DNA of 64,000 nucleotides, taken from positions 1,736,001-1,800,000 of the forward strand of contig NZ_CP073588.1 in the NCBI RefSeq assembly GCF_021560015.1, read 5' to 3'. How positions within the stretch are numbered: position 1 is the stretch's first letter; each line of letters begins with the position of its first letter. The position numbers and the translations under genes are program-made. Below, in pieces: positions 1-64,000 of this stretch. Under the pieces are notes generated by a model. The model saw only the letters and a list, made by a program, of their open reading frames with translations, searched no databases and was not told the origin of the DNA. This DNA is from Shewanella vesiculosa (lineage in GTDB: Bacteria > Pseudomonadota > Gammaproteobacteria > Enterobacterales > Shewanellaceae).

Positions 1-375
1 CTGGCAGATCAAATTCAGCTAATAATGAATCGATATCATCTTCGGCACTATCCGCCATAATGGGTTTATCAGCATCATCAGACTCAGCCGGCATATCAAA
101 TTCAGCCAATAACGAATCAATATCATCTTCGGCAGTTGATTGCTGAGGTTTTACAGCAGCAGCTGCAGCAACCGACTCTGCTGGCATATCAAATTCAGCT
201 AATAACGAATCAATGTCATCTTCGGCAGCTGCATCTAAAGCATCAGTATCATTATTTACAATGTCGTCAGCATCTAGCTCAGCTAATAAGCTGTTTATAT
301 CATCCTCTGACGCGGTAGAATCTAGGGATTGATCAGGATCATCATCTAACCCAGCAAGCAGACTGTCGAGATCAT
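1..375 (-). repeat. Tandem acidic repeats inside fimV
   Basis: The minus strand encodes at least five successive versions of a D-D-(I/L)-(D/N)-S-L-L-A-(E/G)-(F/L)-D unit, three of them carrying the extension MPAES or a near copy. On DNA the motif catcttcggca recurs near 38, 125 and 218, about 87-93 bases apart, with more diverged units near 301 and 350. Repeat number in such genes often varies between strains. The array continues past the window edge. Confidence 0.8.
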
Positions 376-1618
376 CGTCATCTTCAAGCGGTGGCAAATC
401 AGAATCTTGATCATCCATGGCTTCAGCCCATAAATCGTCTAAAGAAGTGCCCTCATCTTCAGGCACTTTTTCATCAATGAACATATCTGAAGCCATGTCC
501 ATCTCAGCATCACCGCTCATTTGGACTTCAGGCTGTAAATCAACGCTATCTAAATCCAATAAATCATCAATCGACTCTTCATCATCGGTATCTAAATGAA
601 CCACTATATCGTCAGAGTCGTCAGCGGCTTGTGTTGGATCGAGCGCTTTCTCGGCTTGAGTTTCTATATTTGTTTCAGACTGCTGAGACTTCTTGCTCCG
701 GCGACTGAGTAACCAAAATATAAGCCCAAATATCGCTAAAAGCGGCACCGATGCAGCCAAGATCAGCAACATAGTGTTGTCCATTAAGCTGCGCCAAAAG
801 TCAGTCGGCTCCTCAATAACGGGGGCAGCATTCTCGCCTTGATCTACGAGTTTTTTATTTTCTAAACTTAGGGCATCAAATTTTTCGCGTAATAGCTGTA
901 AATCTTCTTCAAGCGACGAAATGTTTAATGACATTTGTTCAATTTTGTTTTTCAACGCTTGATTGTCATTGTTACTGACCATTAACTCATCTTGTGAGCG
1001 CGCTAGCTCATCGGTAAGCATTAATGTTTTTGCATTCGCTTTATCTAGCGAGCTGTTTAGCTCACTCACTTCAACAACATTCGCTTGGTTAATCGCTTTG
1101 GTTTGAATCTCAACAGCAGGCGTTTGTGGGGCTATTTGCAGTGGTTTTGTTGCTGTAGGTTTTTTGGCAAGATCCACTTTAGGAGATTGCACCGGTTTGC
1201 TGGCGGGACGGGGCTGAGTTTGTCTACTCATGCGGCTGTCATCTTGCTCTGCGCGGCGTTTAGCGACATCATTGGGAATAGCGGCTATCTCATCGGCAGA
1301 AGGAATCAGTAATATCATTCCTCGCTCTAATGTATTGTAATTATTACCGCTAAATGCGTGCGGATTAGCATCAAATAACGCCGCCATCACTTGATAAACA
1401 CTAACCTTGTCACTAGGCCTGACTTTTTGCGCAATACTCCAAAAGGTATCTCTTGACGTCGTCGGACCATATTGGCGTTTGGCTGGTTGTTTAACCTCGC
1501 CATTGGGACCAGTAATTTTGAGCGTTTCAGCTTGTGCCGACTCAATAATTTGTACACTGGTTAAGCCAACGGCTGTGCAGGCGATCAAACCTACAATATA
1601 TGAAGTACGCAAAGTCAT
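1..1618 (-). CDS. fimV: FimV/HubP-like polar hub protein (3' end beyond window)
   Basis: The minus strand is open from ATG at 1618 to the window edge (539 codons), so the C-terminus is missing. After a hydrophobic N-terminus comes a LysM-like segment (DTFWSIAQKVRP, about residues 60-115), a coiled-coil-like stretch, one membrane segment (about 275-295, ending FWLLSRR) and a very acidic cytoplasmic part with DDIDSLLAEFD repeats. That order is typical of FimV/HubP, an inner-membrane protein that binds peptidoglycan and organises the cell pole for type IV pili, flagella and chemotaxis. An alternative ATG five bases upstream is out of frame. Family assignment is firm; which polar role applies is inference. 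Confidence 0.85.
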   Translation of the reverse strand, partial: MTLRTSYIVGLIACTAVGLTSVQIIESAQAETLKITGPNGEVKQPAKRQYGPTTSRDTFWSIAQKVRPSDKVSVYQVMAALFDANPHAFSGNNYNTLERGMILLIPSADEIAAIPNDVAKRRAEQDDSRMSRQTQPRPASKPVQSPKVDLAKKPTATKPLQIAPQTPAVEIQTKAINQANVVEVSELNSSLDKANAKTLMLTDELARSQDELMVSNNDNQALKNKIEQMSLNISSLEEDLQLLREKFDALSLENKKLVDQGENAAPVIEEPTDFWRSLMDNTMLLILAASVPLLAIFGLIFWLLSRRSKKSQQSETNIETQAEKALDPTQAADDSDDIVVHLDTDDEESIDDLLDLDSVDLQPEVQMSGDAEMDMASDMFIDEKVPEDEGTSLDDLWAEAMDDQDSDLPPLEDDDDLDSLLAGLDDDPDQSLDSTASEDDINSLLAELDADDIVNNDTDALDAAAEDDIDSLLAEFDMPAESVAAAAAVKPQQSTAEDDIDSLLAEFDMPAESDDADKPIMADSAEDDIDSLLAEFDLP

Positions 1619-1908
1619 CCCATCCTTCCCATTTAGCGCTATTGAGTTACCGACTTGGCAACAGGCTTTAGGCAATTTTTATCGTTAGTATTATGGTCGT
1701 TAACTATATCTGATCACATCCATGATGAGCCAATTTCGCAGGCAATTTCAATGTTATTGATGTTAAAAATGATATGTTTACGACTATAAACTAGATTTAC
1801 CACACCTGCTACTATTGGGATCAGTAAAACGAAAAAAGCCTGCGCATTGCAGGCTTTTTAAACTAAATCGCGTAACTGATTAAGTCATTACTGATCATAA
1901 AAACGTGA
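1619..1908. other. Intergenic region between fimV and asd
   Basis: This 290-base stretch separates two genes that both read leftwards. It should hold the fimV promoter and it contains the asd terminator hairpin near 1832-1859. No open frame or RNA gene was recognised here. Confidence 0.6.
1832..1859 (-). terminator. Rho-independent terminator of asd
   Basis: A GC-rich inverted repeat (AAAAGCCTGC, a short loop, GCAGGCTTTT) lies 50 bases past the asd stop. Read on the minus strand it ends in a T-run, as expected for an intrinsic terminator. Confidence 0.75.
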
Positions 1909-2925
1909 CTAGTAATAATCTCTAATCAAAATCTCGGCGATTTGCACACTGTTTAATGCTGCACCCTTACGAATATTATCGGCAGTAACCCATAAATTTA
2001 TACCGTGAGAATGAGAAATATCTTTACGAACACGACCAACGTAAACAGGATCGTTACCAGCGGCTTCAGTGACTGCTGTTGGATATTCGCTATCATCGTC
2101 AAATAATTCTACGCCAGGTGCGTTACGTAATACGGCTTTAACATCTTCGGCATCAACAGGTTGACGAGTTTCAATGTGGATAGCTTCTGAGTGACCATAA
2201 AAAACAGGCACGCGCACAGCCGTTGGATTAACGACAATTTCATCGTCACCAAAAATTTTCTGCGTTTCCCACACCATTTTCATTTCTTCTTTGGTGTAGC
2301 CATTTTCCATGAACACATCGATTTGCGGCAATACGTTAAACGCAATTTGCTTTGGATAAACCGACGGCTCTGAAGGCAAACCTTGCAGTAATTTAGCTGA
2401 TTGACCCGCTAACTCATCAATCGCCTTTTTACCGGTACCCGATACAGACTGATAGGTCGCCACGTTAATACGTGAAATGCCAAACGCATCATAAATAGGC
2501 TTAAGCGCCACTAACATTTGGATGGTTGAACAATTAGGATTGGCGATAATATTGCGATTTCGAAAATCAGCAATCGCTTCTGGATTAACTTCAGGCACGA
2601 CCAATGGCACATCAACGTCATATCTAAAATGTGAAGTATTATCGATGACGACACAACCTGCTTCACCTGCAATAGGCGCCCATTTAGCCGAAACATCGCC
2701 ACCAGCAGAAAAGAAACCAATTTGTGCTTGGGTCCAATCAAACGTTTCTACGTCAAGAATTTCAACTTGTTTACCGTGAAAACTGACCGTTTCGCCAGCA
2801 CTGCGACTGCTCGCTAATGGAAACAACTTAGCAACCGGAAAATTACGCTGCTCGAGGATCTCAATCATAGTTTGACCCACTGCGCCCGATGCACCTAAAA
2901 CGACTACATTAAATTCTTGAGACAT
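1909..2925 (-). CDS. asd: Aspartate-semialdehyde dehydrogenase
   Basis: The 338-residue product reduces aspartyl phosphate to aspartate semialdehyde with NADPH, the branch step toward lysine/diaminopimelate, methionine and threonine. The N-terminus has the nucleotide-binding pattern GASGAVGQ (residues 11-18). The catalytic cysteine is C132 in NPNCSTIQ, and a conserved substrate-binding segment follows around GHSEAIHIETRQP. Length fits the roughly 335-340 residue class rather than the 367-residue E. coli enzyme. It is transcribed in the same direction as pdxB and fabB, 180 bases from pdxB, and has its own terminator, so it is probably a separate unit. Confidence 0.93.
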   Translation of the reverse strand: MSQEFNVVVLGASGAVGQTMIEILEQRNFPVAKLFPLASSRSAGETVSFHGKQVEILDVETFDWTQAQIGFFSAGGDVSAKWAPIAGEAGCVVIDNTSHFRYDVDVPLVVPEVNPEAIADFRNRNIIANPNCSTIQMLVALKPIYDAFGISRINVATYQSVSGTGKKAIDELAGQSAKLLQGLPSEPSVYPKQIAFNVLPQIDVFMENGYTKEEMKMVWETQKIFGDDEIVVNPTAVRVPVFYGHSEAIHIETRQPVDAEDVKAVLRNAPGVELFDDDSEYPTAVTEAAGNDPVYVGRVRKDISHSHGINLWVTADNIRKGAALNSVQIAEILIRDYY

Positions 2926-3105
2926 AATTAACGCCCGACTCCATATTTTCCAGTTTGAACAATCAATCTACCTTAGTTTAGTTGTGCTTTACTAGGGTTA
3001 ATGTACTAAAAAAGCCGACTTTGAAGTGATTTTTTCTCAACTGGCTAAAATTACTGTTTTTTAGCCTTAATCTGTGCGCTTGTCGGCAATATTCACATTA
3101 GCTTA

Positions 3106-4242
3106 TCAATTAAAACCTAAAGCATTCAACATCGATGGGTTTATCGAACCAGCAGATAAATAGTCTACAGATTGCGTTAACGAGATAGCACTATATTCAC
3201 GACGATAAGTGTGATTTTTACGCATTAGATCAAAACCTGTAGCGGTTGAAAAACACCCCCTAAAGTTAAAATCATCATCACGTAAATCATAGACCAAACG
3301 CGACAATTTCAGTAATTGGCCTTCAGTTAAATCACCTTGGCTGACAATTTGGTTAAATTGGAACGCCGGTAATAAACTCTCCAATGATTTCTTTACTGGA
3401 AAATCAAGTAACTCACACCACTTTTGATACAACATAAACGTACCGCGAGCTTTGCCTTCAAGGCTATAACCAGCAATATGCGGTGTTGCAAACTCTGCTA
3501 AAGCAACTAATTCGGCCATTGGGTTAGGTTCACCTTCCCACACATCAAGCACCAGTTTGACATCATCGCGTTGCTGTTTTAATTTGATCAACGCTCGGTT
3601 ATCAATTACCTCACCTCGACAGCAATTTAGTAACCAAGTATTGGGTTTTAACTTATTCAGTCGAGCCTCATCAAACAAGTACCAGGTTTTGTGCTCACCT
3701 TCTTTGGTGATAGGTACATGCAAACTGATAATATCGGCCTGCTCAATAATCGTATCAAGTGACACAAACTCACGGGTATCACCTTGCAAGGCTTTAATGG
3801 GGTCACACAACAACACTTTTAGCCCATAAGCTTGCATACACTTCGCGGCTGCAGTGCCGGTATTACCAGCCCCGACAATCCCCACCACTTTACCAGCTAA
3901 AGACTCACCAAAACGCTGAGCTAATTCCAACATGGCAATAAAAGCATACTCACCGACTGCTGTGGCGTTACAACCAGGGGCGTTAGTGAAGTAAATATTG
4001 CGCGTCGAAAGATACTCAAGATCAACATGATCGGTACCAATGGTCGCACTGCCGACAAATTTAAGTTTATGTGCATTGTTAATTAATGCAGCATTCACTT
4101 TCGTCACCGAACGCACCAGTAACACATCAGCATCTTCGACTTGTTTAGGAGTCAATGTTCGGCCGTTTACATATTCTATCTTGCCTAAGTAGCCAAATAA
4201 GGCATCAACATAAGGCATGTTTTCATCGGCAATTATTTTCAT
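3106..4242 (-). CDS. pdxB: Erythronate-4-phosphate dehydrogenase
   Basis: The 378-residue protein matches the usual PdxB length and belongs to the D-2-hydroxyacid dehydrogenase family. It oxidises 4-phosphoerythronate in the DXP-dependent pyridoxal 5'-phosphate pathway. The NAD-binding signature is GIVGAGNTG (121-129). The catalytic trio can be read as R209 (in CCRGEV), E238 (in WEGEPN) and H255 (in TPHIAGYS), one residue offset from E. coli numbering. A PdxB-type dimerisation tail follows. The neighbouring asd and fabB read the same way, an arrangement I recall from Shewanella. Confidence 0.93.
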
Positions 4243-4364
4243 TTGGGTATCTTATTCACTGCGAGTTTAACGACATGGCATCGCGTTTTTTTATGGCCAG
4301 TATCTTATACCAAATTCACCCAGCTCGTCATTGGAAATAGCGCTGAATATTATCGCTGACTAAA

Positions 4365-4565
4365 CCTAGATACTAGAGCGGACTTCGTCCTGCTAGTTCG
4401 CTTCGCGGCTATAAAAGCTAAGCAGTTACAATCAGAAATAACCGACAAATATCTACGATATACGCTTAAATCGCTTTCGCTTTTATAGCATCTAGCCGCA
4501 AAGCGACCTAGCATCTAGGCATTTAGGCATTTAGGCATTTAGCCGCAGCGTTCGCTTGTAATCGC
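4365..4565. repeat. Interspersed palindromic repeat, copy 1
   Basis: This roughly 200-base element starts CCTAGATACTAG and ends near GCTTGTAATCGC. Its two ends are imperfect inverted repeats sharing CGCTTCGC-like and TATAA-like blocks. The outer parts align well with a second copy at 45340-45530 while the centres differ, which suggests a small non-autonomous repeat rather than a gene duplication. Confidence 0.6.
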
Positions 4566-4589
4566 TTTTTCTCTAGGCAAAAGGCAACA

Positions 4590-4622
4590 AAAAAGCCAGC
4601 AAGGTTACCCAAGCTGGCTTTA
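4590..4622 (-). terminator. Rho-independent terminator of fabB
   Basis: The inverted repeat AAAGCCAGC / GCTGGCTTT, with a 12-base loop, is followed on the minus strand by a T-rich run. It lies about 35 bases past the fabB stop codon. Confidence 0.75.
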
Positions 4623-4655
4623 ACATCATTCGCGGCTTAAACCACTAACAACGCA

Positions 4656-5870
4656 TTATGCTTTATATTTACGCATCACTAATGTTGCATTAGTGCCACC
4701 AAAACCAAAGCTGTTGCTCATAATGGTGTTCAACTCAGTGTTACGCATTTCACGAACCACTGGCATGCCAATCGCTTTTTCATCAAGGTTATCGATGTTG
4801 ATGCTTGGCGCAATGAAACTGTCTTCCATCATGATCATGCTGTAAATCGCTTCATGAACCCCCGCAGCACCTAAAGCGTGACCCGTCAAAGATTTGGTTG
4901 ACGCGATAGCTGGCATTTTTTCACCAAATACTTCGCGTAACGCTTCAAGTTCACGCATGTCACCTACTGGAGTAGAAGTACCATGAGTGTTGATATAATC
5001 AACCGGCGTATCGACATCGGCTAATGCCATCTGCATACAACGCACCGCACCTTCGCCAGACGGAGCAACCATGTCGTAGCCATCAGATGTTGCGCCATAG
5101 CCAATAATTTCAGCATAAATCTTCGCACCACGTGCTAATGCATGCTCTAATTCTTCAACAACAACAATCCCGCCGCCGCCAGAAATAACAAAACCATCAC
5201 GGTCAGCATCATAAGTACGAGACGCTTTTTCTGGGGTATCATTATATTTAGTTGATAATGCACCCATAGCGTCAAAGCCCATGGTTAATGTCCAATCAAC
5301 TTCTTCAGCACCACCAGCAAACACCATATCTTGCTTACCCATCTGGATAAGTTCAACAGCATGGCCAATACAATGGGCCGAAGTGGCACAAGCTGAACTG
5401 ATTGAATAGCTCATACCTTTAATTTTAAACGGTGTCGCCAAGCAAGCACTTGCGGTACTAGACATAATACGAGGTACTATATAAGGTCCTACACGCTTAA
5501 CACCTTTTTCACGCAGCGTATCAGCAGCCTGAACTTGGTTTTTTGACGATGCGCCACCCGTACCAGCAATCAGACCGACACGGAAATTAGAATACTGTTC
5601 TTCTGTTAAATTAGCATCAGCAATCGCTTCCTGCATAGCTATGTAAGCATATGCAGCAGCATCGCCCATAAAGCGAAACGCTTTACGATCGATATGATCA
5701 GCTGGGTTCATTTTAATGTCGCCCCAAACTTTGCTGCGTAATTGCATTTCTTCAAACTGTGCCGAGTGAGTAATACCGCTACGACCCGCTTTCAATGACT
5801 CTGTCACTTCTTGCTTGTTATTGCCGATACTTGAAACAACACCCATTCCGGTGATCACGACTCTTTTCAT
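4656..5870 (-). CDS. fabB: 3-oxoacyl-ACP synthase I (KAS I)
   Basis: Condenses malonyl-ACP with acyl-ACP in fatty acid elongation and is needed for unsaturated fatty acids. The start was set at 5870 because [14 protein letters not shown] is the conserved N-terminus; the open frame runs 15 codons further upstream without family support. From this start the protein is 404 residues (E. coli 406). The catalytic triad is visible: C161 in SSACATSA, H296 in NTHGTST, H331 in SLTGHALG. It has its own terminator and a divergent partner, mnmC, 132 bases away. Confidence 0.94.
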
Positions 5871-6002
5871 TTTTATACTATCCATTTGGTACATGTCGGT
5901 ACTTAATTGTGGCAATCATAGCTGCTTTAACGCAATTAAGTGGTCAGCTTTCCATAAACGCAGGTAAAATAATGCCAACTTATCGGCTCTGAGTAAAATA
6001 TT

Positions 6003-8090
6003 TTGAATAAAACTACTTTGTTATCTACATCTAACAACTTACACACATTACTAATCTGTGAATTGTTAGGCGACAACGTCAATCAAAACAGTCGATATTC
6101 ACAACAAGTTAACCATATCAGTACTGTATTGCAAACCAGTGACTATGATGCAAAATCTAACCGCAATCAGCGTGAATTATTAACGCTAGGTCAATTTGGT
6201 TTTGGTAATGGTCATGAAATCATACTGCTATTAGCAGCCTTACAACAGGTAAACCTGCAAAACGACTTAAAACAGGTCCATAAACGAGTTCATATTAGTG
6301 TATTTGAACCCATCGCCATAAACCGCAAGCAACTTGAACATCAATGGCAACAACAAGGGCTACTAAATACACATCATCCATTATGCCCTTTTGCTCAAGC
6401 TTTGCTCGACTGTGAAATAGCTGCAATCGAAGGTTGCCAACGCCTAAGTCTCCTGCAAAGCCAAGTGACGATTGACCTTTATCAAGGTTGGCCACTGGAG
6501 CAAGTTAAGACTATCGCCACGCCGAATAAACAAAGGATAACACATTGGTTTGCCCTACCCCATACGAGCCTAGAGACTCATTCGGATCATTATTTTAATC
6601 AGCAACTGCTTTGGCAATGTGGTCGCATTAGTACTGATAATGCAACATTTTTTGCCAGTACAAGTCATGACGATGTTGCGCTATCCATTAATGAGCAATT
6701 ATCAGGTTGCGGTTTTTTAACTGCCACATCATCGCAAGAAAATGATGACATTGCTATCGCAGAACGTCAGGCACTGAGACATCAAACCCGCCAACAATTT
6801 GCTTATAACCCCATGCCTCCTTTACCTTCTAGCGACGGCAGTCCTGTCGCTATTATAGGTGGCGGCATTGCTTCAGCAAGCCTTGCCCTATCTTTAGCTG
6901 AACGCGGTAAAGACGTGGTCATTTATTGCAAAGACGACACACTAGGACAAGGCGCCTCGGGCAACAAACAAGGCGCTATTTATCCGTTATTGACACCAGA
7001 AAATGGCCCACTAAGTCAGTTTTTTCAACAAGCCTTTCTATACAGCCGACGAAGAATTCAGGCTTTAGCGGATAATGGATTTAATATTAGTCATGACTGG
7101 TGTGGTGTTTTGCACACAGGCTTTGATCAGCGCAGCCAAACAAGATTAGATAAAATCATTGATGGTCAAGCATGGCCAACTGAAATTGCTTTTAAGGTAA
7201 ACCCGAGCCAAGCGACACAACTAGCCAAAGTGGATATCGATAAGTCGGGCTTTTATTATCCATTAGGTGGCTGGGCCTGCCCGTTTGAATTCGCACAAGC
7301 TAGCATTATCAAAGCACAATCATTAGCCAAGGTTCACGTTATCTATAATAGTGACATTAGCTCACTGGAATCACATCCATCTGGCTGGCAACTGCTTAGT
7401 GGCGAAAATAACACCCTTATAGCAAGGCACGACCAGGTCGTCATTGCATCAGGTGCTGAGCTGACTCGCTACAAGCAAACAAAACAGCTACAAATCACCG
7501 GTTTTAGAGGCCAGGTGAGCCATGTTCCTCCACAAGGTGAATTGGCACAACTCACTACTGTTATCTGCGCTAATGGTTATCTTACGCCACAACACAATCA
7601 ACTTCATTGCGTGGGAGCAAGCTATGTCAAAGACCCTAAGCACTTAGATTTTTGCCCATTAGAACAACATGAAAACAGTTTAAAAATGCAACAAAGCTTT
7701 CCCAATTCAAACTGGCCTAACGATATTGATGTTTCAAACAACGATGCCAGAGTTGGCGTAAGGATGGTCAGTCGCGATCACTTCCCAGTAATGGGCTGCG
7801 TGCCTGATGTTGAAGCGTTATTTACCCGATATGCTGTGCAGCAGCAATCGAAAGACAAACCCAGCCTATGGCAACGTTACTGGCAAACAACACCAGCACC
7901 AATTTACGACGGGTTATATGTATTAGGAGGGCTCGGCTCACGCGGCCTAAGCTCAGGCCCACTCGTAGCCGAATGCTTAGCAGCAAATCTATGCGGCGAG
8001 CTATCACCACTAAGCCTAGAGCTACAAGCTCTGCTAAGCCCCAACAGAATGTGGCTGCGTAAACTGCTAAAAGGAAAGGCGTTGATGTGA
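6003..8090 (+). CDS. mnmC: Bifunctional tRNA 5-methylaminomethyl-2-thiouridine enzyme MnmC
   Basis: The 695-residue product has two parts. The N-terminal part carries a class I methyltransferase-like glycine motif, GFGNG, in a DUF752-type domain. The C-terminal FAD-dependent oxidoreductase part begins near residue 281 with an AIIGGGIASAS dinucleotide motif and ends with a conserved GSRGL-type segment. In this family the C-domain removes the carboxymethyl group from cmnm5(s2)U at tRNA position 34 and the N-domain methylates the product to mnm5(s2)U. An in-frame stop at 5994-5996 and the absence of an early ATG make TTG at 6003 the likely start. Divergent from fabB. Confidence 0.9.
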   Translation: MNKTTLLSTSNNLHTLLICELLGDNVNQNSRYSQQVNHISTVLQTSDYDAKSNRNQRELLTLGQFGFGNGHEIILLLAALQQVNLQNDLKQVHKRVHISVFEPIAINRKQLEHQWQQQGLLNTHHPLCPFAQALLDCEIAAIEGCQRLSLLQSQVTIDLYQGWPLEQVKTIATPNKQRITHWFALPHTSLETHSDHYFNQQLLWQCGRISTDNATFFASTSHDDVALSINEQLSGCGFLTATSSQENDDIAIAERQALRHQTRQQFAYNPMPPLPSSDGSPVAIIGGGIASASLALSLAERGKDVVIYCKDDTLGQGASGNKQGAIYPLLTPENGPLSQFFQQAFLYSRRRIQALADNGFNISHDWCGVLHTGFDQRSQTRLDKIIDGQAWPTEIAFKVNPSQATQLAKVDIDKSGFYYPLGGWACPFEFAQASIIKAQSLAKVHVIYNSDISSLESHPSGWQLLSGENNTLIARHDQVVIASGAELTRYKQTKQLQITGFRGQVSHVPPQGELAQLTTVICANGYLTPQHNQLHCVGASYVKDPKHLDFCPLEQHENSLKMQQSFPNSNWPNDIDVSNNDARVGVRMVSRDHFPVMGCVPDVEALFTRYAVQQQSKDKPSLWQRYWQTTPAPIYDGLYVLGGLGSRGLSSGPLVAECLAANLCGELSPLSLELQALLSPNRMWLRKLLKGKALM

Positions 8091-8206
8091 GATAGCGATA
8101 ACAAACAACAGAGAAGTAAAAGCCGGATCCGTCCCGGCGGCGTTTCTGAGCCGGGATAGAAACATTCGAGGATAACGGCGTTATACGTCATATATGGACC
8201 CACCCG

Positions 8207-8492
8207 TTTTGCAAGTGATTTCGAAGCGTTGATAAACAAATTCATTGCCTTCATATATCCGGCTTGTGAACCGGGTGTTTTATATACCCGCAGCCCTAAT
8301 GCAATTAGCTAACTACTTTAACTTTATCATTCCGACGGCTTCTAAAGAGCCAATGACGAGTTCAGTTTTAAAGTAGTACAGTCTGACTGTTTATCATTAT
8401 TTCAAAATCTTTCGCAAATTGTGGTGAGTTTGTTTTACTCGGTGTTACTTACTACTTAAATTAATCAGTTGATTTTGAATCGTATGACTTTG
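8207..8492 (-). ncRNA. Candidate bridge RNA (seekRNA) region of the IS
   Basis: This noncoding stretch lies between the transposase stop and the 3' inverted repeat. In IS1111-type elements the guide RNA that bridges donor and target DNA is encoded in this position. Read on the minus strand it contains adjacent short hairpins, GGGTATATAAAACACCC and CCGGTTCACAAGCCGG (about 8256-8288). No guide loops were assigned, so the RNA call rests on position and hairpins only. Confidence 0.35.
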
Positions 8493-9501
8493 TTATGCAG
8501 CATATTCGAGTCGGTAATCTTCTTCATTTGCGATGACCGACCAGGCTATTCTGGCGAGCTTATTGGCCAGAGCCACACATGCTACATTGCTATGCTTTCT
8601 ACACTTTAATTCGTAAGCCCAGCGGCTTAATTTATCATCTTTACCGTCAACATATTGCAAGGCAGCCCGTGCTCCATGTATCAGTGACGACCTCAAGTGA
8701 GGATTCCCTTTTTTCGTGATGCCAGACAGCATGGTTTTGCCACCACTTGAGTTTTGTGCACCAAGCAGCAAAATGTCGACCATTATGAAACATTTTTCCG
8801 TCACCTATGGACGCATAGAGTTCTGCTGCTGTCATTGGGCCTACACCAATGACACTTTTTACTCGCTTGCAGATAGGATTATTTCTTGTATAAACATTTA
8901 TCTTCTTCGTGTAAAACTCAACTTTCTCTTGCGCTGCAACAAAGTCAGCATAAAGTTCGCGAAAACTTTCTCGTGCAAAAGTCGATAACTCATTGCTTTC
9001 ATCATCTATAAATTTAGGCAACCGAGCCGCTAATGCGGTTTTTCCCTTTGCAGCGCATAAACCATATTCAGCAAGAAAGCCTCTAACTTGATTGTTGATT
9101 GCGACCATCGTTTTTACATGTCGCTTTCTCATGCGCAGCACCATTTGAATATCTTCTTGCTCGACGCTTTTTATCGGTACAAATGTCATATTTGGTCGTT
9201 GCGCTGCTTCAGCAATGGCTTCAGCATCATTAAAATCATTTTTGTTTTTACGACGATAAGGCACAACATATTGAGGCGCAATGAGCTTAACTTGATGCCC
9301 TAATTTAATAAATTCTCTAGCCCAATGATTAGCTCCGCCACAGGCTTCTATCACAATCAACGTTGGCTCTAACTGGGCAAAGATACTGAGCAAGTCGGCA
9401 CGCTTAATTACTCTCTTTTTAACTAACTTTCCAGCTTGATTAACGGCAAACATATGGAAAATAGTCTTTGATATATCTAAACCAATTGTTGTAATCTTCA
9501 T
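8493..9501 (-). pseudogene. IS1111-type transposase, frameshifted
   Basis: The first frame (start 9501) gives a normal N-terminus with the DEDD catalytic pattern: D9 in GLDISK, E52 in VIEACGG, and paired acidic residues in NKNDFNDAEAI. It continues through the helical linker into the C-terminal transposase_20 region up to GRHFAAW, then shifts into an unrelated tail. The second frame carries the missing end, from NSSGGKTMLSGITKKGN to the stop at 8493. Relative to the family, about five residues (an LGL-P-like segment after FAAW) are absent, consistent with a deletion of about 14 bases near 8750-8755. This is genuine decay, not a homopolymer slip. Confidence 0.8.
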
Positions 9502-9583
9502 ATTCGGACCCGCCCTTTGTTGATAAAGTGTACAAACTTATCATGGCTCACTATGAAGCCGATTAGAAGGGTGGGTCCATCTC

Positions 9584-9677
9584 ATTATTCCGGCAAAGCT
9601 TTTAAAGCCGGAATCTGCTTTGTCTTTTCATGACGAAATGTAAAAGCTGGATCCCCATAAAAGATCTTGGGGATGAC
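9584..9677 (-). repeat. Palindromic element of the GTCAT-arm family
   Basis: On the minus strand this is one arm GTCATCCCC(...)GGGGATCC followed by AGCTTTTAC, a spacer, then a second arm GATTCCGG(...)CCGGAAT. Each arm is itself a hairpin and the two arms are inverted relative to each other. Its far end touches the right end of the insertion sequence, separated by four bases. Related copies occur at 17.8, 35.8-37.1 and 57.4 kb. Confidence 0.7.
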
Positions 9678-9765
9678 GAGCTAGAAGTATTGAGGAACTC
9701 GTATTAAAAGTGCTGGAGATAGCGGCAGTTAGCACTCAATAATACCGGCGAAGCAAAAACAGTAA

Positions 9766-10656
9766 CTATCTATACTCTTCCAATAAACCAGCAAGTTCTT
9801 TCTTAAAGTCGCCGCCTAATTTAGGGTCGCGTAAGCCGTATTCAACAAACGCTTTCATGTAACCCAACTTGTCACCACAATCGTGTGACTTACCGGTCAT
9901 ATTGAAAGCTTCAACCGTGTCAGATTCAATCAGCATATCAATAGCATCAGTTAATTGAATTTCATCACCGGCGCCAGGTAAGGTTTTAGCCAGCAGGTCC
10001 CAAATCTTTTCCGACAACACATAACGACCAACGACGGCTAGGTTAGAAGGCGCTTTTCCAATCTCTGGCTTTTCGACCATATTAAATATTTTAGTCGAAT
10101 CACCTGGGTTAATCGTTTCACCGTGACAATCGGCAATACCATACTTATTAACTTGGTCATCCGGAACTGGCGCAACCATAATTTGACTGGCATGAGATTC
10201 ACGATAACGAATTAACATTGACGCTAAGTTTTCGGTACGCTGGTCAGCAGAATACGAATCTAAAATTACGTCAGGTAACACAACTGCAAAAGGATTATCA
10301 CCAATACACGGCTTAGCACATAAAATAGCATGCCCTAGCCCTTTAGCTTCGCCTTGGCGAACATGCATGATGGTGACGTTTTTAGGGCAAATAGCCTGTA
10401 CTTCGTGTAATAATTGACGCTTAACACGTTTCTCTAAGGTAGATTCAAGTTCGTAAGATTTATCAAAATGGTTTTCAATGGCATTTTTACTGGCATGAGT
10501 TACCAATACAATTTCTTTAATCCCTGCACTAACGCACTCATCGACAATATATTGAATAAGTGGCTTATCCACCAAAGGGAGCATTTCTTTTGGAATAGCT
10601 TTAGTCGCTGGCAACATACGAGTACCTAGACCTGCAACGGGAATAACAACTTTCAT
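9766..10656 (-). CDS. galU: UTP-glucose-1-phosphate uridylyltransferase
   Basis: Makes UDP-glucose from UTP and glucose 1-phosphate in the cytoplasm, supplying the donor for polysaccharide synthesis. The 296-residue protein begins with the nucleotidyltransferase pattern [18 protein letters not shown] (8-25), where the conserved Arg and Lys bind the substrates. The [16 protein letters not shown] and VEKP segments are typical of bacterial GalU. E. coli GalU is 302 residues. It is the last gene of the minus-strand exopolysaccharide run, 81 bases after the ligase-like gene, which fits precursor supply for that locus. Confidence 0.93.
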
Positions 10657-10737
10657 AAATATCCTTATTTAGCTGACGCTAAGACTAAAGTGATTAAAAG
10701 TGAAACTGAAATTTAAAAGTAAACAACAAGAATAAAA

Positions 10738-12108
10738 CTAAAATACATGACGCGCGGCTTGAGATCTCGGCCTATCAGAAGGCAAATAACGCACTAACCA
10801 GCACAAGGTTAAGATGGTTAAAAAGAGTAAGGTGTTGGAAGGAGACTGAAGATTAAAATCAACAGAAATATGCAGTAGCATATGCACAATAGCCATTGCA
10901 CAACCAAAGGCGACACCTTTATAGAGTTTATTGTTGCGTAAATACATGCTTCGACACGCCAACCAAAATGCATAAAACACCCATAAACCTAAAATAGCTG
11001 TCATCACCACGCCGTACTCCACTACAAACTGTACATATTCATTGTGGGCATGATCATAAAAGCCAGAATAAAACTGTGGTTGATATTGTGGGAATACAGT
11101 ATAAAAACTGCCGCCACCTGTGCCGGTCAACAAATGCTCTTCAATAATTGGAATGCTATCAATCACCACCTCATCACGAGTTTCTGACGCAAATGAAGTA
11201 TCATCTAAACGCTGCTTGAGCTTATCAACGCCAAAAATTGAACCAACAATCAACAAATCGAGAATAAAAATACTCACCACTAGAGGCTTAAACAAGGTGG
11301 GTGGACGACGGTAAATAAACATCGACAATAAAGACACAACACCCAAGGCGGTAAAAAATCCGGCATTGCCCATGCGTGAGCGACTTAAAATTAACCCAAT
11401 CACCATGATGATGATTGCTAAACGTAAAATAAGTTTACGGCTGAATAATGTCGACAATAACCCAACGATGATGTCTCTAGCGTCATGATCATTTTTAGTG
11501 GTCTTTAATTCAGATAGCAGCCAACCAAACGCGATAGAAAGACATAACGCCAAATAATTAGCAAAGTGATTTTGATAAACAAACGAACCTCTTGCTCTAT
11601 CGCCGTCGTGGTAACCAAATATAGGCGATACATCGAGTTGTAATAAATGAATCAAGGTACCATAAAATGCTTGCAAGCAACCTGAAACGATAATCGCAAT
11701 CAATAACCAACGAAGCGCTCGAGCATGTTTAAAGTATTGAGTTAATAACAGAATAAACAGGCTATAACAGAATGTTTTTAATAATTGCTGAGCAGTTTGA
11801 TAAGCATCAACCGTATTAATCGCGGGGATCCAATTCAAGATCTGCAAACACAAATAGGCCAGCATTATTCCGGTTGGGATCAGTAAATGTTTTTGCCAAC
11901 GATATCGTAATAAGAGTGCATTATGTTTAAAACAATACACCACATGGCTAATCGCAAGTACTATGATAACAAACTCTAAAATGGCTAAGGCCCAAATACG
12001 ATTACTGCCTAACGGAATTGGCATCCACACAATCAATGCGCATATTGCCAATATCATCACGCGATCAAACACCCCAAAAGACTGAGAACTACGTATACGA
12101 TCATCCAT
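10738..12108 (-). CDS. O-antigen ligase/polymerase family membrane protein
   Basis: A polytopic inner-membrane protein of about 456 residues with roughly a dozen hydrophobic segments. The Wzy_C/O-antigen ligase domain is recognised by the large loop and the HAHNEYVQFVVEYGV motif. Such proteins polymerise or transfer lipid-linked glycans at the periplasmic face. ATG at 12108 was chosen over the in-frame GTG at 12117 because it overlaps the stop of the extended vpsP-like frame as TAATG, suggesting translational coupling. The window has a second protein of this class at 28.6-29.9 kb; which one is the polymerase cannot be told from sequence. Confidence 0.8.
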   Translation of the reverse strand: MDDRIRSSQSFGVFDRVMILAICALIVWMPIPLGSNRIWALAILEFVIIVLAISHVVYCFKHNALLLRYRWQKHLLIPTGIMLAYLCLQILNWIPAINTVDAYQTAQQLLKTFCYSLFILLLTQYFKHARALRWLLIAIIVSGCLQAFYGTLIHLLQLDVSPIFGYHDGDRARGSFVYQNHFANYLALCLSIAFGWLLSELKTTKNDHDARDIIVGLLSTLFSRKLILRLAIIIMVIGLILSRSRMGNAGFFTALGVVSLLSMFIYRRPPTLFKPLVVSIFILDLLIVGSIFGVDKLKQRLDDTSFASETRDEVVIDSIPIIEEHLLTGTGGGSFYTVFPQYQPQFYSGFYDHAHNEYVQFVVEYGVVMTAILGLWVFYAFWLACRSMYLRNNKLYKGVAFGCAMAIVHMLLHISVDFNLQSPSNTLLFLTILTLCWLVRYLPSDRPRSQAARHVF

Positions 12109-12228
12109 TACCGGCACATATCCTTTTCAATCCATTTAGTATTAATTTGGTTAACATCCACAGGTAAGTACTTGAAGTAGGTACACATAGTCGGCGTTAA
12201 TTGATATTGTAAGGCGAGCATTTTTAAA

Positions 12229-12810
12229 TCATTGCGCATAGTCCAAATTGGCCATTGCAGCAATTTTTGCAGTGCTAAACACCAACTGTTTTTGCGTCGC
12301 CGTTAAAGATGACCAATGAGCAAAGCCTATCGCTAATATTTGATGCAACACTTCAGGTGTATAGGGGCCATAGTGGAGTGCCTGTTGTAAATAAGGCCAA
12401 GCTGCTGCTAAGTCATGCTGAATAAAGGCTAGATTATAGGCATAATCGCTATAAGCATTTGGCCATGTTGGTCGTTGATTAATCGCATCGCGGTAAAGCT
12501 GATTAAAAACCTCATTATTGGGGGTAACTAATTGTGAAAAAGCGCCCCACTCCATCACTTTCACTAGCGTGAGCAAATAATGTGGATTCTGATCATCAAT
12601 TTTAACCGCATAGTCGGCAGCCAATAACGCATTCGAATATTGTAATGATGTCGGTGTATTGCCACTTTGCCACTGATCAACGTAAAAACGTGATTTAAAA
12701 TAGTAGGCATTGGCCAAACCTTTCTGCAACAAAATTGGCAATAAACCCAGCAGAACAAAAATAATAAGTGCGTATGTCACACGTCTTGCAGACCAGGTCA
12801 TCTTACTCAT
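12229..12810 (-). CDS. VpsP-like polysaccharide biosynthesis protein, probably frameshifted at its C-terminus
   Basis: The 193-residue product has one N-terminal membrane segment (about residues 11-30) followed by an alpha-helical, TPR-like region. Position between the Wzc/CpsB genes and the ligase-like gene matches VpsP in vps-II-type loci; the biochemical role is unknown. The frame stops at 12229, but a neighbouring frame stays open from the same place to 12108, encoding WTMRNDLKMLALQYQ and about 30 more residues, and its TAA overlaps the next gene's ATG. A one-base indel near 12245-12260 would join them into a protein of about 235 residues. Confidence 0.6.
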   Translation of the reverse strand: MSKMTWSARRVTYALIIFVLLGLLPILLQKGLANAYYFKSRFYVDQWQSGNTPTSLQYSNALLAADYAVKIDDQNPHYLLTLVKVMEWGAFSQLVTPNNEVFNQLYRDAINQRPTWPNAYSDYAYNLAFIQHDLAAAWPYLQQALHYGPYTPEVLHQILAIGFAHWSSLTATQKQLVFSTAKIAAMANLDYAQ

Positions 12811-12813
12811 TCA

Positions 12814-13548
12814 CTACCTCGCCTGTTCAAATAACGAACTAGATATACTATCCGGCATTGCTGTCGTCATCGAATAAGCATAGTCCTCATCAACTAACTG
12901 ACTTATGGCATCATAGGCTAAGGCTAACTTAGGCGGGCGACGATTTAACGAATGACAATCGGATGCAACAATCGAATACAGCTTGCGTTTAAGGATATAT
13001 TCACTCAACTGCTGTGGGCTAGGCCCTATATCACCAATCAGAGATGCGGCGGTTAATTGCAACAAACACCCAGCCTTTACAAAAGGCATAATCCTATCCG
13101 GATGTACTTGCAACTCCCTGTTTCGCTCAGGATGAGCGATCATTGGCAATACATCGTGGGCAAGTAACCACTGGATCAGTTTATCGGTACCCGGTGGAAT
13201 ATGGCTGCTAGGCAGCTCAAGAAGCAACACATTTTTTTGCTGATGATGACCTAAAAAAGGCAGTTGCTGTTGTTCAATAAACTGCAAAATCTCGGGCGTA
13301 ATACGCACTTCTGCAGCTACGCAAACTTCGATATTAAGATCAGTTAATGCTAATGCATCCGACAACACACTATAAGCGGAATGGATCGTTTGCAAGTTAT
13401 TGTCAAAAACCCCTAAATGAATATGAGGGGTTGCCACCATACGAGTGACCCCTTGCTCGACGGCTAATGCTATCAAACCAAGGGCTTCATCAATTGATTT
13501 AGCCCCATCGTCGATATTCGGCAATATATGGCAATGTAAATCTATCAT
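12814..13548 (-). CDS. CpsB/CapC-type tyrosine-protein phosphatase (PHP fold)
   Basis: The 244-residue protein belongs to the PHP metal-dependent phosphoesterases. Metal-binding motifs are DLHCHILPNIDDG (3-15), ATPHIH, IAHPERN and SDCHS near the C-terminus. In Gram-positive and some Gram-negative capsule loci this enzyme dephosphorylates the tyrosine-rich tail of the cognate BY-kinase. Its start overlaps the end of the Wzc-like gene by four bases, so the two are translationally coupled and probably act as a kinase/phosphatase pair controlling chain length and export. Confidence 0.85.
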   Translation of the reverse strand: MIDLHCHILPNIDDGAKSIDEALGLIALAVEQGVTRMVATPHIHLGVFDNNLQTIHSAYSVLSDALALTDLNIEVCVAAEVRITPEILQFIEQQQLPFLGHHQQKNVLLLELPSSHIPPGTDKLIQWLLAHDVLPMIAHPERNRELQVHPDRIMPFVKAGCLLQLTAASLIGDIGPSPQQLSEYILKRKLYSIVASDCHSLNRRPPKLALAYDAISQLVDEDYAYSMTTAMPDSISSSLFEQAR

Positions 13549-15803
13549 GCCTTAGTGCTATCCTTGCCTGACTGGTTATTATCCTTTATGGAATAGTCTG
13601 CACCATAGGCTTGATAGTAGCCATAATCACCTTGATAACGTTGTGCATCTTTGGTGTTAAATTGATTTAACACCACGCCAAACACTTTACTGCGGGCTTG
13701 GTTCAACTTAGCTAAGGTTAACTTAATTGCTTCGCTACGGGTATGACCGGCTTTAACAACCAATACTGTGGCATCGCACAATGACGTGATAATTAATGCA
13801 TCACTAACCGCATGAACCGGCGGGGTATCGATAATAATTTTACCGTATTGGGTTTTAAGCTCGGTGAGTAATTCAGCAAATTGAGCTGATGCTAATAACT
13901 CTTGTGGATTTAATGGCACAGCACCCGCTGGCATCACATCCACATTAGGCTTAACATCTTTTACTATACTGTTATGTATACTGTCGGTACCCGATAACAC
14001 ATTAGCTAGCCCCGGCTGATAGGTAGGTAACCCAAAGCGCATACCTAGGCTAGACTTACGTAAATCAGCATCTATAATTAGCACTTTTTCCATGGTGGCA
14101 TAAGCAAAAGCGATGTTCATTGAGGTAGTGGTTTTACCTTCATTTGGATTTGACGAGGTCACTTCAATCGTAGCAAGTTCACTGCCCATAGCCATTAATG
14201 AGATCGATGTCCGAATCGTTCTAACCGCCTCAGCATGTAAAGGCAAACTCGCATCATAAAAAGCAAAGTTAACCTCTTCGTAACTAGTACCTTTTTTCGC
14301 TTTCGGTACATAGCCTAACGCTCGTTGTGATAAGAGTTTTTCAACATCATCACTGGTTTTAATGGTGTCATTTAATGCATCCAGTACTAATACTAATACT
14401 ATCGCAAAACCCAAACTGGCCATAAACGCCAAAATAACAATCACTTTCTTTTTAGGTTTTCCGGGTATTAATGGTACTACTGCGCGATCAGTGAAACGTG
14501 CCACTGGTGAATCAAAATCACCGGTTACGGCAGTCTCTTTTTGACGAGCTAAAAAAGTATCAAATAACTGTCTGTTGGTATCCACTTCACGAAGCAATCG
14601 TTGATAATCGATATCTTTGGTACTTAAATTTTGAAATGCACCTTTTGCCTGGCTAAATTGCGCTTCTAACGCTTGTAATGTTTGCGCAGCAGTTTGAGCT
14701 TCATCTTCAATACCTTGTACTAAACGACTAATTTGCTTGCGTAAATTTTGCTGCACGGTATTAAGTTCAGCTTGGGCAGCAATCATTTTAGGATGTTTAG
14801 GGCCATATACTTGCAGTAGTTCAGATACTTTACGTTCAACCAATATAACTTCACGTTTAACATTTTGAATCGATAAATGCGAAGTCACCTCAGGTAAACT
14901 TTCTAAACGACTCATATCTGTGGCACCATAGCGCTTAACTACTGCCATAAAGCTATCAGCTTGCGCTTTGCGTGACCTTGCTACAGTAATCTCATCACTT
15001 AAGCGCTCTAATTCTTTGGCATCTAGGGCTGTCACGCCCTCAACATCAATTAAACCATTTTCAGTCTTAAATTGTTCTAATCTTTGCTCTGACTCATCAA
15101 GTTTTAAACGTAAATCTTCTAAACGCCCACCTAACCACGTATTAGCTTTTTGGGTCATGCCTAATTTTGCTTCTAACTGGCTGACAATATAAGTATCGCC
15201 GACAGCATTTGCTACTTGTGCCGCAAGCAGTGGATCTGAACTTTGGTAACTAATATTTACAAGCTGAGTTTTACGCACTGGAGATACATTGATATTTTGA
15301 GCGAAACTATCAATCAATCTATGCTTGGCTATGTTCTGGCTAATTCGGCTATCAGCAGCCGTTGCAACTTCTTCAGGAATAAAGTTTAACTGCGACTTAA
15401 GCTCAGAAAACCAACTTGGTGGTTGGTTAAAAGCCGGGTGATTGATTAAATCCAGTTCATTAAATACTCGCTCGGCTATACTGCGCGATTTAATAATCTC
15501 AAACTGGGTTAAATAATATTCTTGTTGACCAGAATTAATCCCATACACGTCATCAATTTTAATCGCTTTAGCTTGTTCCGACTCAATCAATAATGTTGAT
15601 GAAGCATTATAAATAGGTGTCATACTAAGCACCACAAATATGCTTAAAGCTGTGACTAACAAGGAAAATGCTAAAATACGCCACTTAAAACGCAGTAGCG
15701 GTAATAACAGTTTTTTTATATCAATCAACTGATCCATTTGGGTTACGGCAGGACTAAGTAAATGGCCTGGAGAAGTACTTTGTCGTCTTTCTTGAAAGCT
15801 CAT
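13545..15803 (-). CDS. Wzc-like polysaccharide co-polymerase with BY-kinase domain
   Basis: A 752-residue inner-membrane protein. A Wzz-type chain-length domain spans two membrane segments (about 42-61 and 450-470), with a long periplasmic coiled-coil region and an RxxVxP-like stretch between. The cytoplasmic kinase domain has Walker A SSNPNEGKTTT (550-560, K557), Walker A' VLIIDADLRK (574-583) and Walker B IIIDTPP (about 656-662). The tail is tyrosine-rich, with six Tyr between 723 and 737, the autophosphorylation cluster of this family. It overlaps the export protein gene by one base and the phosphatase gene by four. Corresponds to VpsO in vps-II-type loci. Confidence 0.9.
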   Translation of the reverse strand: MSFQERRQSTSPGHLLSPAVTQMDQLIDIKKLLLPLLRFKWRILAFSLLVTALSIFVVLSMTPIYNASSTLLIESEQAKAIKIDDVYGINSGQQEYYLTQFEIIKSRSIAERVFNELDLINHPAFNQPPSWFSELKSQLNFIPEEVATAADSRISQNIAKHRLIDSFAQNINVSPVRKTQLVNISYQSSDPLLAAQVANAVGDTYIVSQLEAKLGMTQKANTWLGGRLEDLRLKLDESEQRLEQFKTENGLIDVEGVTALDAKELERLSDEITVARSRKAQADSFMAVVKRYGATDMSRLESLPEVTSHLSIQNVKREVILVERKVSELLQVYGPKHPKMIAAQAELNTVQQNLRKQISRLVQGIEDEAQTAAQTLQALEAQFSQAKGAFQNLSTKDIDYQRLLREVDTNRQLFDTFLARQKETAVTGDFDSPVARFTDRAVVPLIPGKPKKKVIVILAFMASLGFAIVLVLVLDALNDTIKTSDDVEKLLSQRALGYVPKAKKGTSYEEVNFAFYDASLPLHAEAVRTIRTSISLMAMGSELATIEVTSSNPNEGKTTTSMNIAFAYATMEKVLIIDADLRKSSLGMRFGLPTYQPGLANVLSGTDSIHNSIVKDVKPNVDVMPAGAVPLNPQELLASAQFAELLTELKTQYGKIIIDTPPVHAVSDALIITSLCDATVLVVKAGHTRSEAIKLTLAKLNQARSKVFGVVLNQFNTKDAQRYQGDYGYYQAYGADYSIKDNNQSGKDSTKA

Positions 15804-16339
15804 TAAAAAAATCTCTGTTCAATAGTAATGGTATCGCCAGCTTGAATTGGACTATTAATAGTGCCGCGTTCGGACTCGACTTTACTACCCTCGCGAGAAA
15901 TGGCTATTTTTTCTTGCGAAGCGCGTTCAGTAAATCCACCCGCTAAGGCTACAGCTTGGTTAACAGTCATACCAGGTTGGTAAGGATAACCACCAGGTTG
16001 TTTGACTTCACCATGGATATAAAAAGGCCTATATTCAACCATACCCACAAACACATTAGGCTCAACAAAATAATCACCTTTTAAGCCGCGATACACTATT
16101 TGCTCTACCTCTTTAATTGTTAAACCAATTAAAGTTAATGAGCCTAAAAATGGATAATTAATCGTGCCACTATTAGTGATTTGCGTTTCTAGAGTTAATG
16201 GGTCCTCACCATAGACTTTAATAACAATAGTATCACCAGCCCCCAAACGATAATTCTGGATTTCAGCACTGGCCAGCATGGGTTGCATCAGCAACAACAA
16301 TGCTATAAAAGAGAAACATAATTGAGCTAAATACTTCAT
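15803..16339 (-). CDS. Wza-like polysaccharide export protein (short form)
   Basis: The 178-residue periplasmic/outer-membrane protein has a signal peptide ending near ASAEI, with no lipobox cysteine, followed by the Poly_export domain (YRLGAGDTIVIKVYGEDPL, read from residue 30) and one SLBB-like domain containing GEVKQPGGYPYQPGMT. Full Wza has more SLBB repeats and a C-terminal membrane helix, so this is the short periplasmic type, which usually works with a separate outer-membrane barrel; the adjacent upstream gene supplies one. Equivalent to VpsN by position. Confidence 0.87.
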   Translation of the reverse strand: MKYLAQLCFSFIALLLLMQPMLASAEIQNYRLGAGDTIVIKVYGEDPLTLETQITNSGTINYPFLGSLTLIGLTIKEVEQIVYRGLKGDYFVEPNVFVGMVEYRPFYIHGEVKQPGGYPYQPGMTVNQAVALAGGFTERASQEKIAISREGSKVESERGTINSPIQAGDTITIEQRFF

Positions 16340-16346
16340 GGGGTTC

Positions 16347-17561
16347 CTATAAGGTCATTTCTGCTTTAATAAAATAGATATTGCGATCATAAGAATATTG
16401 ATTATCTGTCGAATCAATCTCAAAAATATCGACCCCCGTGTTCAAGGTTAACCAACGGGTGACGTTATAATTAAGACCAAGTTGGTATACTTTACTTTTG
16501 TCTTCACGAACGACACCAATATAGTCGTCGTTTACTTGCTTAAATCCAACCGAAGAAGTAAATAATAATTCGCTCCATTCATGGTGCCACTGCACCCCAT
16601 AGCTAGTGCCTCTAATGAAATCTCCTAAACCATTTGGATCTCGACTTGTCCTGCCAGTCGAAAACTCAAAGGCAGAATAAGTTAATGGTGTCCAAGTCAT
16701 TTTTGCATCCCAAGACAAGCCACTAAAATCTTCACGTGCGCTGTTATCAAAATCTTTGCGTTGATAACCTATACCAATGCTACCTTCAGTTGATGCTGTA
16801 GCTTGCCATTCAACACCAACTTTAGCTGTATTAGTTGTGCTATCACGATCGCCCGTAGGATCAACAACATCGTATGCTGTATTTACGTTTTGAAAGTCAA
16901 TAAAAATACTGGTTGCTGACTGAGTATCATAATAAAACGTGGCCCCTAATGTGGTATCTGCATAATTACGATACTGAGTAATAGACTCAAAATTACTGTA
17001 CTCTTTAGTTAAGTATTTAGCATTAACTCGAGCACGAGCTGGTGTAGTTTTAGCGCCATATTCGTAATAGCCACCGGCACTTAAAATATCATAAGTATTA
17101 GGATCAGCTTGATCATTGCCACTATTACCTTCGAAAACCCCCGTACCTCGGTCTTCATGGCCCGCAATATATGCCGCCTCAATATTAAAGCGATTTGACT
17201 GATTAAGCTCAACCTCAGATTTAGCTTTTAACAAACCATCCAAGTAATTATCATCACTACTGGAAAAATAATCACCATACTGGATACCAGCTTCTACTGT
17301 ATAAATATTATTACCGTCTAATAACTGCGCTTGCACAGCTGGAGTGACTGTTAACACCCAACTACTTAATTTATTCGCTGAAACATTAGCACTGGTAATG
17401 TTGTCATCATATTTAAGGCCACCACTTAAACCTGGTGTGAAATCAATACCAGACTCAGTACGGATAACACCAGCTTTGTCATCAGCAGCAAGAGCTGGAT
17501 TAGCGATCACTATCGCAGCAACCACAGTAGCAATACAACTTAACTTATACGGTATATTCAT
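16347..17561 (-). CDS. Outer-membrane beta-barrel protein of polysaccharide export locus
   Basis: The 404-residue protein starts with a signal peptide cleaved after ANPALA and then shows alternating polar/aromatic beta strands throughout, ending with an aromatic-rich strand (NIYFIKAEMTL). This is the pattern of the barrel proteins (BBP2-like, VpsM-type by position) found next to short Wza proteins; a role as the outer-membrane exit channel is inferred from context. It is the first gene of the downstream export block, seven bases before the Wza-like gene. A promoter should lie in 17562-17700. Confidence 0.75.
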   Translation of the reverse strand: MNIPYKLSCIATVVAAIVIANPALAADDKAGVIRTESGIDFTPGLSGGLKYDDNITSANVSANKLSSWVLTVTPAVQAQLLDGNNIYTVEAGIQYGDYFSSSDDNYLDGLLKAKSEVELNQSNRFNIEAAYIAGHEDRGTGVFEGNSGNDQADPNTYDILSAGGYYEYGAKTTPARARVNAKYLTKEYSNFESITQYRNYADTTLGATFYYDTQSATSIFIDFQNVNTAYDVVDPTGDRDSTTNTAKVGVEWQATASTEGSIGIGYQRKDFDNSAREDFSGLSWDAKMTWTPLTYSAFEFSTGRTSRDPNGLGDFIRGTSYGVQWHHEWSELLFTSSVGFKQVNDDYIGVVREDKSKVYQLGLNYNVTRWLTLNTGVDIFEIDSTDNQYSYDRNIYFIKAEMTL

Positions 17562-18287
17562 GCTTTAAATCCTTATAAAATAAATACATGGTGAATAATT
17601 AACACCAACGCAAACGCGTCAATGCGTAAACTTAAAACTGTTAATATATTTAATTTTTGTCACTCAATCTTGAATGGAAAACTCAAATATTATTGATAAG
17701 TATCAGCGTCATTACCAAAACAACAAACGTCATTCCCACGAGCCACGCTGTGTAATCACAGAAAACCCCAGGCCCAGTAAATCCCGAGCCCCCCGCTCCG
17801 TCATGCCCAGGTTAATAAATCCTTCATTGCTGAGGCTCCCGAACCGTCATTCCCGAGATCTTTTATCGGGAATCCATTCTCAGCTTCTATCTTCAAAGCT
17901 CACAGCGCAATCATTCCCGAGACCCTCGCTCTGTCATGCCAAGATTGATAAGTTCGTCATTCCCTGGGATCACGATCCGTCATTCCAGAGATCTTTTATC
18001 GGGAATCCACTCGCAGCTTCTATCTTCAAAGCTCACAGCCCAATAATTCCAGATACACAACTCTGTGAATCCTGATGTTCCAGCTCCATCATGCCCAGAT
18101 TAATAAGTCCGCCATTCCTGAGACTCCCGCACTGTCATTCCCCGAGATCTTTTATCGGGAATCCATTCTCAGCTTCAATCTTTGGAGCACAACAAGATGG
18201 TCCGAGGACATAACAAAATGACTTAAAATAAGCATAACCAGAGAGGAAAAATCACGCGCTATCGAAGTAACTTACACAAACAAATGA
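17562..18287. other. Intergenic region between initiating transferase and barrel genes
   Basis: The 726-base gap splits the two halves of the polysaccharide locus. Most of it (about 17700-18195) is an array of GTCATTCCC-type repeats. The remaining 100-130 bases next to 17561 are AT-rich and probably hold the promoter of the export block. An open frame through the array (17674-18075) is repeat sequence and is not considered a gene. Confidence 0.6.
17700..18195. repeat. Three-unit tandem array of palindromic half-elements
   Basis: Three copies of a hairpin unit GTCATTCC(...)GATCTTTTATCGGGAATCC start at 17846, 17979 and 18134, 133 and 155 bases apart. Each is followed by CAGCTTC(T/A)ATCTT and preceded by a TCATGCC(C)AGATTRATAAGT-like spacer. 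The units are one arm of the family whose full copies lie at 35.8-37.1 kb, but the second arm is missing here. Divergence between units shows an old duplication. Confidence 0.7.
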
Positions 18288-19688
18288 CTAATAAACGTTC
18301 TTACCAATAAAACCTTTAAAAAAGGTCAAAAACACGATTTTAACATCCCACCAAAGTGACCAGCTACGGATATAAGCAAGGTCAAACTCAATTCGTTTTT
18401 CCATTTTATCTAAGGTATCGGTTTCACCGCGCCAGCCATTAACCTGCGCCCAACCAGTAATACCAGGCAATACCTTGTGACGTAGCATGTAGTAACTGAC
18501 TAACTTACGATATTCTTCATTATGCGACACAGCATGCGGTCTAGGACCGACTACCGACATATCGCCCTTAAGCACATTGAAAAACTGCGGTAATTCATCC
18601 AAGGAAGTTCTGCGAATAAATGCACCCACATTAGTAATACGGGTATCACCTTTGCGAGCCTGAGTAACCTTGTCAGCATTTTCGGTTACCGTCATCGAGC
18701 GGAATTTCCACACCTTAATTTTTCTACCATCTAAACCATAACGATCTTGTTTAAACAAAATGGCTCCTGGAGAAGATAAATAAACCGCTATCGAAACAGC
18801 AATTAATACAGGAGATATAGCGATAATCGCACAGAGGCTAAAAACAATATCGAAGGTCCGCTTATAAAAACGCTTCATACCGTTAACGGGTGACTCAAAC
18901 ACACTCAATGTATCAATTTCGCCTACACAACCAATACGAGCATGCATAAGGTTTTTTAGTAAAAAATCAGGGGTAATTAATACATCAACAGTGCTATCGC
19001 CTAAAGCCAAAATAATGTCGGCAATACGCTTTTCAGCCAACATAGGCAAGCAAACATATAACTTATCAAGTTTACCTGCTGTCGCTAATGCGACCGCATC
19101 ATTAATTGAACCTACTATTAACGATGCATCGAGATTCTCAATACGCATCGGTTCTCTATCGTCATAAAAGCCAACACATTCAAATCCTAATTCATCATGT
19201 TTAATAATTTCATCATATAAATGTTTACCTGTTACTGTGAGTCCCACAATAGCAACCTTTTGAACATTATAGCCTTTTATCCTTCGAATACGTTTTATTT
19301 CTCGAACTAAGAGACGCCAACTGACTAAAGAAAACACCGAAAGAAAAAACCAGCCCGCCATAGTGGCGCGTGAATAGACCTCGCTATATTTAAATAAAAA
19401 CAGTACTAAGGTCATCAGTAAGAACGCTATAGTGACAGTAATAAAAACTAAACGACACATGGTCGAAAAACGTCCTAAACGCCATGAACGATATAATGCT
19501 AAAGACTCACCGATGTAACTATAAAAAAATAATACGCCAACAAGTATCAATAAATAATCTTTATCGAATACCTGACCGTAACCACGCATAATGATTAGCA
19601 ATGAAACTGTAATGATAATGATGTCTATAACGCGTAACAAGAAATTAGAACGCGCACCGACAAATTGAAGTTTAGATGGACTATCCAT
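18288..19688 (-). CDS. Undecaprenyl-phosphate glucose-1-phosphate transferase (WcaJ/VpsL type)
   Basis: The 466-residue protein is a polyisoprenyl-phosphate hexose-1-phosphate transferase. It has four N-terminal membrane segments (within 15-115), a CoA-binding-like Rossmann region (VAIVGLTVTGKHLYDEI), a further membrane hairpin near 280-300 and the catalytic C-domain with KFRSM, DELPQFFNVLKGDMS, VGPRPH and GITGWAQVNGWRG. It transfers glucose 1-phosphate from UDP-glucose to undecaprenyl phosphate, starting the lipid-linked repeat unit. The sugar is inferred from the family. Its start overlaps the preceding glycosyltransferase by eight bases, so it closes the upstream operon. Confidence 0.9.
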   Translation of the reverse strand: MDSPSKLQFVGARSNFLLRVIDIIIITVSLLIIMRGYGQVFDKDYLLILVGVLFFYSYIGESLALYRSWRLGRFSTMCRLVFITVTIAFLLMTLVLFLFKYSEVYSRATMAGWFFLSVFSLVSWRLLVREIKRIRRIKGYNVQKVAIVGLTVTGKHLYDEIIKHDELGFECVGFYDDREPMRIENLDASLIVGSINDAVALATAGKLDKLYVCLPMLAEKRIADIILALGDSTVDVLITPDFLLKNLMHARIGCVGEIDTLSVFESPVNGMKRFYKRTFDIVFSLCAIIAISPVLIAVSIAVYLSSPGAILFKQDRYGLDGRKIKVWKFRSMTVTENADKVTQARKGDTRITNVGAFIRRTSLDELPQFFNVLKGDMSVVGPRPHAVSHNEEYRKLVSYYMLRHKVLPGITGWAQVNGWRGETDTLDKMEKRIEFDLAYIRSWSLWWDVKIVFLTFFKGFIGKNVY

Positions 19689-20628
19689 TATAACCTCTTC
19701 TGAATAAGTTTAATCTTTTTAAAATAGGAAGATGCAATAAGAATGAGCTTTTAGGAAATAAAATAGAATAAATTAAAGCTTTCAGTAATTTACGATCTTT
19801 TAACAGCCCTACTATTTCCAAATACTTATATGCTCGTAAGAGATTTTTATTACGTGTAACTTGAGCATCAATAGAGAATGTATCTAAATTATACATTTGA
19901 TTAAACTTTCCATCAGAACTAAGTAATGTTTGTATATGTTGTAAACTTAATACACTGGATATTGAACCACCGCGAACATTATATATATAACCAATGTATG
20001 GAACGACTTCAGTCGTAGCAGATTTAGCCAAGCAACTCGCCAAAAAATAGTAATCTTCGCCAACTCTAACCTCTGGCCAGTATCTAATTGAGTGTTTTTT
20101 TACAAAGCTACTTTTAAATAAAGGCTTTAAATAACCAGTTGACTTTACCTTAGAGAAAATAAGATTGGTATTAATTAAATATTGAAGTGAAAATGGACCT
20201 AAGGGTAATTCGTTTTTACTATAATAAGGAGTTAATATATCCCCTTTATTATTTCTAACATAAAAATTATCTAAGATGATATCTGTCGCTTCACCTTTTA
20301 AAGACAATAACTTAGATAGACGGTCTGGTAACATTTCATCATCAGAATCAAGTACAGCGATCCACGTTCCATTAGCTGCATCAAATCCTAGGTTCCTAGC
20401 ACCTCCTGGCCCAGTATTACTTTTATTCTTAATCAAAGTGATTCGAGTATCATTAATTGCTTCGACGACAGAAATAGTATTATCTGTTGATAAATCATCA
20501 ACAACAATTACTTCGACATTGATATCTACTTGATTAAGGGCAGAAAAAATTGCTGTTTTAATAAAATCAGCTGAGTTCCAAGCAGCAATAACAACAGAAA
20601 CGTCTACATTATGAATTACTCTAGTCAT
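19681..20628 (-). CDS. Family 2 glycosyltransferase
   Basis: The 315-residue protein has the GT-A fold opening VDVSVVIAAWNSADFI, the VVDDLSTDNT motif and the metal-binding DSDD (in VLDSDDEMLPDRL). It should add one sugar to the lipid-linked repeat unit at the cytoplasmic face; donor and acceptor cannot be read from sequence. It overlaps the next gene upstream by four bases and the initiating transferase downstream by eight. Resembles the 24.9-25.8 kb glycosyltransferase in architecture, perhaps an old paralogue. Confidence 0.85.
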   Translation of the reverse strand: MTRVIHNVDVSVVIAAWNSADFIKTAIFSALNQVDINVEVIVVDDLSTDNTISVVEAINDTRITLIKNKSNTGPGGARNLGFDAANGTWIAVLDSDDEMLPDRLSKLLSLKGEATDIILDNFYVRNNKGDILTPYYSKNELPLGPFSLQYLINTNLIFSKVKSTGYLKPLFKSSFVKKHSIRYWPEVRVGEDYYFLASCLAKSATTEVVPYIGYIYNVRGGSISSVLSLQHIQTLLSSDGKFNQMYNLDTFSIDAQVTRNKNLLRAYKYLEIVGLLKDRKLLKALIYSILFPKSSFLLHLPILKRLNLFRRGYNG

Positions 20629-21539
20629 AGATACTTTTTAAACTTCCCTTTAGACCAAATACCATAAAAAAAACCTAACCCATGAAAAAAATCACAAATG
20701 CAGTCAAGTGTAGATCTTTTTGAACTAATAACTTTTATCGGAAAAAACAAAAAGGACTTTACTAGATAAGCTGAGCCTTTAAACAAACAAACCACTATGG
20801 TACTAACTTTAGATTTAGTGGCTGATTCAATAGTATAACCTGTTGCACCGTGTCTAAAACTACGATCAATAGCCCAAGATACAGTCATTCTAGAATCGAC
20901 AACAATTTCAGATACTACAGCGTTACTATCCCAAAAAATAACTGCTCCAGCCTTAGTTGATCGAAGAAATAGTTCTTTATCTTCACCACCTTGAGTTAGA
21001 TTTTCGTTAAAGAAAAGATTTTTTTCTTTAAAAAAACTTAACTCCATAAGAACATTATTCGTTGCAGCCCATGATACCGTCTGCTCTTGGGTAAACTTTC
21101 GTTCAGAATAAATACAGGCGAATCTAAAGTAATTACTAGCATCAGATGGAAATATAGGAATTTGAGGTCCGGTTACAACATTAGCCTTACATTTTACTTG
21201 CGTCGTTAATAGACTATTAAGCCAATTACTATCGGGGTATGCATCATCATCAATAAAAGCTAAAAAATTAAAATCATGTTTAATTGCAAATTTTAAGGCT
21301 GTATTTCGAGCAAAGGGAATACCAGCTCGAATCTCTAATGAGCGATTGATAATAAAAGATGATGACTGATACCTATTGACCAAGTTATTTATATCTTCTG
21401 AATGCTCTGGTGTATTTTCTAAAATTAATAATTCAAAATAAAAATCATCTACATTAAGAGACTTTAACTTTAAAACACATTCATCTAGACTTTTCATTCT
21501 AGTGCCTACAGATAAGCAAGTTACAAGAATTTTTCTCAT
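20625..21539 (-). CDS. Family 2 glycosyltransferase
   Basis: A 304-residue GT2-type protein. The N-terminus (KILVTCLSVGTRMKSLDECV) is less canonical, but FIDDDAYPDSNWL is a clear DXD-type region and GGEDKELFLRSTKAG is the usual acceptor-side ED motif. The C-terminal 60 residues are hydrophobic and basic, suggesting membrane association. It overlaps both neighbours by four bases (ATGA junctions). Substrate unknown. Confidence 0.82.
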   Translation of the reverse strand: MRKILVTCLSVGTRMKSLDECVLKLKSLNVDDFYFELLILENTPEHSEDINNLVNRYQSSSFIINRSLEIRAGIPFARNTALKFAIKHDFNFLAFIDDDAYPDSNWLNSLLTTQVKCKANVVTGPQIPIFPSDASNYFRFACIYSERKFTQEQTVSWAATNNVLMELSFFKEKNLFFNENLTQGGEDKELFLRSTKAGAVIFWDSNAVVSEIVVDSRMTVSWAIDRSFRHGATGYTIESATKSKVSTIVVCLFKGSAYLVKSFLFFPIKVISSKRSTLDCICDFFHGLGFFYGIWSKGKFKKYL

Positions 21540-22522
21540 TTTAACATTCTTGAAATTATGTATTTAAAAAAGTTAGTACTCATTTTAAATAAGGTTTCAA
21601 ACTTAGGCAAATCACTATTAAACAGTAACTTAAAACCAAGGAAATTTAATTTAAAAGCAAACTTAAACGACAGGTAAGAAAAAATCTTAAGTTTTTCTTT
21701 CATTTTTCTTATTACGATGCCTCCAGCGAAATCATTAAGAGCAAACTCAGCTTTAATTTTAAGGTATAGCTGATATTGATCGAAATTGTTTTTTACTGAT
21801 AATGGGTTACCCCAGTTGTTACTAGACTTAAATATATTTACCCCTTCACCATAATCAACACCAGATTTCAAATCCATAGTGACATAGGAGCTCTTAGACA
21901 CTAAATGAAGCCACATTAAATAATCTTCACCAGCAACTGTTAAGGATTCATCAAAACGTAAACCATTAAGTATTTTGTGTGAGAAAACAATTGTAGAAGT
22001 TTGGCAAGCATAATTTTCGATAAGGTGAGAAAAAAATAATTCGGAGTCAATTGTTATGAACAAGGAGTTATTTAATTTACGTTTCTTTATAAACTCACTT
22101 ATATCAACTTCTACATTAAAATAACTTTTTTCGTCATCAAATCGCTGATGATCACAGAAATAAAATTCACTAATTCCCCCTAGACACAATAAAGCTCTAT
22201 GAATATGATCACTGTGCCAAATGTCGTCCGAATCGAGAAAAGCGATAAAGTCAACATTTAAAGCATCGGCTAAGTCTAAACCAACATTTCTTGCTTTTGC
22301 AGGACCAGCATTTTTTTGATGGATAGTTTGAATATCAATATGAATAACAGGCTCAATATTTAACAACTCTTTATCAGGTTTGATTGGCGATTCATCATCG
22401 ACAATGATAATAGTTATTTTTAATCCATCGATATTATTTTGCTTAAAAATGGAATTAACTGCATTAAGCAATAATCCTGATTTTTTTTGATAAAACGGAA
22501 TAATTACCGCTAAGTGCTTCAT
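21536..22522 (-). CDS. Family 2 glycosyltransferase
   Basis: The 328-residue protein opens HLAVIIPFYQKKSGLL, with IIVDDESP and a FLDSDDIWHSDH metal-binding motif, all typical of the GT2 fold. GEDYLMWLHLVSKS supplies the conserved acidic pair. Coupled by four-base overlaps to the next glycosyltransferase and to the pyruvyl transferase gene. The sequence is AT-rich like its neighbours. Confidence 0.85.
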   Translation of the reverse strand: MKHLAVIIPFYQKKSGLLLNAVNSIFKQNNIDGLKITIIIVDDESPIKPDKELLNIEPVIHIDIQTIHQKNAGPAKARNVGLDLADALNVDFIAFLDSDDIWHSDHIHRALLCLGGISEFYFCDHQRFDDEKSYFNVEVDISEFIKKRKLNNSLFITIDSELFFSHLIENYACQTSTIVFSHKILNGLRFDESLTVAGEDYLMWLHLVSKSSYVTMDLKSGVDYGEGVNIFKSSNNWGNPLSVKNNFDQYQLYLKIKAEFALNDFAGGIVIRKMKEKLKIFSYLSFKFAFKLNFLGFKLLFNSDLPKFETLFKMSTNFFKYIISRMLK

Positions 22523-23421
22523 CCTACACCTCTAGCAAGTTTACATTTTGAACTTAACGCCTCTAAAGCTTTTGCAGAGTTAACTTCAAAAATATTATCG
22601 GAACTTAAAAAAGCATCATTTATTGTAAATTTTGATAAAATATTTGCTGCATTTTTGATAAAAGCAGAATTAACGAATTTAAGTTTATCTTGAATATAAA
22701 GACTTCGATTTCCAGTAGCACGTAAACCCGACACTGAAGACCATAAATCCAATATAGAAGAGTTTGGACAGGTATTGAAACGTAATGATAAATCCATTGA
22801 CTCAGCCCAATCAAACCACTTATTGCGATGTATTTCGACTTTAGGCTGAATTGGGATCCATGGAACCCTTAATGTATCGGCAAGAATTACCCCATGCATT
22901 GCTTCTGATATGATAAAATCACAGTTTTTAATCCTAGCGAGTGTACTCATAACATCTGGCTCTGTAGGGTCTAAGTACTGAATACCGGCAAGGTCGCAAA
23001 CTTCTTTCCAGCATGCACGTTGAATACTTTGATAATGTGGCATAAAACCAATACGACTAATTTGCTTCTCAGTTAATTCATCTGTTGGTAATTGAAGATA
23101 CCGAGTCAAAATAGCGGCATCAGTAATGACTTTAGATTTATCTATATTAAGTAGTTTTGCCGTTCTGGGACCCCTAACAAAAGTAATATCCCAGCTACCA
23201 TCGTTGACATTAGGAATTTTAGTATAACCACCATACCCAGACCCCATAACAATCTTTTTTGCATCAAGCGGATAATAATCCCATAAAATTGAACCCACAC
23301 CTATAAATAGCGTACTTTCATCTTCATCTAAAAAACCTGGTTCAATTAAGTTTCCCCATAAGTATTTATTCAATTCGTCGCCAAAATTCGGCGGGTTTGA
23401 TTCAAAAAAAGTTAATTTCAA
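22519..23421 (-). CDS. Polysaccharide pyruvyl transferase (ExoV-like)
   Basis: A 300-residue cytoplasmic protein with the N-terminus NFGDELNKYLWGNLI, a GVGSIL segment, FVRGPRTAKLL and a later SEAMHGVILADTLRVPWIP motif, the features of the polysaccharide pyruvyl transferase family (CsaB/ExoV/WcaK). It would add a ketal-linked pyruvate from phosphoenolpyruvate to a sugar, making the polymer acidic. The start is ATG, nine bases after the flippase gene. ExoV is the best analogue because ExoA- and ExoM-like glycosyltransferases lie in the same operon. Confidence 0.83.
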   Translation of the reverse strand: MKLTFFESNPPNFGDELNKYLWGNLIEPGFLDEDESTLFIGVGSILWDYYPLDAKKIVMGSGYGGYTKIPNVNDGSWDITFVRGPRTAKLLNIDKSKVITDAAILTRYLQLPTDELTEKQISRIGFMPHYQSIQRACWKEVCDLAGIQYLDPTEPDVMSTLARIKNCDFIISEAMHGVILADTLRVPWIPIQPKVEIHRNKWFDWAESMDLSLRFNTCPNSSILDLWSSVSGLRATGNRSLYIQDKLKFVNSAFIKNAANILSKFTINDAFLSSDNIFEVNSAKALEALSSKCKLARGVG

Positions 23422-23430
23422 AAAATATCC

Positions 23431-24867
23431 TTACCTAATTATTGTTAGAAAAGTAAAATTAGCCGCAGATGGTATTATTTTAAACCGTCGGGAAAATAAT
23501 TCTAAAAAAACAAAATAAAAAATAATCATTAAACAAGAATAAATAATGGTATAAGCATAAACATTATCAATACGTTCAATAATTAAAAAATAGTTGATGC
23601 AATTAGCAAAAAACAACGACAATAGTGAGTTACACAAAACTTTAAAATATGAATACAGTGAGAAATCGATATATGTCCGAATTAATATAAATGATGACAT
23701 ATAGCTAATGAACTTAAAAAACACTAATGAGTATAAAAAGTAATCCATACTATAAGATGCTAGAATCATGTAAGTAGGAATTGATATAACTGCAACGAAA
23801 ACCTGAATCTTTGATAAAGAATTAGCGCCACCAGATAAAATAATAAAATTTCGTTGTGGTACACCTAAAGAAACAATTAATGCTACAGCACAAAAGTATT
23901 TAAATATAACAATTGATTCAGTCCATTTTTTCGTAAACAAAATATCAAAAAATGTATCACTAAAATAAAAAGCCAAAAAAATTAATGGAAGCATTAACCA
24001 CCAAGTTATTGCAGTTAACTTTATGAATGAAAGTCCTTTATCTGCATCTACATCATTAATATTTTTAGAGATTTTACTTAGAGAAATTTCATTGATTGTA
24101 CTTATAAATATATCAACTATGATATCATAAAGACGTTTGGATAAATTAAAGAACCCTAATTCTTTAACCCCCAAAAAACTTCCCACAACAAAAGATTCTG
24201 CCTGAATAAAGAAATTAGTGAACCCATTAACAAATGTAACTGGCATAGCGAATTGATACATGTCTTTAATAACATCTAAATCAAAATGCACTATCGTTTG
24301 TGACTTAAATTTTGAATATAAAAAGACAAACCCGAACAATGAAATTGCAATTTGACTAAATACTAATGCCCAAACACCAAAATTTAACTGTAGTAGCAGA
24401 TATACAGTAATTGCAGATGAACAGGTACAAATTATTGTTCTTAAAGCTAGCTGAAAATAAAATTCATATTTAACACAAAGTGTATTATACACATTAACAA
24501 AGCAGTCAAAAAAAACTTTCACAAACAATAAAACAATCATGTTATTAATATTTTCAGAATAAAAATCAAATTTAAAAACATTAAAGAACAATAACATAAC
24601 AAAAATAACAATCGCTGAAACCAGTACATGGAACCAAATAACAGTTGAAACTATCTCTTTAGTCAAAACATCTATTTTAAATAAACTGTCTCGCCAACCG
24701 GTAGGCAATAATGAAGAAGCTAAAAATATTAATGTTAATGCTAAGGCTACTTCACCAAATGATTCTGGGTCTAAAATTCTAGCACTATAAACAAAAACAA
24801 TAAAATTGAGTATCGGAGGGAAAAACTTACTAAAAAAAAGGGCAACTATCGATGCTTTACTTTTCAT
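23431..24867 (-). CDS. Wzx-type polysaccharide flippase
   Basis: The 478-residue protein is almost wholly hydrophobic with 12-14 predicted membrane segments, beginning ALFFSKFFPPILNFIVFVYSA, the typical start of the polysaccharide transport (MOP/MATE-like) family; the motif YSARILDPESFGEVALA follows. It would flip the undecaprenyl-linked repeat unit to the periplasm. Its start overlaps the upstream glycosyltransferase by 11 bases. AT-rich, as is usual for wzx genes. Confidence 0.87.
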   Translation of the reverse strand: MKSKASIVALFFSKFFPPILNFIVFVYSARILDPESFGEVALALTLIFLASSLLPTGWRDSLFKIDVLTKEIVSTVIWFHVLVSAIVIFVMLLFFNVFKFDFYSENINNMIVLLFVKVFFDCFVNVYNTLCVKYEFYFQLALRTIICTCSSAITVYLLLQLNFGVWALVFSQIAISLFGFVFLYSKFKSQTIVHFDLDVIKDMYQFAMPVTFVNGFTNFFIQAESFVVGSFLGVKELGFFNLSKRLYDIIVDIFISTINEISLSKISKNINDVDADKGLSFIKLTAITWWLMLPLIFLAFYFSDTFFDILFTKKWTESIVIFKYFCAVALIVSLGVPQRNFIILSGGANSLSKIQVFVAVISIPTYMILASYSMDYFLYSLVFFKFISYMSSFILIRTYIDFSLYSYFKVLCNSLLSLFFANCINYFLIIERIDNVYAYTIIYSCLMIIFYFVFLELFSRRFKIIPSAANFTFLTIIR

Positions 24868-25789
24868 CGAAAAACCTAACTTTTATTTGTTCAGATAAGT
24901 TTTTCAAAATAAAGATAAAGACATCAATCCTTGAGAATAATACAACAGTTGAATTGATAAAGTGCTTTTTTTTAACTGATGTATAAAACTCAATCCATTT
25001 TACTTTTTTATTAATTGAATAATATAATCTGTAAAGTAGCTTTTCTGCATTTGTATCATAGTTAAAATCTTTAATTAAATTTAAGTTACAATCTCTTAAC
25101 AATATTAAGTCTTCAACCGAGTGCTTTGCCGAAAGAGAGTCATCTCTGACCACGGCAACATAACCACATGCTTCAACAAGGATAAATCGAGCACCATGTG
25201 AGAGCAGTCGAGAATAAAACTCAAAATCTTCACCCAGTCTCATGTCTTCTTTATAAGATAAGTTATGTTGATTAATAAAACTTAGTTTCAAAAGCGGTTT
25301 AACAAAACCTAGCTCTTTTCTAGATTCATTTTCCCTAGTAATATTAGAATCAAGAAAATAGTTAAGATCGACAACCTGAGGTTCTACAATATCTAACATT
25401 TTAGTTAAATCAGTTGAATTGCTATCTACAATTCTAAACTGATCATCGGCAATAATGTCGTTATCATCAGCATAAGATAATAATGTCTCGAAACGATTCT
25501 CAATCAAAAAATCATCGGAGTCTAGAATAGTAACCCATTCTGTATTGCACATTTCGAGAGCTCTATTTCTTGAATAAGATGGGCCCATATTTTTTTTATT
25601 CGAAAGCACAACCACTTTTTTTTCAGCACTAAATTCTTTATTAATGACTTCAAGTGTTCTATCTGTTGAGAAATCATTAACAACATAAATCTTATCAACT
25701 AAAGGTTGGTTGATAGTCGAATTAATACATTTTACAATCGTTTTTTCACAATTATAAGCGGCAATGATAACTGAAATACTATTTTCCAT
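24857..25789 (-). CDS. Family 2 glycosyltransferase
   Basis: A 310-residue GT-A protein: ISVIIAAYNCEKTIVKCI, YVVNDFSTDRTLEVI, then the metal-binding ILDSDDF and an LGEDFEFYSRLLSHG acceptor-side motif. Overlaps the next gene upstream by a single base and the flippase by 11, so it belongs to the same operon. Sugar specificity cannot be inferred. Confidence 0.86.
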   Translation of the reverse strand: MENSISVIIAAYNCEKTIVKCINSTINQPLVDKIYVVNDFSTDRTLEVINKEFSAEKKVVVLSNKKNMGPSYSRNRALEMCNTEWVTILDSDDFLIENRFETLLSYADDNDIIADDQFRIVDSNSTDLTKMLDIVEPQVVDLNYFLDSNITRENESRKELGFVKPLLKLSFINQHNLSYKEDMRLGEDFEFYSRLLSHGARFILVEACGYVAVVRDDSLSAKHSVEDLILLRDCNLNLIKDFNYDTNAEKLLYRLYYSINKKVKWIEFYTSVKKKHFINSTVVLFSRIDVFIFILKNLSEQIKVRFFDEK

Positions 25790-26673
25790 TAATAATTCTC
25801 AATATGATTTAGACCCAAGGACTTTAGATTAACGCCGAGGTGAAAAATTCCACGCATAAGCCAAAAATGAAATTTTTCATTATTAACACAGAATAATAAA
25901 CAGAATAAAAAACAAAATAATAGTTTAGAAAATGATATGAAAAACAACTTAATTCTATCTAGGAGACTGCTTGTACTTAGCTGTAATTGTCCAAATGATT
26001 GGCCCATTCTAAGCTTTCTTTTTAACATCCATGTTTTGGTTAGTCGGTTATCTGGCACCGGCTCTTCAACTATCGCCATAGGTTCATAAGCCAGCTTAGC
26101 TCCCTTCTCGTACATCTTATAAAAAAAGTCGGTATCTTCTCCACCAGTTCGACCATAAATTAAATTAAAATGAAGCCCATCCGCTTTAGCTAAATTAATG
26201 AGAGTGTTTCCTGTATAACCGGTTTTAATCTCATTATCGATGAATACTGGTTGGTGTGAGTGGAAATCATTAGCAATAATCCATTTAGGCGTATTGTCTG
26301 GATACATAGCTTTAACAGGACCAAATACTACGTCAGCATTATCTTTATCTAATCTTTTTAGCATTAGTGAAATCCAGTTTTTCGATGCAACTTGATCATC
26401 ATCAATCGTAAAAAAAATTGGGCTGGTTGTATTATCTAGGCAAGCGTTCCTTGCAATTGAAATATTTCTTTTAGGCGCATGAACGTATTTTAATTTTAAA
26501 CTTAATTCAATGGCTAAATTTTCAATATATTCTTTCGCAACTGTCGTTTCATCATTATCGGCAACAACAACTGTAATAGTAATATTTTTAGGTAAAACTT
26601 GAGCAACAATAGACTCTAATGTAAGTCTAATTTCAGGCCTTTTATAAGTACAGATGCCAATACATACTTCCAT
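25789..26673 (-). CDS. Family 2 glycosyltransferase, ExoM-like
   Basis: The 294-residue protein starts EVCIGICTYKRPEIRLTL and has VVADNDE, a TIDDDQV metal-binding motif and GRTGGEDTDFFYKMYEKG, the ExoM-type pattern from succinoglycan-like loci. The C-terminus has a hydrophobic segment (LLFCFLFCLLFCV) likely to anchor it to the membrane. Nine bases separate it from the ExoA-like gene upstream. The ExoM resemblance is from recalled sequence patterns; the transferred sugar is unknown. Confidence 0.84.
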   Translation of the reverse strand: MEVCIGICTYKRPEIRLTLESIVAQVLPKNITITVVVADNDETTVAKEYIENLAIELSLKLKYVHAPKRNISIARNACLDNTTSPIFFTIDDDQVASKNWISLMLKRLDKDNADVVFGPVKAMYPDNTPKWIIANDFHSHQPVFIDNEIKTGYTGNTLINLAKADGLHFNLIYGRTGGEDTDFFYKMYEKGAKLAYEPMAIVEEPVPDNRLTKTWMLKRKLRMGQSFGQLQLSTSSLLDRIKLFFISFSKLLFCFLFCLLFCVNNEKFHFWLMRGIFHLGVNLKSLGLNHIENY

Positions 26674-26682
26674 ATATAAATC

Positions 26683-27654
26683 CTATCTAAATAACGTATT
26701 GGAAAATAATTTACGACAAAATCCAGCTGACCATCCAAGATGCATAACCGCAGCACTGGGTCCTGACAAAATAATAATTAATTCCCTATTCTTTATTGAT
26801 AAAAAAACACCATAAGCTAAACATATAATTAACCAGCTGATGAATGGTAAAGTATAAATTAAGCTTACAGGATATAATAGGCAAAGTAATAATGCCGGTA
26901 ATACAGATAAAGGAATTAGCTGCCTAACTTTAGGAATAGATTTATGTTTAATGACATTAGAAGCACGTCCAATACCATATTTATAATATTGTTTAAATAG
27001 TCCTGTAAAAGTACCACGAGGATAATATGTCATTTGAGTGGCCGATGTTAACCATATTTTAAACCCTGATTTAACTAATCTAAAATCGAGCTCTGCATCT
27101 TCATTAGCAACAAAGGTTTCATCATAACCATCAACTTGATTAAATGCAGAAACTCTCATTAATGCATGGTGTCCATGATCAACCCAAAGCCCTTCATTTT
27201 TAATATTTCGATGTGCCGACCCACCATTACCTAACTTTGAGTTTTGTGTGATAGCAAACACTTTTTGTAAATCCGTTTTACCAACGGTATCCATCGCAAT
27301 TACGACGGAATCAGCATGAGTCATTTCTGCCGATTGAATAAGTGAAGTAATAAAGTTATCTGGGTAATCTGCATGAGCATCAATACGTATAAAATACTCA
27401 CTATCATTTCCGAAGAGCTTTACCGCTAGATTTACCCCAGCGCTTTGAATTTTTTTATTGTTATGAATCAGTCTGATATTTATGTTGTCAATTATGAAAT
27501 CTTTAACGATTTTTTGGGTTCCATCAGTGCTCCCACCGTCGGCAACAACAATGAGAACACTCTCAATTTGACAAAACTGCTGTAATAGTCGACCAATATG
27601 CGCCGCTTCATTTAAACAGGGAATAACAACGAGTATTGTTTTTTTTGTCATCAC
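26683..27654 (-). CDS. Family 2 glycosyltransferase, ExoA-like
   Basis: A 323-residue protein with TILVVIPCLNEAAHIGRLL, VVADGGSTDGTQ and a DAHADYPDNF motif in the DXD position, followed by NEDAELDFRLVKSG and membrane segments near the C-terminus (about 245-300). This layout matches ExoA-type succinoglycan glycosyltransferases. It overlaps the broken epimerase by four bases. Part of the AT-rich operon. Confidence 0.85.
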   Translation of the reverse strand: MMTKKTILVVIPCLNEAAHIGRLLQQFCQIESVLIVVADGGSTDGTQKIVKDFIIDNINIRLIHNNKKIQSAGVNLAVKLFGNDSEYFIRIDAHADYPDNFITSLIQSAEMTHADSVVIAMDTVGKTDLQKVFAITQNSKLGNGGSAHRNIKNEGLWVDHGHHALMRVSAFNQVDGYDETFVANEDAELDFRLVKSGFKIWLTSATQMTYYPRGTFTGLFKQYYKYGIGRASNVIKHKSIPKVRQLIPLSVLPALLLCLLYPVSLIYTLPFISWLIICLAYGVFLSIKNRELIIILSGPSAAVMHLGWSAGFCRKLFSNTLFR

Positions 27655-28625
27655 TTAAACGTTCCTGATGTGTCCTTATGCCAATCTGCTAATGCTTTTA
27701 CCAAACCATCATCAAATGTCTTACCTTGTTGCACTAACCAGCCAGGATATATATTTGTCGACTGAACAAGTTTCATCACCCTATCAGGATGTATACCTAC
27801 ATTAAATGCGTTGAACAATCTAAAGGTTTTAGCCGCTAGTAGAACAATAAACTTTGGTACCAGAACAGTTTTCACGTTCGGAAAATGTTCTTTTTTTAAA
27901 TGTTTCAATAATATCTTCTAGAGAGTAACCATGATGATATGCGCCATTAAATGTTACTTCACCACGATTAATTTCTTTAGCGTAAGAGATTGCTTCAAGA
28001 AGGTCTTTTACATAAATACAGGCTTTAATGGTATCTTTACGACCTGGGTAAATGAATATGCCTTTTGATAACAGTGTTGCTAGACGAGTAAAATTCCCAC
28101 CTTCTCCATGACCAAAAACTACAGCAGGTCTAACAATAGTAATTTTATTGTTACTGTCTGAGCGTTGCCAGTCGCGATGTACTCTTTCAGCTATCATTTT
28201 AGAGTAACCATATGAAGATGTTGGTTTTAACTCTGTCGTTTCTATTTTTTTTTGTCTTCACCTGGGCCATATACTGATATTGAACTTGTAAACACAATTT
28301 CTTTAATATTGCATTTTGTCGCAAACTTACATATTTCAATAGCACCCATGATATTGGTCTCGTAGTATTCATGATGCTCATGGCCAGGAGTAGTATGTAT
28401 TGCAGCGAAATTGTAAATGATATCAATGCCTTCAAATAACTCTAAAGTCGATAAGTCTCTAACATCTGCTTGAATATACTCGACATTTTTAACTCTTTTT
28501 GTAGGTTGTTTAATATCTATAGAAATTATCTTGCTTGCGGTAGCAAATAATGAGTCAATCAAATGAGTACCTATGAACCCTGAACCGCCAAAGATAACTA
28601 TGTTTGCGCCAACCTTATGCGACAT
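27651..28625 (-). pseudogene. NAD-dependent epimerase/dehydratase, interrupted by two frameshifts
   Basis: Three successive frames together encode one short-chain sugar-nucleotide epimerase of about 324 residues. Frame 1 (28625-28242) has the GGSGFIGTHLID Rossmann motif and TSSISVYGPGED; frame 2 (to about 27890) carries the catalytic-type YGYSK and RPAVVFGHGEGG; frame 3 (to 27651) has the C-terminus. The breaks sit at an A9 run (minus strand; 28245-28253) and an A7 run (27891-27897) and are opposite in sign, so one added and one removed A restore the full frame. This could be decay, slippage-tolerant expression or sequencing error. It overlaps both neighbours, so it is an integral operon member. 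Confidence 0.8.
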
Positions 28626-29886
28626 TAATTACTCTCCTTTCTGAAGTATCAAACGAAATCCAAGCAAAACAAATTAGAAACTGAATCAGTGTAAACTGTC
28701 TAAATAAAATCGCTTCTAAAAATGATTGGATAAATAAAAATAAAAATATATAAAGGGATATAACTTTGCTTGGATCACTTATGAAATAAGATTTAAATAT
28801 TCTTTTCACCATAAATAATACGCCAACTAAGTATAGTATCAATCCCAATATCCCTAGCTCTACCCATATATTGATAAATATATTATGAAAATTAAAACCT
28901 GAACCTGAAGGTACACTAGCAAACTCCCAAATATCTTCAGCAACAGAGCTATTTATAACAAATACACTTTGATATCCGGCTCCTAATATTGGATTGTTTG
29001 CTATTAACTCTATCCCTCTATCCCAAATATAAGTGCGGCCTGTGAGAGTAGGATCTTTATCAAGACTATACATGAATTCATCAAAAATATGATGGGTTAA
29101 AGAGTAGATAATTGTTGAAACTATACAAACACAAAAAAAACCGACTAGAAAATTTATTAATACCCTAAGTGAAATTGATATTAATATCTTTTGATAGCTC
29201 ATTATCACATACATTAGGATAATTGACACCAATACTGATGCTATTGCACCCAATGACTTTGCTTTAATCAAAATTAAACTAGAAGTAATTAATAAAAAAA
29301 AACCCAACAATCGAGATATTTTAGTCGGGTTTTCAATGTAAAAAAAAATGGCTAACGATATTCCAACAGCAAAAGCTGTATGTGTTGCTAAATAGTTCTT
29401 ACTTTCAAAAATACCAATTAAACTATATTCACCAGTCATACCATTTAAGGCAAATCGATTTGTTAAAAGGCTCGCTAACATAGCCGTAAAAAGAGAGAAC
29501 CCTAAACAATATAATAGAGTTCTTCTTTCTATTCGGAAGATTATAATAATTGAGAACATCGTTGTTAAGAAAAGTTGTATTCCACCCCGTAATGCTAACA
29601 ATGGATAATCAGCCCAAAGACTTGAGAAAATAGCCAATATAGGTATAAATAGCAATGCTTTATTTTTTAAAAGAATATGTATACTTTCGTTAAGATTTGA
29701 AACTAAAACAATTCCGCCACAGCAGAGCATTGCAAATGCTGCAACACTACCCAGAAGAGAATTAAAAACTAAAGACGATAAGAAAACAAACACAATCAAA
29801 AAGACAAAAAAATTTGTTTTTATAAGAGTTATATTTTTATAATTTTTCATTTTTATCTTGATAAATAGACATAAAATAAATATCAT
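28615..29886 (-). CDS. O-antigen polymerase/ligase family membrane protein (Wzy-like)
   Basis: The 423-residue protein has 10-12 membrane segments and the Wzy_C-type loop with LTGRTYIWDRGIELIANNP and FNFHNIFINIWVELGILG. As the first gene of the glycosyltransferase operon, next to the flippase and sugar enzymes, it is the better candidate for the repeat-unit polymerase. The start may be the ATG at 29850 (MKNYKN) rather than 29886; the first 12 codons are weakly supported. Divergent from the acyltransferase gene. Confidence 0.78.
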   Translation of the reverse strand: MIFILCLFIKIKMKNYKNITLIKTNFFVFLIVFVFLSSLVFNSLLGSVAAFAMLCCGGIVLVSNLNESIHILLKNKALLFIPILAIFSSLWADYPLLALRGGIQLFLTTMFSIIIIFRIERRTLLYCLGFSLFTAMLASLLTNRFALNGMTGEYSLIGIFESKNYLATHTAFAVGISLAIFFYIENPTKISRLLGFFLLITSSLILIKAKSLGAIASVLVSIILMYVIMSYQKILISISLRVLINFLVGFFCVCIVSTIIYSLTHHIFDEFMYSLDKDPTLTGRTYIWDRGIELIANNPILGAGYQSVFVINSSVAEDIWEFASVPSGSGFNFHNIFINIWVELGILGLILYLVGVLFMVKRIFKSYFISDPSKVISLYIFLFLFIQSFLEAILFRQFTLIQFLICFAWISFDTSERRVINVA

Positions 29887-29917
29887 CCTAGAAAATTAAA
29901 TATAAATAGAGAAAATT

Positions 29918-30955
29918 ATGGATAACATAATATCTAAAAACATATCAACGGCTAGGGTTATTTGTATATTAAGTTTAGTGTATGTCCATTTTCCTCCATT
30001 TTTTGGCGAGATCGTTGAAATACATTCTTTTACTGAATACCTAGCCACTCTAATAAGTAATGTTATTGGGAGAAATAGCGTTCCACTCTTAAGCGTAATT
30101 AGCGGGTATTTAATAGTAAAAACATTCTACAAATATGATTTTAAATTATTACTTAAAAATAAGATATTAACCCTACTTATCCCTTTAGTCACCTGGAACT
30201 GTATCAGTTTTATAAAAGACCTCGTCATTAACTCATCAACAATAGAGAATATAAATGCATTAAACTATTTCTTTGCTATCTACGATACTCCAGGAATAGT
30301 ACCACTTTATTTCTTAAGAGATATTTTTATTTGTGTCATGCTAACACCAGCTTTAATATATATAAGTACAACCTTAAACACAAAAATCACAATACTTACA
30401 CTTACACTATTATCTATATTTATTACCGACAGCTATATTTTCATTAACGATGCTATATTGGTTTTTTTCTTCGTTGGCATAGTTATTGCTAAAAAAAATA
30501 TTAATTTAAAAATATTTGAAGGAAAATATATTACCTTTATATGTTTACTGTGCTTACTCACCATTATAAACATTCGAATTTACATTACACAGTATGATTC
30601 AGATATCTACATCAATACAGCATTGACAACATTTGCAAGATTTTTTGGTGCTATTGTATTTTGGAACATAGCTTGTTTTTTATCTAAAACCACAAGAATA
30701 ATGAAACATAGCTCTATAATCTTTTTTACCTTTTGCTCTCACACTATTATAATTGAAATCATGTGGAGAATAGCCCTGCGTTGCGATATTACATCAATGT
30801 CATATACATATTTAGGATTATTTATTATCAGCCCAGTCTTGGTTTTTATTATTTCACAAATGATTTATAAAGTTATGATGGTAACTTTCCCAAAAATCGA
30901 AATAATGTTAACGGGAAAGCGTTCAATAAAAATATTAGATAGTAAAGGTTTATAG
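29918..30955 (+). CDS. Acyltransferase family 3 membrane protein
   Basis: A 345-residue polytopic protein with about ten membrane segments. The N-terminal pattern NISTARVICILSLVYVHFPP, with an early Arg and a His after the first helix, resembles the Acyl_transf_3 family, which O-acylates exopolysaccharides and LPS at the inner membrane. It reads divergently from the Wzy-like gene, with only 31-67 bases between starts, so both promoters overlap. Very AT-rich. A role in acetylating or succinylating the polymer is inferred from location. Confidence 0.75.
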   Translation: MDNIISKNISTARVICILSLVYVHFPPFFGEIVEIHSFTEYLATLISNVIGRNSVPLLSVISGYLIVKTFYKYDFKLLLKNKILTLLIPLVTWNCISFIKDLVINSSTIENINALNYFFAIYDTPGIVPLYFLRDIFICVMLTPALIYISTTLNTKITILTLTLLSIFITDSYIFINDAILVFFFVGIVIAKKNINLKIFEGKYITFICLLCLLTIINIRIYITQYDSDIYINTALTTFARFFGAIVFWNIACFLSKTTRIMKHSSIIFFTFCSHTIIIEIMWRIALRCDITSMSYTYLGLFIISPVLVFIISQMIYKVMMVTFPKIEIMLTGKRSIKILDSKGL

Positions 30956-32390
30956 GCAGAACTACAGCTTGTACGTTATTGCCTAATATTTGTTTAAACA
31001 TAATCATAAATAGCCGGCTTTCGAGTTAGCAATTAGAACAATTATTGACGACTAATGCACATAAGCCTGGATTATTGATGTTGTAAAACTACCAACCTCA
31101 TTTCAGTTTTATAGAGTACTGCATACACAAATTAAACGATTATTGGGGCACAAGCATTCTCATATCAATCAGCGTCAACTCATTGATAACTATCAACGGA
31201 TAAAATTGAGTAACTAACAAAAAGACACGCTACCGCCACTAGATTACAGCTTCCAGATTGCTATGACGCGTTTCAAATTGTCTATTTCTTTGAGGTTTAA
31301 CGCTTCAGAACGAAACAGTAGAAGATCCCTTAGTTGATGCTTTTTAGAGCACTACTAACTGATTTTTGACTTAAGTACTTAGTTATTATTAAGTAAAATC
31401 AGTTTTACCCTATCTAACAGTTAGTTAGCACAAAGCCACTAACCCGAAGTGATAGGCTGGGATGTAGCAGAAAATAGTAATGATATGAGTTCACGTTGGA
31501 AATAAGCTAACGAAGCAAAATCTTCTGATTTTAAGCTCAACAATAGTTATTTGTGGCCTCATGCCTTATTTACAATTTCCTTCTCTACTATTCGTTTTGT
31601 CATCGTTCCTCTTATTGGCCGAGGATTATAATGTATACCGTAAGTTAATGACAGTTTTTTGACTATTTTAATTAAACGTCACTTTTTCGTCGTTATGTAC
31701 ATTATTTACCCGGATATATCGTAATACCTGCTTTTTGCAGCATGTTCTTCACTAACATCGTTACAGACTAATCTGCGTTTGATTGCAACATGATTTTACT
31801 GCTTGTTAGCTACATGCTGAACTAGCAAACAAATTTATGCCGCACCACTTGGCCGCATTACCTAACAATTTGCACTTTAGTGGTGCAATGCAATATCATA
31901 ATCTGTCACTCTTCCGAGGCGGTATAAGTGAAACCCTTTATCACCAACATAACCAATAAAACTAAGAATAGGCCACTGTTTAATAACAATTAAATATAAT
32001 TATTGATTTTATTACTCTATGTTAACTATCAAAGTTACCAGGTTTACTAGCCGCTTAATTAGACTGTTCTGTACAATATTAGTGTTGAAATTGCCCTTGC
32101 CCCCCATCGGGTTAATCAAGTTGCGTGCCAACAAATTGACACAGTCAAAAAACATTCTCCCAATTGCTTTTGGGTTTAAAATAAGACTAAATGCACTTGT
32201 TGAATTTTTTCGCTATGCTGAAGCAGATTTCTGGACGAGTGATATAAACTTATGCAATACGTCATTTTATTGTCGTTTTGACGTTAACTAGATTATGATG
32301 TGCATAATTATTGCTACCATTTATGTATATTTATTACACTTAGCTAAATTTGCTCACATGATTAGTAGGAATTAACGTATTAAGTTTGCT
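30956..32390. other. Gene-poor scar between the polysaccharide locus and lapG
   Basis: This 1.4-kb stretch has many stops in all frames and no convincing gene. It holds a 31443-31505 fragment resembling an IS3-type transposase and a 50-codon open segment (31068-31217, ending NYQRIKLSN) that could be another gene remnant. A 90-codon frame at 32019-32291 has no recognisable features. The lapG promoter should lie in 32292-32390. The region looks like an old insertion and deletion boundary. Confidence 0.55.
31443..31505 (+). pseudogene. Possible IS3-family transposase remnant
   Basis: One frame reads PEVIGWDVAENSNDMSSRWK and then stops. V-I-G-W-x-V-A-E is close to the segment following the second catalytic Asp in IS3-type (rve) integrases. 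The fragment is only about 20 residues, so the call is tentative. Confidence 0.35.
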
Positions 32391-33050
32391 GTGTTTGGCA
32401 TGGATAAATATCGCCATTGGCTAGTAATGTCTGTGGTGTTTTCTGCTGTGTGCTGGGCAACCATCAGTGACGATTTGTTTACCGACGATTTCTTTAAACA
32501 AATTCAACAACGTTACGGTGAAGACAGGCTAGAAGATTTTAGTGATTGGCGAGATACCATCGCTGAAGGAAGTGCGCTTAGTGACATGGATCGTTTACAT
32601 TTAGCCAATCAGTTTGCTAATAGGCGTATCCGTTTTGTAAGCGATAATGATCATTGGCAAAAAAGTGATTATTGGGCGACGCCACTTGAATCATTAGGCA
32701 GTAAAGGTGGAGATTGTGAAGACTTTGCCATCTTTAAGTATTTTACATTAAAGGCCATGGGGGTTGATGAAAGTAAGATGCGCTTGATGTATGTGCGTGC
32801 TTTATTGATAAATGAACCCCACATGGTGTTAATTTACTTTGAAGACCCAAAGGCAATGCCCTTGGTGTTGGACAACTTAAAAACACAAATTTTACCTGCT
32901 AGCCAACGCCGAGATTTAAAACCTGTTTATTCATTTAATGGTCAAGGATTGTGGTTAGCAAAAGCGCAAGGGTTAGGCAGTAATAAGCCCACTAGCGGTG
33001 GCACTAAAAATTGGACTGATTTAATCAATCGAATTGAAAATGGCGAATAA
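32391..33050 (+). CDS. lapG: LapG-like periplasmic transglutaminase-type cysteine protease
   Basis: A 219-residue protein with one N-terminal hydrophobic segment and a bacterial transglutaminase-like (BTLCP) fold. The catalytic triad is C109 in GGDCEDFA, H144 in EPHMVL and D161 in LDNL; the DWR motif (52-54) is also present. LapG cleaves the N-terminal region of large retention-module adhesins, releasing biofilm cells, and is held inactive by LapD when c-di-GMP is high. GTG at 32391 or ATG at 32400 could be the start. No adhesin or its type I secretion genes are in the window. Confidence 0.88.
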   Translation: MFGMDKYRHWLVMSVVFSAVCWATISDDLFTDDFFKQIQQRYGEDRLEDFSDWRDTIAEGSALSDMDRLHLANQFANRRIRFVSDNDHWQKSDYWATPLESLGSKGGDCEDFAIFKYFTLKAMGVDESKMRLMYVRALLINEPHMVLIYFEDPKAMPLVLDNLKTQILPASQRRDLKPVYSFNGQGLWLAKAQGLGSNKPTSGGTKNWTDLINRIENGE

Positions 33051-33076
33051 TCGTTACAAAGGATCTGGAGCAAACC

Positions 33077-35167
33077 ATGTTTTCTAAAGGAATGTCGTTA
33101 CGAGTACAGTTGTATCTCCTAATAGGCTGTTTATCGATTTTTAGCTTTGGCGCTGCGTTATACAATAACGTATCGAATATGCGTGGCTATTTAAATGAGC
33201 AGTTGGCATCTCATGCACAAGGTGCAGCACACAGTTTAGGATTATCGATATCACCTTATATGGATGAAGAAGGCCTAGTAATTGCAGAAACAATGACCAA
33301 TGCTATTTTCGATTCTGGCTATTATCAACACATTACGTTTACCGATCTTGATGGCAAAGTATTATTTGAACGCACCAACCCTCAAGGTAACTTTGCCGTA
33401 CCTGAATGGTTTATCAGTTGGTTTACGCTGCATCCTCCTGTAATGACCAGTGAAGTGAGTGACGGCTGGCGTATTGCCGGTAAACTGGAAGTGCAATCGC
33501 ATGCGGGTACGTCATATAAAAGTTTATGGGATCATGCGCTTAGTAATTTAACTTCAACGTTATTTCAACTTGTTATAGCCCTATTGTGTACTTACTTCAT
33601 TTTAAAGTCGGTGTTAACCCCTCTTAATAGTATTGAGAAGCAAGCTGAGTCGGTGATTCAAAAACGCTTTGAGCTTAATCCTATTAAGCCCTTTACCACT
33701 GAATTACGTACTTTAGTTAATGCGATTAATCGTATGATTGAGAATATTCAGCGATCATTTAACGAACAAACTCAATTGGCAGAAACCTTGTCGCGTGAGG
33801 TTTATATTGACGCATACTGGGTTGCCAAATCGCCGAGCATTGTTAAAAAAGTTTGAGTCGATTCAAGCTGAATATGAACAACACGGAAACCGATTTTATT
33901 TAGGCTTATTGTCGATGACCTCTTTAAAGCAGGTGAATGACGATGAAAAGGTTATGGCAGTGGTGATGACTATATTTTATCTGGAGCACAGCTTTTTAGT
34001 AAGCAGATAAACAGTTTACAAGAGTCGACCTTATACCGTATTTCTGGGTCTGAATTTGCCTTTTTGAGTTCACTTACTGAAGATGAAGCCAAAGAAGTCG
34101 ATGAGCACATTGCTGCGAGTATTTTGATTGAAAGCTCATCACGTTTTGGTAATGGCTTTGCAAAACATAGCCTCACCCGCGTAAACCATCAAGAAGACTT
34201 TGCTGATGTCGTTATGCGTTTAGATAATCAGCTTGTTCATAATCAATATGCAGATAAGGCCAAGGGGCTCGTTTCTGCTCAGGGTATGCAAAAGAATCAT
34301 TCGCGTGAAGAATGGGTTGGAATTTTGACTCAGTTTACTGATTATTTCAAAAACGAAATTAACCACTCTAGCAGCAAAGATTTTGCCATTAAGTGTATTC
34401 CGTTAGATAAATTATTCGATTTAATGCTCCAGCCTGTTGTAGATGATAATCAATCGATTTTATATGTTGAGTCGTTTGTTCGCTTTAAAATAGCGGGAGA
34501 AAATTTATCGACTTTAGACGTGTTTGCCATGGCTGAAAGATTGGGCTTGTTGCAAGATCTTGAACAAGCTGTTGTGTGTTTTATTTTTTATAAGCTGCAA
34601 CACATTGAACACACGCGTGTGGCGATTAACATTAGCAACCGTGCGCTGCATAACCCAGTGTTTACCGATTGGTTGTTTGATTTATACCAAAAATTGCATA
34701 GAACCCTTCCACCACTTTTGTATGAATTTAACGAGTCTGGTGCAATGCTTTCGCTTGAATCGACAGAGAAGTTTATTAGCCGAGCGAAACAATTAGATAT
34801 TGATATTGCCATTGAACGTTTTGGCTCTAGCTTGAGTTCATTTTGCTACATCAGAAACTTAAACATTGATTACATTAAGATTGATCCTAGTTATGTGCGT
34901 GACATAGCTGAATCTGACACACGCTTTTTTGTTCAAACGGTGATTCAAATTTGTCATGGTATTGGCATTAAAATCATCGCACCACAGGTAGAATCGGTCG
35001 TTATAGGTGAACATTTTTCACTCATGAATATCGATGGTTTACAAGGTAATGGATTGTATGCTGTACGAAATTTCAGTACAATTATTCCCGCTAACGCAAC
35101 AAGTACATGGATCAGTGCATTGCAACTGAATAACTTTAGTCATTCAACAAATATCGAGGCAGAATAA
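33077..35167 (+). pseudogene. lapD: LapD-like c-di-GMP receptor, interrupted by two frameshifts
   Basis: Three frames together encode one protein of about 697 residues: membrane helix 1 (about 9-27), periplasmic domain, helix 2 (about 158-178), HAMP, GGDEF, EAL. Frame 1 breaks at about 33814 just before the TGLPNRRALLKK motif, where two bases seem missing; frame 2 breaks in AAAA at 33946-33949, where one more A restores EKGYGSGDDYI. Both output domains are degenerate (SGSEF for GGDEF, ESFVRF for EAL), as in LapD, which senses c-di-GMP and sequesters LapG. The gene follows lapG by 26 bases. If the frameshifts are real, LapG would be unrestrained. Confidence 0.82.
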
Positions 35168-35170
35168 ATA

Positions 35171-35563
35171 ATGCGCAAAAGTAAATTAACCCTGTTATTG
35201 GTTTCAGCATTATTGACTTCGGGCATGTCTGCCGGTGTTATGGCTGAAGATACTTTAACCGCTAGTACTCAAAATACTCCTGTTTCAGATGCTGCAACAC
35301 AATTAGCTAGTTCTCTTGTTGCCGCTAATGGCGATGAAGCATTGATAATCGAAGCATTAAAAGCTGCTGTTGCTGCAGGTTTGAGTTCTGATGACATCTT
35401 AGCTATTGCGATTGCTAACGGGATTGACCCTGCTATTGTTGCAGCCAATCTTGAAGATGCACAAACTGCTGGCGGCGGTGCATTTGGTGCGGCTCCAGCT
35501 CCAGGTGGCCCAGGCTTCGGTGGCGGCTCAGGCGGCGGCGCTGGAACAATATCTAGCAACTAA
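35171..35563 (+). CDS. Small secreted protein with Gly-rich tail
   Basis: The 130-residue product has a clear signal peptide (KLTLLLVSALLTSGMSAGVMA, cut near 25), an Ala-rich amphipathic middle (DEALIIEALKAAVAAGLSSD, about 54-73) with a second DDILAIAIANGIDPAIV unit, and a C-terminal Gly/Pro/Ala-rich tail (GGGAFGAAPAPGGPGFGGG). I do not recognise a domain. It starts three bases after the lapD stop and is followed by a strong terminator, so it is the third gene of a lapG-lapD operon. A surface or periplasmic partner of that module is only inference. Confidence 0.75.
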   Translation: MRKSKLTLLLVSALLTSGMSAGVMAEDTLTASTQNTPVSDAATQLASSLVAANGDEALIIEALKAAVAAGLSSDDILAIAIANGIDPAIVAANLEDAQTAGGGAFGAAPAPGGPGFGGGSGGGAGTISSN

Positions 35564-35632
35564 TTTTTTAACGCGGTTTCGTTTTATTACAGTTTACATA
35601 ACTACAAAACGAATTTGCTTTAAAACAAAAAA

Positions 35633-35657
35633 ACAGCGCAATTTGCGCTGTTTTTTT
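35633..35657 (+). terminator. Rho-independent terminator of the lapG-lapD operon
   Basis: ACAGCGCAA / TTGCGCTGT form a perfect stem followed by seven T, about 70 bases after the small-protein stop. The A-run before the stem may let it work on the opposite strand too. Confidence 0.85.
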
Positions 35658-35791
35658 ATGCCTAAAATTCAATATATTCTTTAGCCGCCATACAGAATCA
35701 CTATCCAATCGTCATTCCCGAGATCTGTTGTATGGTTCTAGCTGTTGATTAGATTTGGGTTCCTAGGTTCTAGGTTTCGCCCCACCCGCTC

Positions 35792-35897
35792 GTCATCCCA
35801 GAGATCTGTTATCAGGGATCCAGGTGTTGCTGTTGATCTTGTGTAAAAGCAAAAAACCAACACCTGGATTCCGGCTCAAAAGCATTGCCGGAATGAC
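35792..35897 (+). repeat. Palindromic element, full copy
   Basis: Left arm hairpin GTCATCCCAGAG(...)CAGGGATCC, then CAGGTGT, a loop with GTAAAAGC, then ACACCTGG and the right arm ATTCCGG(...)CCGGAATGAC. The outer ends (GTCAT / ATGAC) and the inner blocks are inverted repeats, so single strands could fold as a two-armed cloverleaf. A tandem partner follows after about 88 bases. Confidence 0.8.
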
Positions 35898-35985
35898 GGA
35901 GTAGTGGGCATTGTTTGTATGAAGTAGTGGTAAGCATTATCTACTAGCGTTGTATTGGGCATGTAACTGTAAGCCCTACCCGCAC

Positions 35986-36090
35986 GTCATCCCTGAGTGC
36001 TTGTATCAGGGATCCAGGTGTTTCTGTTGACCTTGTGTAAAAGCAAAAATCTACACCTGGATTCCGGCTCAAAAACATTGCCGGAATGAC
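35986..36090 (+). repeat. Palindromic element, full copy
   Basis: Same organisation as the copy at 35792: GTCATCCCTGAG(...)CAGGGATCC, CAGGTGT, loop with GTAAAAGC, ACACCTGG, CCGG(...)CCGGAATGAC. Near-identical to the copy at 57364-57470 in its left arm. Confidence 0.8.
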
Positions 36091-36200
36091 GGATATAGAA
36101 ACATTATCAGAATGACAAATAGATGGAGCTTTGTCTCGCCGCCGTCATCCTCGAATGCTTTAATTGAGGATCCAGCTCTTATCTTGGCTTTACTTCAGTC

Positions 36201-36652
36201 GTCATCCCCGAGATCTGTTATCGGGGATCCATTCTTTGCCTTGTTGATGGTAAAAGCTGATTGATTTATATTTCGAGATCATCCCAACGTGGATTAAACT
36301 TCTCAATTAATTGAATGTTCCATTCTCTCTTCCACTTTTTAAGCTGTTTCTCTCTTGTTATAGCATTATAAATATCATCAAAAACTTCGTAGTAGACTAA
36401 TAAATTAATTGAATATTTTTTAGTAAAGCCATCAGACAAGCCATTTTTATGCTCCCAATCTCGTCTGATTAAATCAGACGTCACTCCAATATAGAGTGTG
36501 CCATTAGGCCGATTAGCCATGATGTAAATATATGATTGCTTATCCATAAGCGTGTACCTGACTAAATGATAAATAAAATATAGCATCTAGTTAGATGGGT
36601 GCCTGTAAAAGCTACAAACTGGATTCCGGCTTAAAAGCATTACCGGAATGAC
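36201..36652. mobile_element. Palindromic element carrying a GIY-YIG gene in its loop
   Basis: The left arm GTCATCCCCGAG(...)CGGGGATCC begins at 36201 and the right arm GGATTCCGG(...)CCGGAATGAC ends at 36652, the same arms as the empty copies nearby. Instead of a 30-40 base loop they enclose about 350 bases with one gene. GTAAAAGCT, present once in empty copies as GTAAAAGC, occurs on both sides of the gene (36250-36258 and 36605-36613). Mobility is inferred, not shown. Confidence 0.55.
36266..36547 (-). CDS. Small GIY-YIG nuclease family protein
   Basis: ATG at 36547 gives 93 residues (MDKQSYIYIMANRPNG...); 13 more upstream codons are open but lack family support. The GIY-YIG core is visible as YIYIMA followed by TLYIGVTSDLIRR, with the catalytic-type Tyr and Arg, then EHKNG, the conserved AITREKQLKKWKR block and the C-terminal NPRWDDL. 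It is of the single-domain YhbQ/UPF0213-like class, whose cellular role is poorly known. It has no partner gene; the neighbours are palindromic repeats on both sides, and the gene sits exactly inside one of them. Confidence 0.85.
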   Translation of the reverse strand: MDKQSYIYIMANRPNGTLYIGVTSDLIRRDWEHKNGLSDGFTKKYSINLLVYYEVFDDIYNAITREKQLKKWKREWNIQLIEKFNPRWDDLEI

Positions 36653-36705
36653 GGATAAACAAACATTATCAGAATCACGAATAGAGGAAACTTCGCCTCA
36701 CCGCC

Positions 36706-36814
36706 GTCATCCTCGAATGCTTTTATCGGGGGATCCAGCTGTTGTCTTGGCTTTACTTCAACTCAGTCATCCTCAAATGCCAAGATTCCGGCTCAAAAGC
36801 GTTACCGGAATGAC
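36706..36814 (+). repeat. Palindromic element, rearranged copy
   Basis: A left arm GTCATCCTCGAATGC(...)GGGGGATCCAGCTG is followed by a second partial arm start (GTCATCCTC) and then directly by the right arm GATTCCGG(...)CCGGAATGAC. It looks like two copies fused by a deletion. Confidence 0.6.
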
Positions 36815-36901
36815 GGAGTAGTGGGCGTTGTTTGTATGAAGTAGTGGTAAGCATCACCTACTAGCGTTGTATTGGCCATGTAACTATAAGCCTACCCGCA
36901 C

Positions 36902-37007
36902 GTCATCACTGAGATCTGTTATCCGAGAGCTAGGTGTTGCTGTTGATCTTACTTAAAAGCGTAAAAGCTAACACCTGGATTCCGGCTCAAAAGCATACCG
37001 GAATGAC
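36902..37007 (+). repeat. Palindromic element, full copy
   Basis: Left arm degenerate (GTCATCACTGAG, then ATCCGAGAGC), loop with TTAAAAGCGTAAAAGC, then ACACCTGG and intact right arm CCGG(...)CCGGAATGAC. Followed by the shared spacer up to 37087. Confidence 0.7.
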
Positions 37008-37123
37008 GGAGTAGTGGGCGTTGTTTGTATGAAGTAGTGGTAAGCATTACCTACTAGCGTTGTATTGGGCATGTAACTGTAAGCACCACCCGCTCGTCAT
37101 CCCTGAATGCTTGTATAATTTTA

Positions 37124-38308
37124 TTACAGCAATGCTTGTTCTATGTCTGCTATCAAGTCTTCTACATTTTCTAATCCGACGGATATACGCAGTAGGTTGT
37201 CGGTGATACCGGCACTGAGTCTGGCCTCTGGAGTGTATGGTGAGTGGGTCATAGATGCTGGGTGTTGAATTAGGGATTCTGCATCACCTAAACTGACTGC
37301 TATGGTAAAGAGCTCGAGACGATTAACAAAGTTGATCGCGTCTTGCTTATTGCCTTTGAGTTCGAATGCAATCACCCCTCCGGCGCGTTTCATTTGCTTA
37401 CCGATAAAACCATGACCTTGATGATGACTTAGCCCTGGATAAAAAACTTGGCTAAATTGAGGATGTTTATCTAAATATTCAGCTAGCACTTCAGCATTGT
37501 CACAGTGGCGAGTTAATCGCACATCTAAGGTTTTTAAGCCGCGTAAAATAAGCCAAGCATCGTGTGGAGAGATCACGCCACCAAAGTCTTTGAGTATTTC
37601 ATATTTCAGTCGGTGCATGTGCTCTGCGTTACCACACACAATACCGGCAATAACATCACCATGGCCATTTAAGTACTTGGTAGCACTGTGGATCACCATG
37701 TCGATCCCCATGGCTAAAGGTTGTTGCAATAAGGGCGTCATAAAGGTGTTATCGACTATTGATACCAATTTATGGACTTTAGCAACCTTGGCGATTGCAG
37801 CAAGATCAAATACTTGTAAATGTGGGTTCACTGGGGTTTCACAAAATATCACTTTGGTATTGGGCATAATAGCCGCTTCAATTGCTGCAATATCAGTAAA
37901 ATCGACCAAGGTGCTGGTAATGCCTAAACGAGTCAGCTGAGTGGTCATTAACGCAAAGGTACAACCATAGACGGCTTTGGAAGCAATCAAGTGATCGCCT
38001 GCATGTAAATGGGTTAGTAGTGCACTTGATACAGCAGCCATACCAGATGCGGTTGCGGCCGCATCTTCTGCGCCTTCAAGCAACGCCATTTTGCGCTCGA
38101 GTTCTGCAGTGGTTGGATTACCTAAACGTGTATAAATATAGCCTGGTTCTTCGCCAGCAAAGCGAGCGCCGCCCTGCTCTACGTTATCAAATACAAATGT
38201 GGCTGTTTGGTAAAGTGGTGTAGTAAGTGAGCCAAAGGCTTCGCGTTGATGGCCGCCATGAATAGCTAAAGTTGCTAAATTCCATGTGTTGTTCTTGTTG
38301 TCTTGCAT
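37124..38308 (-). CDS. megL: Methionine gamma-lyase
   Basis: A PLP enzyme of the Cys/Met metabolism family that splits methionine into methanethiol, ammonia and 2-oxobutyrate. The start at 38308 has a good GGGAG ribosome site six bases upstream and gives 394 residues; 25 further upstream codons are open but unsupported. PLP lysine K211 lies in SATKYLNGHGD, and Y114 and C116 in VYGCTFAL match the tyrosine and cysteine that characterise true methionine gamma-lyases, at the same numbers as the Pseudomonas putida enzyme. Cystathionine gamma-synthases and beta-lyases lack that cysteine. Monocistronic. Confidence 0.88.
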   Translation of the reverse strand: MQDNKNNTWNLATLAIHGGHQREAFGSLTTPLYQTATFVFDNVEQGGARFAGEEPGYIYTRLGNPTTAELERKMALLEGAEDAAATASGMAAVSSALLTHLHAGDHLIASKAVYGCTFALMTTQLTRLGITSTLVDFTDIAAIEAAIMPNTKVIFCETPVNPHLQVFDLAAIAKVAKVHKLVSIVDNTFMTPLLQQPLAMGIDMVIHSATKYLNGHGDVIAGIVCGNAEHMHRLKYEILKDFGGVISPHDAWLILRGLKTLDVRLTRHCDNAEVLAEYLDKHPQFSQVFYPGLSHHQGHGFIGKQMKRAGGVIAFELKGNKQDAINFVNRLELFTIAVSLGDAESLIQHPASMTHSPYTPEARLSAGITDNLLRISVGLENVEDLIADIEQALL

Positions 38309-38578
38309 TGCTTCTCCCTGCGCCACCTTGTTATGAGTTGTTGCCCTCTTTAGGGTAACTTTTGTATGGTAGTCGGGATTCAAGATACAGTGGAATAAAA
38401 TATAACCAAGCGATTGCTAAAAAATAACCAAAACCATTAATGTAAAAACAATTTTACAAACCATTTGGTGTGGTGTTTTTAGTAAGGGGATTTTCTATAG
38501 TGCAGATTATCATGGGCAATAATCAAAGGTATTTTGCGCTAACAGCTTAAACCGCCAACGCAGATGATAAACAGGCAA

Positions 38579-39628
38579 TTAGTGCGACAGTGATAACTTA
38601 AGCTTTTGCATTCCTTGCTCAATACTCACCAGCGGCTGATAGCCTAAATCTTGTTTTGCCGCGCTGATATCAAAGTAATGACTGGTTGATAATTGTCTTG
38701 CGACAAAGCGAGTCATGATGGGCTCTTGCTGTTTGTTAAGTAAGCCGTAGACTGTTTCAAGCAGCACACCAGCAGCATAAGCAACAGATGCAGGAACTCG
38801 CTTGGTCACTGGCGGTAAATCAACGCAAGCTAGGATCTGGTTAAGCATTGCAGCCATTGTAATCGGTTGGTCGTTACTTAAAAAATAGGCTTTACCGGCA
38901 CTATTGGCGGCGCCAACAAGGTCAACTGCTGCCAGAATATGTGCATAAGCGGCATTGTCGACATAAATCGTATCGACCAGTTTATCTTGCTGTCCTACCA
39001 GTTTTAAGCGCCCTGCTTTGGCCCGTTCGATCACTCGCGGAACCAGATGAGGATCATTTGGCCCCCAAATTAAATGCGGCCTTAAGGCGGTTGTTCTTAA
39101 CATGGGATGATTGGCTTTTAATACCATGGCCTCAGCGATGGCTTTCGATTCACCATAGTAATTAAGGTATTCACTGGCATAAGGTGCAGATTCATTAATG
39201 CCATTTTCATCCACACCAGCAAACGTTACACTCGGGGTGCTGGTATAAATTAACCTTTGAATATTAACCGCTTTACATGCGTTGATGATATTGGCTGCGC
39301 CATCGACATTGGGCGAGAAATAACTTTGTTTACTGCCCCACACGCCAGCTTTTGATGCCACATGAAAAACTAAATCGCAACCTTGCATCGCCTGTTTTAC
39401 ACTAGCAAAGTCGCTAATATCACCTTGACGCATATCAACCCCAAGTTTTATAAGCTTAGGATAATGACCTCTGGCAAAACCGACAACCTCAATTCCAGCG
39501 GCTAATAAACGCTGACAAATGGCGAACCCAAGAAAGCCACCCGCACCGGTCACAAAAACTTTGCTAACCGATTGCGCTAACTGCTTCAATGCAGCTTGCT
39601 CTAGAGGATGTAAGTCTGCCAAATCCAT
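38579..39628 (-). CDS. oleD: OleD, 2-alkyl-3-oxoalkanoate reductase
   Basis: An SDR-family NADPH-dependent reductase that converts the OleA product (a 2-alkyl-3-keto acid) to the beta-hydroxy acid. Rossmann motif TGAGGFLG and active-site YxxxK in YYGESK are clear, and the GVWGSKQSYF and RPHLIWGP segments are characteristic of OleD-type members. ATG at 39628 lies two bases after the oleC stop with GGAAAG upstream, better than ATGs at 39643 or 39658 inside oleC; it gives 349 residues. Last gene of the ole cluster. Confidence 0.9.
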   Translation of the reverse strand: MDLADLHPLEQAALKQLAQSVSKVFVTGAGGFLGFAICQRLLAAGIEVVGFARGHYPKLIKLGVDMRQGDISDFASVKQAMQGCDLVFHVASKAGVWGSKQSYFSPNVDGAANIINACKAVNIQRLIYTSTPSVTFAGVDENGINESAPYASEYLNYYGESKAIAEAMVLKANHPMLRTTALRPHLIWGPNDPHLVPRVIERAKAGRLKLVGQQDKLVDTIYVDNAAYAHILAAVDLVGAANSAGKAYFLSNDQPITMAAMLNQILACVDLPPVTKRVPASVAYAAGVLLETVYGLLNKQQEPIMTRFVARQLSTSHYFDISAAKQDLGYQPLVSIEQGMQKLKLSLSH

Positions 39629-39630
39629 CG

Positions 39631-41325
39631 TTATTCTTTCCATTGCTTTTGGGCCCATATGGCGAGTTTTTCTCTGAATATTTTCGCATTATGACGCACG
39701 TCGACAGGGAAATCTGGATGAATTAAAAAGCGCCCAATGCCTTCAGTATGTGGATACTGCTGAGCCAATGCCATTAGCTCCTGATAAAGGATCTTAGAGG
39801 TTGAGCAAACAATGCCTTTGTGTAATTCGACGCACAAAACCGGAACCATATCACCATTAACATCAACGCCAACAATGGCGGAACGTTTAACTTGAGGATG
39901 AGTATTAAACACTCGCTCACAGGGCAGTGTATAAAAGCGTTTAAGTCGCTGCTTACCTCGCGTAGCATCAACGATGTGACCTTTACGTCCACACATCCAC
40001 AATAAGCCATGATCGTCGATATACCCTACGTCACCCATACGATGAATGACGCGATCGCCATCGTTAATTTTAGCTAAGTCTGTCGCATGTTGACGTTGGT
40101 AATAGGCTTGACTGACCATGGGACCACTCACCACGATTTCACCTATTTGGTTGGCGCTAAGCTTATTAACCTTTGCCCATTCAGGCTGCGCTACATCAGT
40201 AACCGCAATAATATCCACACTGACAGACTGTATTGGCTTACCGACACAAATGCCTTTACCTTGATCGGTTAATTCGCTAGTAGCAAACAATGCATGACTG
40301 CCAATCATGCTGATAGGCAAAGATTCTGTCGCGCCGTAAGAATTCAGCACTTCAACCTGTGGGTTAAGCATCTTGCTAAAACGTTTAATCGAGCTAATTG
40401 TAGCTGGCGCACCAGCTGAAATAACCCGTTTAACACTGGTTAACTTATGCTGAGTTTGTTCGCCCGCTTGGCCTAAGCGTTCTAATAAGGCGGGATTAAC
40501 GAACATGTTACTGCAATGATATTGATCGATTGCAGCAAACAAATTAGCAGGATTGGCGCTAATGGGTTTACTGGCATCCATGTCGGGCACAATAGACGCC
40601 ATGCCCAGTGCTGGGCCAAATAATGAAAATAGCGGGAATGTGGCTAAGTCTCGCTCGCCAGGAGTAATACCGTAATCGTGTTTAAGGGCGCTAATTTGTG
40701 CTTCAAACATCCCATGACTATAAACCACGCCTTTGGGGGTTCCTGTGCTACCACTGGTAAATAAAATCGCCGCCATTTCATCGCGTTCAAACAATGCTAT
40801 CTTAAGCGGTTGCGCTTGATTACGGCCAATTTCAATTATGGTTTCTAGGCTAATCGCATTGGCTAACCAACGCTGTAAACCCGAGCCTCCGACATTAATA
40901 AGGTGTTTAACACTGCCCTTACCCCAACCGAGAATACGCCTTGCAATATGGGCTTTAGGTATGCCAATAAACACATCCGGGCGTGACTCTTCAAAACACT
41001 GTTTAAGGTTGTTAATGCCCATGCCAGGATCGACCAGAATAGGAATAATCCCCGCCTTGAATAAGGCGAAGGTAAGCGAAAAAAACTCAAGGCTGGGTGT
41101 CACCATTAACACGGCTTTCATGCCGCGCGTAATACCAAATTGCAATAAGCCTTTGGCAATCATATCTGATTGCTGATGCAGGCTGATAAAATCAATTTCT
41201 TGATAATCAAATCGCCCTTGCTTGGCATGTTGCACAGCAACGGCAAGCTCTGTTGGCATGGTTTGCGCAGCGGTGTTTAGATGCTGGCAGATATTGGCAT
41301 TAGCGACAACGGTGGTTTGAGTCAT
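39631..41325 (-). CDS. oleC: OleC, beta-lactone synthetase
   Basis: The 564-residue member of the acyl-CoA synthetase (ANL) superfamily has the P-loop [12 protein letters not shown] (188-199), an [11 protein letters not shown]5 motif and [13 protein letters not shown] near the C-domain hinge. OleC uses ATP to cyclise the beta-hydroxy acid from OleD into a beta-lactone. It is followed almost immediately by oleD. It is separated from oleB by 126 bases that include a strong hairpin, so oleCD may have its own promoter. Confidence 0.92.
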
Positions 41326-41420
41326 GTTTATTCATTCTGACTAATGTGGATGATTCATCTGAGCAGGCTTGCTGTGATAAAACAGGTAACCAAGCCAAAC
41401 TTTTTAGACGCTTAAAATCA

Positions 41421-41446
41421 CTAAAAGGCTCAAATGAGCCTTTTAG
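41421..41446 (-). terminator. Hairpin between oleB and oleC
   Basis: CTAAAAGGCTCA / TGAGCCTTTTAG form a perfect 12-bp stem with a two-base loop, six bases past the oleB stop. The U-tract is short (TTTTAG is within the stem), so it could be a terminator, an attenuator or an mRNA 3'-end protector. Confidence 0.6.
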
Positions 41447-41451
41447 TCGGA

Positions 41452-42327
41452 TTAGTTTTTTGCGATAAAATCTTTGATTAAGCCAATGACTTCGTCGCTG
41501 GCATCTTCAAGAATGTAATGACCGCAGTCAGCAAACTCGTGCACAGTCGCATGAGGCATTCGCTGTCGCCATTCTTGTAAAAAATGCTTATCAAATACAA
41601 AATCTTGTAAACCAAAGCAAATCAATGTCGGGACATCAGCAAACTGACTTAAGCTGTCGCCAATACTGGTGACTAAATCATAATTACGATCGCCTGGCTT
41701 TAGGGGAATGTCTTGCACAAAGCGTAAGGTCGAAATACGATTTTTCCACGAATTAAAAGGCGCAACGTAGGCTTCTCGAACCTCTTTTGCCATTGGCTTT
41801 CGCTTAACGCCGACATAAGAAGCCGCTGACGAAAACGCATTCAAACCACGAACCAGCAAGGTGCCTAGCAAAGTTTCTCTACAAATCCATAGCGCCCATG
41901 GAAACGGCTTGGTTTTAGGCAAATGAAAGGCTGCAGTGTTTAAACACACGATACGCTTAATGCGATCGGGATGACGCGCCGCAAAGCCCATACCAATCAT
42001 ACCGCCCCAGTCATGCACCACTAGAGTAATGTTTTGTGTAACATCAAGACTGTCCAGCAAAGCTTCTAAATCGTCAATGCGGCTTTTTAAAGTGTAATCA
42101 TATTGAGGATCATCAGGCTTGTCTGATAAACCACAGCCAATATGATCTGGCACAATACATTGATGGGAATCACTCAAGGCACTGACTAAATTTCTGTAGT
42201 AGTAACTCCAACTAGGATTACCGTGCACCATCACAACAGGCTCGCCTTGGCCTTCGTTGATATAGTGCAGTTTATTGCCATTACGATCTAAAAAATGACG
42301 TTTAAATGGCAGCAAGTTGTCTAGCAT
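41452..42327 (-). CDS. oleB: OleB, beta-lactone decarboxylase
   Basis: A 291-residue alpha/beta-hydrolase resembling haloalkane dehalogenases. HGNPSW (35-40) forms the oxyanion-side motif, the nucleophile is D106 in VVHDWGGM and the catalytic histidine is H270 in DCGHYILED. An Asp nucleophile rather than Ser fits OleB, which opens the beta-lactone and loses CO2 to leave a cis-alkene. It lies 59 bases downstream of oleA. Confidence 0.9.
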   Translation of the reverse strand: MLDNLLPFKRHFLDRNGNKLHYINEGQGEPVVMVHGNPSWSYYYRNLVSALSDSHQCIVPDHIGCGLSDKPDDPQYDYTLKSRIDDLEALLDSLDVTQNITLVVHDWGGMIGMGFAARHPDRIKRIVCLNTAAFHLPKTKPFPWALWICRETLLGTLLVRGLNAFSSAASYVGVKRKPMAKEVREAYVAPFNSWKNRISTLRFVQDIPLKPGDRNYDLVTSIGDSLSQFADVPTLICFGLQDFVFDKHFLQEWRQRMPHATVHEFADCGHYILEDASDEVIGLIKDFIAKN

Positions 42328-42386
42328 GATGCATCCTGTTAACTATTTTTATAATGAAATGCAAAAACGTCAGTGCAGCCATAGGC

Positions 42387-43436
42387 TTACCACTTAATTC
42401 CTAACATCATGCAGTTTAAGCCACTGCCTATTCCTAAAAAGCTGACTTGATCGCCAACACGTAAAAAGCCTTCATCATGAGCAATTGCCGCCGTCACAGG
42501 AAGTGAGACCGTGCCCATATTGCCTAATGTTTGATAGGTGGGATATTCTTTTTCGTGGGGTATATTTAATGCATTGAGCACTTGTCTGCGGTTGGAAGCC
42601 CCCACTTGATGACAAATCACTTTATCAACTTGTTCGACAACCCAGTCACGCTGCTCTAAAAAATGCTCCCAAGTGTGCTTGGCAAGCTCGACACCTTCTT
42701 TTAATAAGGTGACCGCGTCTGTACGCATAAACTCACGGTACAACAAGTGCCCAGCTTCTTGCAGGCCCCATTGACACAATTGGTGATGTTCTGGTGCAGA
42801 CAAATGACTCGCCCCTAACAACTGGTGTTGGCGAGTGGTTTTAAGGTCCAAAGTGCCATCGGTTAAAATTACCGCAACAGCGCCTGAGCCACCGGTTAAT
42901 GTCGCCAGTGATTGAGCAAAATTTTGCATGGTCGGTTCAGCTAACATGTGGTCGATGGTCGCATCAACTATGTCTCGTGCAGATTCACACGACACCACCA
43001 TACCGGCTTTGATTTGGCCTAACTCGATGCGGTTAGCAATATCTAAAATGCCCGACAACACACCTAAACACGCATTACTGATATCGTAGATTGCAGTGTC
43101 TTTAGACACCCCGAGTTCAGCAGCAATACGACAAGCGGTAGCGGGTTCATGTTGGTCACGACAGACACCGGTGTAAACCACCGCGCCTAAATCACTGACA
43201 TTGATTCCGGTTTCATTCAAGGCCTTTCGTGCTGCAGCAATGGCACCATCTGATAAACGATGACCTTTAGGCCACCAGCGACGCTCGGTAATTCCGGTTA
43301 ACGCGGCAAGTTGCCCCATTGGAATACGAAACTTTTGATACAGTGGCGCCAAGCGAGATTCTAAATCGCTACTCGACACTACTTGTGGTGCTAGCTCATA
43401 GGCCAGACTATTGATAAAGACGCGTGAATATTTCAT
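42387..43436 (-). CDS. oleA: OleA, thiolase-like head-to-head condensing enzyme
   Basis: Joins two fatty acyl-CoAs head to head, starting olefin synthesis. The 349-residue protein (start ATG 43436, before KYSRVFINSLAYELAP; upstream TTG at 43472 unsupported) is of the KAS III/thiolase fold with active-site C123 in ISNACLGVLSG, a conserved Glu (E97) in RDQHEPAT, and ICHQVGASN and LGNMGTVSLP motifs containing the catalytic His and Asn. In Shewanella these genes make a C31 polyunsaturated hydrocarbon from PUFA-type chains; whether that applies here depends on pfa genes elsewhere. Confidence 0.92.
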   Translation of the reverse strand: MKYSRVFINSLAYELAPQVVSSSDLESRLAPLYQKFRIPMGQLAALTGITERRWWPKGHRLSDGAIAAARKALNETGINVSDLGAVVYTGVCRDQHEPATACRIAAELGVSKDTAIYDISNACLGVLSGILDIANRIELGQIKAGMVVSCESARDIVDATIDHMLAEPTMQNFAQSLATLTGGSGAVAVILTDGTLDLKTTRQHQLLGASHLSAPEHHQLCQWGLQEAGHLLYREFMRTDAVTLLKEGVELAKHTWEHFLEQRDWVVEQVDKVICHQVGASNRRQVLNALNIPHEKEYPTYQTLGNMGTVSLPVTAAIAHDEGFLRVGDQVSFLGIGSGLNCMMLGIKW

Positions 43437-43688
43437 TAAACCGTATAATTCGCTTAGCTCTAGCAAGCCCAAAAGCCACTAGAATAGTTGTTATTCGTTA
43501 TTAACCCGCCATTTGAACAAGAATGGCCTAATTATTCAATCAAAAACAGTAAGCCAATACCGTCATTTGGATAATTATTTATGGTTAGATTTCATTGCTT
43601 GATTAACTAGTATGTTGATTTTCACAGTTTTAAGGTAAATAGACTAGTATAAACAATGGTTTAATTTACCGATTTGTGACAAATGCTG

Positions 43689-45008
43689 TTATTCGTCTGT
43701 TTTAATTGCTTGGATCAAGGCATTTCGTGGTGTCACACTGTTTGCACAAAATTCAGCCAAGGTAACTTGGTATCCCTGCTCCTGTAAAAAACAGACTCGG
43801 TCGAGCAATAGCCAGCGCTCCAATGCACGACGAAATAAATGAGCCACTAAATCGATTCGCTTTGTCAGGCGTTGACGCGCAATACCGCGGTGCAAATAAT
43901 GGCTTAAATTAATCTCACTGGATAGTGATAAATGCTTTTGATTTGCTGCCCATTGGCAAAAATCGCTAAAACTACCGCTAAGCTGGCTTTTTTTAATCGT
44001 CGGCACCGGTAAATAAGCCTCTACACCTCGAATATCTCGCTGCAAGCTATCAAACCCTAAGCGCCATGATACCTCTTGATTGCGTAATTGTTGTTTTTTA
44101 CTGTTGGCAATAACGCTTTGTTGCAAGGGTAGTTGTAAATCATGCTTTGACAGCTTCAGAGCGCTGCCTTTGGCTAAAGCCGATAACGGCTGATAATCTT
44201 CATGCTCAATCAAATGATAACAACAAGGTGAAATAGAAATCGCCCGAGTACCTGCTAAGGTTGCTAACTTGAGTAAATGTATGTGTAAGTCACCGCAGGC
44301 GTGCAATGCGATGGCATGTTGATCGATTAACAATAGCGGTTTACTTGAGTCTATTGGCGCAAACGCATCGGCACAAATAAAACGCTGCGGTATCTGCCAT
44401 TGTTTGGCAAACATTTGCCCTTGGGCGCATAAACTCGCTTGCCACTCAAGACTGGTCACCTCAACCTGTTGCTGCTTGGCGACTAAACGGCCTAAATGGC
44501 CTTTACCAGCACACCATTCTAAAATGGGTAATCGAGGTAACAATGGTTGATACTTTGGATCAACTTGATGTGAAAACGCCGTAATTTGCTGCCATTTTCG
44601 CCCTTTAATATGAGCGCTAAAATGCACTAAATCGTCATTTTCAGGCTGATTATTTTGTTGCTCTTGACTGGAAAAATCGACCGTATTCTCTGAGTGAACA
44701 GATTGTGTAGCCGAAGTGATGACTAACCAGCTTAGTTGACTAATGAGTTCGTCAGCCTGTGGTAATAGACTTTGTTTAATATCGCTCATCAAACTGGGCA
44801 ATAACGTCTCAACCAGCAACTGCTGATCCATATCGAGGCTATCTATCTCACCATCGTCAAGCTGCCACACTTTTTGAGCTAACTGCGGAAAGGTCTGTTG
44901 CCAAGGTAAGTGGTCACACTCAAAAGCAACCAGCTGCCATAAGGGTTTTAAAGCATCAAGAAGTGTATCGACTGCGTTAAAGGTAGAATGATAATCGATT
45001 ACTGACAT
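43689..45008 (-). CDS. Class I SAM-dependent methyltransferase-like protein (TRM13/METTL25-like motifs)
   Basis: The 439-residue protein has a central Rossmann domain with motif I LEWCAGKGHLGRLVAK (about residues 163-178), a following acidic strand (VEVTSLEWQ), and then ALHACGDLHIHLL and SPCCYHLI, an arrangement seen in a group of putative methyltransferases with Cys-rich motif IV. The N-terminal 130 and C-terminal 130 residues have no recognised domain. The substrate is unknown; RNA is a guess from motif similarity. Divergent from the DUF1289 gene 79 bases away. Confidence 0.65.
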   Translation of the reverse strand: MSVIDYHSTFNAVDTLLDALKPLWQLVAFECDHLPWQQTFPQLAQKVWQLDDGEIDSLDMDQQLLVETLLPSLMSDIKQSLLPQADELISQLSWLVITSATQSVHSENTVDFSSQEQQNNQPENDDLVHFSAHIKGRKWQQITAFSHQVDPKYQPLLPRLPILEWCAGKGHLGRLVAKQQQVEVTSLEWQASLCAQGQMFAKQWQIPQRFICADAFAPIDSSKPLLLIDQHAIALHACGDLHIHLLKLATLAGTRAISISPCCYHLIEHEDYQPLSALAKGSALKLSKHDLQLPLQQSVIANSKKQQLRNQEVSWRLGFDSLQRDIRGVEAYLPVPTIKKSQLSGSFSDFCQWAANQKHLSLSSEINLSHYLHRGIARQRLTKRIDLVAHLFRRALERWLLLDRVCFLQEQGYQVTLAEFCANSVTPRNALIQAIKTDE

Positions 45009-45087
45009 ATGGCTGCTTATAGTTAACCTTAGCTGATTGAAATGATAGGATGCAGTCCATTGAATACCTAAACCGGAATTGTAAACT

Positions 45088-45315
45088 ATGCACTCACCTT
45101 GTGTCGCCCGTTGTGGCTTAAATGCTGATGATTATTGTATGGGTTGTTTTCGTCACATCGATGAGATTGTCACTTGGTCACAAATGAATGATGAGCAACA
45201 ACAGCTCATTTGGGACAGTTTAACGGCCAGAAAACAACAGTTTTTAGGTGAGAGTAATAATCAGACCTTGTCACGAGCCAAATGGTTGGAAGCTGAAAAA
45301 CGGATTAAACGCTGA
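45088..45315 (+). CDS. DUF1289 family small Cys-rich protein
   Basis: The 75-residue protein starts MHSPCVARCGLN and has four cysteines, C5, C9, C17 and C20, in C-x3-C-x7-C-x2-C spacing, with GCFRHIDEIVTWSQM following, the DUF1289 signature. The cluster probably binds a metal or Fe-S centre, but no function is established. Stand-alone gene, divergent from the methyltransferase-like gene. Confidence 0.85.
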   Translation: MHSPCVARCGLNADDYCMGCFRHIDEIVTWSQMNDEQQQLIWDSLTARKQQFLGESNNQTLSRAKWLEAEKRIKR

Positions 45316-45339
45316 TAGGTTATAACGAGCGATTACGAG

Positions 45340-45530
45340 CCTAGATACTAGGGTGGACTGCGTCCTGCTAGTGCGCTTCGCCTTCTATAACAAGGGTAAA
45401 GCATCAGGCATAGCTCAGAAGTATTCCCATGATGGAATCTAGCCCCCTAAGCTTCACCCTTTTGAATTTGATGTTATAGCATCTCGCCGCGAAGCGTCCT
45501 AGATCCTAGGCGGTTTCGCGCTTGTCATCG
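45340..45530. repeat. Interspersed palindromic repeat, copy 2
   Basis: Starts CCTAGATACTAGGGTGGACT and ends GCGCTTGTCATCGC. Terminal parts are imperfect inverted repeats sharing GCCTAG, CGCTTCGC and TATAACA. The outer parts match the copy at 4365-4565; the middle is unrelated. It fills most of the gap between DUF1289 and yajD. Confidence 0.6.
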
Positions 45531-45577
45531 CCGGTTATCAATTTGTCATCGCTCTTAGCACTTTAACAATCGCTGAA

Positions 45578-45949
45578 CTACTTCTTCATCATGGCTTTTA
45601 AGTCAGCAAATGGGTTGAAGGTGGCAGCTTGTTGTTTGGCTTCTTTGGTACTGCCATAACGAATTAATTCTTCAAAACGTGAGTGTTCGTTGTCGTGACA
45701 GTACAAGCACAATAATTCCCAATTGCTGCCATCTGATGGGTTGTTATCGTGGTTATGATCGCGATGATGTACCGTGAGTTCAGATAAGTTTTTATGGGTG
45801 AATTCGCGAGTACAGCGACCACATACCCAAGGGTAGAGCTTAAGCGCTTGCTCACGATAGCCTTTTTCACGAGAGGCTTTATAGTCTCTGGCTTCAGCTA
45901 ATACTTTATCTAATTTACTTTCGTTGGCTGACATTAATTTATCACTCAT
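45578..45949 (-). CDS. yajD: YajD-like HNH nuclease family protein
   Basis: The 123-residue protein contains an HNH/zinc-finger core: CGRC at about 43-46, then TVHHRDHNHDNNPSDG with the catalytic HH and Asn, and LLCLYCHDNEHSR with the second CxxC-type pair. Total length and the C-terminal NPFADLKAMMKK segment match E. coli YajD (115 residues), a conserved protein of unknown function. It stands alone. Confidence 0.88.
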   Translation of the reverse strand: MSDKLMSANESKLDKVLAEARDYKASREKGYREQALKLYPWVCGRCTREFTHKNLSELTVHHRDHNHDNNPSDGSNWELLCLYCHDNEHSRFEELIRYGSTKEAKQQAATFNPFADLKAMMKK

Positions 45950-46191
45950 AAATAAAATGGCCTCAAGGATAAATCACTGTTATCACTTGGGGTAATTGTT
46001 TATAGCATCTTGTAGACCATTACGCTGCAATGGTCATATATGCGAAGTCAAAGCGATAACTAGAGATGACAAACAAACGAGCAGAACGGCAAACCCGCCC
46101 TAGTCTTTAGCCCTAAAACGCTTTATTTTTAGTGCAGCGTTGGCAGCTATCGTTTTTATCAACAGTTATCGCTCCAAACAGATTTTAGCGG

Positions 46192-46776
46192 CTATGAAGC
46201 GTCTTTGCTATTCGATATTCCAGCGGTTAAATTAAAGCGCATTGCATCTTCAAAAGACCAATCAACACTGATTAAGTCTTCACGCTTTACTAAGCTTGTT
46301 ACCCCAGCAATTTGATAACTCAATTGAAATAATACTGGCACCCAATCGCCTTCAGGCAAAGCATCAACTAAGGGCTGTGGCGCAAACTCACTCATGATAA
46401 AACCGACCACAAAGCTACCATTGGCTTGCTTTACTAATACGGTTTTTTGGGTTTTAGGTTGGCCGTCACGGTTCATTAAACTGGCAATATCCCGAATGCT
46501 GCCATAAACCGATTTAAACAATGGAAACTTCATCAGTTGATTTTCAATCCAGCCATAGACCCACACAATTGGGCTAACTGAAAATAATAATCCCGCAATA
46601 AAGACTAAGGCTGCGACCAAACAAAAACCTGCGCCGACAAAAACAGGTTCTATTCCAACAATATCAAGTAATAGCTTACCTAAACCATCAAGGGAGATGA
46701 ACAATGACCAGAAAAGCCAGATCGATAGCACCATAGGTAATAAATTCGTTAAACCACGAGTAAGGGTATTTTTCAT
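46192..46776 (-). CDS. DUF502 family membrane protein
   Basis: A 194-residue inner-membrane protein: two hydrophobic segments near 8-30 and 48-72 (LPMVLSIWLFWSLF and VAALVFIAGLLFSVSPIVW), then a soluble domain with FPLFKSVYGSIRDI and VGFIMSEF. These are typical of DUF502. Function is unknown. Read on the same strand as the MOT1-like gene upstream but with 164 bases between them, so an operon is uncertain. Confidence 0.83.
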   Translation of the reverse strand: MKNTLTRGLTNLLPMVLSIWLFWSLFISLDGLGKLLLDIVGIEPVFVGAGFCLVAALVFIAGLLFSVSPIVWVYGWIENQLMKFPLFKSVYGSIRDIASLMNRDGQPKTQKTVLVKQANGSFVVGFIMSEFAPQPLVDALPEGDWVPVLFQLSYQIAGVTSLVKREDLISVDWSFEDAMRFNLTAGISNSKDAS

Positions 46777-46940
46777 TGATCACACAAAAGAAGATAGAAC
46801 AGGACAAAAATGTTACCACAGTTTGTTGATTAGTCACTTCAAAAATACCAACTGACTCATTGGACTATTGCTGCGCTGTCAGACTGTCCAGATAAAAAAA
46901 GACATCATAAACTCACAAATATTACCCTACAAGGGCACGA

Positions 46941-48086
46941 TTACTGTTTCGAGTTAACAAGATTCAACCATTGGTGACGACCTAACTCTAGTACGACACC
47001 AACAGCCAAACCGGCTGCGGTGTTAATCAATAAACACGTCACCGCGGTTGATAAAATAACCAACATACAAAACGGCTTGCCATCAAATAAACGTTTAGAC
47101 CATGCTAATTGTGTCCCTGCTATGGCAAGTAAACTGCCTAAAACGGCTAAAGGGATCAATGACAATGCACTGGCAATACCTTTACCCCAAAAGATGGCAA
47201 TAACAATGCACGCACTACCAAAAATAGTCGGTGCTAGCCAGGTTCGTGCGCCAAAGTGATATTGCACCGCCAACCCACCAGCGCCGTGACACATTGCCGT
47301 TGCGCCAAAAGGCGATAACAGCAAGTTAGCCCAACCAGAGCTTTTAGCAAATTGTTGTGGTTCAAATCTTTCACTTTCTTGAGGAAATTTATCTTTTGCC
47401 ATCGCAGAAATCGCAATCACTGCATTGGTCAATGTGAGCGCTAACTGAGGTAGCACCAATAAAACGGCAGCAGAGCCCCACTCATCGATACTCGGCCAAC
47501 TCAACGGCCAAACACTGGTATGGCTCAAGTTAACACTGGGCAGAGTCCCACTTGTTAACTGCCAAACAATGCCAAGAATAATCACTACCGGCATCACCAA
47601 ATATTGCATTGGCATAAAACGACTGGCAAACAAAAAACTAAAAGCAAGTATGCCGACCCACCATGTTTCGCTCATCATGACGCCACCTAACCATATCAAT
47701 TGGAGTCCTATTGCTAGCTGGATCCCAATACTGATCGCCGGCGATAACAACTTAGCCATCCATTGAATAATGCCGCTATAGGCTAAAACCAGTAGAATAA
47801 GGCCCATTAACATGGCAGATGCTTGTAACATCCCAGGAGACATTCCTTCTGCAATGACTAACGCACTGATCACCTTCATAGGTTGTATCGGAATGGGGCG
47901 TCGATAATAAAATGCCGTAAATAAGGCAAAAAAACCAAATCCTAAAAATATCCCTTGGGGAGAGAATTGATTAAGGGCAATTAAGCCTAAAACGAGAGGA
48001 AGAAAGGTACCTAAATCAGCAAATGCGCCACTGAACTCACCTGAAATCTTATTTACGTTATCGAAACGATTGATCTCACATCTCAT
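46941..48086 (-). CDS. MOT1-like sulfate/molybdate transporter
   Basis: The 381-residue polytopic protein has about ten membrane segments and two family signatures: GEFSGAFADLGTFLPLVLGL-type near the N-terminus and PIPIQPMKVISA, with a related PFGATAMCHGAGGLA in the second half. These motifs define the MOT1/SulP-related anion transporters. Specificity (molybdate or sulfate) cannot be decided and no molybdenum genes are nearby. Confidence 0.82.
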   Translation of the reverse strand: MRCEINRFDNVNKISGEFSGAFADLGTFLPLVLGLIALNQFSPQGIFLGFGFFALFTAFYYRRPIPIQPMKVISALVIAEGMSPGMLQASAMLMGLILLVLAYSGIIQWMAKLLSPAISIGIQLAIGLQLIWLGGVMMSETWWVGILAFSFLFASRFMPMQYLVMPVVIILGIVWQLTSGTLPSVNLSHTSVWPLSWPSIDEWGSAAVLLVLPQLALTLTNAVIAISAMAKDKFPQESERFEPQQFAKSSGWANLLLSPFGATAMCHGAGGLAVQYHFGARTWLAPTIFGSACIVIAIFWGKGIASALSLIPLAVLGSLLAIAGTQLAWSKRLFDGKPFCMLVILSTAVTCLLINTAAGLAVGVVLELGRHQWLNLVNSKQ

Positions 48087-48463
48087 ATATCTTGCCGTAA
48101 GGAATGGATACTGAGATAAAGCAATTACAGTGCCATATTAAAAATGCGACACACCTCTAAATTAATATGCCTAAATATAAATTTAACAACGTCATTGCGA
48201 CAATATGAACCATATCATGTCGCCAACAATGGTCATTATGTCCACATAATCGTTTGTTAAATCATTAGTATTTAGAAAAAAATCACTTAAAAAAGATCAG
48301 CTGAATCAATGAAAAAGTAGATTTGGTCATCAATATATTGATGATATTGATAATACATTTCTCTCAATTGCATAAAAAAAGCCCCTGTCGATGGGGGCTT
48401 TATTGCAAGGTCGAAAAATGGCTTACTTAAGCACTCTAGATTTGAATATTACAATTTAGAGAC
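48087..48463. other. Intergenic region between MOT1-like gene and phoU
   Basis: This 377-base gap is AT-rich and contains the pst operon terminator near 48374-48402. The promoter of the transporter gene should lie just right of 48086. No open frame or RNA was recognised. Confidence 0.55.
48374..48402 (-). terminator. Rho-independent terminator of the pst-phoU operon
   Basis: AAAGCCCC / GGGGGCTTT stem with a short TGTCGAT loop. On the minus strand it is followed by seven T, and it lies about 60 bases past the phoU stop. Confidence 0.85.
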
Positions 48464-49177
48464 TTAAAGCTCTTTTTCCATTTCTTCGTAAGAAATATGA
48501 CGAACGTCTTTACCTTTTACATAATAGATCACGTATTCACAGATGTTTTTACAACGATCGCCAACACGCTCAACAGCACGCGCAGCCCATAATACGTCTA
48601 ATACACCAGGAATTGAGCGCGGATCTTCCATCATATGAGTCATTAACTGACGGATGATACCTTCATACTCTTTGTCTATTTTGGCATCTTCTTTGTGTAA
48701 TTCAAATGCTTGGTCAGCATCCATACGAGCTAATGCATCTAAAGTTGAGTGCAGCATACGTGTGGCATGACGCCCCATGTTTTCAATACTCACCAATAAA
48801 GGTTGTTGGCTGTTAGCACGTTTTTCAACCGCGGCTTTGGCAATACGAACACACGCATCACCAATACGCTCAAGATCGGTAATGGTTTTTGAAATAGCCA
48901 AAATTAAGCGTAAGTCACTTGCTGCAGGCTGACGCTTGGCAATAATACGAGTGCATTCTTCGTCAATAGCCACTTCCATGCCATTCACTTTATGATCGCC
49001 TTCAATCACTTGTTGAGCCAGCTCTGAGTCAAGGCTTGCAAGAGCATCTAATGCTTGCTCAAGCTGGCGTTCAACTAAACCGCCCATCGCCAATACGCGA
49101 TTGCGAATATCATCAAGCTCAGCATTAAACTGGCCTGATATATGTTTACTTAAATTCATTTTATCCATGATACCCAC
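48464..49177 (-). CDS. phoU: Phosphate-specific transport regulator PhoU
   Basis: The 237-residue all-helical protein has two PhoU repeats with metal-site patterns [14 protein letters not shown] (about 102-115) and [16 protein letters not shown] near the C-terminus. PhoU connects the PstSCAB transporter to the PhoR/PhoB system and keeps the Pho regulon off when phosphate is ample. ATG at 49177 or 49168 may be used. It follows pstB by 38 bases. Confidence 0.94.
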
Positions 49178-49215
49178 CTAAATTTTGTATATTAATTAAG
49201 AGCGTTTTAGCCAGA

Positions 49216-50034
49216 TTAACCGTAGCGACCGGTAATATAATCTTCTGTTTTACGCTTTTTAGGGGTCGTGAAAAGGGTGTTGGTATTAGCGTATTCAACC
49301 AGTTCACCCATATACATAAATGCCGTTTGATCTGACACACGCGCCGCTTGTTGCATATTATGCGTCACAATCACCACGGTATATTTTTGCTTTAATTCAG
49401 TGATCAATTCTTCAATGGTTAAGGTTGAGATTGGATCCAGTGCCGACGTTGGCTCATCGAGTAATAATACTTCTGGCTCAATGGCAATGGCACGAGCAAT
49501 CACCAAACGTTGTTGCTGACCACCTGATAATCCAAATGCATTGTCGTGTAGGCGGTCTTTCACTTCATCCCAAATGGCTGCGCCACGCAGTGAACGTTCA
49601 GCCGCTTCATCTAAATCACGACGGTTGCTTAGCCCTTGCAAACGTAAACCATAAACCACGTTTTCATAAATTGATTTAGGAAACGGGTTAGGACGCTGAA
49701 ACACCATACCTACATTACGACGTAATGCTGCTACATCAACTTTCTTGTCATAAATATTTTGTCCATGAAGCAAGATTTCACCGTCAATTTTACAAATATC
49801 AACTAGGTCATTCATGCGATTAATACAACGTAACAGCGTTGATTTACCGCAACCACTTGGGCCGATAAAAGCAGTAACTTGTTTTTTAGGGATCTTCATC
49901 GACACATCAAATAACGCTTGTTTATTCCCGTAACGTAAATCTAAGTTACGTATCTCAAGCGCGGTATCCTGTGCCGGTAAGTTAACTAAATCAACGGCTT
50001 CTTTTTTCATTGTTGAACTATCAATAGAAATCAT
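49216..50034 (-). CDS. pstB: Phosphate ABC transporter ATP-binding protein PstB
   Basis: The 272-residue ATPase has Walker [10 protein letters not shown] (58-66), Q-loop in [16 protein letters not shown], signature LSGGQQQRL, Walker [13 protein letters not shown] and H-loop VTHNM. The [10 protein letters not shown] segment is typical of PstB. It powers phosphate import through PstC-PstA. The N-terminal 25 residues extend beyond the E. coli protein (257 residues) and may be partly untranslated if a later start is used. Confidence 0.95.
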
Positions 50035-50061
50035 TTTATCTTTCCTTCAGGATATCGCTAA

Positions 50062-51723
50062 TTAGTGTTCTAGCGAACGGAATTTTTCACGTAAATGGTT
50101 GCGCACGCTGATAGCGGTTAAATTAAGGGCAACAATTACAGATACTAATAAGAACGAAGTTGCATACACCAATGGACGAGCAGCTTCTACGTTAGGGCTT
50201 TGGAAGCCGACATCGTAAATATGGAAACCTAAGTGCATAAACTTACGTTCTAAATGCACAAATGGGAAATTCATATCAATCGGTAATGTTGGCGCTAGCT
50301 TAACCACACCAACCAACATTAACGGTGCCACTTCGCCTGCTGCACGGGCTACTGCCAAAATCAAACCGGTCATAATTGCCGGGCTTGCCATTGGTATTAC
50401 AATGCGCCATAAAGTCTCGGCTTTGGTTGCACCTAAGGCCAAACTACCTTGACGTACAGCACTCGGAATACGGCTTAAGCCTTCTTCCGTCGATACAATC
50501 ACCACTGGTAACGTTAAAATTGCTAAGGTTAGTGCAGACCACAGCACCCCAGGTGAGCCAAATGTAGGGGATGGCAAGGCTTCGGGGAAGAACAATTGGT
50601 CAATTGAACCGCCCATCATGTAAACGAAGAAGCCTAAACCAAACACACCATACACAATTGAAGGCACACCGGCTAAGTTAATCACCGCAATACGGATTAG
50701 CTTAGTAATCGGACCTTTCCTAGCGTATTCATGTAAGTAAATGGCTGCAATAACACCAAATGGGGTCACAATCACCGCCATCAGCATCACCATAAATACC
50801 GTACCGAATATTGCTGGGAACACCCCACCTTCAGTATTTGCTTCACGTGGGTCATCACTGACAAAGCGACCTATGCCCACAAACCAGTGAGTTATCTTTT
50901 GTAGCAAACTCATATGATTGACATAGCTTACGTCTAAAATAGAGTCTAGAGGCAAGGTAACCTCAACGCCGCGCATGTCTTTAATAATTACAGAGTCACG
51001 GGCAGCTTTGTCACGCAGAGCAAATAAGTCTTTTTCAAGCACTAAGTAGTCTTGCTGAAGTTGATCAAGTTGCGCCTTAATATCAGCCTTACGTGCCTCA
51101 GTTAATTCACCATCCAGCTCATATCCACGTTCTTTTAAACGTAAACGCTCCATTTGGTAATTAATCGAACCAATATCGCTTTTTTGCAACTCCAGGGCTT
51201 GATCAGATATCGCTACAGCGCGATCTATGTGGTCAAACAAAGAAGCTTCTATATCTGATTCACTGTTTAACGCTAGGCGTTTACCGTCTTCGATAACCGC
51301 AACAGGATAACCGTAAAAGTTACCATTTTGCGTACGCTCAAGCTTAGCGACATCAGCGGGAATTGAACGGCTGACGATATCTGTTGCAAGGATCCAACGA
51401 AAATCTAAGCCAACAAACTCACGGTTACCGGTTTTAACCAGATAACGCATCACAAACTCACCAGGATGCTTAGTAAACTTATGCCCTGCTGAAATTAAGC
51501 GCTCTGTTGGCACTTCTTCACGGTCATAAATTTCACCAATAAGGGTACTTTTAACCCCATTATTGTCTTCAAGCTGCCATTGATAAACATCAGCGGGCCA
51601 AAAGTAACTTAGACCACGCCAAGCGATTAACAGTAATAAGCCTAATACGGCAATTAAACTGATACTAACGGCACCACCGGTCATCCAAATCCACGGTGAA
51701 CCTGATTTAAACCACTTACCCAT
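50062..51723 (-). CDS. pstA: Phosphate ABC transporter permease PstA, long form
   Basis: The 553-residue protein is nearly twice the E. coli length. Residues about 300-545 are the BPD_transp_1 permease (FGVIAAIYLHEYA, GVPSIVYGVFGL, and the ATP-binding-protein contact loop LALGATKAETLWRIVIP). The first 280 residues contain one membrane helix near 17-35 and a soluble, partly coiled-coil extension of unknown function. Long PstA/PstC pairs are known in marine gammaproteobacteria. It lies 58 bases after pstC. Confidence 0.9.
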   Translation of the reverse strand: MGKWFKSGSPWIWMTGGAVSISLIAVLGLLLLIAWRGLSYFWPADVYQWQLEDNNGVKSTLIGEIYDREEVPTERLISAGHKFTKHPGEFVMRYLVKTGNREFVGLDFRWILATDIVSRSIPADVAKLERTQNGNFYGYPVAVIEDGKRLALNSESDIEASLFDHIDRAVAISDQALELQKSDIGSINYQMERLRLKERGYELDGELTEARKADIKAQLDQLQQDYLVLEKDLFALRDKAARDSVIIKDMRGVEVTLPLDSILDVSYVNHMSLLQKITHWFVGIGRFVSDDPREANTEGGVFPAIFGTVFMVMLMAVIVTPFGVIAAIYLHEYARKGPITKLIRIAVINLAGVPSIVYGVFGLGFFVYMMGGSIDQLFFPEALPSPTFGSPGVLWSALTLAILTLPVVIVSTEEGLSRIPSAVRQGSLALGATKAETLWRIVIPMASPAIMTGLILAVARAAGEVAPLMLVGVVKLAPTLPIDMNFPFVHLERKFMHLGFHIYDVGFQSPNVEAARPLVYATSFLLVSVIVALNLTAISVRNHLREKFRSLEH

Positions 51724-51781
51724 TGCACAAACCTCTCAAGGCGATTGGCGAAATAATCATTAATTGAGTCATCATCTTTCC

Positions 51782-54037
51782 TTACAGTGAGCTATAACGT
51801 TCGCGTAAACGTTGGCGAACCACTTCAGCAATAGTGTTAAAGAAGAAGGTGAACACAAACAATACAAAGGCGGCTAAGAACAACACACGATAATGCGAGC
51901 TACCAATGGCCGATTCTGGCATTTCCACCGCAATGTTTGCCGCTAAGGTACGCATACCTTCGAAAACGCTCCACTCCATGATGGCAGTGTTACCGGTTGC
52001 CATTAACACAATCATAGTCTCCCCTACCGCGCGGCCTAAGCCCATCATGATGGCCGAGAAAATCCCCGGACTGGCAGTGAGTAACACCACTCGAGTTAAG
52101 GTTTGCCAGTTTGTCGCGCCTAATGCCAAGCTGCCGTTTGATAGATGACGTGGCACAGAGAAAATCGCATCTTCAGCAATTGAGAATATGGTTGGAATAA
52201 CCGCAAATCCCATGGCGATACCCACAACCAGCGCATTTCGTTGGTCAAAGGTGATGCCTAAATCGTTGGTAATAAACTGACGCGTGTTGCCGTCGAAAAA
52301 TGCCACTTCAATTATTGGGCTTATCTCAAATGCAAACCAACCAACAAATATAATCACTGGTAATAGCATCAGTTCTTGGTAGGTTTCAGGTAAACGTTGC
52401 TTCCATTTTTCTGGTAATTTACTCCACGCAAATGCGGTAGTAAGAATGGATGTGGGTAATAATATTAACAACACCACAATACCGGGCAAGTGTTCCTCAA
52501 TCAGTGGCGCTAACCACAGACCGGCTAAGAACCCCAAAATAACCGTCGGTAATGCTTCCATAATTTCAATCGTTGGCTTAACCACGTTGCGCACTTTAGG
52601 CGTCATAAAGTAAGCGGTATAAATTGCCCCAGCAATCGCCAGTGGCGATGCAAATAACATGGCGTAAAATGCCGCTTTCATGGTGCCAAATGCCAAGGGC
52701 ATTAAACTCAATTTAGCTTCAAAGTCGTCAGTACCAGACGTTGATTGCCATACGTATTTAGGTTCTGGGTAGCCTTCGTACCATACTTTATCCCACAACG
52801 CGCTCCAGGATATTTCTGGATGACTATTCTCTACAGAGAAAAGGTTAAGTTTGTTGTCAGCTTCAATCACTAATCCATTTGAACGCGGACTAAACGCCAT
52901 TTGACCTGGGTTGGTTAACTGAAATTTCTCATCAAATAGTTCACGTTGACTCGTGGTATAAAGCAGAGTTAATTCACCTTCTTTACTCAATACAGCAAAG
53001 CTTTTACGGTAAAACTCAGTCGCCATAACACTCACAGGTGCTATATCGTCAAACTCACGAATTTGTTGGTATAAACGACCTTTATCGCTATTAACTTGGA
53101 AATACTGACTCACAATACCACTGTCATAACTGACCAGAATTGAGCTAGCACCGGCAAGCAAATTGACTTGTCTCACTTGAGCACCGACTTTTTGAACATC
53201 GATAACTTGAAGTAATTCAATCGAGTCTGCGTCACGAGTGTTGTAGACAAACAGTTTATTGGTCGCGCCTAAAATAAGCTGACGATGATCGGGTGTCATT
53301 ATTGCCGAAATAACATGATTAGGTGCATCTTCAATAAACACTTCAACAGATGACCATTCAACCTCTTCAGTCATCATGTTTTCTTCGCCTTCTTGGCGAT
53401 TTAACTTCCAAGCACCATTGGCATCTTGGTAAGCAAAACTCATGCGGCTGTCGCTGAAATCAAACACCAGATTATAAACAGCGCCCTCATTATTAATCGT
53501 TAATGGCTCTTCACCAATCGGATAACGTAATGATGGCGTAATAACGCGTTTGTTGTCTGGGTAGGTTAAGCCAAACTCGATCCCGATAACGATTACTTGG
53601 CCGTTACTCAAACCTAACGCGAAACGTTGCTCGCTTGGGCTCGATTTAGCACTGCTGGTGACCGTGGAACCTTCAGGGATTTTAGCCTTAAAAGACGAGA
53701 TTAATTCACCGCTAATGGCTGAATAAAAATCGACATTACCCATTTCGGTTACCCGATAAAGGACTTCGTTTTGTTCATCGCTACCAACCATTAAGGTTTT
53801 AGCGTCAGTATTTTGGTAACTCACACTCGTAACAGGTTCTATATGTGCCCCATCAAAAATGGGCTTGATGACATACAGCAAATAGAAAAATATTAATAAC
53901 AGGGTGACAAATACCAACGTGCCACCAACGGTTACCCCAATCTCTGCTGCCTTATCCTTAAATGCTCTGCGGGTTGCATGTCTATCAACAAGTAGACTTT
54001 TTTCAGCAGAACCAGGTTTATTGACCTGACTTTCCAT
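51782..54037 (-). CDS. pstC: Phosphate ABC transporter permease PstC, long form
   Basis: The 751-residue protein has a first membrane helix (about 37-60), a roughly 370-residue extracytoplasmic region with repeated beta-strand blades (for instance ALGLSNGQVIVIG and LILGATNKLFVYNT, WD/propeller-like), then the permease domain from about 450 (SPLAIAGAIYTAYFM, LPTVILGFLAGLWL, SLALGATNWQTLTRVVLL). The propeller-like insertion is absent from E. coli PstC. First gene of pstCAB-phoU; a Pho box lies upstream. No pstS is in the window. Confidence 0.9.
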   Translation of the reverse strand: MESQVNKPGSAEKSLLVDRHATRRAFKDKAAEIGVTVGGTLVFVTLLLIFFYLLYVIKPIFDGAHIEPVTSVSYQNTDAKTLMVGSDEQNEVLYRVTEMGNVDFYSAISGELISSFKAKIPEGSTVTSSAKSSPSEQRFALGLSNGQVIVIGIEFGLTYPDNKRVITPSLRYPIGEEPLTINNEGAVYNLVFDFSDSRMSFAYQDANGAWKLNRQEGEENMMTEEVEWSSVEVFIEDAPNHVISAIMTPDHRQLILGATNKLFVYNTRDADSIELLQVIDVQKVGAQVRQVNLLAGASSILVSYDSGIVSQYFQVNSDKGRLYQQIREFDDIAPVSVMATEFYRKSFAVLSKEGELTLLYTTSQRELFDEKFQLTNPGQMAFSPRSNGLVIEADNKLNLFSVENSHPEISWSALWDKVWYEGYPEPKYVWQSTSGTDDFEAKLSLMPLAFGTMKAAFYAMLFASPLAIAGAIYTAYFMTPKVRNVVKPTIEIMEALPTVILGFLAGLWLAPLIEEHLPGIVVLLILLPTSILTTAFAWSKLPEKWKQRLPETYQELMLLPVIIFVGWFAFEISPIIEVAFFDGNTRQFITNDLGITFDQRNALVVGIAMGFAVIPTIFSIAEDAIFSVPRHLSNGSLALGATNWQTLTRVVLLTASPGIFSAIMMGLGRAVGETMIVLMATGNTAIMEWSVFEGMRTLAANIAVEMPESAIGSSHYRVLFLAAFVLFVFTFFFNTIAEVVRQRLRERYSSL

Positions 54038-54333
54038 TAAGAACCTCTAATAATTAATCGATGCCATAATTAGCGCTTTGAATGTGCAGTTTACTATGCT
54101 AACAATAAATATTTATGACCAAATACATTAACTTTCGTCACTTATTTAAGTCTCTAAATCACTTACATTAGCCTCTACATAACTCATATTAGTTTCTAAT
54201 TAAGTGTTAGTAAGACAATAGTAAAACTGATGTAAGACAGCAAAAAAACCATAACACAATCTTAAGTGGCTGCGATTATATGACGTAAAGATGACAGTTG
54301 TGTTACAGACTTTGTTTATAGGAGAAATATCCA
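54038..54333. other. Divergent promoter region of pstC and gcvR-like gene
   Basis: This 296-base region is AT-rich and carries the Pho box at 54291-54308 plus further CTGTC-type half-sites on the minus strand around 54234-54240. It must hold the promoters of both divergent genes. Nothing else recognised. Confidence 0.5.
54291..54308 (-). promoter_or_regulatory. Probable Pho box (PhoB site)
   Basis: On the minus strand the sequence is CTGTAAC-ACAA-CTGTCAT, two seven-base repeats eleven bases apart, close to the PhoB consensus CTGTCAT(A/T)A(A/T)(A/T)CTGTCA(C/T). It reads toward pstC, 254 bases upstream of its start, and lies 26 bases before the divergent gcvR-like start. Confidence 0.65.
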
Positions 54334-54840
54334 ATGATGCGTTATCTTATTACTCTTCAAGCACCAGACCGAAAAGGTTTGGTAGAACAAATCGCCAATG
54401 TCGTTAGTCGACATAATGGCAACTGGTTAGACTCAGAAATGCGTCATATCGACGGTATTTTTGCGGCCATATTACAATTAGAAGTCCCTGCACTAAAATG
54501 GGATGAGTTAATTGATGCCTTAGAATGTATTGACGGCTTAACGCTAACGTTTGCTAAAACCACCTTAGCCGCTAAACCGATTAAGCATTTATATTACAAC
54601 TTAGTTGCCTACGATCGCCCCGGAATTGTGCTGCATATCTCAAATAAAATGAATGCGCTAGGCATTAATATTGAACAATTTAGCAGCCAGTATGAAACGG
54701 CGAGTCACACTGGTATCGCGTTATTTAAAGCGACCATGACATTAGGCTTAACCGATCCAAACCAAGAAGAACAAATTACTGCATCGCTTTATGAAATGGG
54801 TGATGACGTGGTGCTTGATAAGCTGAGTAAATCGGCTTAA
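54334..54840 (+). CDS. GcvR-like ACT-domain regulator
   Basis: The 168-residue protein has two ACT domains: MMRYLITLQAPDRKGLVEQ (1-19) with NGNWLDSEMRHIDGIFAAIL, and a second from about residue 88 (YYNLVAYDRPGIVLHISN). This matches the glycine cleavage regulator GcvR family, which in E. coli binds GcvA when glycine is low. A good GGAGAAA ribosome site precedes the tandem ATGs. Without gcvA or gcv genes nearby, the target is not known. Confidence 0.8.
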   Translation: MMRYLITLQAPDRKGLVEQIANVVSRHNGNWLDSEMRHIDGIFAAILQLEVPALKWDELIDALECIDGLTLTFAKTTLAAKPIKHLYYNLVAYDRPGIVLHISNKMNALGINIEQFSSQYETASHTGIALFKATMTLGLTDPNQEEQITASLYEMGDDVVLDKLSKSA

Positions 54841-54939
54841 ATGAACAGCAGATCGGCATACAAGCTCAATTAAGCCTAAAATCCGTTTTCATCATCTGTT
54901 AAACTGCCACGAAATAATGATGATAAAAATGGATTAACC

Positions 54940-55758
54940 ATGTTTGGAACGCTATCAAAATTGAAAACCCACCTTAATGATAACCATGAGGTGGAGTATC
55001 ATTTACCGGTAGGTGACGAGCGTTTAGCGCTTAACCCGCTTATTGGTAAGTCATTGACCATGACTCACACAGGTAATATTTTTTGCAGCAACTGCGGTAA
55101 AAAGACCAAGAAAAGTTATTCTCAGGGTCATTGTTATGTTTGCATGTCAAAGCTAGCCAGTTGTGACCTGTGTATTATGAAACCTGAAACATGTCATTTT
55201 GATCAAGGCACTTGTCGCGAACCAGAATGGGGCATATCAAATTGCTTTGTGCCCCACTACGTGTATTTATCGAATACTTCAGGTATCAAGGTCGGCATTA
55301 CTCGCCATACTCAAATCCCGACCCGTTGGATAGACCAAGGGGCGACTCAGGGCTTACCGATTTTTAAAGTGTCGACGCGTAAAATGTCGGGTTTAATCGA
55401 AATAGAATTAGCCAAATTCATTAACGACAAAACCCATTGGCAAGCGATGTTGAAAGGTCATAATGATGATATTGATCTTGTCGAACAAGCCGCGCAACTG
55501 ATTCCTCTGATTGAAGATAGACTGCACGCTTTAGCGGCCGAATATCAAGACATTGTGATTGAACGCCTTGATGCCAACATTCAAGCTATTAGCTATCCTA
55601 TAACGCAATTTCCGGTGAAAGTTAAATCACACAATTTTGATAAAATTGCTGAAGTCAGCGGTATTTTGCAAGGCATTAAAGGCCAATATCTTATTTTTGA
55701 TACCGGGGTGATCAATATTCGTAAGTTTTCATCTTACGAAGTAAACGTCAGTTATTAA
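54940..55758 (+). CDS. DUF2797 family protein
   Basis: The 272-residue protein has an N-terminal Cys cluster (FCSNCGKKTKKS, HCYVCMSKLASCDLCIM, CHFDQGTC, about 47-88) likely to bind zinc, followed by a domain with YVYLSNTSGIKVGITR (about 107-122). The YVYL and KVGITR pair with a conserved Arg resembles the GIY-YIG fold core. DUF2797 proteins are uncharacterised; nuclease activity here is only a possibility. It lies 99 bases after the gcvR-like gene with its own hairpin downstream. Confidence 0.8.
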   Translation: MFGTLSKLKTHLNDNHEVEYHLPVGDERLALNPLIGKSLTMTHTGNIFCSNCGKKTKKSYSQGHCYVCMSKLASCDLCIMKPETCHFDQGTCREPEWGISNCFVPHYVYLSNTSGIKVGITRHTQIPTRWIDQGATQGLPIFKVSTRKMSGLIEIELAKFINDKTHWQAMLKGHNDDIDLVEQAAQLIPLIEDRLHALAAEYQDIVIERLDANIQAISYPITQFPVKVKSHNFDKIAEVSGILQGIKGQYLIFDTGVINIRKFSSYEVNVSY

Positions 55759-55805
55759 TTCACCTAACGATTTCTTTTTCAAAACCAGCTAGCAATGCCT
55801 GTATT

Positions 55806-55850
55806 TTTAAGTCGTGAGATCAGAGATTCACTCAGGTCTCGTGACTTAAA
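55806..55850 (+). terminator. Long hairpin after DUF2797 gene
   Basis: TTTAAGTCGTGAGATC and GGTCTCGTGACTTAAA form a 16-bp stem with two mismatches that become G-U pairs in one orientation. It lies 48 bases past the stop; the T-run is weak, so it may be a terminator or an mRNA-end structure. Confidence 0.5.
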
Positions 55851-56040
55851 AGTAACCTATGATAATTACACTTGCTAACCATTAATTTATTTAAATGATA
55901 TCAAAGTGTTAATCGCTACAATGATAATTCATTAAGATTAAAACGATAAATTTAACTCACTGTTAAAAAAATCATTATGGTGAATGACTAAATTCACCTA
56001 GAATTCTGCTTCTATAACACTTAAGCCGAGAAACCTGTTC

Positions 56041-56646
56041 ATGGAGTTAGTATTCGCCATTGCTTTATTTGCTTTTTCTGCCGGTATTACTCCAGGCCCT
56101 AACAACATTATGTTGATGACCTCTGGGGTTAATTTTGGCATTAAACGCAGCATTCCTCACTTAATGGGCATTAGCTTGGGTTTTCCGACCATGATACTGG
56201 CGGTTGGACTTGGCTTAAGCACGATATTTAAAGCGTATCCTTTCATCCATATTGTGATTAAAGTGATTGGTATCAGCTACCTACTTTATCTTTCATGGCT
56301 TATCGCTAATAGCAGCAGTAAAATGGAAGGTAAGCAGGTAAGCAAGCCATTTAGCTTTTTACAAGCCGCAGCATTTCAATGGGTCAATCCAAAGGGCTGG
56401 ATCATGGCAGTGGGAGCTATTGCGACGTTTACTTCAGTGCAACAAGAACTGAACAGCCAAGTGATCACGATTGCGAGTGTATTTTTATGTGTGGCATTCC
56501 CGTGCGCGATTGTGTGGCTGGGATTTGGTGTAGCACTAAAACGTCTGCTGAAAAATGAACGCCAACAGCGTATTTTTAACATCACTATGGCTCTATTATT
56601 AGTGGCATCGATCATCCCAATGATGTTACCACCCGCAACACATTAA
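56041..56646 (+). CDS. LysE/RhtB family amino-acid exporter
   Basis: The 201-residue inner-membrane protein has six hydrophobic segments and the family motif SAGITPGPNNIMLMTSG (14-30), with QWVNPKGWIMAVGA in the second half. LysE-type translocators export amino acids or derivatives; which one cannot be told. It is followed by the DUF1415 gene after 28 bases, so the two are probably cotranscribed. Confidence 0.88.
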   Translation: MELVFAIALFAFSAGITPGPNNIMLMTSGVNFGIKRSIPHLMGISLGFPTMILAVGLGLSTIFKAYPFIHIVIKVIGISYLLYLSWLIANSSSKMEGKQVSKPFSFLQAAAFQWVNPKGWIMAVGAIATFTSVQQELNSQVITIASVFLCVAFPCAIVWLGFGVALKRLLKNERQQRIFNITMALLLVASIIPMMLPPATH

Positions 56647-56674
56647 TTTATTAAATAAGCTTAAAGGTTACATA

Positions 56675-57220
56675 ATGGAACAACATGAATGTCTTGCTCA
56701 TACCGAAAACTGGGTAAAAGATGTCATTATGAAATACAACATTTGCCCATTTGCGCGTCGAGAAGTTGAACGCGCTAGCATTCGTTATGTAGCCATTGAA
56801 GCAACAAAAATAAAGGCCGTACTAAAAGCATTAATTGACGAGTGCCAACACTTAGATACTCATCCTGATACTGAAACGACACTATTTATTTTACCGCGGG
56901 GCTTTGAAGGTTTTTACCCTTACTTAGATTTGGTCAATTTTGCTACTGATGAATTAATGGCGCAAGGCTATGAAGGGGTTTATCAATTAGCGACATTTCA
57001 TCCAGACTATTGCTTTGAAGGCGAACCTCAAGACAGTGCCGCGAATTTTACTAATCGTGCACCTTATCCTTGCCTGCATATTATCCGTGAAGCCAGTATG
57101 GAAATTGCGTTAGCCAACTACAGCGATCCGGAATCGATTCCTGAGCGTAATATTGCTTTTGCTGAACGCAAAGGCAGCGATTTTTTTATTAAGCTACTGC
57201 AGCACTGTACTAAATCGTAA
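56675..57220 (+). CDS. DUF1415 family protein
   Basis: The 181-residue soluble protein begins with W-V-x-D-V-I-MKYNICPFARREVE, a DUF1415 feature, and has FILPRGFEGFYPYLDL, YQLATFHPDYCFEG and APYPCLHIIRE in the expected order. Conserved cysteines (C24, C112-region, C131-region) and His/Asp residues suggest metal binding, but no function is known. AAAGGT ribosome site. Downstream is the 57.4-kb palindromic repeat. Confidence 0.85.
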   Translation: MEQHECLAHTENWVKDVIMKYNICPFARREVERASIRYVAIEATKIKAVLKALIDECQHLDTHPDTETTLFILPRGFEGFYPYLDLVNFATDELMAQGYEGVYQLATFHPDYCFEGEPQDSAANFTNRAPYPCLHIIREASMEIALANYSDPESIPERNIAFAERKGSDFFIKLLQHCTKS

Positions 57221-57607
57221 TCATGGCAGATGCCGGTGTTTCTGTTGATTTTAGGTAAGATAGATAACGGTTTACGGAACGCTTCGCTTACAGACTCAAG
57301 ACTCAAAGCATTGACTGATAAAGGTTTACAGACTCTAGGTACTAGGTTTCGCCCTACCCTCCCGTCATCCCTGAGTGCTTGTATCAGGGATCCAGGTGTT
57401 TCTGTTGACCTTGTTTAAAAACGCAAAAACAAACACCTGGATTCCGGCTCAAAAGCATTACCGGAACGACCTGGTAGTGGGCTTTAGCAGAATACGCATT
57501 AGCAAGTGACGGTGTAGTGAACGTTATTTGAATACTTATTGAATATGTTTACCCTGCATTATAAGCATTACGAGTAGCGTTGCATTGCTAGCTTTTGGCT
57601 TCACGCT
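57221..57607. other. Intergenic region with palindromic repeat
   Basis: The 387-base gap between convergent genes contains one palindromic element (57364-57470) and a spacer resembling those at 35.9 and 37.0 kb (TAGTGGGC, later AGCGTTGCATTG). No gene or clear terminator was seen. Confidence 0.6.
57364..57470 (+). repeat. Palindromic element, full copy
   Basis: GTCATCCCTGAGTGC(...)CAGGGATCC, CAGGTGT, loop with TTAAAAACGC, ACACCTGG and right arm CCGG(...)CCGGAACGAC. The left arm is almost identical to the copy at 35986, showing recent spread or gene conversion. Confidence 0.8.
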
Positions 57608-59612
57608 CTACTCTTTTGATAAGGTAAACTTACTCACTTGCTGTGACATATTGCTCGCATCATTAAGTAAACTGTCGTTAAGCTCAGCGAGTTGTTGCGA
57701 TATGTCTTGAGTATGGTGATAGATTTCAGTGATTTTCATCGCATTGCGATTCACTTCTTCGGCCACCGCAGACTGCTCATGCGTCGAGGCGGCAATTTGT
57801 TGGTTCATGCTGTCTATCACCTCAACGTGCTCAGCAATGAGCTTAAGCTCTCGACCAGCATGCTTTGATTCTGCAACGCTTAACTGCGCCTGTGCTTGGC
57901 CACGTTTCATGGCATTGACTGCCAGTGTTGCGCCGGACTTTAAGCGTTCGGTCATGTTTTTAATGTCTTCGGTTGAGCTTTGTGAACGCTGTGCTAGCGT
58001 GCGTACCTCATCAGCCACAACAGCAAAGCCTCGACCTTGGTCGCCCGCCCTAGCGGCTTCAATTGCAGCATTGAGTGCCAATAAGTTGGTTTGCTCTGCA
58101 ATAGAGCTAATCACATCAAGAATGATCACAATACTTTGTACATCGGTATCTAAACGTCCAATAGCCTCTGCTGCATCGGCTATTTCATTGGCTAATATTT
58201 GAATTGCATCACCGGTTTTGCTGACATCATTTTCACCGCTTTTGGCCTCTATGTTGGCTTTGGCTGACGCATCTGAAGCTTGGACAGCATTAGCGGCAAT
58301 TTCATGCACTGTTGCACTCATTTGTGTCATGGCTGAAGCCACTTGCTCTGCTTCTGATGAACCTTGAAGCACATCGGTTTGCAATGAGCGTGTATAACCG
58401 TTCATTTGTTCAACAGCATTCACCAGATTCACGGCATTGACGCGCACCTGGGTAATGATGTCTTCAAACTCGGCCATCATTTGATTAAATGCTAGCGATA
58501 TTTGGCCAAATTCGTCTTGCGATTGTTGAGGTAAACGAGTGGTTAAATCAAATTGGGTTCCGGCATGGAGCATTTGCTTGTGCAATACGCTTAAGCTGCG
58601 ATGCAAATAACCCGACACACTCAGGCTCATTACAATGACAAACACTAATGCGAGCAGTAATAGTAATGCGATGTAGTACATCTGCTGCGTTGCATGGGCC
58701 AGTTTATCTTGGCTAAGCTGCGTTAAATCATCACCAAATTGTTTTTCTAGTTGAGTCAGTATCGCAATACGCGTTGATATTTTAAACCATTCTTCAGGGT
58801 CTTGAGCCAACATGGCTGAAGAATCTTGAGCAAAAGCGAGTTCACGTAAGACTTGTACATCTGCCATGGCGCTGCTTTGCTGGGCTTGCTTATATGCGTT
58901 GATATTACTGACATTCGCAGCTGCAATAAACCGTTCAGCATAGGTTTGCTGCTCAGCCACTAAGGTGACAAACTTGCGAAATAAGCCTGGCGCAAACTCG
59001 CTGTTACCAAAAGTGGTACTTAATACGGCCCCGTTCTATCCCTGCACGCTCTTTTAACTGTAAATAAGCCGCAAACGCTTTGAGGCGCATTGATAATTCA
59101 CTGTCTAGGCTTTGGCTCGCCGCTTCATCGACCATCGACAGCAATAGCGTGTTCATTTTGGTGTAATAACCGACTTGCTCAGGCACTGAAACAGTGAGGC
59201 TGCTAACCTTATCACGCATCGTTGTTAGTTGAATTAATGATGAGGCGACTTGATCGTAAGTCGCTTGCAATTGAATGGGGAAGTCATCTTGCTGAGCAAA
59301 TTGTTTAAAGCAGCTAATTTGGCTGTCGGTTTGACCACGCTGCCCGGGTAAATCGTCTTTAAATGATTGCCCTTGAGACCCAATGTAGCCTGCGCTCATG
59401 CCGCGCTCTTTTTGCAGTTCATGCACCAGCGCACTATTAATAATGGCAACATTCGACAGTTCTATCACTAGCTTTAGTTGTTGCTGGGTGCGGTAATGAT
59501 TACTCACATACATTCCACCAAATAAGATACTGGTGAGCAGCGGTGGCAATACGAGTAACGCAAGCTTACGTGATATTTTAAGGTTACTTATCCACTGCCA
59601 ATTCATAAACAT
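57608..59612 (-). pseudogene. Methyl-accepting chemotaxis protein with NIT domain, frameshifted
   Basis: Two frames together make one chemoreceptor of about 667 residues. Frame 1 (59612-59004) has a first membrane helix and the NIT-type sensor start ELQKERGMSAGYIGS; it runs off after RAGIERG. Frame 2 (open from about 59031 to 57608) continues [15 protein letters not shown], the second membrane helix, HAMP and the signalling domain with [15 protein letters not shown]. The break is in GGGG (59029-59032); three G restore the frame. The NIT domain is associated with nitrate/nitrite sensing. A homopolymer sequencing error is at least as likely as a real mutation. Confidence 0.85.
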
Positions 59613-59769
59613 TCCTTTGCGATTAATAAAACATACGATTCAGTGATACTTTAGACGACATTAGGCATATTGTATTACTCTGTAAGTAAAACTCAGACTT
59701 AGCTCACAGCTAAATTAGTTTATGCCGTTCTAATTATTAATAATCTACTCACTATGGAGTAGTTGTACA

Positions 59770-60582
59770 CTATTGCTGCAATGCTAAGCAAAAATCACTA
59801 ATCAGTTCAGGCCAATCATCAACATCATCCATAGAGTTAGCGATATGCAGTTTGGCATTCGGTAACGCCTTTTCAAGTTCAATAGCTGTTTCAATGGGAT
59901 GAGCATCATCATCTTGCCAAGCAAGAATTAGCGTTGGCACCCTAATGCTGGCAAGTTGCTGCTTACTTGGGAGGTCATTTTGAGCGGCCGCGGTAAATAA
60001 CTGACTTAATGTCTGGCGTTTCATCGACTTTAGTCCATCTAACATCCCCAAAACACTGTGCTTGTGGGCATCGATTAACCAACGAGGTAACATCTTGTCT
60101 AAATGCTTGGCATTCATTTGGGCTAAGCCTTTACCGCCAAGTATGCGTGCGGCTTTGGCTATTTTATAATAATAATTAACTTGATTGGCTCTAGCCTGCC
60201 ACGCGATAGGCGGGGTCATTAAAATGAGTCCTTGAATGCTTTCGGGATTGGCCAATGCAGCATACAAGCTGGTTGCACTGCCCATGGATTGACCACCCAA
60301 AATCATTGGTGTCGGTGCTTGATAATGCGCCGCGACCCTCAACATGTCTTTCGCAAGAGACGGCCAAAGGTAATCGTCAACAGACTCACCCGCAGTAGAT
60401 AATCCATGACCGATTGCATCATAACGAATAAGTTGTAACTTTTTAGGAAACCGATGCCAAGCATACACGCCAATAGCATCTTCGCTTTGCATGCAGCCAC
60501 ACAGACCGTGGGCCCAAACCAAGGCTTGCCCCTTACCGCTAATGGAACAATTAAACTGATTGATATTAAATTGCTCTGTCAT
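59770..60582 (-). CDS. Alpha/beta-hydrolase fold protein
   Basis: The 270-residue protein has an oxyanion-side WAHGLCG (23-29), the nucleophile elbow GGQSMGS (about 96-102) with catalytic Ser, an Asp in LAWQDDDAHP and a likely histidine in the HP of that segment or near the C-terminus; the canonical late catalytic His is not obvious in the last 30 residues. Substrate unknown; ester or thioester hydrolysis is possible. It is 22 bases upstream of nothing clear and follows the small conserved gene at 60.6-61.0 kb on the same strand, so the two may be cotranscribed. Confidence 0.78.
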   Translation of the reverse strand: MTEQFNINQFNCSISGKGQALVWAHGLCGCMQSEDAIGVYAWHRFPKKLQLIRYDAIGHGLSTAGESVDDYLWPSLAKDMLRVAAHYQAPTPMILGGQSMGSATSLYAALANPESIQGLILMTPPIAWQARANQVNYYYKIAKAARILGGKGLAQMNAKHLDKMLPRWLIDAHKHSVLGMLDGLKSMKRQTLSQLFTAAAQNDLPSKQQLASIRVPTLILAWQDDDAHPIETAIELEKALPNAKLHIANSMDDVDDWPELISDFCLALQQ

Positions 60583-60604
60583 GGCCTGTGGTTCTCCTAT
60601 CTGT

Positions 60605-60970
60605 CTATCCTTTTACAATTTCAATCAATCTATTAATAAATAGTATGATTGCATCTGTCGTATCAAACCTAAATGCTAAACCGTAATGAATTTCACTTAA
60701 GCCTTTGTTACGGCGTGTTGGAAAACGAGTCATTTGAGCATTGTGGTAATAATCGTATTTGGCATGGACGCCATCAATAGTGGCCAGTTCAGTAGAAAAA
60801 ACCTCAAATGCCGGACGAATGATCAGTAATGGGGTTTTACCTTCAACATGTAAATAAACCGGCTCTTTTAACTCTGGAAGCATGTATTCGGTGACATTCT
60901 TAATATTAAAATTAGTACGACATTTGAGTTCATTCAAGGTTGATGCAACTTGTTCAAGGGTGATGCTCAT
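60605..60970 (-). CDS. Conserved hypothetical protein
   Basis: ATG at 60970 gives 121 residues (MSITLEQVASTLN...); ten further upstream codons are open. No recognised domain. The sequence has mixed alpha/beta character with ELKEPVYLHVEGKTPLLIIRP, a basic TRFPTRRNKGLSEIHYG segment and a C-terminal helix FINRLIEIVKG. Its stop is 22 bases from the hydrolase start, consistent with an operon. Cytoplasmic by composition. Confidence 0.7.
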   Translation of the reverse strand: MSITLEQVASTLNELKCRTNFNIKNVTEYMLPELKEPVYLHVEGKTPLLIIRPAFEVFSTELATIDGVHAKYDYYHNAQMTRFPTRRNKGLSEIHYGLAFRFDTTDAIILFINRLIEIVKG

Positions 60971-61040
60971 AAAGTGGATGCCTGTGCTGGGTAATGTCAT
61001 TGATTTATATCACTAGAGTATATGGCTTAGCTGAATAAAT

Positions 61041-61074
61041 AAAAACAAAAAGCCCCGAACAAATGTTCAGGGCT
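61041..61074 (-). terminator. Rho-independent terminator of ybiT
   Basis: AGCCCCGAAC / GTTCAGGGCT stem with a four-base loop and one wobble; on the minus strand it is followed by TTTTTGTTTTT. It lies about 40 bases past the ABC-F gene stop. Confidence 0.8.
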
Positions 61075-61112
61075 AATGGTGTTAGTGCGATATTAGTAAC
61101 GATAAAGCAGAA

Positions 61113-62705
61113 TTATGCGTCAATACCTTTACTCGCCAAAAACTCGTCGTATGTGCCTTTGAAATCGTTAATCCCTGTCGGAGTCACTTCAAGAATACGA
61201 GTGGCTAACGATGATACGAATGCACGGTCATGAGATACGAACATTAATGTACCTTCGTACTTTTCAAGCGCGTTGTTTAATGACTCAATCGATTCCATAT
61301 CCATGTGGTTGGTTGGCTCATCGAGTAATAAGATGTTCGGCTTTTGCATGATAAGTTTACCGAAATACATACGGCCTTTCTCACCACCAGATAGCACTTT
61401 GACTGACTTTTTAATGTCATCGGCACCAAACAACATACGGCCTAGAATACCGCGTACCGATTGGTCATCGTCATTTTCTTTGCGCCATTGACTCATCCAT
61501 TCGAACAAGGTCATGTCATTGGCAAAATCAGCTTCATGATCCTGGGCGTAGTAACCAATATTGGCATTTTCAGACCAATTAATGGTGCCTTCATCTTGTG
61601 GGATGTCGTGTACTAAAGTACGCAACAAAGTCGTTTTACCGACACCGTTTTGGCCCAAAATAGCAATCCGCTCGCCCACTTCAACCATAAGGTCGAATTT
61701 ACTAAATAACGGAGTATCGTAACCTTTAGCTAAGTTTTCAACAACCAAGGCATTACGGAACAATTTCTTTTCTTGTTCAAAACGAATAAACGGGTTCACA
61801 CGGCTTGATGCTTTAATGTCATCTAGCTTAATTTTATCAATTTGCTTGGCGCGTGATGTCGCTTGCTTAGCTTTAGATGCGTTAGCCGAGAAACGCGCAA
61901 CGAAGGTTTGTAACTCTGCAATTTGTGCTTTCTTCTTCGCGTTGTCACTCATTAAACGTTCACGAGATTGCTGTGCAGCCATCATGTATTCGTCGTAGTT
62001 ACCTGGGAACACACGTAATTCGCCATAATCTAAGTCAGCCATATGAGTACAGACTGAGTTTAAGAAATAACGGTCATGCGAAATAATGATCATGGTGCTG
62101 TTACGTTGGTTCAACATATCTTGTAACCAGCGAATAGTATCGATGTCCAAGTTGTTGGTAGGTTCGTCAAGTAACAGTAAATCTGGGTCAGAGAATAATG
62201 CTTGCGCCAAAAGCACACGCAATTTAAAACCTGGAGCGATTTCGCTCATTAAGCCAAAGTGTTGTTCGGTACCAATACCGACACCTAAAAGTAAGTCACC
62301 TGCACGAGATTCAGAGGTATAACCATCCATCTCGGCAAATTCCATCTCAAGTTCAGATACTTTAATACCGTCTTCTTCGCTCATTTCAGGTAAAGAATAA
62401 ATACGGTCGCGCTCTTGCTTTACTTTCCACAACTCACGGTGGCCCATGATTACAGTGTCTACGACAGAAAAGGCTTCGTATGCAAACTGGTCTTGGTTTA
62501 ATTTACCCATACGTTCGTTAACATCTATTGAGACGTTACCACTTGATGGTTCTAAATCACCGGCAAGGATTTTCATAAAGGTGGATTTACCACAACCATT
62601 CGCGCCAATTAAACCGTAGCGATTTCCGCCACCAAATTTGACTGAGAGGTTTTCAAACAGTGGCTTAGCGCCAAACTGCATTGTGATGTTAGCTGTTGTA
62701 ATCAA
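61113..62705 (-). CDS. ybiT: ABC-F family ATPase YbiT
   Basis: A soluble protein with two ABC domains and no membrane part. Walker A 1 GANGCGKST, signature 1 in [12 protein letters not shown], Walker B 1 [12 protein letters not shown]; Walker A 2 GQNGVGKTT, signature LSGGEKGR, Walker B 2 [12 protein letters not shown]; the interdomain linker is [13 protein letters not shown]-like. TTG at 62705 was chosen because it gives exactly 530 residues aligned with E. coli YbiT from its N-terminus; the open frame runs 29 codons further without support. ABC-F proteins act on ribosomes; YbiT's precise role is unsettled. Confidence 0.92.
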
Positions 62706-63223
62706 AATGAAATTCCAAATCGTGTTGTGTGTTGAAGCCGATATCAAATTATAGTGTATTCGCTCAAGTTGACATCTATATGACTCAAGCAAGCAAAAAT
62801 GATATTGAAACTAGAATACGGCAAAGCCGAGGTAAATACGAAGCGCGATAGTGTAAGGATTTTTGGCCTATTTATCAACCTAGCAATCAACAATAGCGCA
62901 GACAAATACTGGCCACTTTTGAGATGCCAGCAAGTATATGCCAACCATAATGCATATATCAGGGACGATAAATACACCAAGGTGGCTTAACACCGAAAAC
63001 ATCAATATGTTTTCGGCATCAATGATAACCGTGTGAAGTATTTAGTAAAAATATTGCCTCAGCTTAGGCGCTTGCTGGATCTGTTACATGGTCAGGATGA
63101 ATTTCTGCTTGGATAAAGCAGTTTTGTAGCACTTTTTTCGATGGGTACATACTTGCTGTGCTATCAATTATTTGCGCATCAAAATCGACAACAATAGGAA
63201 TAAAATGGCTCGCTTTGGTGATT
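62706..63223. other. Intergenic region right of ybiT
   Basis: About 520 bases with two overlapping short frames on opposite strands (62744-62980 and 62799-62990), neither with gene-like features. A perfect 10-bp inverted repeat, CCGAAAACAT / ATGTTTTCGG, lies at 62993-63016 without a T-run. The ybiT promoter should be near 62710-62780. No RNA gene recognised. Confidence 0.5.
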
Positions 63224-64000
63224 TTACGCTGTCTTAATTTTTTTCAATGCGCTGATATCAGCATTCGAAGGCGAATGGTCAAAAGTAAAATACAAATAAT
63301 GAATCGTATTTTGAGACTTCATTCCGAGCACTTTCTTTAACTCTACTAAGCGAGTCACTAATTGCTCATTCTGTGCTTGAACCTGCGCAATTGAGACTTT
63401 ACTCATATCAAATACGGATATTGAAATAACACTATTGATATACTTTTGCGCCGCAATAAACTCAAGCCCTTCAACCTTAGGTGAACCGTCTGTCTCGAGT
63501 ATTGATGGCGCTAACTCTACAAAGCCGTTGCTATTGATTAAAATGTCTTTTAAACGCTCACGGGCTGTGGGCAATGTACTAAAATACGCCTCTTTCTTAC
63601 GAATATTGTGTCTCATGTAAACCGCTAGGGCACCACAAAGCACTAAAAAGACGATTTTGCCACCAATACGATGCCAAAAATCTAGGTATGGCGCATCCGG
63701 TAAAGTAACCCCGGCTTCCAAGGTTAGCGCTTCAACCTCTAGCGGCATCAGATCAATGTATAAATCATCTTCTGGCAGCATGCCAGCAAAACGGCCATCG
63801 TAATTCCACAGTGGAATAAATAATACTTCAACCGATTTATAGATATAGCCAATATCGACGTTATCGCCCTCAGGGGTCTGAAATCGTTCGTCATCGGGAA
63901 GTTCCACTAGGGTAATAATGTTTTCCCCACCAAAAGAAATTAATCCCGCTTTGGCATGCGAAATATTAGCGGTTATAAGCAAGCAGAATAGCAATAGTAA
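63224..64000 (-). CDS. Hypothetical membrane protein with signal peptide (5' end beyond window)
   Basis: The frame is open to the window edge. The visible N-terminus (LLLLFCLLITANISHAKAG) is the hydrophobic core of a signal peptide without its charged start, so translation probably begins just outside. A periplasmic part of about 100 residues follows, one membrane segment near 115-133 (GGKIVFLVLCGALAVYM), then a cytoplasmic domain with helices, ending at 63224. No family is recognised. Confidence 0.7.
   Translation of the reverse strand, partial: LLLLFCLLITANISHAKAGLISFGGENIITLVELPDDERFQTPEGDNVDIGYIYKSVEVLFIPLWNYDGRFAGMLPEDDLYIDLMPLEVEALTLEAGVTLPDAPYLDFWHRIGGKIVFLVLCGALAVYMRHNIRKKEAYFSTLPTARERLKDILINSNGFVELAPSILETDGSPKVEGLEFIAAQKYINSVISISVFDMSKVSIAQVQAQNEQLVTRLVELKKVLGMKSQNTIHYLYFTFDHSPSNADISALKKIKTA

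Follow-up and report, generated by a model that had tools for sequence, protein, structure and literature searches.

Why does a small nuclease gene sit exactly inside a palindromic repeat of a Shewanella genome, among neighbouring copies of the repeat that lack it? The locus lies in a stretch of 64,000 nucleotides (the window) from Shewanella vesiculosa, whose genome comprises 4.78 Mb in a single contig. It occupies a palindrome-rich interval of about 1.6 kb between the end of a 130-codon gene (35563) and the end of a minus-strand gene (37124) that we take, from its own sequence, to encode a cystathionine-type enzyme. A first-pass annotation had described a GIY-YIG gene of 93 codons nested between intact palindrome arms at 36201-36652, with gene-less copies of the palindrome nearby. 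Sequence and Pfam bear out the nested gene, and three complete gene-less copies were found beside the filled one. The locus comprises the following features:

35792-35897, unstranded: gene-less copy, a REPIN-like arm pair (from sequence and folding)
35986-36090, unstranded: gene-less copy (from sequence and folding)
36201-36652, minus strand: filled element of 452 bp, consisting of hairpin arm, GIY-YIG gene and hairpin arm (from sequence and hairpin classification)
36201-36231, plus strand: arm downstream of the gene, with GTC, a stem beginning ATCCCCGA (10 bp including one mismatch), a 5-nt loop and a CCA tail
36250-36258, plus strand: GTAAAAGCT, copy 1 of a 9-bp direct repeat
36266-36547, minus strand: GIY-YIG nuclease gene, 93 codons plus stop (from ORF, Pfam and homologue alignment)
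36605-36613, plus strand: GTAAAAGCT, copy 2 of the 9-bp direct repeat
36620-36652, minus strand: arm upstream of the gene, with GTC, an 8-bp stem beginning ATTCCGGT (one mismatch allowed), a longer loop and a CCAG tail
36902-37007, unstranded: gene-less copy (from sequence)

The filled element begins with GTCATCCCC at 36201 and finishes with CCGGAATGAC at 36652. Its nuclease reading frame covers 36266-36586 on the minus strand, yielding 106 amino acids from an upstream in-frame ATG at 36586 and 93 from the ATG at 36547. According to a Pfam GIY-YIG search, the filled copy is single in its own genome; the two other matches fall in a 119-codon frame and in a 608-codon frame, the latter probably UvrC as judged by its length. 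Folded as single-stranded DNA, the gene-less copies at 35792-35897 and 35986-36090 gave z scores of -4.40 and -4.46. The pattern of one arm type was found at 19 genome sites with up to 3 mismatches compared to 0 for the reversed pattern, showing that the arm repeats exceed chance. Rfam returned 0 matches at gathering score within 35560-37130. A 119-nt stretch of spacer and arm sequence recurs at 35888-36006, 36805-36923 and 36998-37116 with 74-95% identity, so part of the window cluster is probably a local duplication. Elsewhere in the genome (L167-L169, L172, L177, L179, L181), a composite repeat, GGCCTGCGGCCACTAACGTCGTGG and variants, replaces the second arm.

The 9-bp direct repeat flanking the gene, to which the first-pass annotation had drawn attention, is real at both of its positions, but is absent from the other 13 Shewanella filled copies compared. 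AGCTTTTAC stands on both sides of the gene in the window copy alone among the 14; one of the other 13 has an unrelated shared 9-mer, and the remainder share 5-8 nt. Besides its positions at 36250 and 36605, the word has one further occurrence in a gene-less copy (36961) and one far from the cluster (9640). A target-site duplication was rejected on the grounds that it appears in 1 of 14 filled copies and that the repeat sits inside the arms. As the word is also part of gene-less loops, gene conversion between copies is the simpler source.

The sole Pfam match of the encoded protein is GIY-YIG (PF01541, E 7e-14), and the hallmarks of RAYT proteins, the HUH motif and the catalytic tyrosine, are accordingly absent from its Pfam profile. 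In an alignment of 59 homologues, eleven positions are the same in every sequence; these include Y8, Y19, R29, H33 and E54, which we take from general knowledge of the GIY-YIG fold to be the catalytic set. A structure model with a mean pLDDT of 93 found its best structural match in UPF0213 (PDB 1zg2, E 4e-4), followed by Slx1 entries (E at least 0.03), while 1ywl (E 0.007) and 1zg2 (E 0.05) were also weak sequence matches; the protein has the same fold as these UPF0213-type GIY-YIG proteins. The nuclease gene is under purifying selection, with dN/dS values of 0.02-0.14 among four Shewanella copies and dS above 1 in 4 of the 6 pairs.

To which class of repeats do the arms belong? In the available text of Di Nocera et al. 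(2013, PMC3733652), CGTC-tagged REPs are defined by an unpaired CGTC (or TGTC/CCTC) end, an 8-9 bp stem starting from AT, a 4-5 nt loop (others in some families) and a short CCA tail, and are described as dispersed, often in head-to-head pairs. On sequence grounds, the window arms fit most of this definition. Both have CGTC and the CCA tail, and their stems of 8 and 10 bp start with AT and contain at most one mismatch; one arm fits the loop length only if its stem is taken as the mismatched 10-bp one, while the loop of the other measures 11-13 nt. Of the 90 arms at the 45 nested homologous loci described below, 74 have the CCA tail and 74 a stem beginning with AT; the base before GTC is C in 54 and T in 31 (85/90 together), and many homologue arms fit the 4-5 nt loop. 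These repeats are likewise dispersed and often laid out as head-to-head pairs, and in the window's own genome the second arm type lies within about 90 nt in 4 of the 17 arms listed. The same text counts Neisseria dRS3 and Rickettsia RPE-4/RPE-6 among the CGTC REPs and lists A. lipoferum and S. meliloti, both of which are nuclease carriers here (PMC3733652). It knows CGTC REPs from five phyla, reports them as apparently without a dedicated transposase, leaves the mover open and considers that CGTC REPtrons may have vanished early; 'GIY' is not mentioned in the text available (Di Nocera et al. 2013, PMC3733652). What distinguishes the present loci from the published ones is the GIY-YIG gene inside or between the arms and, for one window arm, the loop exceeding 4-5 nt.

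Homologues were sought in one genome per species across 84,980 species, and the best 80 of at least 558 confirmed relatives were used, which biases the sample to close relatives. Hosts among the relatives listed include several proteobacterial classes, Campylobacterota-type genera, Planctomycetes, Patescibacteria-type MAGs, Bacteroidota and Anaerolineae, and phage records contained 0 homologues at E 1e-5. With further relatives added, the starting set comprised 110 loci. Of these, 9 with less than 45% identity were set aside as a negative set, and L051 and L052 were removed because they duplicate L022 and L023; an inverted-repeat score was computed for the other 99. These 99 and 11 of 16 plasmid-record loci (L186, L188, L189, L191 and L192 being excluded as near-duplicates) form the 110 loci that were classified by their hairpins. 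Some records of the plasmid collection are as large as chromosomes, among them a 2.17 Mb N. gonorrhoeae 'plasmid' (L183). A Planktothrix plasmid gene copy (L197) has an MmeI-type restriction gene on one side and a DISARM drmA gene on the other, and the R. tumorigenes gene region (L187) matches 304 plasmid records (219 Rhizobium, 74 Sinorhizobium), many via a stretch downstream of the gene, which points to a large repeat family there.

At the level of single loci, this GIY-YIG family and CGTC REPs are strongly associated. The nearest hairpins were nested around the gene in 45 of 110 loci, forming a compact unit with a median of 377 bp; of 1154 random placements made within these loci, 6 were nested. 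The first-pass annotation had expected homologues to lie between such arms; they often do, and rare flanking, looked for as counter-evidence, did not occur. Hairpins in opposite orientation were found at 12 loci, in the same direction at 20, on one side at 27 and not at all at 6, so that 104 of 110 loci have a hairpin to one or both sides, against 323 of 1154 random placements (831 had none). The detector needs GTC; visual inspection of L196, scored as having none, shows CTC-type hairpins to either side. An inverted-repeat score of at least 14 was reached by 51 of 99 loci and 10 of 3960 controls, using a score that overlooks loci with unlike stems in the two arms, the window's own (score 8) included. 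Unlike the window family, nine distant GIY-YIG genes of a conserved relative across Shewanella had no adjoining hairpin on either side (0/9; random placements 28%).

The two arms of a locus also belong together. Arm similarity was analysed in 180 loci (171 after duplicate removal), and the left and right arm of the same locus had a mean similarity of 0.79 (68/113 at 0.8 or above), compared to 0.51 for arms across genomes (2229/12616). In multi-copy genomes, a locus's own left-right similarity was 0.87 versus 0.63 between copies, the own arm being the best match in 14 of 22 cases counted before duplicate removal. Paralogues of one genome can bear unlike arm types, as seen in G456, G358 and G397 among others. 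Protein and arm similarity correlate with a Mantel r of 0.34, as high in 0 of 500 permutations; this overall value may reflect organism phylogeny, and the within-genome test of paralogue arms tracking protein lineage was not significant (19/30, p 0.20). These data bear on the simplest alternative, that small genes and REPs both gather in intergenic space and the gene is a chance passenger. Such a coincidence would agree with REPs lying mostly downstream of genes, as stated in the available text of Di Nocera et al. (2013, PMC3733652), but we consider it very improbable in view of the little or no nesting seen for random placements and for the same-genus GIY-YIG relative, and of arms that match each other within one locus.

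Across whole genomes, a clear association is seen in Shewanella and a moderate one in the phylum as a whole. The genome-level pattern represents one hairpin type, and the carrier cut-off of E 1e-18 was picked after viewing the search results, scoring G352 (about 5e-15) and G428 (about 6e-15) as negative. With more than two hairpins demanded of every genome, 11 of 13 carriers and 9 of 74 non-carriers were positive among 87 Shewanella genomes (p 4e-7, kinship ignored). For the Pseudomonadota and for one well-sampled family, two hairpins per nuclease match were subtracted in carriers only, while any hairpin scores in the others. Hairpins beyond the own arms were thereby found in 34 of 87 carriers compared to 58 of 262 others among 349 Pseudomonadota (p 0.003, kinship ignored), and in 12 of 17 compared to 22 of 57 in the family (p 0.03, kinship ignored). 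Including the own arms inflates these counts to 52/87 versus 58/262, 16/17 versus 22/57 in the family and 12/13 versus 16/74 in Shewanella; requiring at least 5 hairpins in every Pseudomonadota genome gave 37/87 versus 27/262, a result that is partly inflated by the own arms. All of 24 carrier genomes match the hairpin pattern, although the matches in G147 and G165 may be their own arms alone, and 22 of them contain it more than twice, with 0 for the reversed control. By informal inspection, the copies listed for G155, G157, G159, G162 and G167 are mainly of the nuclease-flanking arm type; in G160, 1 of 7 hairpins listed is of the locus's own arm type. Among genomes that lack the nuclease, 58 of the 262 from Pseudomonadota and 16 of the 74 from Shewanella have hairpins. 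In one genome, 16 of the 17 hairpins listed (36 in total) lie within about 35 kb around the nuclease gene (G010:C1:932330-966821).

Orthologous loci with and without the gene, a comparison suggested at the outset, exist in Shewanella, Azospirillum and Sphingobium. The gene occupies matching flanks in the window, G085, G055 and S. basaltis; in G044, the same neighbours are separated by a 235-bp gap that contains no gene and no palindrome. In Azospirillum lipoferum, the gene and its REPs lie between sufB and sufC and are missing from the three relatives compared. Aligned Sphingobium plasmids have, at the same place, the filled element in four cases, a single hairpin in two and neither in two, and at the gene site of G020 and G035, Shewanella G051 shows repeat matches and no gene match. 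A search for clean filled/empty junctions or a target duplication found approximate junctions alone. One process that would produce filled and empty palindromes is homing, in which the nuclease cuts existing palindromes and its gene is copied into their loops from a filled copy, the REPs being older and spread otherwise. Homing would account for the Sphingobium plasmids with a hairpin or a filled element, for the G051 site and for the several REP-bearing genomes without the gene. The Sphingobium solo hairpin is, however, equally explained by deletion between the arms, no such palindrome was seen at the empty Azospirillum sites or the G044 site, and filled copies have no insertion point or duplication in common, which makes homing quite improbable in our estimation.

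Filled and gene-less copies resemble each other beyond the hairpins themselves. In G085, an S. frigidimarina-like genome, they share, besides the arms, AGGTGTTG within one arm and AAACACCT within the second, and the Sphingobium filled and gene-less copies have CCCGCT and GTAGCGGG in common; the window's filled copy has diverged at the inner bases common to the G085 copies. Inner bases common to filled and gene-less copies fit an internal deletion. Between G003 and G057 the nucleases are 92% identical, and the only match of their flanks covers 45 residues and lies on opposite sides; between G081 and G082 the identity is 90%, with no flank match. Such pairs fit movement and also rearrangement. 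Paralogues of one genome are mostly 68-76% identical (higher in G329, G219, G434 and one G213 pair), hence recent transposition is not generally evident. Of the initial proposal that the filled copy is the nuclease-bearing parent of a non-autonomous family, the arm flanking and the inner bases shared in Shewanella and Sphingobium lend support, whereas the 9-bp word as a target duplication had to be given up.

The nuclease might also act on CGTC REPs without mobilising them, by trimming or policing repeat-bearing single strands, for instance incoming transformation DNA, and simply reside amid its own targets. A 2025 report in Nature Communications is said to describe meningococcal Ssn, a GIY-YIG single-strand nuclease that cuts at a Neisseria repeat (NTS) and modulates transformation. 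Like the protein of the filled element, Ssn is a small single-domain GIY-YIG protein, and the N. gonorrhoeae homologue found here (53% identity) lies among dRS3-like hairpins, between elements and not nested. We judge a non-mobilising role rather unlikely, since it leaves unexplained the compact unit of the 45 nested loci, the inner bases common to gene-less and filled copies and the 90-92% identical nucleases in non-matching flanks. A search of mainly openly accessible literature found nothing that links GIY-YIG with extragenic palindromic repeats or dRS3, or that is relevant to Ssn; given the 2025 Ssn report, the novelty of the link between GIY-YIG and CGTC REPs is provisional.

On balance, we lean towards the filled element being the parent, still with its gene, of a CGTC-REP family, with a nuclease that would cut the arms and repair or copying that would spread the unit. 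We infer that the small GIY-YIG nuclease would recognise GTC-hairpin-CCA arms, probably in the form of hairpins of single-stranded DNA, and cut there, whereupon host repair or copying may spread the unit. Internal deletion of the gene would leave REPIN-like pairs that could be mobilised in trans, and recombination between arms would leave solo hairpins. GIY-YIG enzymes hydrolyse DNA, so host functions would have to finish any transposition. By analogy, the window system is best read as a GIY-YIG counterpart of RAYT/REPIN pairs, in which an enzyme gene is likewise flanked by a paired hairpin type that has many non-autonomous copies. RAYTs, however, are HUH tyrosine transposases associated with GTAG REPs in the available text of PMC3733652, whereas here a GIY-YIG protein accompanies CGTC REPs.

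Our results suggest that this GIY-YIG family is a partner enzyme for a widespread class of repeats described in print as lacking one, and a nuclease candidate linked in cis allows a direct test of what moves CGTC REPs. Should the enzyme mobilise the repeats, they would represent a REP system built on a nuclease fold other than that of the RAYTs. More tentatively, and with the balance somewhat against it, the GIY-YIG CGTC elements of about 350-450 bp may be autonomous mobile elements in which a hydrolytic nuclease acts via single-stranded hairpins, and may have given rise to the CGTC REP families of different bacterial phyla. If true, they would be among the smallest autonomous mobile elements proposed, with a nuclease in place of a transposase.
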